Source of the DNA: Pseudomonadota bacterium
GTDB lineage: Bacteria > Pseudomonadota > Alphaproteobacteria > Rhizobiales > Pleomorphomonadaceae
Assembly (NCBI GenBank): GCA_018262505.1
Contig: JAGSYV010000003.1
Location: 1 to 64,000 of the forward strand
Reading direction: 5' to 3'
DNA: 64,000 bases
Below are positions 1-64,000 of the stretch, piece after piece (position 1 is the stretch's first letter; every line of letters starts with the position of its first letter). Made by a program: the position numbers and the translations under genes. The notes under the pieces are model-generated. The model searched no databases. It worked only from the letters and a program-made list of their open reading frames with translations, and was not told the DNA's origin.

Positions 1-40
1 CGAAGGACTTCCTCACATCCCTGAGGGTAACGTCGCTCAT
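1..40 (-). CDS. ABC transporter ATP-binding protein (MalK/UgpC-like), N-terminus only, truncated by window edge
   Basis: Reverse complement of 1-40 reads ATG AGC GAC GTT ACC CTC AGG GAT GTG AGG AAG TCC TTC = MSDVTLRDVRKSF, a typical MalK/UgpC start; directly downstream of the sugar-ABC/beta-gal operon on the same strand. Too short for the ORF track. Confidence 0.7.
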   Translation of the reverse strand, partial: MSDVTLRDVRKSF

Positions 41-72
41 GATATGCTTCCCGCTTCGATCGGTTGCGCCGT

Positions 73-2319
73 TCAGCCGGCCTTGAGGGTGAGGGTGGTT
101 TCGCCGAACCGATGGCAGACGACCTTGACGGTGACGTCGCCGGCGCCGCCGGTGGTCTCCAACCAGAAGCCGATGGCGCCGCCTTTCAGCACCACTTCCG
201 AGGGGCCGAGCAGCTTGGCCGGTCCGCTGACAGCGACATGCACGGCTTCGTCGAGGAAGGGCAGCAGGTTGCCGAGCTGATCGAGCGCCCGGACGATGAC
301 GCGCACGGAGTCCTTGGGCTCGGCCGACAGCTCTGTCCAGTCGGGCTTGACCTCCAGCGTGGTCGGTATGGGATCGCAGGCGAACTTGACGGTCTTCACC
401 GGCTTGCCGTCGACATAACCGGTGACGGTCGCTTCTTCCCACTTCATGCCCCACAGGCCCAGTTCTTCGGCCGAGAAGGCACGATGGTCGATGACCACAG
501 GCGCATGCGGCAGGTGCGGGTAGACCTCGCGATCCGGCTTGACGCGCTTGACGATGTCCGGGCCGTACTGAAGCTCGACCTCGTCGCAGTTGGTCAGCAC
601 GATCAGCGGCAGGATGCCGCCGATGTTGCGCTCGCCGCGCGCATAGTAGGTGACCGGCTTGAGCACGACTTCCTCTTGGGGATCGCACTGGCTGGTGTAG
701 ACCCATGCGGCGAATTTCGGCTCGCGCCAGGCATCCATGACGCCGTGGTGGCAGAGGCGGTCGCCGGAACCAAAGTCCTTGTGGGTATTGTAATCGAACA
801 TGCACCAGCCGGTGGAGCCGGAGATGTTCGGGTCGCCATAGACCGCGTTGAGGATCGAGAGGTAGCGGGTAACGTGCTCGGCCTGCCGCTGCTCCTGATC
901 GTAGCGCTTGGTGGGATACATGTGGCCGTTGAACTCGGTCACCATGTAGGGCACCGGTTTCTTGAGGCCGGTCGTCTCCCAGAGTGGCCGGAGGGCGGTC
1001 CGCGGACGATTGGCGCCCGGCAGTTCCTCGTTGCCCTGGATGAAGTCGTTCATCGTGTAGACGTCTTCCAGGAACTCGCTGTCGGTGATGTAGCGAACGC
1101 CACCGGTCTGGCGGGTCGGATCGAGCTCGTGGGCGAGCTTGTTGGTCGCCGTGTAGAAGTCGTGAAAATCCTGCGACTCGTTGATGCGCACGCCCCAGAT
1201 GATGATCGACGGACGGTTCCAGTCGCGCTCGATCATGGCGCGGACGTTATCGATCGACAGCTGCCGCCAGCTTTCATCGCCGACATATTGCCAGCCAGGG
1301 ATCTCTTCGAACACCAGAAGGCCGAGGCGGTCGCAGGCGTCGAGGAACCAGGGTGACTGTGGGTAATGCGAGGTGCGGACGACGTTGACCTTCAGGTCTT
1401 TCTTGAGAATCTCGGCGTCGCGTTCCTGCGCCCGGCGGCCCATGGCATAGCCGACATAGGGGAAGGCCTGGTGGCGGTTGAGGCCCCGCAGCTTCAGCGG
1501 CTTGCCGTTGAGGCGGAAGCCCTCGGTCGTGAACTGGACGGAACGGAAGCCGAAGTTGACGGAAAGCGTGTCGTCGCCGCTCTCGTGGACGAGCTCGACG
1601 ACGGCCTCATAGAGGGCAGGGTTGTCGATATCCCAGAGGGCGATGCCGTCGAGGCCTTTCAGCTCCAGCGTCACGCTGTCGCCGGTATAGGAGGCATCGG
1701 CGTGGCTGACCGTCTTGCCATCGGCAGCCTTCAGCGTCACCGACACCCGACCGGCCAGCTTCAGCCCACGCGGGTTGGCGATGTCGACGCGGACCTTCGC
1801 CGTCTTCTTCGCGGCGAGCACGTCGGGCGTCTCGATCTTGACGTTGCCGATGTAGACCGGCGCGGTGATGCGCAGCCAGACGTCGCGGTAGATGCCGGCG
1901 TAGGTGAGGTAGTCGATCTGACCGCCGAACGGCGGAATGGCCGGGTTCTCGGAGCCATCGATCTTGACGGTGACGAGATTGTCGCCCTCGACGAGCCGTT
2001 CGGTCAAACGAGCGGTGAAGGGCGTGTATCCGTCAGGATGGGCCACCACCTGTTCGCCGTTGACGTAGACGACGCTGTCGGCCATGGCGCCGTCGAACAC
2101 CAGGGCCACTTCGCGACCCTCGAATTCCGGACGCCAGGCGATGACCTTCTGGTAGGTGAACGGCCGCTGGTAGCAGGTCTCATCGAAGTAGTTGTAGGGC
2201 AGGTCGACCGCGTTGTGCGGCAGGTTGACGGCTTCACCCTTGCGGAGGGCGGCGGCGAGATCGGCTGAAAAGCCCTCGTGGAAGGTCCAGCCGGTGTTGC
2301 AGTTGATGGTCTTGCGCAT
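73..2319 (-). CDS. Glycoside hydrolase family 2 beta-galactosidase-type protein
   Basis: 748 aa; GH2 sandwich/TIM features, LRGLNRHQ, IIIWGVRINESQD (acid/base NE) and MVTEFNGHMYP (nucleophile E) visible. Confidence 0.9.
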   Translation of the reverse strand: MRKTINCNTGWTFHEGFSADLAAALRKGEAVNLPHNAVDLPYNYFDETCYQRPFTYQKVIAWRPEFEGREVALVFDGAMADSVVYVNGEQVVAHPDGYTPFTARLTERLVEGDNLVTVKIDGSENPAIPPFGGQIDYLTYAGIYRDVWLRITAPVYIGNVKIETPDVLAAKKTAKVRVDIANPRGLKLAGRVSVTLKAADGKTVSHADASYTGDSVTLELKGLDGIALWDIDNPALYEAVVELVHESGDDTLSVNFGFRSVQFTTEGFRLNGKPLKLRGLNRHQAFPYVGYAMGRRAQERDAEILKKDLKVNVVRTSHYPQSPWFLDACDRLGLLVFEEIPGWQYVGDESWRQLSIDNVRAMIERDWNRPSIIIWGVRINESQDFHDFYTATNKLAHELDPTRQTGGVRYITDSEFLEDVYTMNDFIQGNEELPGANRPRTALRPLWETTGLKKPVPYMVTEFNGHMYPTKRYDQEQRQAEHVTRYLSILNAVYGDPNISGSTGWCMFDYNTHKDFGSGDRLCHHGVMDAWREPKFAAWVYTSQCDPQEEVVLKPVTYYARGERNIGGILPLIVLTNCDEVELQYGPDIVKRVKPDREVYPHLPHAPVVIDHRAFSAEELGLWGMKWEEATVTGYVDGKPVKTVKFACDPIPTTLEVKPDWTELSAEPKDSVRVIVRALDQLGNLLPFLDEAVHVAVSGPAKLLGPSEVVLKGGAIGFWLETTGGAGDVTVKVVCHRFGETTLTLKAG

Positions 2320-2329
2320 TTTGAACCTG

Positions 2330-2983
2330 TTACTTGACCGAGCCGAGCATGCCTTCGACGAACTGGCGTTGCATGGCGAAGAACACGAAAAGGGTGGGAA
2401 TGGTGGCGAGGACCGTGCCGATCATCACCGCGCCGTAGTCGGGGTAGTAGGCCGAGCCGAGCGAGGAGATGACCAGCGTGATGGTCTTGGGGAAGGCTTT
2501 GGTCGACTGGCGGAAGTAAAAGATGATGAAGGCCGAGGCGACGGTGGGCAGCACGACCGCGATGTGCGTGTTGATGAGGCCGAATTTACCCATCAGCATG
2601 AACAGCGGGATCATCAGCGCCGCGAACGGGATCATCAGCGTCAAGAGCATGAGAGTGTAGAGCTTCTCGCGGAAGCGCGAGGAGAATATCTCGAAGCCAT
2701 AGCCAGCCAGCGACGAAATGAGCAGCGTCAACACCGTGGCGATGATGGTGATCTTGGCCGAGTTCCAGAAGATCAGCGGTGCATTGACTTGTGTGAAGAA
2801 GGTGGTGGCGTTGACAACAAGCGCTTCACCGAGGCTCATCTTGCCCTTGACGATGTCGGACGTTGTATTGGTGGCGCCGACGATCATCCACAGGAAGGGG
2901 AAGATCGAGAGGAAGGCCATGATGGCGAGGAAGACATAGACGACGACGGATGCGATCCGCTGCTTGAAGCCGTAGCTGATCAT
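2330..2983 (-). CDS. Carbohydrate ABC transporter permease (MalG/LacG-like) with apparent internal deletion
   Basis: 217 aa; FPFLWMIVGATNT N-terminus and MQRQFVEGMLGSVK C-terminus typical of the CUT1 family; reads FRQSTKAFPK-TITLVISSLGSAYYPDYG with no EAA loop in between. Confidence 0.8.
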   Translation of the reverse strand: MISYGFKQRIASVVVYVFLAIMAFLSIFPFLWMIVGATNTTSDIVKGKMSLGEALVVNATTFFTQVNAPLIFWNSAKITIIATVLTLLISSLAGYGFEIFSSRFREKLYTLMLLTLMIPFAALMIPLFMLMGKFGLINTHIAVVLPTVASAFIIFYFRQSTKAFPKTITLVISSLGSAYYPDYGAVMIGTVLATIPTLFVFFAMQRQFVEGMLGSVK

Positions 2984-3894
2984 GCCTTGCGCTCCCGGGC
3001 GGCATAGAATTGCAGGAAGGACAGGATCGCCACCAGGAAGACGATGACGTAGGAAACGGTGGCGGCGTAGCCGAGGTTCGGGGCGAACTTGAACGTCAGA
3101 TTGTAGATGTAGAGTGACAGCGTCAGTGCCGAGTTGCCGGGGCCGGCGGCGCCACCAGCCGATCCGCCACCCGTGATGGTCGACACTTCGTCGAAAAGCT
3201 GCAGCGTGCCGATGGTGGAGGTGACGGTGGTGAACAGGATCACCGGCTTCAGCATGGGGACGGTGAGATGCAGGAAGCGAGCCCAGGTCGGTACACCGTC
3301 GATGCGCGCCACTTCATAGACCGAGCGATCGATGTTCTGCATGGCTGCCAGATAGAAGATCATGTTGTAGCCGGTCCAACGCCAGGTGATGGCGATGATG
3401 ATCATCACGCGGCACCAGAAGGGGTCCGACATCCAGGGAACGCCGACATCGACGATGCCGAGGTTGATCAATGTGGTGTTGATCAGACCGTTGGCGACGA
3501 ACATCGACTTGAACAGCACGGTGTAGGCGACCAGCGAGGTGACGCAGGGCAGGAAAATTGCCGTGCGCAGGACGCCGCGAAACTTGATGTCGGGATTGTT
3601 GAGCAGCGCGGCGGTGATCAGCGCCAGCGTCAGCATGACCGGCACCTGCACCAGGAAGAAGATGAAGGTGTTGGTCAGCGCCATGAAGAACAGCGGGTCG
3701 TTGAATAGCCGGTAGATGTTCTTGAGCCCGGCAAACGATAGGCGCATGCCCAGGCCCGACTGGAACGACATCCAAAGCGAATGCAGGATCGGAAAAACCA
3801 TGAAGATGGCGATCAGCGCCAGCGCGGGGCCGACGAACAGCCAGCCGTTGACGTCGAAGCGCGGCCTCTTCGGCCTGGTGGAGATTGCTGACAT
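2980..3894 (-). CDS. Carbohydrate ABC transporter permease (MalF/LacF-like)
   Basis: 304 aa; multi-TM, EAA-type loop YEVARIDGVPTWARFLHLTVPML intact. Confidence 0.9.
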   Translation of the reverse strand: MSAISTRPKRPRFDVNGWLFVGPALALIAIFMVFPILHSLWMSFQSGLGMRLSFAGLKNIYRLFNDPLFFMALTNTFIFFLVQVPVMLTLALITAALLNNPDIKFRGVLRTAIFLPCVTSLVAYTVLFKSMFVANGLINTTLINLGIVDVGVPWMSDPFWCRVMIIIAITWRWTGYNMIFYLAAMQNIDRSVYEVARIDGVPTWARFLHLTVPMLKPVILFTTVTSTIGTLQLFDEVSTITGGGSAGGAAGPGNSALTLSLYIYNLTFKFAPNLGYAATVSYVIVFLVAILSFLQFYAARERKA

Positions 3895-4048
3895 GGGTCA
3901 CCGTTCCGGCAGAGCGGGGCTCTCGGGCATCCTTCGGGAGAAGCGCCGATGATTCAGATATTTGCGTAATGTTGTGGCTTGTCCGCGCCCGGCGAGCATG
4001 CCTCGCCGGCCAGCGGTCGCGCCGAAGGCCGCGCGCCCGCGGGTGGTG

Positions 4049-4072
4049 GGCGGGCGGCTGAGGCCGCCCGCC
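4049..4072 (-). terminator. GC-rich hairpin between the binding-protein and permease genes (attenuator / partial terminator)
   Basis: GGCGGGCGGC-TGAG-GCCGCCCGCC, perfect 10-bp arms, directly downstream of the SBP stop codon on the minus strand. Confidence 0.55.
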
Positions 4073-4082
4073 GCCCTAGTCG

Positions 4083-5336
4083 TTACTGAACGAGGGTCTT
4101 GGCCTGCTCGTCGATCGCCTTGATCACGTCGTCAACCGAGGCACCCTTGGCGAGGTCGGGCTGGTGGGCGGAAACCACCGAGTCGACTTCGTTGGTGAAT
4201 GTGCCGTAGTTGACCGACGGCACCTTGGCCAGCCAGTCCGAGAAGTTCTGCCAGATCGGCTCGCCGCCAAAGAAGGCGTCATTCGACTTGTAGGCCTCGC
4301 CGTTGCGGGCAGCGAGCAGCGAACCGACCGCGCCGCGGTCGACCAGGATCTTCTGGTAGAAGTCGATGTTCTTGGCGTAGATCTCGTTGAGGAAGTCTAT
4401 GGACTCATCCTTGGCCTTGGAACCCGACAGCACGTACCAGCTCGAACCGCCGAGGTTCGAGAAGTGGGTGGCGCCTTCGACACTCAGCTTCGGAAGCGGG
4501 GCGACGCCCCATTTGCCGGCCTGATCGGCCTGCGACTTGACGGTGCCGGTGATCCAGACGCCGGTGACGACGGTCGCCACTTCGCCCGAGGTGAAGCTGC
4601 CGACCCAGTCGGCCCAGCCGGCCGCCGGACGGAAAATCTTGTTCACCTGGATCTTCTGGATGACGTCGAGCGCACCCTTCAGGGCGACGTTGCCTTCGAC
4701 CGAAAGCTTGCCGTCCTTGTCGAAATACCAGCCACCGGCGGACTGCATGAGCACGCGGACGAGGCCACCGTCGTTCGGGTCGAAGCCCATCATCTTCTTG
4801 CCGGTCTTGGCCTCGACGGCCTTGCCGATCTCGACGTACTTGTCCCAGGTGAGGTCCTGCATGTCGGCCGGCGTGTAGCCGGCGGCGGTGATCATGTCCT
4901 TGCGATAGAACAGGCCGGCAACACCCGAGTCGAAGGGCATGGAATAGACCTTGCCGTCGAGGGTGGCGAGCTTGACCTTGTAGTCAGCGAAGCCGGAGTA
5001 ATCGACCTTGTCGCTGAGCGGGGCGAAGGAGTCGGGGAAGGACTGCAGGTACTTCTGCGCACCGTAATCCTCGATGAGGACGATGTCGGGCATGCCGTCA
5101 GCGACGCCGGAGGCCAGGCCAGTCTGCAGCTTCTGCTCCATGTCGGCCTTGGCAAAGTCGACCACGTTGAGTTTGAAGTCGGGATGAGTCTTGGCGTAGA
5201 TCTCGCCGGCTTGCTTCATGATGGCGACGTTGAAGTTCGGGTCCCAGCACCAAACGGTGACCTCAGCGGCCTGGGCGGCGGCGATAGCAAACAGGCTGGC
5301 GCCCGCGAAGGCGAGCGCAACGGTTTTGCGGTTCAT
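4083..5336 (-). CDS. Sugar ABC transporter substrate-binding protein
   Basis: ORF 4083-5351; likely start MNRKTVALAFAGASLFAIAAAQA (signal peptide); CUT1 SBP fold features (PDIVLIEDYGAQKY, GVAGLFYRKD). Confidence 0.9.
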   Translation of the reverse strand: MNRKTVALAFAGASLFAIAAAQAAEVTVWCWDPNFNVAIMKQAGEIYAKTHPDFKLNVVDFAKADMEQKLQTGLASGVADGMPDIVLIEDYGAQKYLQSFPDSFAPLSDKVDYSGFADYKVKLATLDGKVYSMPFDSGVAGLFYRKDMITAAGYTPADMQDLTWDKYVEIGKAVEAKTGKKMMGFDPNDGGLVRVLMQSAGGWYFDKDGKLSVEGNVALKGALDVIQKIQVNKIFRPAAGWADWVGSFTSGEVATVVTGVWITGTVKSQADQAGKWGVAPLPKLSVEGATHFSNLGGSSWYVLSGSKAKDESIDFLNEIYAKNIDFYQKILVDRGAVGSLLAARNGEAYKSNDAFFGGEPIWQNFSDWLAKVPSVNYGTFTNEVDSVVSAHQPDLAKGASVDDVIKAIDEQAKTLVQ

Positions 5337-5427
5337 GCAGTTTTCCTCCACTTACGTGTCCGAGGCGTCCTCAGCCTCTCAGGGGGCACTATCCGATACT
5401 CACCTGCCCGACGCAATATATTATTTA

Positions 5428-5438
5428 GTAAATTTTAC
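5428..5438. promoter_or_regulatory. Operator-like palindrome in SBP promoter
   Basis: GTAAA-T-TTTAC. Confidence 0.4.
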
Positions 5439-5470
5439 CAGCTTTTTGTTGCTGCGTTTTCGGGCTCAGA

Positions 5471-5485
5471 GGTAAATAGTTTACC
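5471..5485. promoter_or_regulatory. Operator-like palindrome in SBP promoter
   Basis: GGTAAA-TAG-TTTACC, perfect 6-bp half-sites. Confidence 0.5.
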
Positions 5486-5589
5486 TGTCCAACGGCCGGA
5501 ATCCAATCGCGCCGGGATGACCAATTAGGATATGTGCTGACACGTCGCGAGATGTGGTTTGCGGCTCGAACCGTTCGCCACGCCGACCT

Positions 5590-6633
5590 CTAGACGACTC
5601 CGTCCGGTTGACGGCAACTGTCGCGCCAGATGAGCTCGGTGGCGATGGTGACGCGCTTGACGTAGTCGCGGCCGGCCAACTGCTCCATCAGCAGGTCGAA
5701 GGCATTCTCGCCGATGCGTTCGGCCGGAATGCGCACGGTGGTGAGCGGCGGCGCCAGGAACTGGGCGGCCGGAATATCGTTGAAGCTCGCCACGGCAATG
5801 TCGGCTGGAATGCGCAATCCGCGCTCCTGAATGGCGCGGTAGGCGCCGATCGCCACGTTGTCGTTGGAGGTGACGACGATCTCCGGCAGCTCGGCTTCGG
5901 CCATCAATTGGCAAGCGAGGCGGTAGCCGCTCTCGAAGCGGAGATTTTCGGCCAGCAGGTAGTGAGCGGGGTTGAACAGGCCCTTCTTCTCGGTCCATTC
6001 CTTGAAGGTCTTGGCCCGCTCCTCATTGGCAGGATAGAGCACATTGCCCGAGGGCCGGTCATCGCCAAGAAAGCCGAAACGGCGGTAACCTGCGGCATGG
6101 AGGTGGTCGAGAAGGCGCTTCATGGCGAAGGATAGATCGCAGGCAACAATGTCGAACTGATCGATATTCGGGGCGAAGTCGGCCAATACGAGATTGGCGT
6201 TGATCTGGCGCACCCAGTCGATTTCGGCATCGGTGTGCATGCCGAGCGCGATGATGCCGGCCGCCCCTTGCAGGTCCTCGGCCGCCGGTAGCCCGGTCGA
6301 GCGATAGATGATCTGCACTTCGACGCGATTGGCCCGGGCCCGTGCCTCGATGCCCATGCGAACGCCGATGTAATAGGGGTCGGCCAGCTCCTCGTCGGGG
6401 CGAAGGAAATGCACGATACCGATGCGGGCGCCGGCATGGTCGGACGGTGTCGGCAGGCGATGAGGCGGGCGCGGGCGGTTGCGTGGCGTCTGGTAATTGA
6501 GGGTCTCGGCGGTTTCGATGATCGCCTGCCGCTTCGCTTCGGTGATCGACAGCGTGGTATCGTAGTTCAGGACGCGCGAAACGGTGGCCGAGGAAACTCC
6601 GACCGCCTTGGCGATTTCCTTGATCGTGACCAT
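5590..6633 (-). CDS. LacI/GalR family transcriptional regulator
   Basis: MVTIKEIAKAVGVSSATVSRVLN LacI HTH; periplasmic-binding-like effector domain; adjacent to sugar operon. Track ORF extends to 6690. Confidence 0.93.
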   Translation of the reverse strand: MVTIKEIAKAVGVSSATVSRVLNYDTTLSITEAKRQAIIETAETLNYQTPRNRPRPPHRLPTPSDHAGARIGIVHFLRPDEELADPYYIGVRMGIEARARANRVEVQIIYRSTGLPAAEDLQGAAGIIALGMHTDAEIDWVRQINANLVLADFAPNIDQFDIVACDLSFAMKRLLDHLHAAGYRRFGFLGDDRPSGNVLYPANEERAKTFKEWTEKKGLFNPAHYLLAENLRFESGYRLACQLMAEAELPEIVVTSNDNVAIGAYRAIQERGLRIPADIAVASFNDIPAAQFLAPPLTTVRIPAERIGENAFDLLMEQLAGRDYVKRVTIATELIWRDSCRQPDGVV

Positions 6634-6704
6634 TCGCGCACTCTCAGCCGGTTTGCCAATTCCTGATCGACCGTTCCAGTCTACGGCCAAATGACCAAGT
6701 CGGG

Positions 6705-6720
6705 TAGTAAATGTTTACTA
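6705..6720. promoter_or_regulatory. Operator-like palindrome upstream of the LacI-type regulator
   Basis: TAGTAAA-TG-TTTACTA, perfect 7-bp arms; same GTAAA half-site as the two palindromes upstream of the SBP gene. Confidence 0.55.
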
Positions 6721-6863
6721 AATCATCCGAAAGGTGGATGCTGACCGGTCGGCATCCGTCGGTTGCCGCCGGAGAATCCGGCGCAGAAGCGGGCTTTCTG
6801 TTACCCGCAATTGTCTGTCAGTGTAAAGGCTTGGCCGATTGAAGGCCGGGGTCGGCTAACCGT

Positions 6864-7298
6864 TCATTGCCAGGCGACCAGCACCGCTCCGGCGGTGATC
6901 AGAACCACGCCGGCGGTGCCCTGCGGCGACAGGCGTTCGCCGAGGAACAGCCCGGCGAAGATGGCGACCATCACGACGGACAGTTTGTCGACCGGGGCGA
7001 CGCGCGCCGCGTCACCGAGTTTCAGCGCTCGGAAATAGCAGAGCCAGGAGGCGCCGGTGGCAAACCCCGACAGCACGAGAAACAGCCATGTGCGGCCGGG
7101 GACCGAGGCAATCTGTCCGAAGCCGTCGCCGGCGGCGACAACAAGGGCTGCAAGCGCCAGCACGACGGCTGTGCGTATGAGCGTCGCAAGGTCGGAACCG
7201 ATCGCCTCGACGCCGACCTTGGCCAGGATGGCAGTGGCTGCCGCGAAGACGGCCGACAGGAGGGCCCATATCTGCCAAAGCTGGGGGAGGCTTTTCAT
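6864..7298 (-). CDS. EamA/DMT-family small transporter (half-size)
   Basis: 144 aa, 4-5 TM, LALSGF..ASWLCYFRALKLGDAARVAPVDKLSVV..FLGERL. Confidence 0.85.
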   Translation of the reverse strand: MKSLPQLWQIWALLSAVFAAATAILAKVGVEAIGSDLATLIRTAVVLALAALVVAAGDGFGQIASVPGRTWLFLVLSGFATGASWLCYFRALKLGDAARVAPVDKLSVVMVAIFAGLFLGERLSPQGTAGVVLITAGAVLVAWQ

Positions 7299-7439
7299 GA
7301 TGGCGCGTTCCTTTCAGGGGCTTAGCGAGATTAGCACGGCCGAAGCGCCGTTAGGCGGCATTCCCTTGCTCGCGAGCGGCGGCGATTGCCAAACGTCGGC
7401 GAAGGCGCCAGAGTGCCGGCACAATCGGAGTGCTTTTTC

Positions 7440-8093
7440 ATGCTGACCGTCTACGGTGTCTACAAATCGCGTGCGTCGCGCATCTACTGGCTGGCCGAGG
7501 AACTCGGGTTCGCTTTTCACAAGGAGCCGGTCCTTCAGGCCCGCAAGGTGCCGAATCCGCTAGCCGCCGATGCGCCGCTCAACACCAAGACGCCGTCCTT
7601 CCTTGCCATCAATCCCATGGGGCAGGTCCCGACCATCAACGACGACGGCCTGGTGCTGAACGAATCGCTGGGCATTCTTCTCTATCTCGCCAAGAAGCAC
7701 GGCGGCCCGCTGGCGCCTGCCGATCTCGCCGAGGAAGGGCGGATGCTGCAATGGCTGTTCTGGAGCGCGACGGCGGTGGAGCCGCTCGCCGTTCAGGTCA
7801 CCCAGGGCGACGAGAAGGGCGAATGGAAGACCGAGGCCGGCAAGCAGAAGCTCGCGGGCATCGGCGAGGCGCTGAAGCGGCCGCTTGCCGCTTTCGAGCT
7901 GCATCTGGCGACCGCCGACTATGTCGTCGGCAACCGCTTCACCGTCGTCGATCTGGGGCTTGCCGAGATCCTTCGTTATGCGCAGGGCCATACCGAACTG
8001 CTGCAGGGCTATCCCAAGGTGCTGGCCTGGCTTGCCCGTTGCCAGGCGCGGCCGGGCTTCAAGGCGATGTGGGACAAGCGCAACGCCGAGTGA
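7440..8093 (+). CDS. Glutathione S-transferase family protein
   Basis: MLTVYGVYKSRASRIYWLAEELG N-terminal thioredoxin-like domain plus C-terminal helical domain. Confidence 0.88.
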   Translation: MLTVYGVYKSRASRIYWLAEELGFAFHKEPVLQARKVPNPLAADAPLNTKTPSFLAINPMGQVPTINDDGLVLNESLGILLYLAKKHGGPLAPADLAEEGRMLQWLFWSATAVEPLAVQVTQGDEKGEWKTEAGKQKLAGIGEALKRPLAAFELHLATADYVVGNRFTVVDLGLAEILRYAQGHTELLQGYPKVLAWLARCQARPGFKAMWDKRNAE

Positions 8094-8159
8094 AACCGGT
8101 CGGTTGACAGCTTCTGCCCCGCTCACATGCCGCATCGTCTTTCACGTCGGGAACCCGCC

Positions 8160-8987
8160 ATGACCATCGCCAATCCTGGGCTGCTCGACGGCCTGATTGC
8201 CGCGTCGATCGAGGCCGGCCGCATCATCCTCGATGTCTATGCCCGGCCGATCGATGTCGCCTTCAAGGCCGACGCCTCGCCGGTGACGGAAGCGGACGGG
8301 CTGGCGGAGGCGGTGCTGCTCGCCGCGCTGGCGCGTCTAGCGCCTGGCGTGCCGGTGGTCGCCGAGGAGAGCGTCGCGGCAGGGAGTGTGCCGCCCGCCG
8401 CCGATCGCTTCTTCCTGGTCGATCCGCTGGATGGCACCAAGGAGTTCATCCGCCGCAACGGCGAGTTCACCGTCAACGTGGCGCTGATCGACCATGGCGT
8501 GCCGGTGATGGGCGTCGTCCACGCGCCGGCCGTCGGGCGGCTGTTCGCTGGTGGTCCCCAAGGGGCCTTCGAGATGACCGTGGACGGCGGGGGCGATGTC
8601 GGCGCGCGGCGGGCCATCCACGTGCGCGACCTGCCGGCCAAGGGGGCGACGCTGCTCGTCTCGCGCAGCCATGCCACGGCCGCTACCGACGCGTTCCTGC
8701 CGAACGCCGCCGTGGCCGACCGGCGCATCATCGGCTCGTCGCTGAAGTTCTGTCTGATCGCCGCCGGTGAAGCGGATGTCTATCCGCGGTTCGGGCCAAC
8801 CATGGAATGGGACACGGCGGCCGGCGACGCCGTGCTCCGCGCGGCCGGCGGCATGGTGACGCTGTCCGACGGCACGCCCTTTCCCTATGGCAAGCGGGGC
8901 CGCCCCGGCCTTGCCGATTTTGCCAATCCGTCGTTCATTGCCGCATCCGATCCTCGCCTTGTCGCGTTTAGTCGCGACGGAGCGTGA
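8160..8987 (+). CDS. cysQ: 3'(2'),5'-bisphosphate nucleotidase (inositol monophosphatase family)
   Basis: VAEES, DPLDGTKEFIRRNGEFTVNVALI, WDTAAGDAVLRAAGG motifs. Confidence 0.9.
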   Translation: MTIANPGLLDGLIAASIEAGRIILDVYARPIDVAFKADASPVTEADGLAEAVLLAALARLAPGVPVVAEESVAAGSVPPAADRFFLVDPLDGTKEFIRRNGEFTVNVALIDHGVPVMGVVHAPAVGRLFAGGPQGAFEMTVDGGGDVGARRAIHVRDLPAKGATLLVSRSHATAATDAFLPNAAVADRRIIGSSLKFCLIAAGEADVYPRFGPTMEWDTAAGDAVLRAAGGMVTLSDGTPFPYGKRGRPGLADFANPSFIAASDPRLVAFSRDGA

Positions 8988-9010
8988 TCCATTTTTTGAG
9001 GAGATTTGCC

Positions 9011-10183
9011 GTGAGTCATTCCGAAGTCCAAGGCGAGCTTGTCGCCATTACCGAAGAACTCAAGTCGTGGCTGATGACCGAGGCGCTGCCGGTCTGGTGG
9101 GCGTTCGGCGTCGATCACGTCAACGGCGGCTTCCACGAGGTGCTGGGCCTCAGGTGCGAGATCACGCCAGCGCCGCGCCGCGTGCGTGTGACGGCGCGCC
9201 AGATCTTCACCTTCGCGCTGGCCGGCCGGCTCGGCTGGACCGGCCCCTGGGAGCGGACGGTGGAGGAGGGGCTTACCTACTTCCTTGAGAAATGCCTGTT
9301 GCCCAACGGGGCGGTGCGCATGGTGACCAACGCCGACGGCTCGCCCAAGGACGATACCTTCTGCCTCTACGACCAGGCCTTCGCGCTGTTCGCCATGGCC
9401 GCCGCCGCGTCGGTGGTGAAGGATCGTTCGGCGGTCGAGGCGGCGGCGGTGAAGCTCCGGACGCTGCTGATGACCGAGTACAAGAACCCGATTGCCGGGT
9501 TCGAGGAATCCAATCCGCCTTCGCTGCCGCTCAAGGCCAATCCGCACATGCATACCTTCGAGGCCTGCCTTGCCTGGGAAGAGGTGGGCGGCGACGCGGA
9601 GTGGAGCCAGCTCGCCGATGAGATCGCCGAACTCTGCCTCGGCAAGTTCCTCGACCCCAAGGAAGGCTGGCTGAAGGAGTTCTTCAACGCCGACTGGTCG
9701 GTGGTCAGCGGCAAGGAGGGCCACATTTGCGAGCCCGGTCACCAGTTCGAATGGGCTTGGCTGCTCACCCGCTGGGGGACGTCGCGCAAGCGCCCCGATG
9801 CCGTCGCGGCGGCGCGTCGCCTTTGCGAACTGGGTGAGAAGCACGGCATCAACGTGCCGCAGCAGGTGGCGATCATGGGCATTCTCGACGACCTGTCCAT
9901 CCATGACGGCACGGCGCGCATGTGGTCGCAGACCGAGCGGATGAAGGGCAACGTGGCACTGGCGGCCGTGGCGGATGACGAGGCGGACCGCGACACCCAC
10001 TTGCAGAAGGTGGTGACGGCAGCGCGGGCGCTGCAGCGCTATTTCGAAATCGACACGCCCGGCCTTTGGCGCGACCGCATGAACCCGGACGGTTCCTTCG
10101 TCATCGAGCCGGCGCCGGCCTCGACCTTCTACCATATCATCTGTGCCATCGACGAGGTTGGGAAGTACATCTCAACCCACTGA
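9011..10183 (+). CDS. AGE family epimerase/isomerase (N-acylglucosamine 2-epimerase-like)
   Basis: Alpha/alpha-barrel sequence with GGF, MHTFEACLAWEE, EPGHQFEWAWLL motifs; probable GTG start at 9011 (track ORF 8984). Confidence 0.87.
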   Translation: MSHSEVQGELVAITEELKSWLMTEALPVWWAFGVDHVNGGFHEVLGLRCEITPAPRRVRVTARQIFTFALAGRLGWTGPWERTVEEGLTYFLEKCLLPNGAVRMVTNADGSPKDDTFCLYDQAFALFAMAAAASVVKDRSAVEAAAVKLRTLLMTEYKNPIAGFEESNPPSLPLKANPHMHTFEACLAWEEVGGDAEWSQLADEIAELCLGKFLDPKEGWLKEFFNADWSVVSGKEGHICEPGHQFEWAWLLTRWGTSRKRPDAVAAARRLCELGEKHGINVPQQVAIMGILDDLSIHDGTARMWSQTERMKGNVALAAVADDEADRDTHLQKVVTAARALQRYFEIDTPGLWRDRMNPDGSFVIEPAPASTFYHIICAIDEVGKYISTH

Positions 10184-10227
10184 GGTGTTTCGTCTTTCCG
10201 GTGTTTGTTGAGGTTGTGAGTCACTAT

Positions 10228-10266
10228 AAGCCGCCCTGTCGCCGGTATTGCCGGCCGGGGCGGCTT
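10228..10266 (+). terminator. Hairpin terminator downstream of AGE epimerase
   Basis: AAGCCGCCC...GGGGCGGCTT stem followed by CTTC. Confidence 0.55.
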
Positions 10267-10409
10267 CTTCATGTTGAGAATCCGATTCAACGTGATTTGG
10301 GCGTGCGAAGAGTCCGGTGGATCACCTAAGTGCTTGATCTCTGAAGCTTGCGCCGGCGGTGATTGTGAGTTCAAGTGCGACTGGAGGAAGCGTAACAAAG
10401 AGGTAACCA

Positions 10410-11998
10410 TGGGGGGCGTGGCGGACGGTCGTCTGTATGGGCAGCCTATGGCGGAGTCAGGGCTCGACACGGCTTTCATCGAACGCTCGCTGTTCGATGC
10501 GCTGGTCGACATTGCCAAGGCCGATCCCGATCTTCCGGCCATCGAGGACCAGAACCGGCAGCCGGTGACGCGCCGGAACCTCTTGCTTGCCGCCTGCGTG
10601 CTTGGTCGCCGGCTCGCTGCCGTCAGCCGGAAGGGCGATCGGGTCGGGCTGCTGCTGCCCAACGTCAACGGCGCCGCCATCGCCTTCTTCGCGCTTCTTG
10701 CTTATGGGCGGACGCCGGCACTGCTCAACTTCACGGCCGGTAGTCATGGTCTTGGCGGCGCCATCAAGGTCGGCACCATCCGAACGGTGATCACCTCCAG
10801 CGCTTTCGTGAAGACAGCCAGGCTTGAGCCGGTGATCGACGACCTCAAGGGCAAGGTCCGCATCGTCTATCTCGAAGATGTCCGGGCAGGTCTCTCGCTG
10901 GTCGACAAGGTTGTCGGCGCGACCTACGCGCGCTGGGCGCGGATGCTGCACCGGTCCTATCGGCGGGCGCCCCATGACATCGCCGCCGTGCTGTTCACCT
11001 CGGGCACCGAAGGGGTTCCCAAGGGGGTGGGGCTCACCTCGACCAACTTCCTGTCCAACGTTGCGCAGATCCTCGCGCTCTACAAGTTTCATCCCGAAGA
11101 TACGATGTTCAATGCGCTGCCGGTGTTTCACTCCTACGGTCTCACCGCCGGCCTCTTCCTGCCGATCTATGGCCGCTTCAAGTCGTTCCTCTACCCCTCG
11201 CCACTGCACTACAAGATCATCCCCGGCCTCGTCAGGGACAGCGGCTCGACGGTGTTGCTGTCCACCGACACCTTCGCCGCCGGCTGGGCGCGGGCGGCCG
11301 AGGACGGCGACTTCAACAAAGTTCGTCTCACCATCCTCGGTGCCGAGCGCGTCAAGGAGCAGACGCGGGCGCTGTGGATGGACCGCTTCGGCGTGGTGCT
11401 CAACGAAGGTTATGGGGCGACCGAATGCGCGCCGGTGCTGTCTGTCAACTATCCGGGCAGTTTCCGAGATGGCACCGTCGGACGCCTGCTGCCGGGCATA
11501 GAGGCGCGGCTCGATCCGGTGCCGGGTCTTGAGATCGGTGGTCGCCTGCACGTGCGGGCGCCCAACATCATGGCGGGCTATTACCTCGCCGACCAGCCGG
11601 GCGACCTCAAGCGCAACGACCCGGACGGCTGGTACGACACCGGCGACATCGTCTCCATCGACGACGACGGTTTCGTCACGCTGCTCGGTCGCGCCAAGCG
11701 CTTTGCCAAGGTGGGCGGGGAGATGATTTCGCTCGCCGCCGTGGAGGCCTTCGCGGCGGCGATATGGCCGCATGCGTCGCATGCCGTGGTCGCCATATCG
11801 GACCCGCGCAAGGGCGAGGCCCTGGTGCTGGTCACCGACGCTGGCGACGCCACCGTCGAAGAACTCATGGCCTATGCGCGCGAGCATGGCGTGCCGGAGC
11901 TGCAGGTGCCGCGCAAGATCGTCAAAACCTATGCGCTGCCGGTGCTCGGCACGGGCAAAATGGACCTCGCGGCCATCGAGCAAATGGCCCGTTCCTGA
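10410..11998 (+). CDS. AMP-dependent synthetase / acyl-CoA (acyl-ACP) ligase
   Basis: AVLFTSGTEGVPKGV, NEGYGATECAP, GWYDTGDI, LGRAKRFAKVGGEMIS motifs; start uncertain (track 10271). Confidence 0.9.
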
Positions 11999-12207
11999 GG
12001 TTGTTTTTCCGCTGCATATCCGAAGTGTCTGAAGGGATTCATCTCCCGGGATGGGCAGGTTGTGCCGAACGTGACCGATTCACCGATCGGTAAGGGTTCC
12101 GTGAGACCCTTCATACGCGCCATCAGACCGCAGGACAACCAGGGGTGGTTACCCTAGTCTGATTTAAGTGGTTCCGAAATCGGTTAAAAAGAGTGCAATT
12201 ATTTATG

Positions 12208-12237
12208 GTTAACAAAGGCTTGCGGGCCTTTATTAAC
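12208..12237. repeat. Stem-loop: 12-bp arms with one mismatch, 6-nt loop
   Basis: GTTAACAAAGGC-TTGCGG-GCCTTTATTAAC in the AT-richer intergenic region. Confidence 0.6.
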
Positions 12238-12911
12238 GTAAATCCTCAGATTCGTCGCAAATTTCCGCTCCGCAACTGCCTGGCACTTGAGGATCATCCG
12301 AAACCATCAACGAACACAAGAGGATGTATCGCTATCCTCCGATGTGTTGTTTGGTTTGCAGTGGTTTTCTGAGCTGCGGAATAGGGCGGCAAAACAGCCC
12401 CAAATCGTCAGAAATGCTTTCTTTATAAGCTCCCCACGCATGCCCGAGGCTTCTTTCTGCGAGAAGATACCCGGTGATGCCGAACTCGAATTCTCGGTGG
12501 CGTCCGCAACTTCAGAGAGTCCGGTGCGTCGCCGCCTCAGACAGTGAATCAAAATCGAAGGGGGCAGGCAAGCCTAAATGGGAGTCATTTCAGGCGATTG
12601 GCGGAGATGGTTTGCCCACCATCGAGTCACGCCGGTTTGATCTGGTGAATCCGGTTCCGGGCGCAAGCCATTGAGGCCTGTCCGGCTCGAAGGGAGGCCG
12701 GCGGGCGCCGTCCGCGAACGGGCATAACGCCCTTCGAATTGTGCAACCTTACGAATTATCGCGGCGTAATACGGAATGAGATTTGGTATCTCTGCCCAAA
12801 GACACCCTGGGCTCTCCCCCCTATTCTGACAATGCCCCGGTTGGACGTTCAGAGGTGAACGCCGGGGACCATGCGCGTGCGCATCGTGGGGGAAAACTCA
12901 GGGAGTGAGAT

Positions 12912-14225
12912 ATGAGCACCACCGTGACATCGGGCGGGTTGGGCGCGAGCGGGATTGACGCGACCTACAAGAAGGTGGCCTTTCGGCTGATCCCGTACAT
13001 CTTCGTCTGCTACCTTTTCAATTATCTCGACCGCGTCAACGTCGGCTTCGCCAAGCTCAAGATGCTGGACGATCTTGGCCTCAGCGAGACGGCCTACGGC
13101 CTTGGCGCCGGTATCTTCTTTCTGGGCTATGTGGCCTGTGGCGTGCCGAGCAACCTGATGCTGCACCGCTTCGGCGCCCGCCGCTGGATCGCGCTGATCA
13201 TGGTGCTGTGGGGCCTGTTGTCCACCAGCCTGCTGCTCGTCCGGTCGGCCGAGACGTTCTATGTCCTGCGTTTCCTGACCGGCGCGGCCGAGGCCGGCTT
13301 CTTCCCCGGCATCGTTCTCTACCTGACCAAGTGGTTCCCCTCGGCGCGGCGTGGCCAGGTGATGGCGCTGTTCATGTCGGCCATTCCCCTGTCGGGAGTG
13401 CTCGGCGGACCGTTCTCGGGCTGGATCCTCGGACACTTCACTGACGGTCAGGCTGGCATGCATGCCTGGCAGTGGCTCTTCCTGTTGCAGGGATTGCCGA
13501 CGGTGGTCCTCGGTCTCGGCATCCTCGCCGTGCTCAGCAACGGCATCGACGATGCGAGCTTCCTGTCGTCGGATGAGAAAGCCGCCCTCAAGCAGGCTTT
13601 GGTGGAAGACGACAAGAACCGTCCGACCACGGTGTCCGACAGCTTCGCCGCCGTCATCCGCAACCCGGGAGTCTGGGCGCTGGGCGTGATCTACTTCTCG
13701 ATCCAGAGCGGCGTCTACATGATCAATTTCTGGCTGCCGTCGATCATCAAGGCCAGCGGTCAGACCGATCCGGCGCTGGTCGGCTGGCTGAGCGCCATTC
13801 CCTATGTCGCCGCCAGTTTCTTCATGTTGTACGTCGGGCGTTCGGCGGACCGGCGGCGGGAGCGTCGCCTGCATCTGGCCGTTCCCATGCTGATGGGGGT
13901 CGGTGGCTTGCTGATCGCGGCCAACTTCAGCGCCAACCCGACCATCGCGCTGGTCGGTCTCACCATCGCCACCATGGGCGCTCTCACGGGCTTGCCGATG
14001 TTCTGGCCGATTTCCGGCGGCTATCTGTCGCCGGCCGCGGCGGCCGGCGGCCTTGCCCTGATCAACTCCATCGGACAGATCGCGGGGTTCGTCAGCCCCT
14101 ATATGGTGGGGTGGATCAAGGATATGACCCAAAGCACCGACACGGCGCTCTATATCCTGGCCGCGATCATTCTGGTTGGCGTGGTCCTGGTGCTGCGTAT
14201 TCCCGGCAAGCTGGTCAACCGGTAA
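12912..14225 (+). CDS. MFS transporter (anion:cation symporter-type, sugar acid permease-like)
   Basis: 437 aa, 12 TM, YLFNYLDRVNVGFAKLKM start; linked to glycerate kinase and a CdaR-type regulator. Confidence 0.9.
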   Translation: MSTTVTSGGLGASGIDATYKKVAFRLIPYIFVCYLFNYLDRVNVGFAKLKMLDDLGLSETAYGLGAGIFFLGYVACGVPSNLMLHRFGARRWIALIMVLWGLLSTSLLLVRSAETFYVLRFLTGAAEAGFFPGIVLYLTKWFPSARRGQVMALFMSAIPLSGVLGGPFSGWILGHFTDGQAGMHAWQWLFLLQGLPTVVLGLGILAVLSNGIDDASFLSSDEKAALKQALVEDDKNRPTTVSDSFAAVIRNPGVWALGVIYFSIQSGVYMINFWLPSIIKASGQTDPALVGWLSAIPYVAASFFMLYVGRSADRRRERRLHLAVPMLMGVGGLLIAANFSANPTIALVGLTIATMGALTGLPMFWPISGGYLSPAAAAGGLALINSIGQIAGFVSPYMVGWIKDMTQSTDTALYILAAIILVGVVLVLRIPGKLVNR

Positions 14226-14232
14226 GCTGACC

Positions 14233-14259
14233 GCCGGGAGCCTGTCGTGGGCTCCCGGC
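14233..14259 (+). terminator. Hairpin between MFS and glycerate kinase
   Basis: GCCGGGAGCC...GGCTCCCGGC perfect 10-bp arms followed by a pyrimidine-rich CTCTTTCC. Confidence 0.5.
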
Positions 14260-14327
14260 CTCTTTCCTGCCCCGGTGTCGGACACGACACTTCAAGTTCG
14301 TCTTTCCCAATCGATAAGGACCCGGCG

Positions 14328-15485
14328 ATGAAAATCGTCATAGCCCCAGATTCCTTCAAGGAAAGCCTGTCGGCGCTGGAAGTCGCCAACAACATCCGAG
14401 ACGGTTTTCGCGAGATTTTTCCCGATGCCGACTATGTCGTCCTGCCGGTTGCCGATGGCGGCGAGGGCACGGTCGACGCCATGGTGGCGGCCACGAACGG
14501 CACCATCGTTCGTCTCGCCGTGTCCGGGCCGCTGGGCAAACCGGTCGATGCCTTCTTTGGGTTGACCGGCGATGGCAGGACGGCGATCATCGAGATGGCG
14601 GCCGCCAGCGGCCTTATGCTGGTGCCGCCGGAAGCGCGGGCCCCCTTGATCACCACCACCTATGGGGTGGGAGAACTGATCCGGGCGGCGCTCGACAAGG
14701 GCGCTCGTCATTTCATCGTCGGGATAGGCGGCAGCGCCACCAATGACGGCGGCGCCGGTATGTTGCAGGCGCTGGGCGTGCGCTTTCTGGACGCCGAGGG
14801 CGAACCGCTCGGACCCGGTGGCGGCGAGCTTGGCCGTCTGGCCACCCTTGACGTGGCCGATCTCGATCCCCGCCTTGCCGGGTGCCGTATCGAAGTGGCC
14901 TGCGATGTCGACAACCCGCTGACCGGCCCGCGTGGCGCCTCCGCCGTGTTCGGTCCTCAAAAGGGCGCGACGCCGGACCAGGTGGCGCTCCTCGACGCCA
15001 ACCTTGGCCACTATGCGGAGATCGTCAAGGCCGCGCTCGGCGCGGACGTGGCGCATTTGCCCGGCGCGGGGGCGGCGGGCGGTCTCGGCGCCGGCATCAA
15101 GGCCTTTCTCGGCGCCGCTCTGAAGCCGGGTTCGGAGATCGTCACCACGGCGGTGGGGCTCGACGCGGCGCTGGCGGATGCCGATCTGGTCATCACCGGC
15201 GAGGGGCGTATCGATGGCCAGACCATCCATGGCAAAACGCCGGTCGGTGTCGCCATGGTGGCAAAGCGTTACGGGAAGCCGGTGATCGGCATCGCCGGAT
15301 GCCTGGGCGCGGACGCCGATGCCGTGTTCAGCCATGGGATCGACGCGGTGTTCAGCGTGCTGTCGCGCTCCTGTTCGCTCGCCGAGGCTTTCGCCGAGGC
15401 GGAGGACAACCTGCGCGTCACGGCGCGCAACGTCGCGGCGACGCTGAGGCTCGGTGGGTTCGGCAAGGCTCTTTCTCTTTGTTAA
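14328..15485 (+). CDS. garK: Glycerate 2-kinase
   Basis: [50 protein letters not shown](I)HGKTPVGVA. Confidence 0.93.
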
Positions 15486-15646
15486 GACGCAATTCCGGAC
15501 GGAAAACCGGATACCACTTTTCGGTCCGATGCCTCAGCTCGTCGAACGCCTGAGGCGGATCTTCGGCGGCCGTAGTATGGTGTGGGCTCGCATCACCGGA
15601 GACGTTGCCCTTGGATCGCGTGCCGCAGACCTTTACCTTGTTGCAC

Positions 15647-16795
15647 ATGGATGCCGCTCTGGCCCAGTCCATCGTCGAGCGGTCGATGCAGATCATCGAT
15701 TGCAATGTCAATGTGATGGACGCCCGGGGCATCATCATCGCCAGCGGGGATCGCAGCCGGATCGGCACGATGCACCAGGGGGCGCTGCTCGTCCTCGACA
15801 AACGGGATGCCGTGGAGATCGATGGCGAGATGGCCAAGCGCCTCAATGGCGTCAAGCCGGGCGTCAATCTGCCGCTGCGCAGCCAAAACAACATTGTCGG
15901 CTGCATTGGGCTTACTGGCGAGCCCGGGGAAGTCTGTCGCTTCGCTGAACTGGTTCGTCTCGCGGCCGAGACCATGCTTGAGCAAGCACGCCTGATGCAG
16001 CTGCTGGCGCGCGATGCCCGCCTCCGCGAAACGCTGGTTCATAGTCTGCTTCGTGGCGAGGAGATTACGCCATGGCTGCGCACCTGGGCCGAACGCCTGG
16101 GCCTCGATCTCGGCACGCCGCGTGTCGTGGCCGTCATCGAAGTAACGACGGGCGGCGCGGACGTGAAAACCATTGTCGCCGAACTCGAACGCCTGCACGG
16201 CCTGCTCAACCTGCCGTCGCACAACAATCTGGTGGCGACCACGTCGCTCAATGAGATTGTGGTTCTGAAGCCGGCGCTGAGCGGCCAGGGCAAGTGGGAT
16301 CTCGATACGCACCGGCAACGCATCGAGAAGCTGCTGTCGCGCATGAGCGAGGGAACGAGGCTGGGCCTTCGCATTGCGCTCGGTCGCTATTTCCCGGGCG
16401 CGCAGGCCATTCCGAAGTCCTACCAGTTGGCCAAGGCGACGCTGGCGGTCGGCAAGCGGCGCTGGCCGGATCGGTCGGTGTTTATCTACGACGACCTGCG
16501 CCTACCGGTGATGCTCGACGCGCTCGGGCAGAACTGGCTGAACGATGACATCGGATCGCCGATCGACGCGCTGATGGAGGCCGACAGGAGCGGCCAGCTT
16601 CTGGCCACGCTCAACACCTGGTTCGAGCACAACATGCATATGGGCAAGACGGCCGAGGCGCTGGGCATCCATCGCAATACGCTCGACTATCGGATGCGCC
16701 GCATTCGGGAGTTCTCGAAGGTCGAAATGTCCTCGCTGGAAGAATGCTTCGGCCTCTATCTCGGATGCATTTCCAGAAAGTGGCATGGCGGATAA
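15647..16795 (+). CDS. cdaR: Sugar diacid utilisation regulator (CdaR family, PucR C-terminal HTH)
   Basis: ALAQSIVERSMQIIDCNVNVMDARGIIIASGD; C-terminal NMHMGKTAEALGIHRNTLDYRMRRI HTH. Confidence 0.9.
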   Translation: MDAALAQSIVERSMQIIDCNVNVMDARGIIIASGDRSRIGTMHQGALLVLDKRDAVEIDGEMAKRLNGVKPGVNLPLRSQNNIVGCIGLTGEPGEVCRFAELVRLAAETMLEQARLMQLLARDARLRETLVHSLLRGEEITPWLRTWAERLGLDLGTPRVVAVIEVTTGGADVKTIVAELERLHGLLNLPSHNNLVATTSLNEIVVLKPALSGQGKWDLDTHRQRIEKLLSRMSEGTRLGLRIALGRYFPGAQAIPKSYQLAKATLAVGKRRWPDRSVFIYDDLRLPVMLDALGQNWLNDDIGSPIDALMEADRSGQLLATLNTWFEHNMHMGKTAEALGIHRNTLDYRMRRIREFSKVEMSSLEECFGLYLGCISRKWHGG

Positions 16796-16989
16796 CCGGG
16801 GCGCGGAGATGCGAGGTCGTCTCGGCCTGTCGGCGAACGGGAAAAAAGATTGCCTGTCGCTTTGCTCCGGCGCAACAAAAGCGGCGCCTTACGACTTTTC
16901 CCGGGAAGACTGTCCGACTATCATGTGCCATACCCCAAGGAGGTAGGGCCGGTTTCGGATGAGATCGGGCTGGCTTCTTTTGCGCAAGG

Positions 16990-17826
16990 ATGTCCTCGTT
17001 GTCCCTTAGCCCCCAATCCGTGAGCCGCCCGCTCGACGCCATCGACCCGGTGTGGGCGCGCGTTCGGCGGGAAGCCGCGGCCGTCGTCGAGAACGAGCCG
17101 GCGCTGGGCGGCTTCATGCACCTCACCGTGCTCGATCATGTCAGGCTTGAGGATGCCGTCATCCAGCGCGTGGCCGATCGGCTCGGCAATACCACCGTCC
17201 TCTCGGCGATGATCGCACAGGCCTTTCGCGAGGCGGTCGCCGACGACGCCGATATCGCCGCCGCCTTCCGCTCGGACATCGTCGCCTTCGAAGACCGCGA
17301 TCCGGCTTGCGACCGGTTCATCGAGCCACTGCTCTACTTCAAGGGGTATCACGCCATTGAGGCGCATCGGCTCGCCCACTGGCTTTGGAACCATGGCCGC
17401 CGCGATCTGGCGCTCTATCTGCAAAGTCGGTCGTCCGAGGTGTTTCAGGTCGATATCAATCCTGGCGCACGGCTCGGGCGCGGTCTGTTCTTCGACCACG
17501 CCACCGGTATCGTCATCGGCGAGACCGCCGTGGTGGAAGACGACGTGTCGCTGCTGCAGAATGTCACGCTCGGTGGCACCGGCAAGGAGACAGGCGATCG
17601 TCATCCCAAGATCCGGCACGGCGTGATGATCGGAGCCGGGTCGAAGATTCTTGGCAACATCGAGGTTGGTTGCTGCTCGCGCGTCGCAGCCGGATCGGTG
17701 GTGCTGAAGCCGGTGCCGCGCGGCACGACGGTGGCCGGCGTGCCGGCACGGGTGATCGGGGAGGCCGGCTGCAGCGATCCCTCCCATTCCATGGAACAAC
17801 GCCTGCTGGATGGCGCGGAAGGCTGA
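16990..17826 (+). CDS. cysE: Serine O-acetyltransferase
   Basis: Left-handed beta-helix hexapeptides; YFKGYHAIEAHRLAHWLW, DINPGARLGRGLFFDHATGIVIGETA. Confidence 0.96.
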   Translation: MSSLSLSPQSVSRPLDAIDPVWARVRREAAAVVENEPALGGFMHLTVLDHVRLEDAVIQRVADRLGNTTVLSAMIAQAFREAVADDADIAAAFRSDIVAFEDRDPACDRFIEPLLYFKGYHAIEAHRLAHWLWNHGRRDLALYLQSRSSEVFQVDINPGARLGRGLFFDHATGIVIGETAVVEDDVSLLQNVTLGGTGKETGDRHPKIRHGVMIGAGSKILGNIEVGCCSRVAAGSVVLKPVPRGTTVAGVPARVIGEAGCSDPSHSMEQRLLDGAEG

Positions 17827-17942
17827 GAAAGAGCGGGGAACCATGCAACCGCCCCGTCGTTCGAGGGTTTCCTTGCTAGTCCGTCCGTGCCAGAACACGC
17901 TCACGCCGGCGACTCGTCGCCGTCCGGTTCGTCGCTTCCGTC

Positions 17943-18191
17943 ATGAGCGACAGCCGGCATTCAGACTGGAGAGCTAAGTTGACTAAAGACGAAATCGCCC
18001 GCATCGAGAAATTCCTGCGCAAGACGCTGCAGTCGCCGACCATCAGCGTGCGGGTGCGGCCGCGCAAGACCGACTCGGCCGAAGTCTACGTTGGCGAGGA
18101 GTTCATCGGCGTCGTCTATGAGGATGATGAGGACGACGACAAGTCGTTCAATTTCCAGATGGCGATTCTCGCCGAGGATATTGCCGACTGA
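17943..18191 (+). CDS. DUF3126 family protein
   Basis: Short acidic conserved alphaproteobacterial protein TKDEIARIEKFLRKTLQSPTISVR...EVYVGEEFIGVVYEDDEDDDKSF. Confidence 0.8.
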   Translation: MSDSRHSDWRAKLTKDEIARIEKFLRKTLQSPTISVRVRPRKTDSAEVYVGEEFIGVVYEDDEDDDKSFNFQMAILAEDIAD

Positions 18192-18217
18192 CGACAGGCG
18201 CATCGGCAAAGCCGTTT

Positions 18218-18258
18218 AGAGCGCTTCGCGTGTCACTCAAACACGGGGCGCTCTTTTT
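18218..18258 (+). terminator. Terminator downstream of DUF3126 gene
   Basis: AGAGCGC-TTCG-CGTGT...ACACG-GG-GCGCTCT followed by TTTTT. Confidence 0.7.
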
Positions 18259-18300
18259 ATGTCGGATGCTTTTGCGGTGTACCGTTGGCGCTCGAAGCCT

Positions 18301-19176
18301 CTAGGCGGTGACGCCGAAGGACAACAGCAGCACGCGCACGCCGCTCTTGATGCCGTCCCAGTTGCCAAGCAGCCCCTTGCGGAAGCGGATCTGCACCGAG
18401 AGATCGTTGCCGGCGTGAATTTCCGTCAGGCAGGAGGCGGGATATTCGCTGTCGTCGGGCGCCGTGCAGTGGGTGGTGAACGGGTTGGTCGAGCCCGCCT
18501 CGAAGAATACTTCCTCGCCGCTGAGGCCCGACTCCTCGGACATGCGGTGACCGACGAGACCGGCCGGCGCCGGAATGGTGCCTTCCTCGAAGAAGTGCTG
18601 ATAGACGTTGATCAGCCGACCGACGCTGTCGGTGGGTGTGTCGCGCGTGCGAATTGTCAGGTAGACGACCGGCGCATCGGCACCGAGATCGAGAAAGTCC
18701 TTGCGGAAGGCACGCGTGTAGCCAGCCATTTCTGGGAAGTGGACGGCGAGGTCTATGCGGTCGTGCGGCCCGACGTTTCTCTGATCGGCGAAACGGAACA
18801 TGTTGGCCGGGATCACCAGCCGTTGCTGGCCAATGAACAGCGCGATCGGCGTCGGGTCTGTCGATCGCCCATCCTGGCTGTCGAAATTGCCGGAGAGGTT
18901 GATGAGGATGTTCACCAGCATCACGCCGCCGGCCAGCAGGAAGGTGGTGAGAACGGCGCGCAGGAACCAGGCAGCCGCGCTGGTGCGGCGTCGGGCCGGA
19001 CGTCGGACCGGACGAAGCAGGCTTTCATCCGAATATGACGCGTAGTGGGTCACGACCGCCTCCCGATTTGAGACAGGAATCCAAACCGCCGCCACCGGCC
19101 GTTTCAGAACTCCGCCGAACCCCCGCCTCTTTCGTCCCAAGGCCGGTCCGCGTCCTCGCGGCCCGCGCCTTGCCAC
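18301..19176 (-). CDS. Hypothetical membrane-anchored protein
   Basis: One N-terminal TM (AAAWFLRAVLTTFLLAGGVMLVNILINL) and an extracytoplasmic domain; true start may be GTG near 19053 (VTHYASYSDESLLRP). Confidence 0.75.
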   Translation of the reverse strand: MARRGPRGRGPALGRKRRGFGGVLKRPVAAVWIPVSNREAVVTHYASYSDESLLRPVRRPARRRTSAAAWFLRAVLTTFLLAGGVMLVNILINLSGNFDSQDGRSTDPTPIALFIGQQRLVIPANMFRFADQRNVGPHDRIDLAVHFPEMAGYTRAFRKDFLDLGADAPVVYLTIRTRDTPTDSVGRLINVYQHFFEEGTIPAPAGLVGHRMSEESGLSGEEVFFEAGSTNPFTTHCTAPDDSEYPASCLTEIHAGNDLSVQIRFRKGLLGNWDGIKSGVRVLLLSFGVTA

Positions 19177-19219
19177 GTGCAGAGCAGGTCTATCCTTACT
19201 GTTTCATTTCGGATCAGGG

Positions 19220-19235
19220 TTAAGGCGGGGTTAAC
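19220..19235 (+). promoter_or_regulatory. Candidate CtrA-binding site
   Basis: TTAA-GGCGGGG-TTAAC matches TTAA-N7-TTAAC. Confidence 0.4.
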
Positions 19236-19239
19236 GGCA

Positions 19240-19569
19240 ATGAATGTCGAGATTCTGGTGACGTGTTTTTCGGTCGCTCTTGGCTTCGTCCTGGCGGGTC
19301 TTCTGTCGTCCCTCTATCAGCTCGTGACGTCGAAGCCGGCCCGCTTCGAGATGCAGGCAGAGACGATTCTGCTCGGTGTCGCGCAGACCTTTCTGATCAT
19401 GTTTGCCGGTCCGGCGATCTTGATGCGCAACGCCATCCGCGGCCGGCGGATCGAACATCGCAACGTTGGTTGGCTGGTTGCCTCCACGGCGATCGCCGGT
19501 GCGTGGAGTCTCTGTTCGGGCGTCATGTTGTTGCCGTTCTTTGTTGTGGTCGCACAGTCGATCGGCTGA
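19240..19569 (+). CDS. Conserved hypothetical membrane protein
   Basis: MNVEILVTCFSVALGFVLAGLLSSLYQLVTSKPARFEM...; 3 predicted TM segments. Confidence 0.75.
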   Translation: MNVEILVTCFSVALGFVLAGLLSSLYQLVTSKPARFEMQAETILLGVAQTFLIMFAGPAILMRNAIRGRRIEHRNVGWLVASTAIAGAWSLCSGVMLLPFFVVVAQSIG

Positions 19570-19744
19570 GCCAGCGCTCGAATTTCTGTGGTTGCTGCCC
19601 ACTAAACGCTTAACTGCGAAAGATTTCTGAAACGCTTCGTCCCTAGAGTTGGCCCTCATGCTTTTGGGCGGGACGTGGGGATATGTCGCGGTTCGGCTGG
19701 GGAGAGGCAGAACGGAAGAGCGCGTGCCGCCGCGAGGTGGCAGC

Positions 19745-21790
19745 ATGAATCTTCTCGCCTTCCTGCGTTTCCGCAAAGCGGACATCTTGCGGAAGGCGGC
19801 AAACCTGTTGCCGATCCTTTTCACTGCCATATTGCTGATCTTTGCCGAAAACTCAGCACTCGAAGCCTATCGCACATTCCTGCGCATCGAGGCTTCCAAT
19901 GCCAGCGAGGCCATCCGGGCTGGTCGGGATATTGGCGATCAGGCCAAGCTCGTCGAAATGTCCCGCCGGAAGCTGGGCAATCGGTTGATCCTCGGTTTCA
20001 CGACGGAAGATGCCAGCGATATTCGCGAGTCAATCCAGCAGTTGCTGGCCACCATTGAACGAGCCCGCCCATCGTTCATCATGCCCGGCGACGCAGCGCT
20101 GATATCCCAGATCGACAGCATCGCCGAACTTGCTTCGGGGCTCAGCGTGGCTTTCGCGAGCGTTGGCCCGGATGACACGGCCGTCCTCAATGCGCTTGAT
20201 GGCGATCTCCGGCGCCTTTCAGAAAAGTTCCGTCTGCTTCTGGAAAACATGGCGGAGCAGGGGACGCGTTATATAGCGCTGCAGGGCGAAACGCTGGCGG
20301 CGAGCTATTCGGCGATGCTGAAGCTCTCCATCGCCCTGGTCGGCGCCATCGTGTCGATGCTGGCGCTTTTGGTGCTCAACCGACGCGCTACCTGGCAGGC
20401 CAATTATCGCGCCGACCACGATGTGACCACCGGTGTGCTCAACCGCCGCGCCTTCGAACGATGGATCGAGGGCATCCACTTCGATCCGCAGGCGTCCAAA
20501 GCAGTGATGGTGTTCGACCTCGACAATTTCAAAGAGGTCAACGACGAGCTCGGCCATATGGCCGGCGATCATGTTCTCAAGGCCTTTGTCGGCAATCTGG
20601 TCGACTCCTTCGGTCAGGACGCCCTGGTGGTGCGCTGGGGCGGCGACGAGTTTGTGGCTGTCGTTTCCACCGACGGTTTTGTCGAGGCGGGCGCGGTGAC
20701 GCTGCTGCGCGCGTCGTTTGCCCGCCTGCAATCGGTCGTACGTTTCGGCGATACTGATATCGACATTCGCTGCTCCGGCGGCGCGGCCGTTTGGCCGTCC
20801 GACAGCCGGGACTTCCACGAGGTGCTGCAACTCGCCGATCTCGCGCTCTACAAGGCGAAGGCGCGCGGCAAATCGCGCCTGCAATTCTACGACGCCGATA
20901 TTCTCAACGAGCGCCACAAGGTCCTCGCGCTCCGCGAACGGTTGAGGGCGGCGCTCCGCGAAGGTGAACTCAGCCTGCACTGGCAGCCGCAGGTCGACAT
21001 AGAGCACGGCTACGTTCCCTCGGCGGAAGCGCTGATCCGCTGGACGGATCGCGAAACCGGCCGGATCATTCCTCCGAGCGAGTTCATTCCAGCCGCCGAG
21101 GCATCCGACCTGATCATCGAAATCGACAATTTCGTTATCGAGGAGGCTGTCCGCACCGCGGCCAGATGGGCGACGCTCTGGCAGTATCCGCCGATTGCCG
21201 CGGTCAACGTGTCGGCCATGCATTTCCAACGGCGCGAATTCGTCAGCCAGGTGCGCGATATCCTTCGCCGCCACAATCTCAGCCCCGACCGATTGGAACT
21301 CGAGATTACCGAAGGCGTCATTCTCGGCAACAACACGGAGGTGACGCGCAACCTCAAGGGGCTCGAGGCGCTCGGCGTGCATATCGCCCTCGACGATTTC
21401 GGCACCGGCTATTCCAACATCGCCTATCTCTCGCAGTTGAAGCCAGACCGGCTGAAGATCGACCAGACGTTCATCGCCTCATTGTCGGGCAACTGCCAAA
21501 TGGAATCACTGGTGTCGGCCATCATCGGCATCGGCAAGGCGATCAATTGCGAGGTGGTGGCCGAGGGCGTCGAGACGGCCGACCAGCTCGATCTGGTGCA
21601 ACGCCTCGGATGCAGCCTCGTGCAAGGCTACCATTTTGCCAAGCCGATGCCCGATGAAGACTTTCAGGTCTGGCGCGACATCAACTATCCGGACGCCGTG
21701 GCTTCGGTGTGTCATCTCCGCCGGCTCGGCGATCGGCTGGCGAGCGCCATCGGCGATGTCGGCCGCGGACGCGATCGCGACGCGACATAA
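19745..21790 (+). CDS. GGDEF/EAL bifunctional c-di-GMP protein
   Basis: N-terminal TM/periplasmic sensor; RWGGDEF intact; EALIRW, DDFGTGYSN, EGVET EAL motifs. Start uncertain (track 19649). Confidence 0.93.
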   Translation: MNLLAFLRFRKADILRKAANLLPILFTAILLIFAENSALEAYRTFLRIEASNASEAIRAGRDIGDQAKLVEMSRRKLGNRLILGFTTEDASDIRESIQQLLATIERARPSFIMPGDAALISQIDSIAELASGLSVAFASVGPDDTAVLNALDGDLRRLSEKFRLLLENMAEQGTRYIALQGETLAASYSAMLKLSIALVGAIVSMLALLVLNRRATWQANYRADHDVTTGVLNRRAFERWIEGIHFDPQASKAVMVFDLDNFKEVNDELGHMAGDHVLKAFVGNLVDSFGQDALVVRWGGDEFVAVVSTDGFVEAGAVTLLRASFARLQSVVRFGDTDIDIRCSGGAAVWPSDSRDFHEVLQLADLALYKAKARGKSRLQFYDADILNERHKVLALRERLRAALREGELSLHWQPQVDIEHGYVPSAEALIRWTDRETGRIIPPSEFIPAAEASDLIIEIDNFVIEEAVRTAARWATLWQYPPIAAVNVSAMHFQRREFVSQVRDILRRHNLSPDRLELEITEGVILGNNTEVTRNLKGLEALGVHIALDDFGTGYSNIAYLSQLKPDRLKIDQTFIASLSGNCQMESLVSAIIGIGKAINCEVVAEGVETADQLDLVQRLGCSLVQGYHFAKPMPDEDFQVWRDINYPDAVASVCHLRRLGDRLASAIGDVGRGRDRDAT

Positions 21791-21870
21791 GGCCCCGCTG
21801 ATCGGGCTTGGTGACGGTCGACGCGGGCGCTATGTATGAAGCGAACGTCCACTTCACACCGGAGCGCGCC

Positions 21871-22221
21871 ATGGCTGTTTGGCCCACCGAAATTCGTCTT
21901 TCCGCCGATAAGCGTTCTCTGGCCGTATCTTTCGAGGACGGCAAAGCCTTTTCCATTCCAGCCGAGCTGCTCAGGGTGAACTCACCCTCGGCAGAGGTTC
22001 AAGGCCACGCGCCAAGTCAGCGCATAACGGTGGCGGGCAAGAAGGACGTCAAGATTTCTGCGGTGGAGCCCGTCGGTTCCTACGCCGTCCGTCTGGTGTT
22101 CGACGACGGCCACGATAGCGGCCTCTACACCTGGACCATCCTCTACGAGACCGGCCGTGACAAGGAGGCGCTGTTCTCCGCCTACCTCGCCGAACTCGAC
22201 GCCAAGGGGCTTTCGCGCTGA
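21871..22221 (+). CDS. DUF971 (gamma-butyrobetaine hydroxylase-like N-terminal) protein
   Basis: AVWPTEIRLSADKRSLAVSFEDGKAFSIPAELLRVNSPSAEVQGH ... YAVRLVFDDGHDSGLYTW. Confidence 0.88.
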   Translation: MAVWPTEIRLSADKRSLAVSFEDGKAFSIPAELLRVNSPSAEVQGHAPSQRITVAGKKDVKISAVEPVGSYAVRLVFDDGHDSGLYTWTILYETGRDKEALFSAYLAELDAKGLSR

Positions 22222-22241
22222 ACCGAGGGACTGGATATGAA

Positions 22242-22271
22242 AACGCCGTCGCGGCAAGTTGCGACGGCGTT
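22242..22271. terminator. Perfect 11-bp hairpin between convergent genes
   Basis: AACGCCGTCGC-ggcaagtt-GCGACGGCGTT. Confidence 0.55.
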
Positions 22272-22294
22272 GTCGTGTCGTGGAACTGATGGGG

Positions 22295-22897
22295 TTAGCG
22301 GACGACGACGACCTTGGTGCCGACGCCGACACGCTCATAGAGGTCGGCGACGTCGTCATTGGTCATGCGGATGCAGCCCGATGACACCGCTTGGCCGATG
22401 GTCCACGGCTCGGCCGTGCCATGGATGCGGTAGATGGTCGAACCGATGTACATGGCGCGGGCGCCGAGCGGATTGTCCGGGCCGCCTGGCATGAAATAGG
22501 GCAGCTTTGGCTGGCGCTTGCGCATGGCCGACGGCGGCGTCCAGCCGGGCCATTCCGCCTTGCGGGTGATGTGGTGCTCACCCTGCCAAGTGAAGCCGGG
22601 GCGACCGACGCCGATACCATACTTCATCGCCTTGCCGTCGCCGAACACGTAGTAGAGGCGGCGCTCGGTCGTGTTGACGATGATCGTGCCGGTGCCATAG
22701 GGACCGGTGTAGTCGATCATTTCCTTCTTGATCGGGCTTTCCATCGAGCGCGTCGACGGCCGGCGCACAATCGTCTGGAAGCTGCTGGACGCAGGATCCC
22801 AGAAGCGGACGGTTTCCTCTTCGGCACGGGCAACGCCCGTATGGAGCGACGCGGCCATCGTGGCAACCGCCGCAAGGAGAAGCATCTTTCTCATCAT
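22295..22897 (-). CDS. L,D-transpeptidase (YkuD family)
   Basis: IHGTAEPWTIGQAVSSGCIRMTNDDVADLY catalytic motif; signal peptide. Confidence 0.93.
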   Translation of the reverse strand: MMRKMLLLAAVATMAASLHTGVARAEEETVRFWDPASSSFQTIVRRPSTRSMESPIKKEMIDYTGPYGTGTIIVNTTERRLYYVFGDGKAMKYGIGVGRPGFTWQGEHHITRKAEWPGWTPPSAMRKRQPKLPYFMPGGPDNPLGARAMYIGSTIYRIHGTAEPWTIGQAVSSGCIRMTNDDVADLYERVGVGTKVVVVR

Positions 22898-23131
22898 CGT
22901 GAAAGAACCGGAATCCGATAGGTTTGAGGAGGGAGCAACAAATACAAAGTTCGAATCGGCTGCCCGTATCGAACCAGAAACTCAACGGGGACGATGCAGA
23001 GTACATCGCCGACCTTCAAGCGCTTATCGGCGGAATATCCGCGCGGGCCCCGTCTTCCCGCTGCTTTGTTGCCACAGTGCAACGGTCTGGTTCGCCCGAG
23101 TCAATCCTCGACGTCTTATGGCGACGGCCGG

Positions 23132-25072
23132 TTATACCGTGAGCTGCTGGCCGAGTTCGACTACGCGGTTGGAGGGTAGACGGTAGAAGTCGGTGGCATT
23201 GGCCGCCGTGCGAGTCAGCGAGATGAACAGGCGGTTTTGCCATATCGGCATCGGCGACTGTGGGCTCGGCTTGAACGAGCGGCGGTTGAGGAAGAAGGAC
23301 GTCGCCATGATGTCGAACTTGATGCCCTGCCTGCGGCATTGCGCCAGCGCGCGCGGCACATTCGGCGATTCCATGTAACCGAAGGTCAGCTCGACGAGGA
23401 CGAAGTCCTCCGACAGCGGCTCGATCTTGACGCGCTGATCGTCCGGATAGCGCGGCGTCGTCACGACATGCACGGTCATGATGATGTTCTTGGCGTGCAG
23501 GACGTTGTTGTGCTTGAGATTATGCAAGAGCGCGCTCGGCGCGATCTCCGGGTCGGACGTCAGGAACACGGCGGTGCCGCCGACCCTCACGGGGTGCGAC
23601 TTGCCGAGCATCTTGATGAGATCGGTGAGCGGAATGTTTTCGCGGTGCGACTTCTCGAAAACGAGGTCGCTGCCGCGCACCCAGGTCCACATGCAGGTGG
23701 CGACGCAGGCGGCCAGCGTCAGCGGCAGGTAGCCGCCATCGAATACCTTCAGAAGGTTGGCCGACAGGAAGATGAACTCCATGGAGAGGAAGGGGGCAAC
23801 AATAGCGACCGCCACCCAAATCGGCCATTTCCAGACTTTCCAGACCACGATGAAGGCCAGCATGGACGACATCACCATCTCGCCGGTGACGGAAATGCCG
23901 TAGGCGGAGGCTAGTGCGCTCGACGAACGGAAGAAAACGACCAGCGCCAGGATTCCAGTGAGCAGCATCCAGTTGATGCGCGGCAGATAGATCTGGCCCG
24001 CTTGCGTCTCCGACGTGTGGCGGCTTTCGAAGCGAGGAGTGAGGCCCAGTTGCACCGCCTGCTGGGTGAGCGAGAAGGCGCCGGTGATCACCGCCTGGCT
24101 GGCGATGATGGTGGCGATGGTGGCCAGCAGAATGAACGGGATCAGCACCGGCTGCGGTACCATCAGGAAGAATGGATTCTCCAGCGCCTCGGGATGGGAG
24201 AGCACCAGAGCACCCTGGCCGAGATAATTGAGGGTCAGCGCCGGAAAGACCAGCACCAGCCAGGCGAACTGGATCGGCCGGCGGCCAAAATGGCCCATAT
24301 CGGCATAGAGCGCCTCGGCGCCGGTCACGGCGAGGAACACCGAACCGATGACCACGAGAGCCAGAAAGCCGTGGTTGACCACGAAGCTGATCGCCGAGGT
24401 CGGCAGCAGCGCGTAAAGAATCGTCGGATCGTCGCTGACGTGCATCAAGCCCAAGACGCCCAGGCAGAGAAACCAGACGACAGTGATCGGGCCAAACCAG
24501 GCAGCAACCCGACCTGTGCCCAGGCTTTGGATGGCAAACAGCAGGATGAGGATGGCGATGGTCAGCGGCACCACATAGTTGGCGAAGCTGGGGGCCACCA
24601 CCTTCAGGCCTTCGACCGCCGACAGGACGGAGATGGCCGGGGTAATCACCGCGTCGCCGAAAAACATCGAGGCGCCGAGAATGCCGATCACCAGCGCGAA
24701 TCCGCCGCGTTTGCCGAGAGCGCCGCGCACCAGCGCCACAAGCGACAGTGTGCCGCCTTCGCCCTTGTTGTCCGCGTACATCACGAACAGGACGTATTTC
24801 AGCGTCACCACCAGCGTCAGCGTCCAGATGAGCAGCGATACGACGCCTGTCACCTCGGCGCGGGTTATGCCGTCCGCGGCGGTGTGGTGCAACGCCTCGC
24901 GAAAGGCATAGAGCGGGCTGGTGCCGATGTCGCCATACACAACGCCGACCGAGCCGACGGCCAGGCCGAGCATAGAGCCATGGTGCTGCTCGCCAAGGCT
25001 CGGAATCTCTGCGCTAGAAGAGGGGGCGCCCGAGGCGGCTGTCTGGCGGTCTTTGGCTTTGGCGTCGTTCAT
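23132..25072 (-). CDS. kup: Kup potassium uptake transporter
   Basis: 646 aa; GVVYGDIGTSPLYAFRE signature; 12 TM. Confidence 0.96.
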   Translation of the reverse strand: MNDAKAKDRQTAASGAPSSSAEIPSLGEQHHGSMLGLAVGSVGVVYGDIGTSPLYAFREALHHTAADGITRAEVTGVVSLLIWTLTLVVTLKYVLFVMYADNKGEGGTLSLVALVRGALGKRGGFALVIGILGASMFFGDAVITPAISVLSAVEGLKVVAPSFANYVVPLTIAILILLFAIQSLGTGRVAAWFGPITVVWFLCLGVLGLMHVSDDPTILYALLPTSAISFVVNHGFLALVVIGSVFLAVTGAEALYADMGHFGRRPIQFAWLVLVFPALTLNYLGQGALVLSHPEALENPFFLMVPQPVLIPFILLATIATIIASQAVITGAFSLTQQAVQLGLTPRFESRHTSETQAGQIYLPRINWMLLTGILALVVFFRSSSALASAYGISVTGEMVMSSMLAFIVVWKVWKWPIWVAVAIVAPFLSMEFIFLSANLLKVFDGGYLPLTLAACVATCMWTWVRGSDLVFEKSHRENIPLTDLIKMLGKSHPVRVGGTAVFLTSDPEIAPSALLHNLKHNNVLHAKNIIMTVHVVTTPRYPDDQRVKIEPLSEDFVLVELTFGYMESPNVPRALAQCRRQGIKFDIMATSFFLNRRSFKPSPQSPMPIWQNRLFISLTRTAANATDFYRLPSNRVVELGQQLTV

Positions 25073-25406
25073 GTAGAACCGTCACAGAGATCGGACGTCG
25101 GTGACGTCGGCTCGATCCAGCGGCGTGGAAATAGCGGAATATCTGGAATTCCGCAAGCACAGCGACCGGGCGGCGGCAGCGGCGATCCGAGTCGTCTCCT
25201 GGGGATTGCCGCGCATTGCATCGATCAATTTGCCAAGGCTGGATGCCGCCGGCCGGACGTCGGTCCGGCTTGATTATGGAACGCTGCACTGCGAATGAGG
25301 TTCCAATTTGTCGGGCTATGCTCTAGAAAGCGCGAAACCGCCGACGGCCATATTTCCGCGTCGATCCGGCAATCCTTCCGGTCGAGTGTCGCTCCGAGTT
25401 TCGTTC

Positions 25407-25790
25407 ATGTCGCTTATTTCTGTGCTCCTCGTCGCCATCGGCGGCGCCATCGGCTCGGTGTGTCGCTATCTGGTGGGCATCGGCGCCGGTCGACTCCTGG
25501 GGCCGGACTTTCCTTATGGCACCATGACCGTCAATGTCGTCGGCTCCTTCGTCATGGGTTTGTTCATTGAACTCCTGGCCTTGAAATTCGACGGTTCGGA
25601 ACCTCTTCGCCTGTTTGTGGCAGTAGGTATCCTCGGCGGGTTCACGACATTGTCCTCCTTCTCGCTCGACACCATTGTGCTGTTCGAGCGCGGCGCGGTT
25701 GCAACCGCCGCCGTCTATGTCGGGGGATCGATCATTCTGTCGCTGGCCGCGCTGGTGGCCGGTCTCCATCTCGTGAGGGCCTTCGCATGA
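25407..25790 (+). CDS. crcB: Fluoride channel CrcB/Fluc
   Basis: GGAIGSVCRYLVG, GTMTVNVVGSF, GGFTTLSSFS motifs; overlaps the next gene by ATGA. Confidence 0.94.
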   Translation: MSLISVLLVAIGGAIGSVCRYLVGIGAGRLLGPDFPYGTMTVNVVGSFVMGLFIELLALKFDGSEPLRLFVAVGILGGFTTLSSFSLDTIVLFERGAVATAAVYVGGSIILSLAALVAGLHLVRAFA

Positions 25791-26848
25791 CCCAAGGAAC
25801 AGCCGGCGGACCGCGCGTCGAGATGATTGTCGTTGCCAAGGACGAGGCCGGCATGCGCCTTGACCGCTGGTTCAAGGACCATTTTCCCGGCCTCGGTTTC
25901 GGCCACCTTCAGAAGCTGATCCGTTCTGGGCAGGTGCGTGTCGATGGCGGCCGCTGCAAGACCGACCAGCGCCTTGGCGTGGGCCAGACGGTGCGGATAC
26001 CGCCGGTGCAATATGGCGACGCGGCGCCGAGCGGCGCATCCTTCTACGACGGCGAAGGCGGCGCGCCGATGGCCCGGCCGAAACAGGTGGCCTCGGCCAA
26101 CGAAGCGGAATACCTGCGCTCGCTGCTCCTTTACGAGGACGAGCACGTGTTCGTCTTCAACAAGCCGGCCGGTCTTGCCGTGCAGGGCGGATCGGGCATG
26201 ACGCGTCACATCGACGGCATGCTCGAAGCGCTGCGCGATCGCAAGGGCGTCAAGCCCCGGCTCGTCCATCGGCTTGATCGCGAGACTTCGGGCTGCCTTC
26301 TGGTGGCTCGTTCACGCCTCGCGGCGGCAACGCTGGCGCGGACCTTCCAGACGCGGTCGGCGCGGAAGATCTATTGGGCGCTGGTGTTCGGTCAGCCGAA
26401 GCCGGCCCAGGGCAAGATTTCGAGCTGGCTGAGGCGCGTGCCGGGGCCGGACGGCGACATGATGATGGTGGCCAAGCATGGCGAACCCGACGCTCAGCAC
26501 GCCGTCACCTATTATTCGATCGTCGAGCATTCCGCCGGCCGCCTGTCGTGGCTGACCATGAAGCCGACTACGGGGCGCACCCATCAGCTGCGCGTCCATT
26601 GCCAGGCGATGGGGCATCCGATCATCGGCGATCCCCGCTATTTCGACATTGAGAACTGGGAATTGCCGGGCGGTATCCAGAACCGACTGCATCTCCTTGC
26701 CCGCCGCCTGACCATTCCGCATCCGGCCGGTGGCGAAGTGATCGATGTCACGGCGCCGCTTCCTCCGCATATGCTGCAATCGTGGAATCTTCTGGGCTTC
26801 GAGGTGGGCGACAAGGCCGAAGAGAATCCATCTTTCCCAGAAGATTAA
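25787..26848 (+). CDS. RluA family 23S rRNA pseudouridine synthase
   Basis: S4-like N-terminus; VHRLDRETSGCLLVARS catalytic motif; TGRTHQLRVHC. Confidence 0.94.
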   Translation: MTQGTAGGPRVEMIVVAKDEAGMRLDRWFKDHFPGLGFGHLQKLIRSGQVRVDGGRCKTDQRLGVGQTVRIPPVQYGDAAPSGASFYDGEGGAPMARPKQVASANEAEYLRSLLLYEDEHVFVFNKPAGLAVQGGSGMTRHIDGMLEALRDRKGVKPRLVHRLDRETSGCLLVARSRLAAATLARTFQTRSARKIYWALVFGQPKPAQGKISSWLRRVPGPDGDMMMVAKHGEPDAQHAVTYYSIVEHSAGRLSWLTMKPTTGRTHQLRVHCQAMGHPIIGDPRYFDIENWELPGGIQNRLHLLARRLTIPHPAGGEVIDVTAPLPPHMLQSWNLLGFEVGDKAEENPSFPED

Positions 26849-26957
26849 CCGCGGCAAGACGCCGCCTCGACCTATGGTAGAAGAGATTTGAGACGATTCG
26901 GACGTCCTGCCGGCGAAGCGGGCGGCCGATGGCGTTTGTGCCGCGCCGGGGGGAAGA

Positions 26958-28397
26958 ATGACTGCCAAGTTGGACCGGATACGCATGATCCCGCTGATCG
27001 GCGCCATCCTTGCCATCGGCTTTCTGATCACCAACATGGTCAGCTACCTCATTGCTGTCGACACCATGCGGCAGTCGATCGTCGAGACCGAGCTGCCGCT
27101 GACCGGTTCCAACATCTATTCGGAGATCCAGACCGATCTTGTGCGGCCGATCCTGGTTTCCTCGCTGATGGCCAACGACACCTTCGTGCAGGATTGGTTG
27201 CATTCGGGCGAACTCGACCTCGCGGCGATCACGCGCTATCTGCAGCGGATCCAGGGGCAGTACAATGCTTTCACTGCCTTTCTGGTCTCGCGTGAAACCC
27301 AGGCCTACTATCATTTCCAAGCGCCACCGCGGCATCTCAAGCGCGATGATCCCGCTGACAGCTGGTTCTTCCGTTCGATCGTTGCGACCGCTCCCTACGA
27401 AGTCAACGTCGACATCAACAAGCAGCAGGACGACGCGCTGACGGTCTTCATCAACTACCGAGTGCTCGACCACAACGGCAAGATGATTGCTCTGACCGGC
27501 ATCGGCTTGGACTTTCGGGCGGTTCGCAATATTGTTTCGCGCTATCGCGCTCAATTCAACCGCAACATCTATTTCGTCAACCCACGTGGCGACATCGTCG
27601 TCGCGACCGACGTCGATACGCCGGTCGGCGCCTCCATCCGGACGTCGCAGGGGCTAGCCAGGATCGCCGACCAGATCCTGGGAGAGGAGCGCGGCGAGTA
27701 TTCCTTCAAGCGGGACGGCCGGACCATTCTTCTGTCCCACCGCCTCATCCCCGATCTCGGCTGGCGTGTGATGGTCGAACAGGACGAGGCGGCGGCGATG
27801 CGGCCGCTTTGGCTCGGATTTCTCCTCAATCTTGCCATCGGCTTCGTTGTCATCGCCGTATCGCTTGTGCTCGTTGCGATGGCGTTCGGCGTCTACAAGA
27901 AGCACGTCGGCGAGCTGGCCTTCCGCGACGCGCAAACCGGGCTGGTCAATCGGGCAGGCTTCGAGGCTGAGTTCGAGACGTATCTTACGGCTCGTCGGAC
28001 GCCGCCGGGGCCGTTCAGTTTGATCCTTGTCGATCTTGACGCCTTTGGTGCGTTCAACGACCGCTTTGGTCGCAAGACGGGGGACGTCGCCCTCGGAAAG
28101 GTCGGTCGGATCATATCGGAAGTGGCCAGCGGGGCCGGCATCATTGCGCGCCTCGACGGCGATCGCTTTGCCATCCTCAAGGAGGGAAGCTCCGACGCCG
28201 CCACGCGCTTTGCCGATAGCCTCGTCAAGATCATTGGTGCGGAAACCTTCGATGACAATGCGCTGGCCCAATTGACGGCAAGTGTCGGCGTTACTCCGCT
28301 TGCCGCTGACGAGGATCGCAGCGTGGCGATGGAGCGGGTCGACCGCGCCTTGCGCAAGGCCAAAGCGGCCGGCGGCGATCGGGTCTGCCTCGCCTAA
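26958..28397 (+). CDS. Membrane sensor (dCache-like) with degenerate GGDEF domain
   Basis: Two TMs flanking a periplasmic sensor; DAQTGLVNRAGFEAEF start of GGDEF domain; signature reads DGDRF. Confidence 0.88.
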   Translation: MTAKLDRIRMIPLIGAILAIGFLITNMVSYLIAVDTMRQSIVETELPLTGSNIYSEIQTDLVRPILVSSLMANDTFVQDWLHSGELDLAAITRYLQRIQGQYNAFTAFLVSRETQAYYHFQAPPRHLKRDDPADSWFFRSIVATAPYEVNVDINKQQDDALTVFINYRVLDHNGKMIALTGIGLDFRAVRNIVSRYRAQFNRNIYFVNPRGDIVVATDVDTPVGASIRTSQGLARIADQILGEERGEYSFKRDGRTILLSHRLIPDLGWRVMVEQDEAAAMRPLWLGFLLNLAIGFVVIAVSLVLVAMAFGVYKKHVGELAFRDAQTGLVNRAGFEAEFETYLTARRTPPGPFSLILVDLDAFGAFNDRFGRKTGDVALGKVGRIISEVASGAGIIARLDGDRFAILKEGSSDAATRFADSLVKIIGAETFDDNALAQLTASVGVTPLAADEDRSVAMERVDRALRKAKAAGGDRVCLA

Positions 28398-28823
28398 TCT
28401 CGAAATAGACGGTTTTGGTCGGCGTTCAGTCCATCGTCGGAGCGCGCTTGTGATGCGATCGCCAGGCGTCGCTCCGGCGGTCGTCTTTTGCTTGGCTCTC
28501 GGCCCGGTCGCCTCTTCAATCTTCGCCCAGATCGCTTGAGTTGTAGAATCTTTCCAACGGCTTGGAACAATCGCGGCGTTTGGGAGTTTTAGTAATTTGG
28601 GCGTTTGTTAAAAGAAGGCGGGTAAATATCCTCCGCCTTCTACCAGGTTCTTTGTAGCGTTTAATGAAAATTTATAGGGGAAATTGCGTATAATTTAAGT
28701 ATGACTTAAAGAGATTTGCCAAAGAGACATAGCAATTAAGAGTGATATTTCTTGAATGCCTTCGCATAAGTGTTATCTTTTCCGAGCAGTGTTGCGTCGA
28801 ACGTGTTCTGGGGAGGATGTGTC

Positions 28824-29270
28824 ATGAACGTCTCTGAAGTATCCTTCGTCGCTGCGGCTGCGGCTGCCGTGAGCGGAAAGGCTTTGCCGGCCATTGGCCA
28901 GACGCCGGCGCGCTACGCCGGTTGTGCCTTCGAGACTGGCGCCGACGCGCCTGACCGTCCAGGTGTTTTTGTCCTGACGACGGAGCTGTCTGGCCGTGCT
29001 CATCCGATTTATGTCGGTGAGAGCGGCTCCATTATCGTGGCCGTTTCGGCCGTTTTGGCTGCCAATCCCGTTTTGAAGCGGTTGACCGCTGGCGTTTTCT
29101 GGAAGGTTTCGCCCTTCACGCTCGACCGAAAGCATCTCGTCGAAGAGTTGGTCAAGGAATACCAGCCGCATTTCAATATGGCCGTCGAGGCTGAAAAGCG
29201 CGCGTCCGAACACTCACCCAAGCATGACGATTGGGTGCGTGATCCGCTTGAGCTGATCGCTCGCTTCTGA
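28824..29270 (+). CDS. Hypothetical protein, possibly GIY-YIG-like
   Basis: PGVFVLTTELSGRAHPIYVGESGS...RKHLVEELVKEYQPHFN; RBS GGGGAGG upstream of ATG 28824. Confidence 0.6.
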   Translation: MNVSEVSFVAAAAAAVSGKALPAIGQTPARYAGCAFETGADAPDRPGVFVLTTELSGRAHPIYVGESGSIIVAVSAVLAANPVLKRLTAGVFWKVSPFTLDRKHLVEELVKEYQPHFNMAVEAEKRASEHSPKHDDWVRDPLELIARF

Positions 29271-29303
29271 ATGGCGTAGGCCAATTGATCCAGACAGGCA
29301 AAG

Positions 29304-29338
29304 AAAGGCCCCGAGCCGGAACCGGTTCGGGGCCCTTT
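29304..29338. terminator. Bidirectional terminator between convergent genes
   Basis: AAAGGCCCCGAGCCGG-AA-CCGGTTCGGGGCCCTTT. Confidence 0.75.
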
Positions 29339-29362
29339 GTGTCGTTTGCGCGATGGAAGCGG

Positions 29363-30019
29363 TCAGCCTTCGCTCGGCTGCGCCGCGAGACGCATGTCAA
29401 GATAACGACCACAATGGTCGATCAGCTCGTCGACTTTCTGATCGAAGAAGTGGTTGGCCCCTTCGATGATCTTCTGGTCGATGACAATGCCCTTCTGAGC
29501 CTTCAGTTTGTCGACCAGCGTCTGAACATCCTTTTGCGGCACGACCTTGTCGATGTCGCCGTGAATGATCAGGCCCGAGGACGGGCAGGGAGCCAGGAAG
29601 GAAAAGTCGTTGAGATTGGCTGGCGGGGCGATCGAGATGAATCCCTCGATCTCCGGGCGGCGCATCAGGAGCTGCATGCCGATCCAAGCACCGAAATCGA
29701 AGCCGGCAACCCAACAGAACCGCGCCTCCGGATGGATCGACTGCACCCAGTCGAGTGCCGAAGCGGCATCCGACAGTTCGCCCGAACCGTGGTCGAACTG
29801 GCCCTGGCTACGGCCGACACCGCGGAAGTTGAACCGCAGCACGGCAAAGCCGCGCTCCTTGAACATGTAGAACAGCCGGTAGGCGATCTGATTGTTCATC
29901 GTGCCGCCGAATTCCGGATGCGGATGCAGGATCATGGCGATCGGTGCATTGCGTACGGCGGCCGGCTGGTAGCGGCCCTCGATGCGCCCGGCAGGGCCGT
30001 TAAAGATCACTTCGGGCAT
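29363..30019 (-). CDS. Alpha/beta hydrolase (COG2945-like) with Asp at the expected nucleophile position
   Basis: HPHPEFGGTMNN, RFNFRGVGRSQG, AGFDFGAWIGMQLL, HGDIDKVVP, EGANHFF. Confidence 0.87.
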   Translation of the reverse strand: MPEVIFNGPAGRIEGRYQPAAVRNAPIAMILHPHPEFGGTMNNQIAYRLFYMFKERGFAVLRFNFRGVGRSQGQFDHGSGELSDAASALDWVQSIHPEARFCWVAGFDFGAWIGMQLLMRRPEIEGFISIAPPANLNDFSFLAPCPSSGLIIHGDIDKVVPQKDVQTLVDKLKAQKGIVIDQKIIEGANHFFDQKVDELIDHCGRYLDMRLAAQPSEG

Positions 30020-30113
30020 GTTGTCCTCGATCTCGACCTTCTTCCACCAGGGGCCGCTGCCATCGTTGCTGGCAGGGCTCGTCGTATTGACGCGGGAAAG
30101 GTCTGGTCCTAGA

Positions 30114-30130
30114 TTTAGAATTACTCAAAA
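30114..30130. promoter_or_regulatory. Candidate Irr/ICE-type iron-regulatory box
   Basis: TTTAGAATTACTCAAAA versus remembered consensus TTTAGAA-N3-TTCTAAA (two mismatches), upstream of suf cluster. Confidence 0.35.
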
Positions 30131-30321
30131 CTGATGCAAGCAGCGCATCGTTTCGGCTTGTGCGCTTGCACTGGACCGCCGGCCGGTCCGGCGTCAAGAA
30201 AAATCGCATCTCCGAGCATTGTTGAGCGGTCGCAGGCCGGTCTGGCAGGTCAAAAGCCGATGGTATAGTGAACGCATCAGCCAGCCGATCGTTCCGGCGG
30301 CCGTTGCGAATGGGGTAGGGT

Positions 30322-31497
30322 ATGGCGGAGGCGCGCCTCTATTTTGACTGGAACGCCGGCGCGCCGATGAAGGCAGTCGCCCGGGCGCGCCTTGTTGAGC
30401 TGCTCGACCGTCCCGGTAACAGCTCGTCGGTGCACGCCGAAGGGCGAGCAGCGCGCTCGGCCGTGGAGGGTGCCCGCCGATCCGTGGCGCGGCTCTGCGG
30501 GGCCGAGGCGAAGGGCGTAACCTTTTGCTCGGGCGGAACGGAAGCTGCGAACACCGTGCTGACGCCTGACTGGACACTGTTCGGCAAGCCCTATCGGCTC
30601 GACCGACTATTGGTGTCGGCGGTCGAACATCCTGCGGTGGCGCGCGGTGGGCGCTTCCCGACGGACAGGATTGATATCATTCCGATCGATGGCAATGGCA
30701 TCGTCGATCTCGGTTTTCTTGATCGCCGTCTTGCGGAACTCGCGGCGGACGGCCAGCGAGCGCTTGTGTCGGTGATGATGGCCAACAACGAGACCGGCGT
30801 TGTCGAGCCGGTTGCCGAAGTGGCGCGGATCGCGCGGGTCCATGGGGCCATTGTCCATTCCGATGCGGTGCAGGCGGCGGGCAAGTTGCCGATCGACATT
30901 GAAGCGCTGGGGCTCGACGTGTTGACCCTCTCCGCCCACAAGATTGGCGGCGGGCAGGGGGGCGGCGCCGTGGTGCGCGGCCGCAACGGTTTCGCCTTCT
31001 CGCCGCTCCTCACCGGCGGAGGCCAGGAGTCCTGGGCGCGCGCCGGGACGGAAAACGTCGCGACCATCGGCGCTTTTGGCGCGGCCGCCGAGGCGGCGTG
31101 CGCCGATCTTGACGGGATGGCGCGGGTTGCTGGGCGACGCGACCGTATCGCGGCGATGATCCGCGATGCTGCGCCGGACGCGGCATTTTTTGGTGAAGAC
31201 GTGCCCCGGTTGGCGAACACGCTTTCCTTTGCCGTGCCGGGCGTTTCGGCCGAAACGGCAGTGATCGCCTTCGATCTGGCCGGTGTGGCGCTGTCGTCCG
31301 GCTCGGCCTGTTCTTCGGGCAAGGTGACGGCGAGCCCGGTGCTGACGGCGATGGGGATCGATCCTGCGCTCGTCAAGTGCGGGCTCAGGGTATCGATCGG
31401 AGCGGACACCCCTGACGAGGAAATCGCCGCCTTCGGTTTGCGGGCGCGCAACGTCTTCGCCGCTATGAAGAAACAACATGGGACCGCCGCAGCCTGA
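30322..31497 (+). CDS. Cysteine desulfurase (NifS/IscS type)
   Basis: [35 protein letters not shown]. Confidence 0.93.
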
Positions 31498-31579
31498 GCG
31501 ACTACCGGCCGCGGAAAAAAGCGACTACATTGAGGACAGATTTCCCACGGTCCTTGAAACCGCGTGGAAGGAGCGAGAG

Positions 31580-33055
31580 ATGGCAGCAGTTAAGGAGACG
31601 GTCGATCACGTCCTGTCGATCGACGTCGACAAATACAAGTACGGCTTCGTCAGCGACATCGAGTCGGATGTGGCACCGAAGGGACTGGACGAGAGTACCG
31701 TCCGCTTCATTTCGGCCAAGAAGGACGAGCCGGAGTGGCTCACCGAATGGCGGCTCGAGGCGTTGCGCCGCTGGCGGACCATGGACGAGCCGACCTGGGC
31801 ACGCGTCGACTATCCGCCGATCGATTTTCAGGACCTGCACTATTACTCGGCGCCGAAAAAGACCGCCGGTCCGAAGAGCCTCGACGAGGTCGATCCGGCG
31901 CTGCTCGAGACCTACAAGAAGCTCGGCATTCCTCTGAAAGAGCAGGAAATCCTGGCTGGCGTCGAAAAGGGCGACCGGCTCGTCGCCGTGGACGCGGTGT
32001 TCGACAGCGTCTCGGTGGTTACCACCTTCAAGGCCGAACTTGCCAAGCACGGCGTCATCTTTTGCCCGATCTCGGAAGCGGTGAAGACGCATCCGGAGTT
32101 GGTCAAGAAGTATCTCGGCTCGGTCGTGCCGGTCAGCGACAACTTCTATGCGACGCTGAACTCGGCGGTGTTTTCGGATGGCTCCTTTGTCTACGTGCCG
32201 AAGGGCGTGCGTTGCCCGATGGAGCTCTCCACCTATTTCCGCATCAACGAGAAGAACACCGGCCAGTTCGAGCGGACGCTGATCATTGCCGATGAAGGCG
32301 CCTACGTCTCCTATCTCGAGGGCTGCACGGCGCCGAGCCGCGACGAGAATCAGCTCCACGCCGCCGTGGTCGAGCTGATCGCCCTCGACGATGCCGAGAT
32401 CAAGTACTCCACCGTCCAGAACTGGTATCCGGGCGACTCGGAGGGCAAGGGCGGCGTCTTCAACTTCGTGACCAAGCGCGGCGACTGCCGGGGCAAGAAC
32501 TCCAAGATTTCCTGGACGCAGGTGGAGACCGGCTCGGCCATCACCTGGAAATATCCGTCCTGCATCCTGCGCGGCGACAATTCACGCGGTGAGTTCTATT
32601 CGATCGCCATTTCCAACGGTCGCCAGCAGGTCGATAGCGGCACCAAGATGATCCATCTCGGCAAGAACACGTCGTCGAAGATCATCTCCAAGGGCATTTC
32701 GGCTGGCCGGTCCAGCAACACCTATCGCGGCCTGGTCTCGATCGGTCGCAAGGCCTCCGGCGCCCGCAACTTCACCAACTGCGACAGCTTGCTGATCGGC
32801 AACAAGTGCGGCGCCCATACCGTGCCCTACATCGAAAGCAAGAACGCTTCGGCCATTGTCGAGCATGAAGCGACCACGTCGAAGATTTCGGACGACCAGA
32901 TGTTCTACTGCCTGCAGCGCGGATTGCCGCAGGAGGAAGCCATCGCCCTGATCGTCAACGGCTTCGTCAAGGACGTGCTGCAACAGCTGCCGATGGAATT
33001 CATGGTGGAGACGCAGAAGCTGATCGGCATCAGCCTCGAAGGCAGCGTCGGCTGA
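31580..33055 (+). CDS. sufB: Fe-S cluster assembly protein SufB
   Basis: [26 protein letters not shown]-like region [12 protein letters not shown]; operon context. Track start 31478. Confidence 0.97.
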
Positions 33056-33157
33056 GGACTGCCGGGTGCGCCGCGACACACGCCCAGGCTTTTTCAAACC
33101 AACGATAACGAGCCTCCGCCACGCGCGTCGAGGCCAAACGGACAACAGGACAGAACC

Positions 33158-33910
33158 ATGCTCGAGATCAAGAACCTCCACGCCCGGATTGGTGACCGCG
33201 AGATCCTGAAGGGTCTCTCCCTCACGGTGAAGCCCGGCGAAGTGCACGCCATCATGGGGCCGAACGGCGCCGGCAAGTCGACGCTGTCCTACATCCTGGC
33301 CGGCAAGGACGACTACGAGATCACCGAGGGCGAGGTGCTGCTGAACGGTCAGTCGATCCTCGACCTCACACCCAACGAGCGTTCGGTGGCCGGCCTGTTC
33401 CTGGCCTTCCAATATCCGATCGAGATCCCGGGCGTTGCCACCATGACCTTCCTCAAGGCGGCGCTCAATTCGCATCGCAAGGCCAAGGGCCAGGACGAGC
33501 TGACGACGCCGGAGTTCATGAAGCTGGTGAAGGGCGTCGCCGAGAGGCTCAACATCACCTCGGATATGCTGAAGCGACCGGTCAATGTCGGCTTCTCCGG
33601 CGGCGAGAAGAAGCGCGCCGAAATCATGCAGATGGCGCTGCTGCAGCCGTCGATCTGCATCCTCGACGAGACCGACTCCGGTCTCGACATCGACGCTCTG
33701 AAGGTGGTGTCCGAGGGCGTCAACGCGCTGCGCTCACCCGACCGCGCCTTCGTGGTGATCACCCATTATCAGCGCCTGCTGGACCATATCGTGCCGGACA
33801 TCGTGCACGTGCTGTCCGACGGCCGCATCGTCCGTACCGGCGGGCCGGAGCTGGCGCTCGATCTTGAGAAGAATGGTTACGCCGCCTATGTGGCGGACGC
33901 GGCCGCTTGA
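33158..33910 (+). CDS. sufC: Fe-S cluster assembly ATPase SufC
   Basis: IMGPNGAGKSTLSYILAG, GFSGGEKKRAEIMQM, LDETDSGLDIDAL. Confidence 0.97.
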   Translation: MLEIKNLHARIGDREILKGLSLTVKPGEVHAIMGPNGAGKSTLSYILAGKDDYEITEGEVLLNGQSILDLTPNERSVAGLFLAFQYPIEIPGVATMTFLKAALNSHRKAKGQDELTTPEFMKLVKGVAERLNITSDMLKRPVNVGFSGGEKKRAEIMQMALLQPSICILDETDSGLDIDALKVVSEGVNALRSPDRAFVVITHYQRLLDHIVPDIVHVLSDGRIVRTGGPELALDLEKNGYAAYVADAAA

Positions 33911-33921
33911 GGGGGATGACC

Positions 33922-35244
33922 ATGGTTGCCACCCCCGCCCGCACGCCAGCCGAACTGGCGCTGGTCGCCCGTTATCCGGCTGAACGGACGTCGTTGCCCG
34001 GAACGGCCGACGTCATCGCGATCCGTGACGCTGCCTTTGGCGGTGTCGAGAAGAGCGGCTTGCCGCATCGCCGGGTCGAAGACTGGAAATACACCGATCT
34101 GCGTGCCCGGCTGAAGACGTTTCCGCCGGCTGCGGGACCAGCCGATGTGGCCCGCATCCTGATCGCCGCTCCGGCGGTCGAGGACGACAAGGCTCGCCGC
34201 CTGGTGATCGCCAACGGGCGGTACCGGCCCGAGTTGTCCGATCTCAAGGATCTTGAGCCCGGTTTGTCGGTCTTTTCGCTCGCCACGGCGCTGGAGGCCG
34301 GTGACACCCTCGTGCTGGCGGCCCTGAAGCTTGACGACGCGGTCGCCGCCAACACTGCCGTGGCGCTCAACACCGCCTTCATGACCGATGGTCTCGTCAT
34401 CGCCGTCGCCGATGGCGCTGAAATCCAGCGGCCGGTGGAGCTGGTTCACATCGCAGAAGGCGAACCTGCTGCCTCAACCGCCGTGCGTCACCTCGTCACG
34501 GTCGGCAAGGGCGCCAGGATGACGCTGATCGAGACGATCGAGTCGCTCGATACGGTGGCCCACCATTCCAACGTGATGACGGTGCTTGAGGTGGGCGATG
34601 GCGCCAAGGTCGATCACATTCGTCTGCAGCTTGAGCCGGACGAGGCGGTCTGCATGACGTCGCTGGTGGCGAAGATCGGTCGCGAAGCGAGCTTCGACAC
34701 CTTCAACGCGGCGCTGGGTGCCGGCCTTGCTCGGGCGCAGATCTTCGCCGAGTTCACCGGCCGCGATGCCCGGGCCGGCTTCCGCGGCGTGACCATGCTC
34801 AACGGTCGGCGCCACGCCGACACGACGCTGTTTCTCGTCCATGGTGCAGAGAATTGTCAGAGTCGAGAACTCTACAAGGCGGTCATCGACGACGAGGCCC
34901 GCTCGGCGTTTGCCGGTCGCATCGCCGTGCCGGCCCACGCCCAGAAGACCGACGCGCGCATGATGACGGCCTCGCTGCTGCTCTCCGAGGAGGCCGAGGC
35001 CGACGCCAAGCCGGAACTCGAGATCTTCGCCGACGACGTCCAGTGCGGCCATGGCGCCACCTGCGGCGCCATTGATGACGATCTGCTGTTCTATCTTCTG
35101 TCGCGCGGCATCCCCAAGGCAGAGGCCGAGAGCATGCTGATCCTCGCCTTCCTCGGCGAGGCGATCGACGAGATCCAGAACCAAGCGGTCCACGATGCCC
35201 TGATCCACCGGGTCGAGGGTTGGTTGAAAGCTAGGGCGGCGTGA
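33922..35244 (+). CDS. sufD: Fe-S cluster assembly protein SufD
   Basis: VEDWKYTDLR, DDVQCGHGATCGAIDDDLLFYLLSRGI. Track start 33907. Confidence 0.96.
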   Translation: MVATPARTPAELALVARYPAERTSLPGTADVIAIRDAAFGGVEKSGLPHRRVEDWKYTDLRARLKTFPPAAGPADVARILIAAPAVEDDKARRLVIANGRYRPELSDLKDLEPGLSVFSLATALEAGDTLVLAALKLDDAVAANTAVALNTAFMTDGLVIAVADGAEIQRPVELVHIAEGEPAASTAVRHLVTVGKGARMTLIETIESLDTVAHHSNVMTVLEVGDGAKVDHIRLQLEPDEAVCMTSLVAKIGREASFDTFNAALGAGLARAQIFAEFTGRDARAGFRGVTMLNGRRHADTTLFLVHGAENCQSRELYKAVIDDEARSAFAGRIAVPAHAQKTDARMMTASLLLSEEAEADAKPELEIFADDVQCGHGATCGAIDDDLLFYLLSRGIPKAEAESMLILAFLGEAIDEIQNQAVHDALIHRVEGWLKARAA

Positions 35245-35289
35245 GCCGGCATCGCCGCCCGGTGTACCGGGCGGCTCAGACAAGAGATC

Positions 35290-36525
35290 ATGACGATGTC
35301 CGTTCCGTCCTATGACGTCGAGACCATTCGCAAGGATTTCCCTATCCTTGCCGAGAAGGTCTATGGCAAGCCGCTGGTCTACCTCGACAACGGTGCCTCG
35401 GCGCAAAAGCCGTTGGCCGTGCTCGACCGCATGTGGCATGCCTACACCCACGAATATGCCAACGTTCACCGCGGCCTGCATTACCTGTCGAACGCCGCGA
35501 CAGAGGCCTATGAAGATGCGCGCGAAGCGGTGCGCGCCTTCCTCAACGCGCCGTCGACCGAACAGGTGATCTTCACCCGCTCGTCGACCGAGGCGATCAA
35601 CCTTGTGGCGGCAAGCTACGGCGGCATGGTGCTCGGCGAGGGCGACGAGGTCATCCTCTCCATCCTGGAACACCATTCCAACATCGTGCCGTGGAACTTC
35701 CATCGCGAGAAGAAGGGCATCGTCATCAAGTGGGCGCCGGTCCACGACGACGGCAGCTTCGATCTCGAGGCTTTCGAGAAGCTGTTCACACCACGCACCA
35801 AGATTGTTGCCATCACCCAGATGTCCAACGTCACCGGTACCATCGTGCCGATCCGCGAGGTGACGCGCATCGCCCATGCCCACGGCGCGGTGGTGCTGGT
35901 CGACGGCAGCCAGGGAGCGGTCCACCTGCCGGTCGATGTGCAGGATCTCGACGCCGACTTCTATGTGCTGACCGGCCACAAGGTCTACGGCCCCACCGGC
36001 ATTGGCGTTCTCTACGGCAAGCGGCACCTCCTGGAGGCCATGCCGCCCTGGCAGGGCGGCGGCGAGATGATCGAGACGGTGACCACCGAGGGCGTAACCT
36101 ATAACGAGCCACCGCACCGCTTCGAGGCGGGGACGCCGCCGATCGTGCAGGCGATCGGCCTCGGCGCCGCGCTGCGCTACATGGAAAGTCTGGGGCGCGA
36201 GGCCATTCTCGCCCATGAGTCCGATCTGCGCGACTATGCCATGCAGCGGCTCGGCGAGATGAACTCCATCCGTATCTACGGCACCACCAAGGAGAAGGGG
36301 GCCATCGTCGCCTTCTCGATGGATGGGGCGCACGCCCACGACGTTGCCACCGTCATCGACCGCTCGGGTGTTGCCGTTCGCGCCGGCACCCATTGCGCCA
36401 TGCCGCTGCTATCCCGCTTCGGCGTGACGTCGACCTGTCGCGCTTCCTTTGCCCTCTACAACACGCGCGCCGAAGTGGACGCGCTGGTCACGGCCCTCAG
36501 GAAGGCCGAGGCCCTGTTTGGATGA
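35290..36525 (+). CDS. sufS: Cysteine desulfurase SufS
   Basis: YLDNGASAQKP, LTGHKVYGPTGIGVLYG, RAGTHCAMPLL. Confidence 0.97.
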   Translation: MTMSVPSYDVETIRKDFPILAEKVYGKPLVYLDNGASAQKPLAVLDRMWHAYTHEYANVHRGLHYLSNAATEAYEDAREAVRAFLNAPSTEQVIFTRSSTEAINLVAASYGGMVLGEGDEVILSILEHHSNIVPWNFHREKKGIVIKWAPVHDDGSFDLEAFEKLFTPRTKIVAITQMSNVTGTIVPIREVTRIAHAHGAVVLVDGSQGAVHLPVDVQDLDADFYVLTGHKVYGPTGIGVLYGKRHLLEAMPPWQGGGEMIETVTTEGVTYNEPPHRFEAGTPPIVQAIGLGAALRYMESLGREAILAHESDLRDYAMQRLGEMNSIRIYGTTKEKGAIVAFSMDGAHAHDVATVIDRSGVAVRAGTHCAMPLLSRFGVTSTCRASFALYNTRAEVDALVTALRKAEALFG

Positions 36526-36908
36526 CCGAGATGACCGAGCAAGCCGAATCATCGCCCAATCAGCCCGAGACCGTCGCCGGTTCGGCCATCGCGCCGGCGG
36601 AGATCGATCGCCTCACCGATGACATCATCGCGGCGCTCAAGACTGTTTACGATCCGGAAATCCCGGCCGACATCTATGAACTCGGCCTCGTCTACCGGAT
36701 CGACATCGACGACGACCGCCTCGTCACCATCGACATGACGCTGACCGCTCCGGGCTGTCCGGTGGCCGGCGAGATGCCGGGCTGGGTGGCGAACGCCGTC
36801 GGCGTGGTCCCCGGCGTCTACGACGTCAAGGTCAACATGGTGTTCGATCCGCCGTGGACGCCCGACCGGATGAGCGAGGAAGCCCAGGTCGCTACCGACT
36901 GGTACTGA
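36522..36908 (+). CDS. SUF system DUF59/MIP18 protein (SufT-like)
   Basis: VYDPEIPADIYELGLVYRIDIDDD...TLTAPGCPVAGEMP; overlaps sufS stop. Confidence 0.95.
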   Translation: MTEMTEQAESSPNQPETVAGSAIAPAEIDRLTDDIIAALKTVYDPEIPADIYELGLVYRIDIDDDRLVTIDMTLTAPGCPVAGEMPGWVANAVGVVPGVYDVKVNMVFDPPWTPDRMSEEAQVATDWY

Positions 36909-36944
36909 CGGGCATCTCAGCGCTTTTTCAATGATCAAGCTTTC

Positions 36945-36972
36945 ACGGCCGCCGGAGCGATCCGGTGGCCGT
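36945..36972 (+). terminator. Rho-independent terminator after the suf DUF59 gene
   Basis: ACGGCCGCCGG-AGCGAT-CCGGTGGCCGT (11 bp with one G-U) followed by CTGTCTTTT. Confidence 0.75.
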
Positions 36973-37031
36973 CTGTCTTTTGACCATCTGTCATTTAGCC
37001 GCCTTGCCTTGACGATCGGGGCTCTCTATGC

Positions 37032-37055
37032 GTATTTAACCTTATGGGTAAATAC
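37032..37055. promoter_or_regulatory. Operator-like inverted repeat over the ArsR start codon
   Basis: GTATTTAACC-TTAT-GGGTAAATAC, 10-bp arms with one mismatch. Confidence 0.5.
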
Positions 37056-37396
37056 GTGCTAGACCTAGACATGGTGTTTCTCGCGCTGGCCCATCCGACG
37101 CGGCGGGCCATGTTGGCGCGGCTTGGCCAGGGCGAGGCGACGGTCGGCGAACTCGCTGAGCCGCTCGGCATATCCCTGCCGGCCGTGCCAAGCATCTCAA
37201 GGTGATGGAGCGGGCGAAGCTGATCAGTCGCAGCCGCAACGCTCAGTGGCGACCTTGCCGGCTGGAAGCCGGACCGCTCACGGCGGCGTCCGGCTGAATC
37301 GACGAACAACTGCGGGTATGGGAGGCGTGGTTCGACCGCCTCGAGACCTGTCTCGGTGCACTTGAAGGCGAAGAAGGACGACGCGATGACCGATGA
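37044..37396 (+). pseudogene. ArsR family regulator, frameshifted and with in-frame stop
   Basis: Frame 1: MGKYVLDLDMVFLALAHPTRRAMLARLGQGEATVGELAEPLGISLPAV; then a -1 shift at GCCGTG-CC-AAGCATCTCAAG into KHLKVMERAKLISRSRNAQWRPCRLEAGPLTAASG-TGA-IDEQLRVWEAWFDRLETCLGALEGEEGRRDDR. Confidence 0.85.
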
Positions 37397-37844
37397 AGCG
37401 GACCGCGAATTGGTATTGCGGCGGGAAATTCCCTTTCGACGCGAGCTGGTGTGGAAGGCGATGACAGATCCCGTCCATGTCAACAAGTGGTGGGGACCGA
37501 ACGGCTTCACCTCGGAGGACGTTCGCATGGACTTCCGTGTCGGTGGCGTCTGGGCCTTCAACATGGTGGGACCGGATGGCACGCGCTATCCCAACCATTC
37601 GGTGTTCAAGCAGGTCGTGCCGCCGTCGAGGCTGACGTTCGATGTTGGTGACGGCAAGAAAGTCTGGTTCGAGATGGCCGTTACCCTCTCCGAGAAGCTC
37701 GGTGGCACGCTGGTCACGTTGCGCCAGCTTTACGCGACGGCAGCGTTCCGCAACGAGGTGGTCGAGAGGTCCGGCGCCATCGAGGGCGGCAAACAGCACC
37801 TTGCCAAGCTCGAAGCCTACGTCCGGGAGCACTTTACAAAGTAA
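37386..37844 (+). CDS. SRPBCC / AHSA1-domain protein
   Basis: REIPFRRELVWKAMTDPVHVNKWWGPNGFTSEDVRMDFRVGG typical AHSA1; overlaps the ArsR remnant end. Confidence 0.88.
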   Translation: MTDEADRELVLRREIPFRRELVWKAMTDPVHVNKWWGPNGFTSEDVRMDFRVGGVWAFNMVGPDGTRYPNHSVFKQVVPPSRLTFDVGDGKKVWFEMAVTLSEKLGGTLVTLRQLYATAAFRNEVVERSGAIEGGKQHLAKLEAYVREHFTK

Positions 37845-37959
37845 CTTCAAGGCTCGCATTACGGCCATGCGGCAAAGCGCTTGTCTCTGATGCGTTTGCT
37901 CCTTATTTTCAGGTTAGTCGTCTTGGCCTTGAACCGAGGCGATGCTGGAGATTGATGAC

Positions 37960-38325
37960 ATGGCTCTCGCCAAGTTCGCCGTTATGACGCTGACCGAATC
38001 CGCCGCGGAACGCGTGCGCGAGATCGTCGACAATGCCGAGGATGCCGTGGGCATCCGGCTCGGCATCAAGAATGGCGGCTGCGCTGGCATGTCCTATACG
38101 GTGGACCTCGCCCGCGAAGCCCTGCCGGGCGACGAGCGTGTCGAGGGGCACGGTGCCACCGTCTTCGTCGAAGCCAAGGCGGTGCTCTTCCTGCTTGGTA
38201 CTGAACTGGATTTCGAGCGGACGCCGCTGCGTACCGGTTTTGTGTTCCGCAATCCCAACCAGGTCGGCGCCTGTGGTTGCGGCGAGAGCGTCAGCTTGAA
38301 GCCGGCCGAGCAGGTGGACGCTTAA
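37960..38325 (+). CDS. sufA: Iron-sulfur assembly scaffold SufA/IscA-like
   Basis: LTESAAERVREIV, GIKNGGCAGMSY, NPNQVGACGCGESV (three conserved Cys). Confidence 0.93.
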   Translation: MALAKFAVMTLTESAAERVREIVDNAEDAVGIRLGIKNGGCAGMSYTVDLAREALPGDERVEGHGATVFVEAKAVLFLLGTELDFERTPLRTGFVFRNPNQVGACGCGESVSLKPAEQVDA

Positions 38326-38363
38326 GGGCGGCCTTCCGCCGTCCGGCGACATATCGGCATTCA

Positions 38364-38397
38364 AAAGGGGAGCAGGACAATCATCCTGCTCCCCTTT
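38364..38397. terminator. Bidirectional terminator
   Basis: AAAGGGGAGCAGGA-CAATCA-TCCTGCTCCCCTTT, perfect 14-bp arms between convergent genes. Confidence 0.8.
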
Positions 38398-38419
38398 CAA
38401 CGACTGAATCCGTTGCGAC

Positions 38420-39361
38420 TCACCAGTTGTGCTGATGGGCGCCGAGTGCTTCGAGAATACGGTCGACGTCCGCCTTCCGGCAGAGCTGCGTACCCGGCAT
38501 CATCACCGAAGCGGTCCCCGAGGCAACGCCCAGACGGAACGCATCTTCCGGAATGAGGCCGGAGGCGAGGCCGTAGACCATGCCGCCGACGAAGCTGTCG
38601 CCCGCACCTGAGGCGCTCTTCACTTCGACATCGGGCGCCTTAAGGAAGAGATGGTTGTCGGCGGTGACCAGCAGCGCACCATCGCCACCCATGGTGATGG
38701 CGATCATTTTCACCTTGCCGGAAGCAATGAGCTCCTTGGCGGCGGGAACCATATCGTCGACGGTGGGCAGCGGTCGGCCAACCAGCTTGGCGAATTCGCC
38801 CTCGGACGGCTTAAACAGCGTGATTCCGCCGCGATTGAGCGCCAGTTCCAGTGGCCTGCCCGAGGTGTCGAGCACCAGATTGCCACCGCGATCGATCACG
38901 AGATCGGCGAGCTGGACGTAGAAGTCTTCAGGCATGCCGCGCGGAAGCGAGCCTGAGCCGACGCACCAATCCCAGTCGAGATCCTTGAGCGCATAGAGGC
39001 AGCGCTTCCACTCGATCTCGCTGACTTCAGGGCCTTCCGGGATGAAGCGGTATTCGAGACCGGTCGACCGCTCGTAGACCAGATGGGCGACACGGGTGCT
39101 CTGGGCGATCGGAATGCGACGGCGCGGAATATTGCGGGCAGCCAGCAACTCGTCGAACATCTGGCCGGTCGTGCCGCCCGACATGTAGAGGGCGATGGAG
39201 CTGCCGCCGAGTTCCTGGATTACGCGCGTGACGTTGATACCGCCGCCGCCCGGATCGTGCTGCTCGTTGGTGATCCGAATCTTATGGGTGTGCCGGACGA
39301 CCTCGGCCTCGGCCGTGTCGTCGATGGATGGGTTGAGTGTGAGCGTGACGATCGGTTTCAT
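38420..39361 (-). CDS. pfkB: PfkB family 1-phosphofructokinase / 6-phosphofructokinase II
   Basis: TLNPSIDDTAE, DPGGGGINVTRVIQELGG, SASGAGDSFVGGMVYGL. Confidence 0.93.
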   Translation of the reverse strand: MKPIVTLTLNPSIDDTAEAEVVRHTHKIRITNEQHDPGGGGINVTRVIQELGGSSIALYMSGGTTGQMFDELLAARNIPRRRIPIAQSTRVAHLVYERSTGLEYRFIPEGPEVSEIEWKRCLYALKDLDWDWCVGSGSLPRGMPEDFYVQLADLVIDRGGNLVLDTSGRPLELALNRGGITLFKPSEGEFAKLVGRPLPTVDDMVPAAKELIASGKVKMIAITMGGDGALLVTADNHLFLKAPDVEVKSASGAGDSFVGGMVYGLASGLIPEDAFRLGVASGTASVMMPGTQLCRKADVDRILEALGAHQHNW

Positions 39362-40113
39362 TGGTCGCTATTTCATCGCCCGTTCGTTGTTTCGTCTCGC
39401 TTTCGCTACAAAAGCCATGTCGTAGATCAACTACACTGCGGTGGAGTGTACGTATCTCTCCGGCCATTCTTTTGGCGCAGGAATATGTGCAACCATAGGT
39501 TACCTGAGTACCGGCTGCACTTCAGTTCTGGATCTAGTCCCCGCCTATCTCGCCCGATCTTGCTTTCGGAGGTATCGCTCCGAGAGTGTGATCAGGTCCA
39601 GCCTCAAACTCCCAGCTTCCGGCTCAGCCACGGCGCACTGTTCCCCCCCCGCGCGCCACGGTCGCCGTGGAAACGGCTTGCTGAAATCGTTCCGTTTCAA
39701 GCAAGACCTTTCATCATAGGTCTTGGCACAGCTAAGCCTTTTGTGCAAGCACCGCGGCACTACGAAAGGCCAATCAAACGTTAATGGCTGTGGCGTTCAA
39801 CGGCTGGAACTGGTTGCCGCAAGTGTCATAATGGGCCGCGATCCACGGAAAATGCGGGGAATCAGGGTTTCCCGCTGAGGTGATCGGTTGCCGGCCGCCT
39901 TCGCGCGCCTGGGGAGGGCGCACCGCCTTTCGATGCGGGTGGCTCAAGAATGAGCGGCCGGGCTGGGCGGGCCGCTTGCCGAGGCCGAAGGGGCCTTGGT
40001 ATTTCATGGAGAATCTGTTCGAGTCAGGGGAAATCGGCCAAGCTGTCGGGGCAGCTCGGTGCTCGGGTTTTCCGGCGAATGGAAAACGCGAATCCAACAG
40101 TTGACGGGGTGCC

Positions 40114-40911
40114 ATGGAACAGCAGCAAGACCCGGTCATCGTCCGCCACCGCGAACTCGAGCGGATCGCCAACATGGCTCTCCGGGCTGGCCGGATCATG
40201 ATGGAGAGTGGCGCATCGGTTTCCGTGGTCCATGGCGGCGTCGGCATGATCGCGCGCGGCTTTGGCGTCGAGGACGTCGGCCTGCGCTCGGGCTACGCCT
40301 CGCTGGAGGTCACCGTCACGGCCGGTGGCAACACCATCACCCGCATGATGCAAGTCGGCCGACTCGGCGTGAATCATCGCCTTGATCAGGCGATCCGTCG
40401 TCTGGCCGTGCGCGTGTCGCAGGGGGGCATGAGCGTCGACGAGGTGGAGGCCGAAATCGGTCGCCTTGTCCAGGAAACGCCGCGCCATTCGGCCTGGGTG
40501 GTAGCGGTAGCCGTCGGCATTGCCTGCGCCTCGTTCGGCCGTCTTCTCGGTGTCGACTGGCCGGCTTTCGTCGCCATATTGGTGGCGGGAACGGTGGGGC
40601 AGTATGTGCGCCACCAGTTGCTGCACAACGGCGTCAACGTCTTCATCGTTGCCGGCCTCATCGCTTTCCTTTCGGCAACGCTGGGCGGCGTCGGCTCGAT
40701 CCTCCTCAAAAGCGGAACGGTCAATCTCGCCATGATGGCGTCGATCCTGCTGCTGGTGCCGGGTGTTCCCTCGACCAATGCCCAGACCGACATCATGGAC
40801 GGCTATCCCACCATGGGCAGCGCCCGGGCGGTCTGGGTGCTGATGATCATGGTGTTCGCCTCCGTTGGCGTCTGGTTCGCCGAAGCACTGCTTGGTTTGA
40901 GGTCGCTCTGA
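40114..40911 (+). CDS. Threonine/serine exporter ThrE, N-terminal (DUF1212) half
   Basis: RAGRIMMESGASVSVVHGGV..., LLVPGVPSTNAQTDIMDG. Confidence 0.9.
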   Translation: MEQQQDPVIVRHRELERIANMALRAGRIMMESGASVSVVHGGVGMIARGFGVEDVGLRSGYASLEVTVTAGGNTITRMMQVGRLGVNHRLDQAIRRLAVRVSQGGMSVDEVEAEIGRLVQETPRHSAWVVAVAVGIACASFGRLLGVDWPAFVAILVAGTVGQYVRHQLLHNGVNVFIVAGLIAFLSATLGGVGSILLKSGTVNLAMMASILLLVPGVPSTNAQTDIMDGYPTMGSARAVWVLMIMVFASVGVWFAEALLGLRSL

Positions 40912-41378
40912 TGTTCGAACTCCTGCCGCATCTGCTACATCAGGCGCTGTTCGGGGCGCTGGCCGCCGCCGGCTTCGGCGTGCTGTTCAACTTCGGCTTC
41001 CGGGCGCTCCCCTGGTGCGCGGCGGCCGGCGCGCTGGCGCTCGCGGTGCGCACCGTCGGCCAGGATCTCGCCTGGAGCCTCGAAGGGGCCTCGTTTGCCG
41101 CCGCCATCGTGACGAGTTGCTCGGTATCGATGCTGCGAAAGCAACTCGGCCCGGCCTGCAATGCCGTGGCGCTCGCCGGCTGCATTCCGATGGTACCGGG
41201 CGCCTTTTTCGGGCAAGCCCTTCTCGGCTTCCTATCGGTCACGGCCCCCAACCTCGTCGACGCCGAGGCAACGCTGATCCTTGCCGTGCAGTCGCTGCTC
41301 AGGGTGATCTTCACGCTGGGGGCGATCGGCGCCGGCTTGCTGATTCCGGCGCATCTTCTCAGAAACCAGGATTTCTGA
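40911..41378 (+). CDS. Threonine/serine exporter ThrE, C-terminal (DUF3815) half
   Basis: Small multi-TM protein; CIPMVPGAFFGQALLG; overlaps the preceding gene. Confidence 0.9.
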   Translation: MFELLPHLLHQALFGALAAAGFGVLFNFGFRALPWCAAAGALALAVRTVGQDLAWSLEGASFAAAIVTSCSVSMLRKQLGPACNAVALAGCIPMVPGAFFGQALLGFLSVTAPNLVDAEATLILAVQSLLRVIFTLGAIGAGLLIPAHLLRNQDF

Positions 41379-41557
41379 GAGCCATCCGCTCCGACCGTCC
41401 TACGGGGCATTGGCGGCGAGTTTCGAAACAGCTTCAGACGGTACCTTCGGTGTAGGCGCGCACTGGACAAACCGGCCTCCGAGCCGGTAAAGGCTTTGCC
41501 TTCAAGCAAGCCGCTTACCCGCGTTGTCTGCGGGAGTGAGCGAGAAAAGGACCGACC

Positions 41558-43528
41558 ATGATCCATGTGACTTTCCCCGACGGCTCGTTGCGCGAGTATG
41601 CTCCGGGAACCACCGGCGCCGAGATCGCCGCCCAGATTTCCAAATCGCTGTCGAAGAAGGCCGTCGCCATGGCGCTCGACGGCGTGCTGTCCGACCTCAA
41701 TGACCCCATCCTTACCGATGCCCGGCTCGAGATCGTGACGCGCGACGACCCGCGCGCCCTCGAGCTGATCCGCCACGATGCCGCGCACGTGATGGCCGAG
41801 GCGGTACAGGAGCTGTTTCCCGGCACCCAGGTGACCATCGGGCCGGTGATCGACAACGGCTTCTACTACGACTTCTTCCGTCCGGAAGGGCCGTTCACCA
41901 CCGACGATCTGCCGAAGATCGAGGCGAAGATGCGGGAGATCATCGCCCGCGACAAGCCGTTCACCAAGCAGGTCTGGAGCCGCGACGAGGCCAAGGACTG
42001 GTTTGAGAAGAAGGGCGAGGCGTTCAAGGTCGAACTGGTCGACGCCATTCCGGCCGACCAGAAGATCAAGATGTACGCGCAGGGCGACTGGATGGACCTC
42101 TGCCGCGGTCCGCACATGACCTCCACAGGCAAGATCGGCAACGCCTTCAAGCTGATGAAGGTGGCCGGCGCTTACTGGCGCGGCGATTCCGACCGCGATA
42201 TGCTGACCCGCATCTACGCCACCGCCTGGCATACCGAGGAGGACCTCAAGGCCTACCTCACCATGCTGGAGGAGGCCGAGAAGCGTGACCATCGCCGTCT
42301 TGGTCGCGAGATGGATCTCTTCCACTTCCAGGAGGAGGGGCCGGGCGTCGTCTTCTGGCACCAGAAGGGCTGGGCGATGTTCCAGGAGTTGACCGCCTAT
42401 ATGCGGCGGCGGCTCAAGGGCGAGTACCAGGAAGTCAACGCGCCGCAGATTCTCGACAAGGTGCTGTGGGAGACCTCCGGCCACTGGGGCTGGTACAAGG
42501 AAAACATGTTCGCGGTGCAGTCGGCTGGCGACGAGGCCGAGGACAAGCGCATCTTCGCGCTGAAGCCGATGAACTGTCCCGGCCACATCCAGATCTTCAA
42601 GCATGGCCTGAAGAGCTACCGCGATCTGCCGATGCGCCTGGCCGAGTTCGGTGCCGTGCATCGTTACGAGCCGTCGGGCGCCATGCATGGCCTGATGCGG
42701 GTGCGCGGCTTCACGCAGGACGATGCGCATATCTTCTGCACCGAGGCCGACATGGCCGCTGAGTGCCTGAAGATCAACGACCTGATCCTGTCGGTCTACG
42801 AGGACTTCGGTTTCAACGAGATCACGGTGAAGCTGTCGACCCGGCCGGAGAAGCGCGTCGGTTCGGACGACCTCTGGGATCACGCCGAAGAGGTGATGAC
42901 CCGCGTGCTCGGCGAGATCGCTGCCAAGTCAGGCAACCGCATCAAGACCGGCATCAATCCGGGCGAGGGCGCCTTCTACGGTCCGAAGTTCGAATACACC
43001 TTGCGCGACGCCATCGGCCGTGAATGGCAATGCGGCACCACCCAGGTGGACTTCAACCTGCCGGATCGTTTCGGCGCCTTCTACGTCGATGCCGACGGCG
43101 GCAAGAAGACGCCGGTGATGATCCATCGCGCCATCTGCGGCTCGATGGAGCGCTTCCTCGGCATTCTGATCGAGAACTTCGCCGGCCACTTCCCGCTGTG
43201 GTTCGCACCGGCCCAGGTGATGGTCACCACCATCACCTCGGAGGCCGACGCCTATGCCCAGGAGGTCTACCAGAAGCTTCTGAAGGCCGGCGTGCGGGTC
43301 GATATCGATCTGCGCAACGAGAAGATCAACTACAAGGTCCGCGAGCATTCGCTGGCCAAGATCCCGCTGATCTTCGTCTGCGGCCGCAAGGAAGCGGAAG
43401 AGAAGTCGGTCAACGTCCGTACGCTCGGCTCGCAGTATCCGAAGTCGATGTCGCTCGACGAGGCGCTCTCCATGGTCAAGGCGGAGATCGTGCCGCCGGA
43501 CGTCAAGCGGGCGCTGCTCGAGGCGTGA
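41558..43528 (+). CDS. thrS: Threonyl-tRNA synthetase
   Basis: 656 aa; TGS domain, class II motifs, [30 protein letters not shown]. Confidence 0.98.
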
Positions 43529-43555
43529 GCGGCTTCTTTGTCGCTTGATGAATGC

Positions 43556-43583
43556 AAAAGGCCCGGAGCGATCCGGGCCTTTT
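43556..43583. terminator. Terminator between thrS and the convergent MCP gene
   Basis: AAAAGGCCCGGA-GCGA-TCCGGGCCTTTT, perfect 12-bp arms with a GNRA-type loop. Confidence 0.85.
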
Positions 43584-43625
43584 CATGTGACGGGTCAAGC
43601 TTGGCGCAAGCGCCACCCGCTAGAT

Positions 43626-45635
43626 TTAAACCGCGACCCGCTGCAAGAACTCGTCGATGGCTTCTTCCAGATCGCGTGTCTGGGTAAGCACCAGCTCGGC
43701 GGCTTTCTCCACATGGCTGGCGGTGGCGGACGTTTTGCCGATCGCTTCGACCACATGGCCGACGCTTTCGGACACGGTGACGGTGTTGCCGGAGGCGTCG
43801 TTGACGTTGCGGCTGATCTCGTTGGTGGAGGCTTCCTGCTGTTCCACGGCCGAGGCGATGCCGAGCGTCGCGCGGTTCACTTCTTCCATGGTGGCGGCGA
43901 TGGCGCGGATCGATTCCACGGCTTCGGCGGTCGAGGATTGCATCTCCGAGATCTGAGCGGCGATCTGCTCGGTGGCGCGTGAGGTTTGGTCCGACAGGCC
44001 CTTCACCTCGGCTGCGACGACGGCAAAACCTCTTCCGGCTTCGCCGGCACGGGCCGCCTCGATGGTAGCATTGAGGGCCAGGAGGTTGGTCTGTTCGGCA
44101 ATGGACCGAATGAGCGTCACCACCTGTCCGACTCGGCTTGCGGCATCGGCGAGGCCGGCCACCTGCTCGTTGGTCCGTCGGGCGCCTTCGGTTGCGCTGC
44201 CGATGATGGTGGTCGTCCGGCTGACGTGATTTACCACCTCGCTGATCGACGAGGCGAGTTCCTCGGCGGCACCGGCGACGACGGTGACTCTCTCCGATGC
44301 CCCCTGTGATGCTGTCGACGCGCTCTCGGCCTGTGTCCGAGTACGCCCGGCTTCGTCGAGCAACTCGCCGGCGGCGCTCCGCATGCCGGCCATGGTGTCG
44401 GTGACGGCCCGCGTCAGTTCGCCGGCCACCGAGCGAAAGTCGCGCACGGCTGCCTCGAAGGCCTGCTGGCGATGAAGTCTCTGCTGCGCGTCGGCATGCT
44501 GCTCCGTTTCAAGGCGAGCCTTTTCAGCTTGGTTCGCCTGGAAGACCGCAAGCGTGCGGGCCATGGCACCGATCTCGTCGGCGCGGTCGGTGTCGGCGAC
44601 GATTGCCTCCTCGCCGCGCGACAGCACGTCCATGGTCGTGCGGATGCGGCCGAGCGGGCTGGTGATCGAGCGGCTGATCAGCCAGCTGATCAAGCCGCCG
44701 GCCAACAGCGTCATCGGCACCACGATATAGATGAGGCGCAGTGCGAACTGGGTGCCCTTGGAAAAGGCCAGAGTGGTCGAGCCGTTGAGGTCATTGGCAG
44801 CGCGCTTGATGGCGCTTGTCAGCGGCTCGGCGAGATCGAAGGACAGCGAGGTTTGATCCGCGACCTTTATCCAGGAGGTGTAGAGCTCGACATACGAGGA
44901 GAACGCTGAGGAGTAGGCGGCGAGCCGCGCCTTCAACCCATCCTTGACCTCTGGTGCAAGCTGCGTCTTGTCGAGTTCCCGGGTGAAACGGCCGGCCGCC
45001 GCATCGAAGGCGCCGGAACTTGGCCCGTCGTGCCGCAGCATGAATTCGGCGCGTGCCTGGTTAAGCTGGGCAAACGCTTGAATGACCCGCACCGTGTCGG
45101 GATTCTGACCGCTCTTCGAAGCCTTGTTGACGTCAGTACGGAGCGCCTGAAAGGCGGTTTCCATATCGCCGCGAATGCCGTTGTCATCGGCAAAGCCCAG
45201 CTTTGTCTGACCGCTCTTCACCTCGGTGAACTGGCCGGCAATCTTGTTCAGCAAGGCGGCAAGCTGGTCGGCTTCGGTGGTTGCAGCCCCGACGGCGCCC
45301 GCCACGGCTCCGAGGTGATTGATGGTCGCGCGCGTCTCCTCGATCAGCCCGTCGATTTCTTTGACGCGCTCCGGTGTGGGAGCGACCATGAACAACCGTT
45401 CCTTGGCGGCGAGCTTGTTGGCAAGGCTCTGGGTTTGTTCGGAGAGCAGCGACAGGCCGGCGGCTGCCGACGAGGTTTCCTCCAGCGAGCGCATGGATAC
45501 GACGGCGTAGCCGCCCGTGCCGGACACGACGGTCAGGCCAGCCAGCCAGACGAGGGAGAGCGAAGCGACTTTGAGACGGATGGACAGCCCACCACGCGAG
45601 CGGCGCGAGCCAGCCGACTTGGAACGAAACAACAT
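43626..45635 (-). CDS. Methyl-accepting chemotaxis protein (HAMP + MA domains)
   Basis: Two TMs, [42 protein letters not shown] hairpin tip. Confidence 0.95.
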
Positions 45636-45679
45636 GTCGGATCCCCTGTTTGGTCGGCCTATAATAGACTTTCGGTTGA

Positions 45680-45695
45680 TTAACGGCAGACTAAC
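45680..45695. promoter_or_regulatory. Imperfect CtrA-like site upstream of the MCP gene
   Basis: TTAA-CGGCAGA-CTAAC, one mismatch to TTAA-N7-TTAAC. Confidence 0.25.
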
Positions 45696-45985
45696 TCGTC
45701 TCTTCAGGTTGAGTGACCTTTCGGCTGGGGTTTAGCTTCGGTTAAAGCGGCAAAATTGCACATGAAATAAGCTAACGGCCGCCTATTTCCATGTCATTTC
45801 ATGCGAGGTCTTATACTGGTTGTAGCGAGGTGATCCGGATTGCCATCCCCTCGCGCAGAACATGCAAAGAAATCGAGCAGGCAACACGTACTGGGGGGAA
45901 GCGGAGTAAATGCCTCAGAAAAAACGCGACCTCTGCGATGCGAGCCTGTAACCTCTCGGTTCGTTTTCCACCGGATCGCTTCGCA

Positions 45986-48073
45986 ATGAACGTTACGCTT
46001 CGCCCTGGCATCGTCCATTCCGCCTGCCCACACGACTGCCCGTCGACTTGCGCGCTCGACGTCGAGCTGATGCCGGACGGCCGCATCGGTCGGTTGCGCG
46101 GATCGTCGGACAACAGCTACACGGCCGGCGTCATCTGCGCCAAGGTTGGCCGTTATGCCGAACGGCTCTATCATCCCGACCGCCTCCTGAAGCCGCTTCT
46201 CAATGTTGGCGCCAAGGGGGAGGGGAGGTTTCAGGAAATTTCCTGGGAAGAAGCGCTCGATCGTGTTGCCGATGCTTTTCTCTCCGCCGAGCGCCAATTC
46301 GGCGCCGAAAGCATCTGGCCTTACAAATACGCCGGTACCATGGGCTTGGTGCAGCGCGACAGCATCGAACGGCTCCGGCACGTCAAAAAGTACTCGCGCA
46401 GCCATGACACCATCTGCGTGACGCCGGCCTGGACGGGCTGGATCGCCGGGACAGGTCGTCTGGCCGGCCCCGATCCGCGCGAGATGGCCATCTCGGACTG
46501 TATCGTCATCTGGGGCACCAACGCGGTGACGACGCAGGTCAACGTGATGACCCATGCCGTTCGCGCCAGAAAGACCCGTGGGGCGAAGATCGTCGCCGTC
46601 GACGTCTACGAGACCGAGACGGTGCGGCAGGCCGACCTGGGGCTGGTGCTGCGGCCCGGCTCCGACGCGGCGCTCGCCTGCGCCGTCATGCATATCGCCT
46701 TCCGCGACGGTTATGCCGATCGCGCCTTCATGGAGAGATTTGCCGACACCCCGGCCGAACTGGAAGCGCACCTGAAATCGCGGACGCCGGAGTGGGCATC
46801 GGCCATCACCGGCCTCTCGATCGCCGAGATCGAGGCGTTCGGCAAGCTGGTCGGCACGACGCCGCGCACCTTTTTCCGCCTCGGCTACGGCTTTACCCGG
46901 TCGCGCAACGGCGTCGTCTCCATGCACGCGGCGCAGTCGATCGCCACGGTGCTCGGTCTCTGGCAACGTGAGGGGGCAGGCGCTTTCCACAACAACGGCG
47001 CGCTCTTCCGTTTCGACAAGACAATGATCGAAGGCAGCGATGTGGAAGACGACAGCGTTCGCCACCTCGATCATTCGCGCGTCGGCCCGGTTCTGGTCGG
47101 CGAGGCGGAGGCCTTGAAGGGCGGACCGCCAGTCAAGGCGATGCTCATCCAGAACTGCAATCCGATGACGGTGACGCCCGAGCAGGAGAAGGTCCGGCGG
47201 GGTTTCTCACGCGACGACCTTTTCGTCTGCGTACACGAGCAGTTCATGACCGATACGGCCAAGGTCGCCGACATCGTACTGCCGGCCACCATGTTCCTTG
47301 AGCATGACGATATCTACAAGGCGGGCGGGCAGCAGAGCGTTCTGTTCGGACCAAAGCTTGTCGAGCCCCCGGAAGGGCCGCGCGAGAATATCTTCGTCGT
47401 CAACGAATTGGCGAAGCGGCTTGGTGCCGAGCATCCTGGTTTCCACATGACGGCGCGCCAGCATGTCGACTGGATGCTGCAGCACTCGGGGCTTGGCACG
47501 CTCGCAGATCTCGAGGAAAAGCGCTTCCTGGACATGCAGCCGGACTTCGACACGGCGCATTACGTGCACGGCTTCGCTTATCCAGATGGCAAGTTCCGCT
47601 TCAAGCCGGACTGGACCAACGTGAATTCGTCCAACATCGGTCCGATGGGGCCGTGGCGGGACATACCGTCGCTGCCGGATTACTGGCCGGTTGTCGAGGA
47701 GGCCGATGAGACGCATCCCTTCCGTCTGGTCACCGCGCCGGCCCGCAACTTCCTCAACACGTCCTTTGGCGAGACGCCGACCTCGGCGGCGCGCGAGGGA
47801 CGGCCGACGCTGAAGGTGCGCCCCGACGACGCGGCGCGGCTGGGGATCGTCGACGGCGATGCGGTGGTGATCGGCAACCATCGTGGCAGCGTCGAACTCA
47901 ACGCCGAACTGTTCGAAGGGCTGCAGGCCGGCGTGGTGGTCGCTGAGGGCATCTGGGCCAATCGGGCGCACCGGAGCGGAACCGGGATCAATACGCTGAC
48001 CGGTTCGGATGAAATCGCACCGTTCGGCGGTGTCGCTTTCCACGACACGAAGGTCTGGCTGAGAAAATTGTGA
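45986..48073 (+). CDS. Molybdopterin-dependent oxidoreductase (DMSO reductase/formate dehydrogenase family)
   Basis: HSACPHDCPSTCALDVEL...ICAKVGRYAERLYHPDRL 4Fe-4S motif; Mo-bisMGD domains. Track start 45791. Confidence 0.93.
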   Translation: MNVTLRPGIVHSACPHDCPSTCALDVELMPDGRIGRLRGSSDNSYTAGVICAKVGRYAERLYHPDRLLKPLLNVGAKGEGRFQEISWEEALDRVADAFLSAERQFGAESIWPYKYAGTMGLVQRDSIERLRHVKKYSRSHDTICVTPAWTGWIAGTGRLAGPDPREMAISDCIVIWGTNAVTTQVNVMTHAVRARKTRGAKIVAVDVYETETVRQADLGLVLRPGSDAALACAVMHIAFRDGYADRAFMERFADTPAELEAHLKSRTPEWASAITGLSIAEIEAFGKLVGTTPRTFFRLGYGFTRSRNGVVSMHAAQSIATVLGLWQREGAGAFHNNGALFRFDKTMIEGSDVEDDSVRHLDHSRVGPVLVGEAEALKGGPPVKAMLIQNCNPMTVTPEQEKVRRGFSRDDLFVCVHEQFMTDTAKVADIVLPATMFLEHDDIYKAGGQQSVLFGPKLVEPPEGPRENIFVVNELAKRLGAEHPGFHMTARQHVDWMLQHSGLGTLADLEEKRFLDMQPDFDTAHYVHGFAYPDGKFRFKPDWTNVNSSNIGPMGPWRDIPSLPDYWPVVEEADETHPFRLVTAPARNFLNTSFGETPTSAAREGRPTLKVRPDDAARLGIVDGDAVVIGNHRGSVELNAELFEGLQAGVVVAEGIWANRAHRSGTGINTLTGSDEIAPFGGVAFHDTKVWLRKL

Positions 48074-48209
48074 CCATTGTGCAAGGGTCTGGCTCGAAAT
48101 CGCCTTCGCAACCAGAAGCCGGTTGCGGGGGTTGGCGGCGTTGCCCTAAGTAACCGCCGTTTCGGTGGCCACGCGGCGTGGCCCGGCGATTCCTTCTTAG
48201 AATGAGGCC

Positions 48210-48515
48210 ATGATGCGGGTCATTTCCGGTACGATTGCCGCCGTTGCGCTTGCGGTCGGTGTGGTGGGGGCAAACGCCGATACGATCTCTCGCGAAACGC
48301 TGACGCACAAGTTCCTCGATTACTGTGTGATCACCCAATCCCGCGTCGAGGGCATCGACAGGATTCCGATGGTCGACAAGTGCCACAAGGCAGCAGCGTC
48401 GGCCATGACCGGATTTGAGGGCGAGCGCTTCGACTCGCCGTCGAGTTCGAAGTTCACCGCTGAGCAGGACAAGGCGATCCGCGCCGCCATCGCCGCCGCG
48501 TTCGCGAAGAAATAA
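48210..48515 (+). CDS. Hypothetical secreted protein
   Basis: 101 aa with signal peptide MMRVISGTIAAVALAVGVVGANA; two Cys in mature part. Confidence 0.65.
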   Translation: MMRVISGTIAAVALAVGVVGANADTISRETLTHKFLDYCVITQSRVEGIDRIPMVDKCHKAAASAMTGFEGERFDSPSSSKFTAEQDKAIRAAIAAAFAKK

Positions 48516-48578
48516 GCGCAGATCGGAAGACCGGATTCGTCTCGCCGGGCTTCGTCCGGCGAGCTTGCGTTCGTGCGT

Positions 48579-49226
48579 CTACGCCATGATCGCCTTGATG
48601 CCGTCGGCGACGAACTGCACGGCAAGCGAGGCGAGCAGCACGCCCAGAAGACGCGTCAACACGTTGCGACCGGTATCGCCCAGGTAGCGGTCGATGCGGT
48701 CGGCTGCGAGGAAGATGGCGAAGGACAGCGCGATGATGGCGGCGATGATCAGAACCAGCGTCGCCATGGTCAGTGCATTGCGCGCGTCGGCGGCCAGGAG
48801 AATGGTCGCCGAGATGGCACCGGGGCCGGCAAGAAACGGGATGGCGATTGGAAACACCGCGAGGTGGCGGATATCCTCGCCGATCGGCTGCGGATGACCG
48901 ACGGCCACGTCGGCGTGCCCGACCTTGTCGGCGTTGCCCGACTTGGGCTTCTCGAACACCATTTCAAAGGCGATCCAGAACAGCAGCAGGCCACCGGCGA
49001 TGCGGAAAGCCGGCATGGAAATGCCGAGGAAGGTCAGAATGCCGGCGCCGACGAAGGCAAAGGCGATCAGCACCAGAAAGGCGATGACCGAAGCTCGGAC
49101 CGCCATGGCGCGACGCATTTCGGGGCGGGCACCGGCCGTCAGGGCCAGCACGAGCGGCGCAAGCCCTACAGGATCGATCGTGACGAAGAGCGTGGCGAAG
49201 GCATTGAGGATATAGTCGATCGGCAT
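48579..49226 (-). CDS. MarC family membrane protein
   Basis: MPIDYILNAFATLFVTIDPVGLAPLVLALT; multi-TM. Track start 49454. Confidence 0.93.
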   Translation of the reverse strand: MPIDYILNAFATLFVTIDPVGLAPLVLALTAGARPEMRRAMAVRASVIAFLVLIAFAFVGAGILTFLGISMPAFRIAGGLLLFWIAFEMVFEKPKSGNADKVGHADVAVGHPQPIGEDIRHLAVFPIAIPFLAGPGAISATILLAADARNALTMATLVLIIAAIIALSFAIFLAADRIDRYLGDTGRNVLTRLLGVLLASLAVQFVADGIKAIMA

Positions 49227-49600
49227 GGTTTGTCCGCCGTTTCGGGAAGTGCCCGTTGCTCTGCCAGAAAAGCGGCGACACCGAAAGGGGGAACGGCTCG
49301 CTCTTGAGATCGCCGAGAAGGGCGTGGCAACAACCACAAGCAAAATCGAGGTCGCCGCCGGAAGAGGAAAAAGGGACTCCCTGATCCGCGCCGCCGCCGG
49401 AAGTGCCGTTTTCCGCTGGACAAACCGGTCGTTCCGTGGTCTTTGCCCCGCCACAGCAATATCAGGATAAGCCGCCTTTGACGGCGCCTTTCGCGTCGTT
49501 CCGTCGGGAACGTCGCGGTATTCTGAAACGACGATTCAGCGCGGACGGCATCCCGGAGACTGCTCCGGTCGATCCCGGCGCCCTGGGAGACATTTGGACC

Positions 49601-50101
49601 ATGACCGACGACCGATCCGGCGCCAGATCCGAGCCGCGCCCGGCCAACCAGCGCGGCGCCGCCCGCCTTGCCGCCGTTCAGGCGCTCTACCAGCTCGAAA
49701 TTGGCGGCGGCGACCTCTTGGAAGTGGTGCAGGAGTTCGAGGCCTACCGACTGGGCAAGGAACTCGACGGCTTCGAGTATCGTCAGGCCGATGCCGGTTG
49801 GTTCCGTGACATCGTCGGTGGGGTTGTCGCCGATCAGCGGACGGTCGACCCCATGGTGCATACGGCGCTGGTCGAGGACTGGCCGCTGAAGCGCGTCGAT
49901 GCGACTCTTCGCGCCATTCTGCGCTGCGGCGCCTATGAGCTGCTGCGGCGCGGCGACGTGCCGGGACGGGTGATCATTTCCGAATATATCGACGTCGCCA
50001 GGGCGTTCTTCGAGGAAGACGAACCACGCCTCGTCAACGGTGTGCTCGACCGCATCGCCCACGAGATCCGGCCCGACGAGTTCCCCAAAGAGGGGGCGTG
50101 A
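49601..50101 (+). CDS. nusB: Transcription antitermination factor NusB
   Basis: [17 protein letters not shown]...LRCGAYELL...[14 protein letters not shown]...[10 protein letters not shown]. Track start 49403. Confidence 0.96.
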
Positions 50102-50102
50102 G

Positions 50103-51098
50103 ATGACGGCAGCGGGCGGTATCGGTGAATTCGAACTGATTGCCCGAGTGTTCGCGCCGCTGGCGGCCGATGGTGCGCTCGGGCTGACCGATGACGCTGC
50201 CTTCTATCGTCCGCGCCCCGGCCGCGATCTCGTTCTGACCAAGGACGAGGTGGTGAGCGGCGTGCATTTCTTCGCCGACGACCCCTGGGACGCCGTGGCG
50301 CGCAAGGCGTTGCGGGTCAACCTTTCCGATCTCGCTGCCAAAGGAGCGATGCCGGTCGGTTATCTTCTGGCGCTTGGCCTGCCGAAAGATTTCACCATCG
50401 AGCAGATCGACGCGCTGGGCGCCGGCCTTGCCGCCGATCAGGCGATCTACGGCATCTCGCTTTATGGTGGCGACACGGTGCGTTCGCCGGCCGGCCTGAC
50501 GCTGTCGGTGACGGCGATCGGTGAGGTGGCAGAGGGTGGCATGGTGCGGCGCGGTGGCGCGCGCGCCGGCGAGATTGTCGTCGTCACCGGCACGATCGGC
50601 GACGGGGCACTCGGTCTGGCGCTTCGCCTCGACCCGGCGCTTTCGGGGCGGCTTGGCCTTTCGGAGGCCCATCGCGATCATCTTCTCGACCGCTACCTGT
50701 TGCCCCAACCGCGCGGCGCGCTGGCGGCGGCGGTGGCCGATTGCGCTTCCGGCGGCATGGATATTTCAGATGGCCTCGTCGGCGATCTCGCCAAGATGGC
50801 GGCAGCCTCCGGTGTCGCCATCGACATCGATGCCGACCGCGTGCCATTGTCCGATGCTGCCCGGGCGGCGGTGACGGCCGATCCGCGTCTTTTCGCCGTG
50901 GCGCTGACTGGTGGCGACGACTATGAGCTGGCGCTGTCCATCCCCAAGGCAAAGGTCGGCACCTTCCTTGCCGCCGCGGATGCGGCAGGTGTCGGCGCCA
51001 CGCCGATCGGCCAAGTGCGAGTGGGCGAGGGGATTTCGGTTCGAGGCGACCATCCGGCGCTCGCCGACCTTGGGTCAGGCTCCTACCGGCACTTCTGA
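50103..51098 (+). CDS. thiL: Thiamine-phosphate kinase
   Basis: GIGEFELIARVFAPL, DDAAFYRP, LRVNLSDLAAKGAMPVGYLLALGLP, GGDDYELALSIP. Confidence 0.96.
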   Translation: MTAAGGIGEFELIARVFAPLAADGALGLTDDAAFYRPRPGRDLVLTKDEVVSGVHFFADDPWDAVARKALRVNLSDLAAKGAMPVGYLLALGLPKDFTIEQIDALGAGLAADQAIYGISLYGGDTVRSPAGLTLSVTAIGEVAEGGMVRRGGARAGEIVVVTGTIGDGALGLALRLDPALSGRLGLSEAHRDHLLDRYLLPQPRGALAAAVADCASGGMDISDGLVGDLAKMAAASGVAIDIDADRVPLSDAARAAVTADPRLFAVALTGGDDYELALSIPKAKVGTFLAAADAAGVGATPIGQVRVGEGISVRGDHPALADLGSGSYRHF

Positions 51099-51264
51099 AG
51101 CCTCGGCTCGAAAGTTGCTAGCTCCAGATTATACGGATGCCGAAGCGGGAGTCCGGCTTGCGTCGTCAGGGGCGAGCCGGTAGACCTCGACGGGCTCCAT
51201 TTGGGGTGGTTGCCGACTATTTTCCCGAGATGTTTCTCTAGCTTTTGTATTTTCCGGAGGGCCG

Positions 51265-51846
51265 ATGTTCCGCAAGCTCTACGACTGGACGATGTCACTG
51301 GCCGGCAGCCGCAAGGCCGGCACATGGCTCGCCGCTGTGTCCTTCGCGGAAAGCTCGTTCTTTCCCATTCCCCCAGATGTGATGCTGGTGCCAATGGTAC
51401 TGGCTCGTCGCGACAAGGCCTTTACCTACGCGTTGATCTGCACCATCGCATCGGTATGTGGCGCCGTCCTCGGCTATTCCATCGGCCTGTTCCTGTTCGA
51501 CAGCGTTGGCGCCTGGCTGATCCGAGTCTACGGCTACGGCCAGAGCTTTGAGGATTTTCGCGCCGCCTATGCCCACTACGGCGCCTGGATCATTCTGATC
51601 AAGGGACTGACGCCGATCCCCTTCAAGCTGGTCACCATCGCCTCGGGCTTTGCCGCCTACAATTTCCCGCTGTTCGTCGTGCTCTGCGTCATCACGCGCG
51701 GCGTCCGCTTCTTTCTCGTCGCCTTCCTGCTGCGCCTGTTTGGCGAGCCGGTGCGCGACTTCATCGAGCGGCGGCTCGACGCGGTGATGTGGGGCCTGCT
51801 GATCATTATCGTCAGCGGATTCGTGGCGGCGCGCTACGTTGTCTGA
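51265..51846 (+). CDS. DedA/YqaA-family membrane protein
   Basis: FAESSFFPIPPDVMLVPM, KGLTPIPFKLVTIASGFAAYNF. Confidence 0.92.
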   Translation: MFRKLYDWTMSLAGSRKAGTWLAAVSFAESSFFPIPPDVMLVPMVLARRDKAFTYALICTIASVCGAVLGYSIGLFLFDSVGAWLIRVYGYGQSFEDFRAAYAHYGAWIILIKGLTPIPFKLVTIASGFAAYNFPLFVVLCVITRGVRFFLVAFLLRLFGEPVRDFIERRLDAVMWGLLIIIVSGFVAARYVV

Positions 51847-52171
51847 GGGCGCTTTGACCTTCGGTGTGGGCGTCTACTCCGCTTAACTAGCAATGGTTTT
51901 GCCCCCAGTGGGGGACAACTCGGCGAAAATCGGCCGCTGCGGGCTTTCACGGCCTTGACGCAAGCAAACGAGACTATATCGGTAATCCCGCCCTCGTATC
52001 TGTTCGCAGAACGGGATCGAAGCCGTTTGCCGGCACGTCCTGTCAAGTGGAAGACAAGAGGGTCGCTCCCAAGGCGAACGGGCACGGGAACCGCAAGGTC
52101 CCAAGGGGCGTTCGCCTTCGGTTCGTGGCGCCAAGGCCGGGCCCTCGAGCGTCCGGCACTGCGGAGGGATC

Positions 52172-54310
52172 ATGTACGTTCTATACATCGCGATCATTTG
52201 CGGACTTTTGTCCCTCGCCTATGGCGTGTGGGCAATCAAGTCCGTCATGGCATCGGACGCGGGCAGCGCCCGCATGCAGGAAATCTCAGGGGCTGTCGCT
52301 GAGGGCGCCAAGGCCTATCTCAAGCGCCAGTACACCACGATCGGCATCGTCGGCGTGGTGATCCTGGTGGTGATCGCGTGGCTGCTCGGTCTGCCGGTCG
52401 CCATCGGCTTCGTGGTTGGTGCCGTGCTCTCGGGTCTTGCCGGCTTCATCGGCATGAACGTGTCGGTGCGCGCCAACGTTCGCACCGCCGCTGCTGCCAT
52501 GCAGTCGCTGGCCGGCGGCCTCAACATCGCCTTCAAGGCGGGTGCCGTCACCGGCATGCTGGTGGCCGGTCTGGCGCTGCTCGGCGTGTCGGTCTACTTC
52601 TGGGTGCTGACCGGGCCGATGGGCCATGCGCCCAATGACCGCGTCGTCATCGACGCCCTGGTGGCCCTCGGCTTCGGCGCTTCGCTGATCTCCATCTTCG
52701 CCCGTCTCGGCGGCGGTATCTTCACCAAGGGTGCCGACGTCGGTGCCGACCTGGTCGGCAAGGTCGAGGCCGGTATTCCCGAGGATGATCCGCGCAATCC
52801 GGCGACCATCGCCGACAACGTCGGCGACAACGTCGGCGACTGCGCCGGCATGGCGGCCGACCTGTTCGAGACCTACGCGGTGACCGTGGTCGCCACCATG
52901 GTGCTCGCCTCGATCTTCTTTGCCGCCGATCAGGCCCTGCTGATCAAGGCGATGCTCTATCCGCTGCTGATCTGCGGCGCTTGCATCATCACCTCGATCA
53001 TCGGCACCTTCTTCGTGAAGCTCGGCGCCAACAACTCGATCATGGGCGCTCTCTACAAGGGCCTGTGGGCTTCGTCGCTGCTGTCGATCATCGGCCTTGG
53101 CGGCGCCACCTCGCTGACCATCGGCTGGGGTGATGTTGCCGTCGTCGACGGCGTCATGCTGACCGGCACCAAGCTGTTCATCTGCGGCATTCTCGGCCTC
53201 GTGGTGACCGGCCTGATCGTCTGGATCACTGAATACTACACCGGCACCGGCAAGCGCCCGGTGGTGTCGATCGCCCAGGCATCGGTCACCGGCCATGGCA
53301 CCAACGTCATCCAGGGTCTTGCCGTTTCGCTCGAGTCGACGGCCCTGCCGGCGCTGGTCATCGTTGCCGGCATCATCGCCACCTATCAGCTCGGCGGCCT
53401 GTTCGGCACGGCGATCGCCGTCACCACCATGCTCGGCCTCGCCGGCATGATCGTGGCGCTCGACGCCTTCGGCCCGGTCACCGACAACGCCGGTGGTATC
53501 GCCGAGATGGCCGGCCTGCCCAAGGACGTCCGTCACACCACCGATGCGCTCGACGCCGTCGGCAACACCACCAAGGCCGTCACCAAGGGCTATGCCATCG
53601 GTTCGGCCGGCCTCGGCGCGCTGGTGCTGTTCGCTGCCTACACGAACGACATCAAGCACTTCGCGGAAAGCGGCGTGCCTTACTTCCAGGGCATCGGCAA
53701 CATCGATCTGTCGCTGTCCAACCCTTACGTCGTCGCCGGCCTGATCTTCGGCGGCCTCATTCCCTACCTGTTCGGTGGCATCGCCATGACCGCCGTTGGC
53801 CGCGCTGCTGGCTCGGTGGTTGAGGAAGTGCGTCGTCAGTTCAAGGAAAAGCCGGGAATCATGGCCGGCACCGAGCGTCCGGATTATGGTCGCGCGGTCG
53901 ACATGCTGACCAAGGCGGCGATCAAGGAAATGATCATCCCGTCGCTGTTGCCGGTGCTGTCGCCGCTGGTCGTCTACTTCGGCGTGCTGCTCGCCTCGGG
54001 TTCGAAGGCCAATGCCTTCGCCGCTCTCGGCGCCTCGCTGCTCGGCGTGATCGTCAACGGCCTGTTCGTTGCCATATCCATGACCTCGGGTGGTGGCGCC
54101 TGGGACAACGCCAAGAAGAGCTTTGAAGACGGCTTCGTCGACAAGGATGGCGTCAAGCACTTCAAGGGTTCCGACGCCCACAAGGCTTCGGTGACCGGTG
54201 ATACCGTCGGCGATCCCTACAAGGATACCGCTGGTCCCGCCGTCAACCCGGCGATCAAGATCACCAACATCGTGGCGCTGCTGCTGCTGGCGGTTCTCGC
54301 TCACAGCTGA
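52172..54310 (+). CDS. hppA: Membrane H+-translocating pyrophosphatase (K+-independent type by signature)
   Basis: 712 aa; [64 protein letters not shown]. Confidence 0.97.
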
Positions 54311-54337
54311 TAGACCCGGGTCAATATTTCGACTGAA

Positions 54338-54371
54338 CGAAGCGGCGGTCGGGCAACCGGCCGCCGCTTCG
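54338..54371 (+). terminator. Terminator downstream of hppA
   Basis: CGAAGCGGCGG...CCGCCGCTTCG perfect 11-bp arms. Confidence 0.65.
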
Positions 54372-54418
54372 GCATTTCGGGTGGCGCTGTTTGGCGCCAC
54401 GCGCCACTGTCCGGAACC

Positions 54419-55342
54419 ATGACCATGACAACCGCCCAAGCCGCTGCGCCGGTCGGCCCCGGCCGCTATCGCGGCTTCGCTTTCGCCTTCGTGGCCTATC
54501 TTCTCTGGGGTTTCCTGCCCTTCTACATGAAGGCCGTCGCCCATATCTCGCCTTACGAGGTGGTGGCGCACCGCGTGCTGTGGTCGGTGCCGATCACCAT
54601 GGCGATCGTCGTGGCGCAGGGCGACTTTACCGGTTTCCTCACGGTATTCCGGCACCCACGCACGCTTGCCATGGGCTTTCTCACCGCCAGCCTGATCTCG
54701 GTGAACTGGGCGATCTATGTCTGGGCAATCGGCTCGGGTAGGGCGCTCGAATCGGCCCTCGGTTATTTCATCAATCCGCTGGTCAACGTTGCCCTTGGCA
54801 CCATCTTCCTCGGAGAGCGGCTCAATCGTGCGCAGATGTTTGCCGTGGCGCTTGCCATCTTCGGTGTCGGCCTGATGACGGTGGAAAGCGGGGGCCTGCC
54901 GTGGGTGTCGCTGGCGCTGGCGCTATCCTTCGGCATCTACGGCTATCTCAAGAAGACGCTGCCGATCGGACCGACGCATGGCTTCCTCCTGGAGGTCGTG
55001 CTGATCTCGCCGCTGGCGCTCGCCTATATCGGTTGGCTGACTGCCACGGGCAGCGGCCATTTTGCCGGCACCGGAACGACAACCACCGGCTCCGACACGC
55101 TGCTATTGGCCGCTTCGGGGCTCGTCACGGCCGTGCCTCTCATCTTGTTCGTCTATGGTGCCAGGCTTTTGCGCTATTCGACCATCGGCCTCATGCAGTA
55201 TATCGCGCCGTCGATGGTCTTCCTCATCGCCGTCTTCATATTCCACGAGCCGTTTTCGGGCGGCAAGCTCATCGCCTTCATGTTCATCTGGGCGGCGCTG
55301 GTGGTCTATACGGCGACCATGTTCTCCGGCCGCAAGGCATGA
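54419..55342 (+). CDS. rarD: EamA family transporter RarD
   Basis: YLLWGFLPFYMKAVAHISPYEVVAHRVLWSV; 10 TM. Confidence 0.94.
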   Translation: MTMTTAQAAAPVGPGRYRGFAFAFVAYLLWGFLPFYMKAVAHISPYEVVAHRVLWSVPITMAIVVAQGDFTGFLTVFRHPRTLAMGFLTASLISVNWAIYVWAIGSGRALESALGYFINPLVNVALGTIFLGERLNRAQMFAVALAIFGVGLMTVESGGLPWVSLALALSFGIYGYLKKTLPIGPTHGFLLEVVLISPLALAYIGWLTATGSGHFAGTGTTTTGSDTLLLAASGLVTAVPLILFVYGARLLRYSTIGLMQYIAPSMVFLIAVFIFHEPFSGGKLIAFMFIWAALVVYTATMFSGRKA

Positions 55343-55371
55343 AAAAAGGGGCGCGGCCGATGCCGCGCCCC
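55342..55371 (-). terminator. Minus-strand intrinsic terminator for the BamE-like gene
   Basis: On the minus strand: GGGGCGCGGC-ATCG-GCCGCGCCCC then TTTTTT. Confidence 0.8.
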
Positions 55372-55393
55372 TCGGTCGTTTGGTAATGATTGC

Positions 55394-55846
55394 TTACTTC
55401 TGGAGATTGCCGAGCGGGTTGACGTTGCCGACACCCTTGAAGATCTGGCCGATGAGATTGAGGTCGGCGCCGCCAGTGCGGGTCTTGCGCTCGATGAAGT
55501 CGAACACCTTGCCGTCCTTCAGACCGTAGTTCGCGATCTGCTTGACCAAGCCCTTGTCGTCGAAATAGACGGCGAGTACGCGCTGGTCGGTAATCGAGCG
55601 GCCCATGATCGGGTTTTCGTCGATGGTTTGGGAGATATAGTAGAAGGCGGTATCGCCGGCCATCACCGAGGTGGTCGATGGCGAGCCAAGCACCAGAAGC
55701 ACCTGCTCACGCGACGAACCGACCGGCACCTGTGCCAGCGCTTCTTCGGAAAGCACGTAACCATGCTGGATCGGCGGCGTGCCACAGGCGGATAAGGAGA
55801 CGGCTGTCATGAGGGCGACTGCCGCGCCCTTCAGACCAAACATCAT
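55394..55846 (-). CDS. Outer membrane assembly lipoprotein BamE/SmpA-like
   Basis: Lipobox LSAC; GYVLSEEALAQVPVGSSREQVLLVLGSPSTT. Track start 56224. Confidence 0.9.
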   Translation of the reverse strand: MMFGLKGAAVALMTAVSLSACGTPPIQHGYVLSEEALAQVPVGSSREQVLLVLGSPSTTSVMAGDTAFYYISQTIDENPIMGRSITDQRVLAVYFDDKGLVKQIANYGLKDGKVFDFIERKTRTGGADLNLIGQIFKGVGNVNPLGNLQK

Positions 55847-56207
55847 GCCCGACGGGCGTTCACTGCGGCTGAACTTCACATAAGCCTCCCGGCACTCCCA
55901 ACCACACCCAGAACGATCGCCTGAAAGCGATTGTCCCGCTTCTTCCCGCCTCGGTCGCCGGTGAGTTCCGGCCGTCGGCTTTGGCTTCGCTAGGTGCATT
56001 CCGAGGCATTGCCTCGAAATACGCTCCGCGCGGCGCCGCTTGGCACCGGAAGCCGTTGAGGCGGCTTCAAGCGTTATCCTGACTCCACGCTTGGCAACTT
56101 GGTTACCTTGCGCTAGGTCACGAGGCAACGTCAATTCGTGCGCCCGGCACGGTTTCCTGTCGATCACCGTGCCGGAATTGGTCTTCGGGTAAGGAAACGG
56201 CAAAACT

Positions 56208-56774
56208 ATGGTGTTCGGCCTCATTCGGCGAAAGGTATCTGCCCGCGCCGAACCGCTCTATGATCAGTTGATGCGCGCCTCGCGACAGCCGGTGTTCTAT
56301 GCCGAACTCGGGGTTGCCGACAGTGTCGAAGGGCGGTTCGAAATGCTGATGCTGTTCGTCGGCCTCGCCGTTCATCGCTTGTCGCAGGAGGACGCCGGGC
56401 GAGAGACGGCTCGCAAACTCAGCGAACTGTTCATCGATGACATGGAACGGTCGATGCGCGAAATCGGTTATGACGACAGCGGTCTCAAGCGCCGGCTCAA
56501 GAAGGTGGTCGGTGCTTTCTATGGCCGCGCCGAGGCGACGGCGGCGGGTCTTGCCTCCGACAGCCCCATCGCACTTGCCAACACGCTTGCTCGCAATGTG
56601 TATGGTGGCGCGGCCGATCAGCGGCACGTCGCCCGCCTTGCCGATCATGTGCGCGACTTCGCGCGACGCCTTGCCGAGACTCCTGTAGATGAAGTTGTTG
56701 CCGGGGCCTTGCCTTCGCTGAAGCCATCTTCCATTTCAGTTGGCGAACCTAAAATTTCGGACCTTGAGACATGA
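56208..56774 (+). CDS. Ubiquinol-cytochrome c chaperone family protein
   Basis: AEPLYDQLMRASRQPVFYAELGVADSVEGRFEMLMLFVGLAVHRL. Confidence 0.92.
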   Translation: MVFGLIRRKVSARAEPLYDQLMRASRQPVFYAELGVADSVEGRFEMLMLFVGLAVHRLSQEDAGRETARKLSELFIDDMERSMREIGYDDSGLKRRLKKVVGAFYGRAEATAAGLASDSPIALANTLARNVYGGAADQRHVARLADHVRDFARRLAETPVDEVVAGALPSLKPSSISVGEPKISDLET

Positions 56775-57313
56775 CCGCAAAAGCCGACATTCCCTTCTCC
56801 CATCCCTTTGCCTGGGATCGCGTGCAGCCACGCGGTACGCCGGTGGCGTTCGAGGCCAGCCCGTCCGAATGCGAAGCCATTGCCGAGGCGCTCGGCATCC
56901 TCAAGGTGGCCAAGGCTTCGGCCGAGTTCACGATATCGCCCTTCCGCAAGAACGGCTTCAAGATAATGGGCGAAGTGCGGGCAGAGGTGGAGCAGGCCTG
57001 TGTCGTCACCCTCGATCCGGTGCCCGAGAGCATCAGAGAGACGGTGGACTTGCGCTTTTTGCCGGAAAGCGAAATCGAGCCGGTCGACGAGGAAATCGAG
57101 CTCGACCTTGATGCCGAGGAAGCGCCGGAGCCGATCCTGGGCGCCCAAATTGATCTCGGCGTGCTGACCACCGAGTTTATCGCGGTCGGTCTGGATCCTT
57201 ATCCGCGCAAGCCTGGTGTCGAATTCACGCCGTTCATCGAGGACGATGGCAGTGAAGACGAAGGAGAATCGCCATTCGCCGATCTCGCTGCGCTGAAGGA
57301 CAAGCGCCCGTAA
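56771..57313 (+). CDS. YceD/DUF177 family protein
   Basis: [15 protein letters not shown]..., [21 protein letters not shown]..., [13 protein letters not shown]. Confidence 0.92.
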
Positions 57314-57431
57314 CGCTGGTCGCCGCGTCGCTGCAACGGCGACCAACGCGCATTTTGGTGTTGTTTCCTGGGGGGGAATGGTTATCTTCCCGCCCGATCA
57401 ATTCCGGCGGTCGCCGCGCTTCCGAGGATTC

Positions 57432-58496
57432 ATGGCCGAACCTCTTATCATATCCATCGACGTCATGGGCGGCGACATCGGGCCGTCTGTGACGCTTGCC
57501 GGCGCCGACCTCGAGCTGACGCGTCGCCCAGATCTCCGTTATGAACTGTTCGGCGACGAGGCGGTGGTGCTGCCCGTGCTGGAACAGTATCCGAGGGTCA
57601 AGGCTGTCTCGCGCTTTCATCATTGCGAAATCACCGTGGCGATGGACGAGAAGCCGTCGAGCGCGTTGCGCCATGGCCGATGGAAGTCGTCGATGTGGCG
57701 GGCGATCGAGGCGGTGAAGAAGGGTGAGGCGCATTTCGCCGTCTCCGCTGGCAATACCGGCGCGCTGATGGCGATGTCGAAGTTTTGTCTCCGAACCATG
57801 GCCAATATCGAGCGGCCGGCCCTGGCGGCGCTCTGGCCAAATCTCAAATCGGAATCGATCGTGCTCGATGTCGGCGCGTCGATCGGCGCCGATGCGCAGC
57901 AGTTGATCGGCTTTGCCGTGATGGGCGCGGCTATGGCCCGCGCGCTGTTTCACACGGATGTCGCCTCGGTGGGGCTGCTCAATGTCGGCGTCGAGGACGT
58001 CAAGGGCAACGAGGAAGTGCGGGCGGCCGGCCAGATCCTCAAGGAAACGGCGCTCGCCAATCTCCAGTATGAAGGCTTTGTCGAAGGCGACGACATCGGT
58101 CGCGGCCGGGTGGACGTCATCGTCACGGAAGGCTTCGCCGGCAACATCGCCCTCAAGACGGCGGAGGGGACGGCCAAGCAACTGACGAGCTATCTGCGTA
58201 CGGCGCTCGGTCGCACCTGGCTGACGCGCATCGGCTACGTCCTGGCGCGTGGTGCCTTCGAGGGACTCAGGGAGAAGATGGATCCGCGCAAGTATAACGG
58301 CGGCGTCTTCCTCGGGCTCAATGGCATCGTCATCAAAAGCCACGGCGGCACCGACGCCTTCGGCTTCGCGGCGGCCCTCGACCTTGGCTACGACATGGCG
58401 CGCAATGGCCTGATGAACAAAATCGAGACCGACCTCGCACATTATTACCGGGAGCAGGCGGCGATCAGTGTCGCCGCCGGCGAGAAAGGAAGCTGA
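57432..58496 (+). CDS. plsX: Phosphate acyltransferase PlsX
   Basis: [46 protein letters not shown]. Confidence 0.97.
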
Positions 58497-58498
58497 GC

Positions 58499-59470
58499 GT
58501 GATCCGAAGCGTCATTCTAGGCACAGGAAGCTACCTGCCCGCCAAGGTTCTGACCAACCAAGATCTCACCAAACTGGTCGACACTTCGGATGAGTGGATC
58601 GTTCAGCGTACGGGCATTCGCGAGCGCCATATCGCCGCCGACGGCGAGCTGACCTCGGATCTTGCCACCGCCGCCGCCGCCAACGCGCTGGCCGCCGCCG
58701 GCGTTAATGTGGACGAGATCGATCTGGTGCTGCTTGCCACGGCGACACCGGACCGCACTTTCCCGTCGTCGGCCGTCGAGGTGCAGCGCAAGCTTGGCAT
58801 CACCCACGGTTTTGCCTTCGATCTGCAGGCGGTGTGCTCCGGTTTTGTCTATGCGCTCACCGTGGCCGACAGCCTGATGCGGACTGGCCTTGCCCGCAAG
58901 GCGCTGGTGATCGGCGCCGACACCTTTTCGCGCATCCTGGACTGGAACGACCGTACCACGTGCGTGCTGTTCGGTGATGGTGCCGGTGCGGTGGTGCTCG
59001 GTACGGAGGAGGGCGAAGGGACATCGGCCGATCGCGGCTTGCTCGCCGCCAGTCTCAGGGCCGACGGCCGCCATGCCGACAAGCTGTACACCGATGGCGG
59101 GCCGTCGATGACCGGCGCCCCCGGATACGTGCGCATGCATGGCCAGGAAGTGTTCAAGTTCGCGGTTGGCGGCGTCGGGGACGTCATCAAGGCGGTCTTT
59201 GGTGCAACGGGTTTTGATGGAGCCAGTATCGACTGGTTCATTCCCCACCAAGCCAACCGCCGCATTATCGAGGGTTCGGCGAGGAAACTCGGCATACCCC
59301 TGGAAAAGACGATTATCACCGTGGAAGGCCACGCCAATACCTCTGCGGCAACCATTCCGCTTGCACTCGATTTCGGCGTGCGCTCAGGCAGGGTCAATCG
59401 CGGCGATGTGCTGCTGTTTGAAGCGGTCGGTGGTGGTCTTACTTGGGGAGCTGCCATCCTCCGTTGGTAG
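58499..59470 (+). CDS. fabH: 3-oxoacyl-ACP synthase III
   Basis: [55 protein letters not shown]. Confidence 0.97.
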
Positions 59471-59621
59471 CATACCTCGGTTTTTTGTTTGTTTGGAAAG
59501 ACTTGCGCGAAAAACGGATTGACCGCATCCGTATCTGGCACTACGTTCGTCACCTATATCTTTTGGGTTTCGATCGTCGGCCAGATCCACGGTCGACTGG
59601 AACAACGGGAGCTTGCGATCT

Positions 59622-59765
59622 ATGGGGGGCAAAACTGTAACCCGCGCCGATCTTTGCGAGGCCGTTTACCAGAAGGTCGGTCTGTCTAGGAGCGAGTCGG
59701 CTGAACTCGTTGAATCGGTGGAAATCAACGGCGGTGACGCTTCGTCCGTCGAGGCCGACGACTGA
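59622..59765 (+). pseudogene. ihfA: Integration host factor alpha subunit, in-frame internally deleted remnant (47 aa)
   Basis: [47 protein letters not shown]; first ~33 residues IhfA-like, then C-terminal tail; located in plsX-fabH-ihfA-merR order. Confidence 0.8.
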
Positions 59766-59942
59766 GCGATGGCTGGCGGGCCTTGCCCGCCTATAAATTC
59801 CGTTGAAATACAGTTTATTAGCCGGCGATCTTCGCGTTGTTGCGAGATCGGGCTTGGCTTCTCGCGCCTGTCGCTTTTATAGTGAGGCGCATTGCGATTC
59901 CGGTCTGTGAGGACCGAGTAGGGCATCGGGTCGAGCGGCGGC

Positions 59943-60596
59943 GTGGAAAAGGCAACGGACGCTTTCAGGACGATCAGCGAGGTTGCGGAGGATCTTGATC
60001 TTCCGCAGCACGTGTTGCGTTTCTGGGAGACCAAATTCAGCCAGATCCGGCCGATGAAACGTGGCGGCGGTCGTCGCTACTATCGCCCCGACGATGTCGA
60101 GCTGCTGCGTGGCATCCAGTATCTCCTCTATGGCGAAGGCTACACCATCAAGGGCGTTCAGCGCATCCTGAAGGAGCAGGGCGCCCGTTTCGTCATGGAG
60201 GTCTGGCATCATCCAGGCGAGCCGATTCCGGCGGGCGTAAATCCTGGTCTCGCCGAAGACGACGATGCCGTGACGTTTGAGGCTCCATCGGAAGCGGATG
60301 AACCCGAGGCGGAGATCGCGCCTGAGCCTATCCGGGCTGCATCGCGCGTCGAGCCGCGGGTGGAGCCGCAGCCGGCGCATGCACCGGAGGTCGAGGAAGA
60401 GCCATTGCCGGCCGGCATCCTGCCGGAGAGCGCCAGCCGGGGCGGCTTCCGCTTCATGGAGCGCTTCCGCGCTCCATCCGAGCATGCGCCAGCGCAGTCC
60501 GGGTCGGGTGGGCTGTCGCGCGAGGATATCCGGCGCCTGCAGTCGACCCTGTTCGAACTCCTGGAATGCAAGCGTCTCCTCGACCAGACGCGATGA
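59943..60596 (+). CDS. MerR family transcriptional regulator
   Basis: [54 protein letters not shown] start. Confidence 0.93.
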
Positions 60597-60698
60597 GAAT
60601 TGGTCTCGCCGGGGGAGAGGTGAAATTAGCACTTGTCCCGCCGGATCGAACCGGCTAAATCCCTCCCGTCCGGCGGCGACGTCTGGACGATGATGGGA

Positions 60699-60776
60699 CG
60701 GGCAGTAGCGCAGCCTGGTTAGCGCACGTGTCTGGGGGACACGGGGTCGGAGGTTCAAATCCTCTCTGCCCGACCA
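60699..60776 (+). tRNA. tRNA-Pro(GGG)
   Basis: CGGGCAG acceptor pairs with CTGCCCG; anticodon stem CGTGT/ACACG with loop CTGGGGG (anticodon GGG); GGTTCAAATCC T-arm; encoded CCA. Confidence 0.95.
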
Positions 60777-60859
60777 TTCTTTCCCCTGATTTTGTTATGT
60801 TTTCCGCTTTAAGCCAGCGGTGGTTTTGCTGCGCCTAAGGGAACGAAACAGCGCCAAAA

Positions 60860-60987
60860 TCCCGGATTGAGAGCGAACAGTCCCGGAAAAATCCCGGACG
60901 ACGTTCTTCGTTTGATCTCATGAAAACGAGTCGAAAATTACCTAGCTGACTCCCTGTGTCTGCTGACTCTGGGCTGTCAGTTGACTC
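60860..60987. repeat. Two sets of short direct repeats between tRNA-Pro and the Y-family polymerase
   Basis: TCCCGGA at 60860, 60881, 60892; TGACTC at 60947, 60964, 60982. Confidence 0.6.
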
Positions 60988-61006
60988 CATCCTCCGTTCA
61001 GAACGA

Positions 61007-61021
61007 GAACATAAACAGAAC
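61007..61021 (+). promoter_or_regulatory. Alphaproteobacterial LexA/SOS box
   Basis: GAAC-ATAAACA-GAAC (GTTC-N7-GTTC on the minus strand), 25 nt upstream of the polymerase start. Confidence 0.7.
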
Positions 61022-61046
61022 ATGGCAGGTGGATGGATGGCACAAA

Positions 61047-62315
61047 ATGCGCAAGCCGGAGACGATTGAGCGCTTGTATCTTGATTTTGATGGCTTTTTT
61101 GCCAGCGTCGAGCAGCAATGCAATCGTAAACTCCGGGGGCGCCCGGTCGGTGTGGTCCCCTTCGAAGGCATGGGCGATCGAGGGATGCTCATCGCGGTCT
61201 CACGGGAGGCAAAGGACGTTGGTATCAAATCGCTGATGTCTGTTCGCGAGGGTATGGCGATATGCGCCGACTTGGTCACCGTGCCCCAAAAACCCGACCT
61301 TTATCGAAGGGCACACAACGAACTGCTCTCAGAAATCGAAACCGTCATTCCCATCGACACAGCCAAGAGCATCGACGAGCTGACGTGTATCCTCGATGAA
61401 GATGGGCGCCGGAAGCCCGAGGACCTGGCGCACCGCATCAAGACAGCGATTCGCGACAACATAGGTCTCTTCATCACCGCCACGATCGGCTTCGCCGCGA
61501 ATCGGCAACTATCCAAGATGGCCTGCAAAGCAGGCAAGCGGTCACGCGGCCTCTATGGCGACGGCTTGGCGGTCTGGAAGCCGGAGGACATGCCGGCACC
61601 GCTTTTCAAGGTAAAGCTTGACGACATCCCTGGCGTTGGTAGCCGCTTGGCGAGTCGCCTGCGCGGCATGGCCATCTATAGCGCCGAGGATCTCTATAAC
61701 CTCCAGCCAAAGCACATGCGCAAGATATGGCGGAGCGTTGTCGGCGAGCGCCTTTGGTATGCGCTGCACGGTTATGACATTCAGGCCGCAGCGAGCGAAC
61801 GAGGCATGTTCGGCCACGGCCGCGTGCTGCCACCTGAAGCGCGCAATCCCAAAGCAGCGAGGGAAATTTCCCGCCTGCTGATGACCAAGGCGGCCCGGCG
61901 CCTGCGTCGCGAGGGCTATTACGCCGGTGGGTTATGGCTGTGGCTGTCGATCCGCAATGGATCGTGGTTTCGCCAGATGCCACTGCCCATCGTCAATGAC
62001 GATCAAGCCATTCTCGCCGCGCTTGGCGTCCTCTGGGCGCACTTCTCCGACGAACACCCAGGGCGGCCAACCATTTTCCGGGTTGGCGTTACGTTGTTCG
62101 GCCTTTCACCCGCGAACGAACGCCAGCTCGACTTCCTGCTGGAAGATGACAATGAGCGGCGGAAGTGGGAGGCCACCAACACGGCGGTCGACGAGCTGAA
62201 TTCCAAATATGGCGGCACCGTCGTTAGCCTCGGCCCATGGCGACCGCCGGCCGGTGGTCACGTCGGCGGCAAGATCAGCTACACGCGCATCCCTTCAGCA
62301 GAGGACTTTTGGTGA
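61047..62315 (+). CDS. Y-family DNA polymerase (UmuC/ImpB-like)
   Basis: YLDFDGFFASVEQQ, PFEGMGDRGMLIAVSREAKDVGI, SIDEL catalytic acids, DDIPGVGSRLASRL helix-hairpin-helix. Track start 60981. Confidence 0.92.
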   Translation: MRKPETIERLYLDFDGFFASVEQQCNRKLRGRPVGVVPFEGMGDRGMLIAVSREAKDVGIKSLMSVREGMAICADLVTVPQKPDLYRRAHNELLSEIETVIPIDTAKSIDELTCILDEDGRRKPEDLAHRIKTAIRDNIGLFITATIGFAANRQLSKMACKAGKRSRGLYGDGLAVWKPEDMPAPLFKVKLDDIPGVGSRLASRLRGMAIYSAEDLYNLQPKHMRKIWRSVVGERLWYALHGYDIQAAASERGMFGHGRVLPPEARNPKAAREISRLLMTKAARRLRREGYYAGGLWLWLSIRNGSWFRQMPLPIVNDDQAILAALGVLWAHFSDEHPGRPTIFRVGVTLFGLSPANERQLDFLLEDDNERRKWEATNTAVDELNSKYGGTVVSLGPWRPPAGGHVGGKISYTRIPSAEDFW

Positions 62316-62319
62316 CATC

Positions 62320-62565
62320 ATGGGCAACTGGCAAACCAAGTTTCAGGTTCGAGACCTTGCCGCGGGACAGAGGCTCGAATGCATATGCCGGCGATGCGGG
62401 CATCTGCTTTACCTCAGCAAGGCATCACTGCCGGGCCAGGAACAGAAGTTCATAGACGAGATCCAGAAGGCCGAGCGCTGCACCGCCAGAGGTTGCAACG
62501 GACCGGTGAGGATCTCGCTCGTCCGGTTGGACGAGATGAGCGGCTTCGTTGGCGGTTTGGCTTAA
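62320..62565 (+). CDS. Small Cys-rich (zinc-ribbon-like) protein
   Basis: 81 aa; LECICRRCGHLLYLSK ... ERCTARGCNGPVRISLVRLDEM; start 4 nt after the polymerase stop. Confidence 0.75.
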   Translation: MGNWQTKFQVRDLAAGQRLECICRRCGHLLYLSKASLPGQEQKFIDEIQKAERCTARGCNGPVRISLVRLDEMSGFVGGLA

Positions 62566-62721
62566 GGAGAATGACGGCTTTCAGGTGACTTCAACCAAAT
62601 AGCTGACCTTTGCTCCGCCATGTAGATGCCGCTCCAGTCGTCACACCTTTTGGCGTAAACTGCAGAAGCCGGTTTGTCGCTTTCGCTCACAGTGTTAGGC
62701 TGAGGGGTAGAGGGGGATGCC

Positions 62722-64000
62722 GTGTTCATCGCAGAAATTCGGATCGAGAACTTTCGCTTGTTTGGCGCAGGTGATCAGGCCTTTGTGCTCCCGCTGAGGC
62801 CGGGACTTACCGCACTGGTCGGCGAGAATGATGCAGGCAAGACCGCGGTCATTGATTCGCTCCGGTTGGTGCTGGGCACGCGCGACCAGGATATACTGCG
62901 CGTCGATCCGATGGACTTCCATCAGGCGACGCCTGGCGGCGAGCGCGCCGACCAAATCGTCGTCCGGCTGACCTTCCGCGGCCTGACCATCGCCGATCGC
63001 GGCGCTTTTGCCGAGTTCCTCACCTATGAGATGATCGACGGCGCTAACGACACCGCACTGATCGTGACCTGGGTGGCGAAGCGCAATGCCAAGGAAGGCA
63101 GCTCGCGCCGGGTGCTGCCGCCCGAATGGCGCACCGGCGCTAAAGGCGACGGGCCGCTGCTCGACCTGGGGGCGCGATCGCTACTAACCGCGACCTATTT
63201 GCGGCCCTTGCGCGACGCCGAGCGGGCGATGAGCGCCGGGCGAGGATCACGACTGTCGCAGATCCTCCAGCACACCAAAGAAATCCGCGACACCGGCAGC
63301 CCGTTTGACAAGTTTGCCGACCCGCCGGACGACCCGAAGACGCTGAGCGTGTTGGGCGTGGGCGACTATGCCAGCTATTTGTTCGGCGAGAGCGAAGGCA
63401 TCAAGCAGGCTCGCAAGCGGCTCAATGACGAGTATCTAAAGCCGCTCTCATTCGCCAACGATCTGCTGCACGCGCGCATTGGCGTGGCCGGAGCGCAGGA
63501 AGACAGCCTTAGATTGCGCCAGCTGCTCGAGAAGCTCGAACTCGCATTGACCGCATCGGCCGATGACGAGAGCGCTCATAGCCGCGGGCTCGGCTCTAAC
63601 AACCTGCTGTTCATGGCGTGCGAGCTGCTGCTGCTCGCGGCTGAAAGCGACGGTTTCCCGCTCCTGCTTATCGAAGAGCCCGAGGCGCATCTCCACCCGC
63701 AGCGCCAGCTGCGGCTGATGTCGTTCTTGCAGGAACAGGCGGAGAAGATACGCGCCGACGGACAGCGCATCCAGATCATCGTCACGACTCACAGTCCCAA
63801 CCTCGCCTCGGACATGCAGCTCGGCAATCTTGCGCTGATCGAGGGCGGGCGGGCATTCCCGCTATGCGAAGGCAAGACCAAGCTTAGCGCATCGGACTAT
63901 CGATTTCTCGAGCGCTTCCTCGATGTGACCAAAGCGAACCTGTTCTTCGCCCGAGCGGTGCTGATCGTTGAAGGCGATGCCGAGAATATCCTGCTGCCGG
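62722..64000 (+). CDS. OLD-family ATP-dependent endonuclease (ABC-type ATPase + TOPRIM), truncated by window edge
   Basis: GTG start after GAGGGGTAGAGGGGG; read by eye: VFIAEIRIENFRLFGAG...LTALVGENDAGKTAVIDSLRLVLG (Walker A), LLLIEEPEAHLHPQRQLRLM (Walker B), IIVTTHSPNLAS, ARAVLIVEGDAENILLP (TOPRIM start). Not in the ORF track. Confidence 0.88.
   Translation, partial: MFIAEIRIENFRLFGAGDQAFVLPLRPGLTALVGENDAGKTAVIDSLRLVLGTRDQDILRVDPMDFHQATPGGERADQIVVRLTFRGLTIADRGAFAEFLTYEMIDGANDTALIVTWVAKRNAKEGSSRRVLPPEWRTGAKGDGPLLDLGARSLLTATYLRPLRDAERAMSAGRGSRLSQILQHTKEIRDTGSPFDKFADPPDDPKTLSVLGVGDYASYLFGESEGIKQARKRLNDEYLKPLSFANDLLHARIGVAGAQEDSLRLRQLLEKLELALTASADDESAHSRGLGSNNLLFMACELLLLAAESDGFPLLLIEEPEAHLHPQRQLRLMSFLQEQAEKIRADGQRIQIIVTTHSPNLASDMQLGNLALIEGGRAFPLCEGKTKLSASDYRFLERFLDVTKANLFFARAVLIVEGDAENILLP

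What the first reader, a model, noticed from the sequence alone, without database searches (positions are those of the whole stretch)
60699..64000. tRNA-Pro-anchored accessory segment: SOS-controlled Y-family polymerase + small Cys-rich protein + OLD nuclease
Directly after tRNA-Pro(GGG), the housekeeping context (plsX-fabH-ihfA-merR) ends. The next genes are a UmuC-like polymerase without UmuD, a coupled 81-aa Cys-rich protein, and an OLD-family ATPase/TOPRIM protein. OLD proteins are core components of phage-defence systems (P2 Old; GajA of Gabija), and tRNA genes are common island integration sites. The co-location with an SOS-inducible mutagenic polymerase and a small putative zinc protein is not a defence arrangement I recognise. 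The right part is cut off, so partners (e.g. a UvrD-like GajB helicase or an integrase) cannot be seen.
Basis: partly seen in the sequence, partly recalled or inferred. Interest (0 to 1): 0.75.

Follow-up and report, generated by a model that had tools for sequence, protein, structure and literature searches.

The report
Prophage end: SOS polymerase operon, Gabija
The segment is the left end of a virus genome integrated at a tRNA gene; it carries a standard phage-defence system (Gabija) next to an unrelated, widely mobile DNA-damage-induced operon that pairs a mutagenic DNA polymerase with a small four-cysteine protein not found in the curated family libraries or papers searched.

Summary
The contig continues 43.7 kb. 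The OLD gene (62722) is GajA and the next gene is GajB: a complete Gabija system. Both lie at the left end of a prophage in tRNA-Pro(GGG). Most same-genus genomes have merR, tRNA-Pro, LacI and PTS contiguous; here LacI/PTS lie on another contig behind a 46-bp copy of the tRNA 3' end and an integrase.

The polymerase and Cys-rich gene are a separate module. In 99 related loci from viral and genome contigs the small gene follows the polymerase in 95 of 97 testable cases, usually with overlapping stop/start codons. An alphaproteobacterial LexA box precedes 94 of 97 (0.6% of control windows). All four cysteines are invariant. The pair is 11-fold enriched beside tRNA genes, so it is recurrent mobile-element cargo. 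Gabija lies near none of the 99: the link to the OLD nuclease is incidental.

Best reading: an SOS-induced error-prone polymerase with a zinc-ribbon-like partner in place of UmuD/YolD. That is a likely new variant of a known kind; the interaction and function are inferred.

The parts
60699..60776 (+). tRNA-Pro(GGG), intact copy at the left attachment site (attL)
   Evidence: ARAGORN; all 78 bases identical in 11 same-genus genomes, where the tRNA is followed by host genes
60732..60777 (+). 46-bp attachment-site core; second copy on contig C6 beside the integrase (attR)
   Evidence: exact duplicate found once on C138 and once on C6
61007..61021 (-). LexA (SOS) box GTTCTGTTTATGTTC of alphaproteobacterial type
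   Evidence: box present in 94 of 97 homologous loci versus 36 of 6127 control windows; near-identical box before imuA in the same genome
61047..62315 (+). Y-family DNA polymerase (polY; PGAP name for relatives 'type VI secretion protein ImpB'), catalytic residues intact, clamp-binding-like RQ[LIM]D motif, RecA-NT/DUF4113-like motif and conserved C-tail
62320..62565 (+). 81-aa Cys4 protein (cysR), small zinc-ribbon-like partner candidate
   Evidence: coupled to polY in 95 of 97 loci; C23, C26, C54, C59 invariant in 96 of 96; no family in Pfam, NCBIfam, PHROGs or PADLOC
62722..64000 (+). GajA (OLD-family ATPase/TOPRIM nuclease), continues to contig position 64779; followed by GajB (64783-66780), both outside the window on the right
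   Evidence: PADLOC GajA E=9e-204 and GajB E=2e-166; OLD class 2 nuclease match in PDB with EGDAE and TDxD conserved

Best explanation
The segment is the left (attL) end of a prophage integrated into tRNA-Pro(GGG) of a Pleomorphomonas genome [shown]. It carries two independent cargo modules. Module 1 is a LexA-repressed two-gene operon: an apparently active Y-family translesion polymerase and a translationally coupled 81-aa Cys4 protein [gene linkage and box shown; regulation inferred]. Most likely, DNA damage lifts LexA repression, and the polymerase works as a multi-subunit error-prone polymerase: it binds the sliding clamp through its RQ[LIM]D motif and RecA through its RecA-NT-like motif, while the zinc-ribbon-like protein takes the place that UmuD' has in Pol V and YqjX/YolD has in Gram-positive YqjW/UvrX [inferred]. 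It would help the prophage, plasmid or host tolerate damaged DNA. Module 2 is a complete Gabija system (GajA nuclease + GajB helicase) inserted between the operon and the phage late genes, which would protect the lysogen against other phages [family membership shown, activity inferred]. The two modules are neighbours by shared location, not by shared function.
For: Prophage: the 46-bp tRNA 3'-end repeat beside a tyrosine integrase on C6; in 9 of 11 same-genus genomes merR, tRNA-Pro, LacI and PTS are contiguous, whereas here LacI/PTS lie beyond attR; terminase, maturation protease and primase in between. Gabija. Operon: small gene after polY in 95 of 97 loci, stop/start overlap in 82 of 95, four Cys invariant 96/96; LexA box 94 of 97 versus 0.6% of control windows; cysR-linked polymerases form one clade, support 100/100. 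Active enzyme: D13, D15 and D110 in 98/98, E111 in 97/98; RQ-x-D motif in 98/98. RecA-NT-like motif: among 24,736 Pfam families, DUF4113 matches 21 of 51 C-tails (best E 0.005) and the next family 3; PMC6511836 shows the DUF4113 N-terminal part is homologous to the RecA oligomerisation motif. SRAP, an SOS-linked DNA-repair family, neighbours the pair in 24 of 99 loci. Separate modules: Gabija near 0 of 99, and a related prophage without it.
Against: No experiment shows that the two small-operon proteins interact. A single-chain model of polymerase plus Cys4 protein (pTM 0.40; shallow alignment for the polymerase part) left the conserved tails of both disordered and gives no support for an interface. 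The conserved polymerase C-tail also occurs, in similar form, in relatives without the small gene (for example GTKIAFNRVPDLEEF), so it need not be the binding site of the small protein. The DUF4113 matches are below Pfam's gathering score, and direct RecA comparison was uninformative: hhalign probability 2% though in the expected register, and a BLOSUM test that also failed on a UmuC positive control. Zinc binding is inferred from four invariant cysteines; Foldseek hits to zinc ribbons have E of at least 0.2 in PDB. C138 and C6 are not joined, so the whole prophage is not seen in one piece.
Confidence: 0.6

Rival explanations
1. The Cys4 protein is not a polymerase subunit but an SOS-induced regulator or DNA-binding zinc protein (for example a transcription or anti-LexA factor, or a damage-site binder) that merely shares the operon.
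For: Zinc ribbons are common in DNA-binding proteins; weak Foldseek similarity is to DNA-binding zinc domains (MCM); the fused model shows no interface; the polymerase tail is conserved also without the gene.
Against: Near-invariant, overlapping coupling to one clade of polymerases across Hyphomicrobiales, Sphingomonadales and others points to a stoichiometric partner; cysR without polY is rare: of three other hits in 288 alphaproteobacterial genomes, two have polY adjacent and the third is weak.
Confidence: 0.3
2. polY, cysR and Gabija form one composite anti-phage unit in which SOS mutagenesis or gap filling works with the GajAB nuclease-helicase.
For: Adjacent on the same strand here; other defence genes (MzaBCE, a type IIG restriction enzyme, PDC-S06, a methyltransferase) lie near 4 of 5 polY-cysR loci of the same genus.
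Against: 0 of 99 homologous loci have Gabija nearby; GajA is absent from the 39 relatives searched; 157 bp without coupling separate the two modules; among the nearest neighbours of 38 non-redundant loci few match PADLOC models.
Confidence: 0.04
3. The polymerase pair is an ordinary host SOS gene set and the segment is a stable part of the chromosome, not mobile.
For: The LexA box is of the host type and resembles the host imuA box.
Against: Empty site in same-genus genomes and duplicated attachment core; patchy presence at different sites in the genus; 11-fold enrichment beside diverse tRNA genes; copies on plasmids and viral contigs.
Confidence: 0.03

Closest known systems
Gabija (GajA-GajB)
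   Same: OLD-family ATPase/TOPRIM nuclease followed directly by a UvrD-like helicase; best PADLOC models GajA and GajB over nearly full length
   Different: No difference found; it is carried at the attL end of a prophage
E. coli DNA polymerase V (UmuC-UmuD'2-RecA)
   Same: SOS-controlled Y-family polymerase co-expressed with a small partner; clamp-binding-like motif and DUF4113-like (RecA-NT) motif in the C-tail
   Different: No UmuD peptidase; the partner is an unrelated Cys4 protein encoded after, not before, the polymerase; polymerase outside the UmuC branch, though long branches make that placement unsure
YqjW/UvrX with YqjX/YolD (Gram-positive putative mutasome)
   Same: SOS-induced, often prophage-borne polymerase plus a small non-UmuD protein in one operon (PMC6511836, PMC12926913)
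   Different: YolD has an SH3-like barrel and lies upstream (for example phi3T); here a Cys4 zinc-ribbon-like protein downstream; alphaproteobacteria
UmuC-like polymerase with SRAP-like protein (type reported in PMC12926913)
   Same: SRAP genes flank polY-cysR in 24 of 99 loci, so the polymerase group may overlap with theirs
   Different: The main text does not mention the Cys4 protein; the SRAP gene is optional here and absent from the window locus
ImuA-ImuB-DnaE2
   Same: Same LexA-box type; present elsewhere in this genome (imuA-imuB on C104)
   Different: ImuB is catalytically dead; polY keeps its catalytic residues and no ImuA or DnaE2 is beside it
Prophage defence hotspots (P2/P4-like, PMC9122126)
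   Same: Defence system in the accessory part of a prophage between conserved genes
   Different: Here only one prophage with Gabija was seen at this spot; exchange with other defence systems in the same phage family was not demonstrated

Membership tests
Gabija | GajA: ABC-type ATPase plus OLD-type TOPRIM | tested here: met
   PADLOC GajA E=9e-204 over residues 1-661; OLD TOPRIM E=6e-17; EGDAE and TDxD aligned to OLD class 2 nuclease
Gabija | GajB: UvrD-like helicase directly beside gajA | tested here: met
   ORF 64783-66780, 3 bp after gajA; PADLOC GajB E=2e-166
Gabija | Protection against phages | not testable with these tools
   needs plating assays
Integrated prophage at tRNA-Pro | Integrase and duplicated attachment core with an empty site in relatives | tested here: met
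   46-bp core on C138 and C6, integrase beside attR, 9 of 11 same-genus genomes with the uninterrupted order
Integrated prophage at tRNA-Pro | Virion and packaging genes inside | tested here: met
   terminase large subunit, head maturation protease, primase, processivity factor
LexA (SOS) regulon of alphaproteobacteria | GTTCN7GTTC operator in the promoter region | tested here: met
   box 61007-61021; 94 of 97 homologous loci; box type as in Caulobacter (PMC9578287)
LexA (SOS) regulon of alphaproteobacteria | Induction by DNA damage | not testable with these tools
   needs expression data
Y-family DNA polymerase | Catalytic aspartates/glutamate in the palm | tested here: met
   D13, D15, D110 in 98 of 98 and E111 in 97 of 98; aligns to Pol IV structures
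Pol V (UmuCD) | UmuD partner gene | tested here: not met
   no UmuD gene beside polY in the window; the coupled gene is an unrelated Cys4 protein
Pol V-like, RecA-dependent multi-subunit polymerase | RecA-NT/DUF4113 motif after the clamp motif | tested here: inconclusive
   DUF4113 is by far the commonest Pfam match of the tails (21 of 51, best E 0.005) but below gathering score; direct RecA comparison weak
YqjX/YolD family | Pfam YolD domain in the small partner | tested here: not met
   no Pfam hit for the Cys4 protein at E up to 0.1
Zinc ribbon | Two Cys pairs on beta-hairpin knuckles binding zinc | tested here: inconclusive
   four Cys invariant in 96 of 96; model with hairpins, pLDDT 80; zinc-domain hits in PDB not significant; metal not tested

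The most novel reading that the evidence does not exclude
polY-cysR is a previously unnamed type of SOS-induced multi-subunit error-prone polymerase, spread by prophages and plasmids of Alphaproteobacteria, in which a zinc-ribbon protein has replaced UmuD/YolD as the obligatory small subunit, working with RecA and sometimes with an SRAP protein.
Probability: 0.4. Interest if true: 0.7.

Novelty: new variant of a known kind. Interest (0 to 1): 0.5.

Why it matters
Two surveys of bacterial Y-family polymerases (PMC6511836, PMC12926913; main texts) list partners of translesion polymerases (UmuD, YqjX/YolD, ImuB-C, SRAP-like) but no Cys4 small protein. If the Cys4 protein is an obligatory subunit, it would be another independent solution to controlling a mutagenic polymerase, carried by mobile elements that bring inducible mutagenesis to their hosts. 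The pair has also entered Gammaproteobacteria next to tet(Y) resistance genes. The Gabija part is ordinary. The annotation 'type VI secretion protein ImpB' hides these polymerases in databases.

Tried and rejected
Joint defence unit: rejected by 0 of 99 linkage. Defence-gene enrichment around polY-cysR in general: a hint within the genus (4 of 5 loci), but few PADLOC matches among neighbours of 38 wider loci; no matched control was run, so left open. Direct comparison of the polymerase tail with RecA N-termini: hhalign found the expected register with 2% probability; a BLOSUM window test was uninformative because UmuC, the positive control, also failed. Structure search of the small protein: no significant match in PDB or the viral library. 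GajA search in phage records found nothing at E up to 1e-20.

Full report
What is there. The window is the first 64,000 bases of a 107,720-base contig (C138) of a 5.28-Mb draft genome. The genus is Pleomorphomonas, because a genome marked 'same genus' has a contig of exactly the length (193,093) of a Pleomorphomonas sp. NRK KF1 record that holds the same gene.

Extension to the right. The OLD ORF is 685 aa (62722-64779) and is followed after 3 bp by a 665-aa UvrD-like helicase (64783-66780). PADLOC calls them GajA (E=9e-204) and GajB (E=2e-166), and the TOPRIM part aligns to a solved OLD class 2 nuclease with the acidic motifs conserved. This is a complete Gabija system. After a membrane-anchored 237-aa ORF in a low-GC stretch (51%), phage genes on the minus strand fill the rest of the contig: deoxynucleotide kinase-like, endolysin, tail, maturation protease, terminase, primase.

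The segment is the end of a prophage. The 46-bp 3' part of the tRNA gene (60732-60777) occurs a second time on contig C6, directly beside a tyrosine integrase, with SSB and DnaN-like genes behind it. In 9 of 11 same-genus genomes the order merR, tRNA-Pro (100% identical), LacI, PTS is contiguous; here LacI and PTS lie on C6, on the far side of the second copy. The intact tRNA in the window is therefore attL, and the prophage spans at least 46.9 kb on C138 and 7.8 kb on C6. The two contigs are not physically joined. Two other same-genus genomes have different host genes after the tRNA.

The polymerase and the Cys-rich protein are one operon. Relatives were collected from viral contigs (19 loci) and genome contigs (best 80 of 213), with plasmids searched separately. 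In 95 of 97 loci with enough downstream sequence the small gene follows the polymerase; in 82 of 95 the stop and start codons overlap. C23, C26, C54 and C59 are invariant in 96 sequences, with W4, D12, E20, F76 and G78-G79 nearly so. A GTTCN7GTTC box lies within 200 bp upstream in 94 of 97 loci, against 36 of 6127 control windows from the same loci. The box in the window (61007-61021) nearly equals the one before imuA in this genome, and the motif is the published alphaproteobacterial SOS box (PMC9578287). The bare pattern is not enriched genome-wide, so the evidence rests on its conservation at this position.

It is mobile cargo. tRNA genes are 11 times denser within 1 kb of the pair than elsewhere in the same loci (18 in 156 kb versus 10 in 944 kb); 16 of the 18 have their 3' end towards the pair, as expected next to an attachment site. 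The tRNAs are diverse. In the genus the polymerase is present in the window genome and 4 others at different places. Across 289 alphaproteobacterial genomes the small gene is found in 4, two of them besides the window genome with the polymerase adjacent. The loci are partly related, so the counts are not independent events.

It is not linked to Gabija. None of 99 homologous loci has GajA or GajB homologues in the sequence held around the pair, up to 8 kb each side. GajA was found in no relative. In the most similar prophage (L009, polymerase 86% identical, small protein 91%) the pair is followed directly by the phage kinase gene, whereas here 6.3 kb with Gabija lie between. Within the genus, other defence genes (MzaBCE, type IIG restriction enzyme, PDC-S06, methyltransferase) lie near 4 of 5 other copies. 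In a wider set of 38 loci few nearest neighbours match defence models; the commonest named neighbour is SRAP, in 24 of 99 loci.

How the pair probably works. The polymerase keeps its catalytic residues in nearly all members and an RQ-x-D motif that resembles a clamp-binding motif. Its C-tail matches DUF4113 in 21 of 51 members, best E 0.005, with no other family above 3; PMC6511836 showed that this motif is homologous to the RecA oligomerisation motif and marks polymerases that act with RecA and often with a small partner. The Cys4 protein is predicted as a small beta-hairpin fold with a disordered but conserved C-terminal tail (pLDDT 80 overall, about 42 in the tail). A polymerase with such a tail, co-translated with a small protein under LexA control, resembles Pol V and YqjW-YqjX, so the likeliest role is that of a UmuD/YolD substitute. 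This is inference: the fused model gave no interface, and a similar polymerase tail exists in relatives without the small gene, for example L202.

Relation to known systems. The cysR-linked polymerases form one clade (100/100) apart from Rhodobacterales 'ImpB' and 'UMUC-like' relatives without the small gene; the placement of UmuC, UvrX and DinB is unsure because of long branches. The main text of the 2026 survey names 11 complex types and mentions a UmuC-like/SRAP link, but no Cys4 partner; supplements could not be read, so prior notice cannot be excluded. Aravind et al. 2013 (PMC3765255) mention two Zn-ribbon-like domains in SRAP-Ku neighbourhoods; whether one is this family could not be checked.

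Noticed in passing
L194:5001-6547 (Aeromonas salmonicida pBY3) and L192:5980-6252 (Aeromonas bestiarum pAb5S9): The polY-cysR pair lies between ISVsa3 and tet(Y) on a gammaproteobacterial plasmid; in pAb5S9 the small gene lies between aph(6)-Id and tet(Y) with no polymerase annotated beside it. Ten Acinetobacter plasmids also hold the small gene but gave no full polymerase match. This suggests the tet(Y) segment carries a relic of an alphaproteobacterial operon.
   Followed up: partly
L073:7329-7934, L078:7323-7907, L082:7331-7906 and others: SRAP (SOS response associated peptidase) genes lie within 8 kb of polY-cysR in 24 of 99 loci, often divergently about 60 bp upstream or directly downstream.
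   Followed up: partly
L209:5243-12051, L211:7184-14454, L210:17461-19101: Other polY-cysR loci of the same genus stand near a type IIG restriction enzyme, an Mza-like system (MzaB, C, E) and a PDC-S06 candidate defence gene.
   Followed up: partly
contig C138:66961-68838 (right of the window): A low-GC (51%) stretch with a 237-aa membrane-anchored ORF without family match lies between GajB and the phage genes; possibly further cargo.
   Followed up: no
L202, L203 and other cysR-less relatives: More distant polymerases without the small gene keep a similar C-tail (GTKIAFNRVPDLEEF), so the tail has a function not tied to the Cys4 protein.
   Followed up: partly
database annotation of homologues: These polymerases are named 'type VI secretion protein ImpB' in RefSeq plasmid records, a misleading name that confuses them with secretion genes.
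   Followed up: no
L141:1277-3615 (same-genus genome G012): A 2.3-kb insertion separates tRNA-Pro(GGG) from LacI in another genome of the genus, so the site may have been used by other elements.
   Followed up: no
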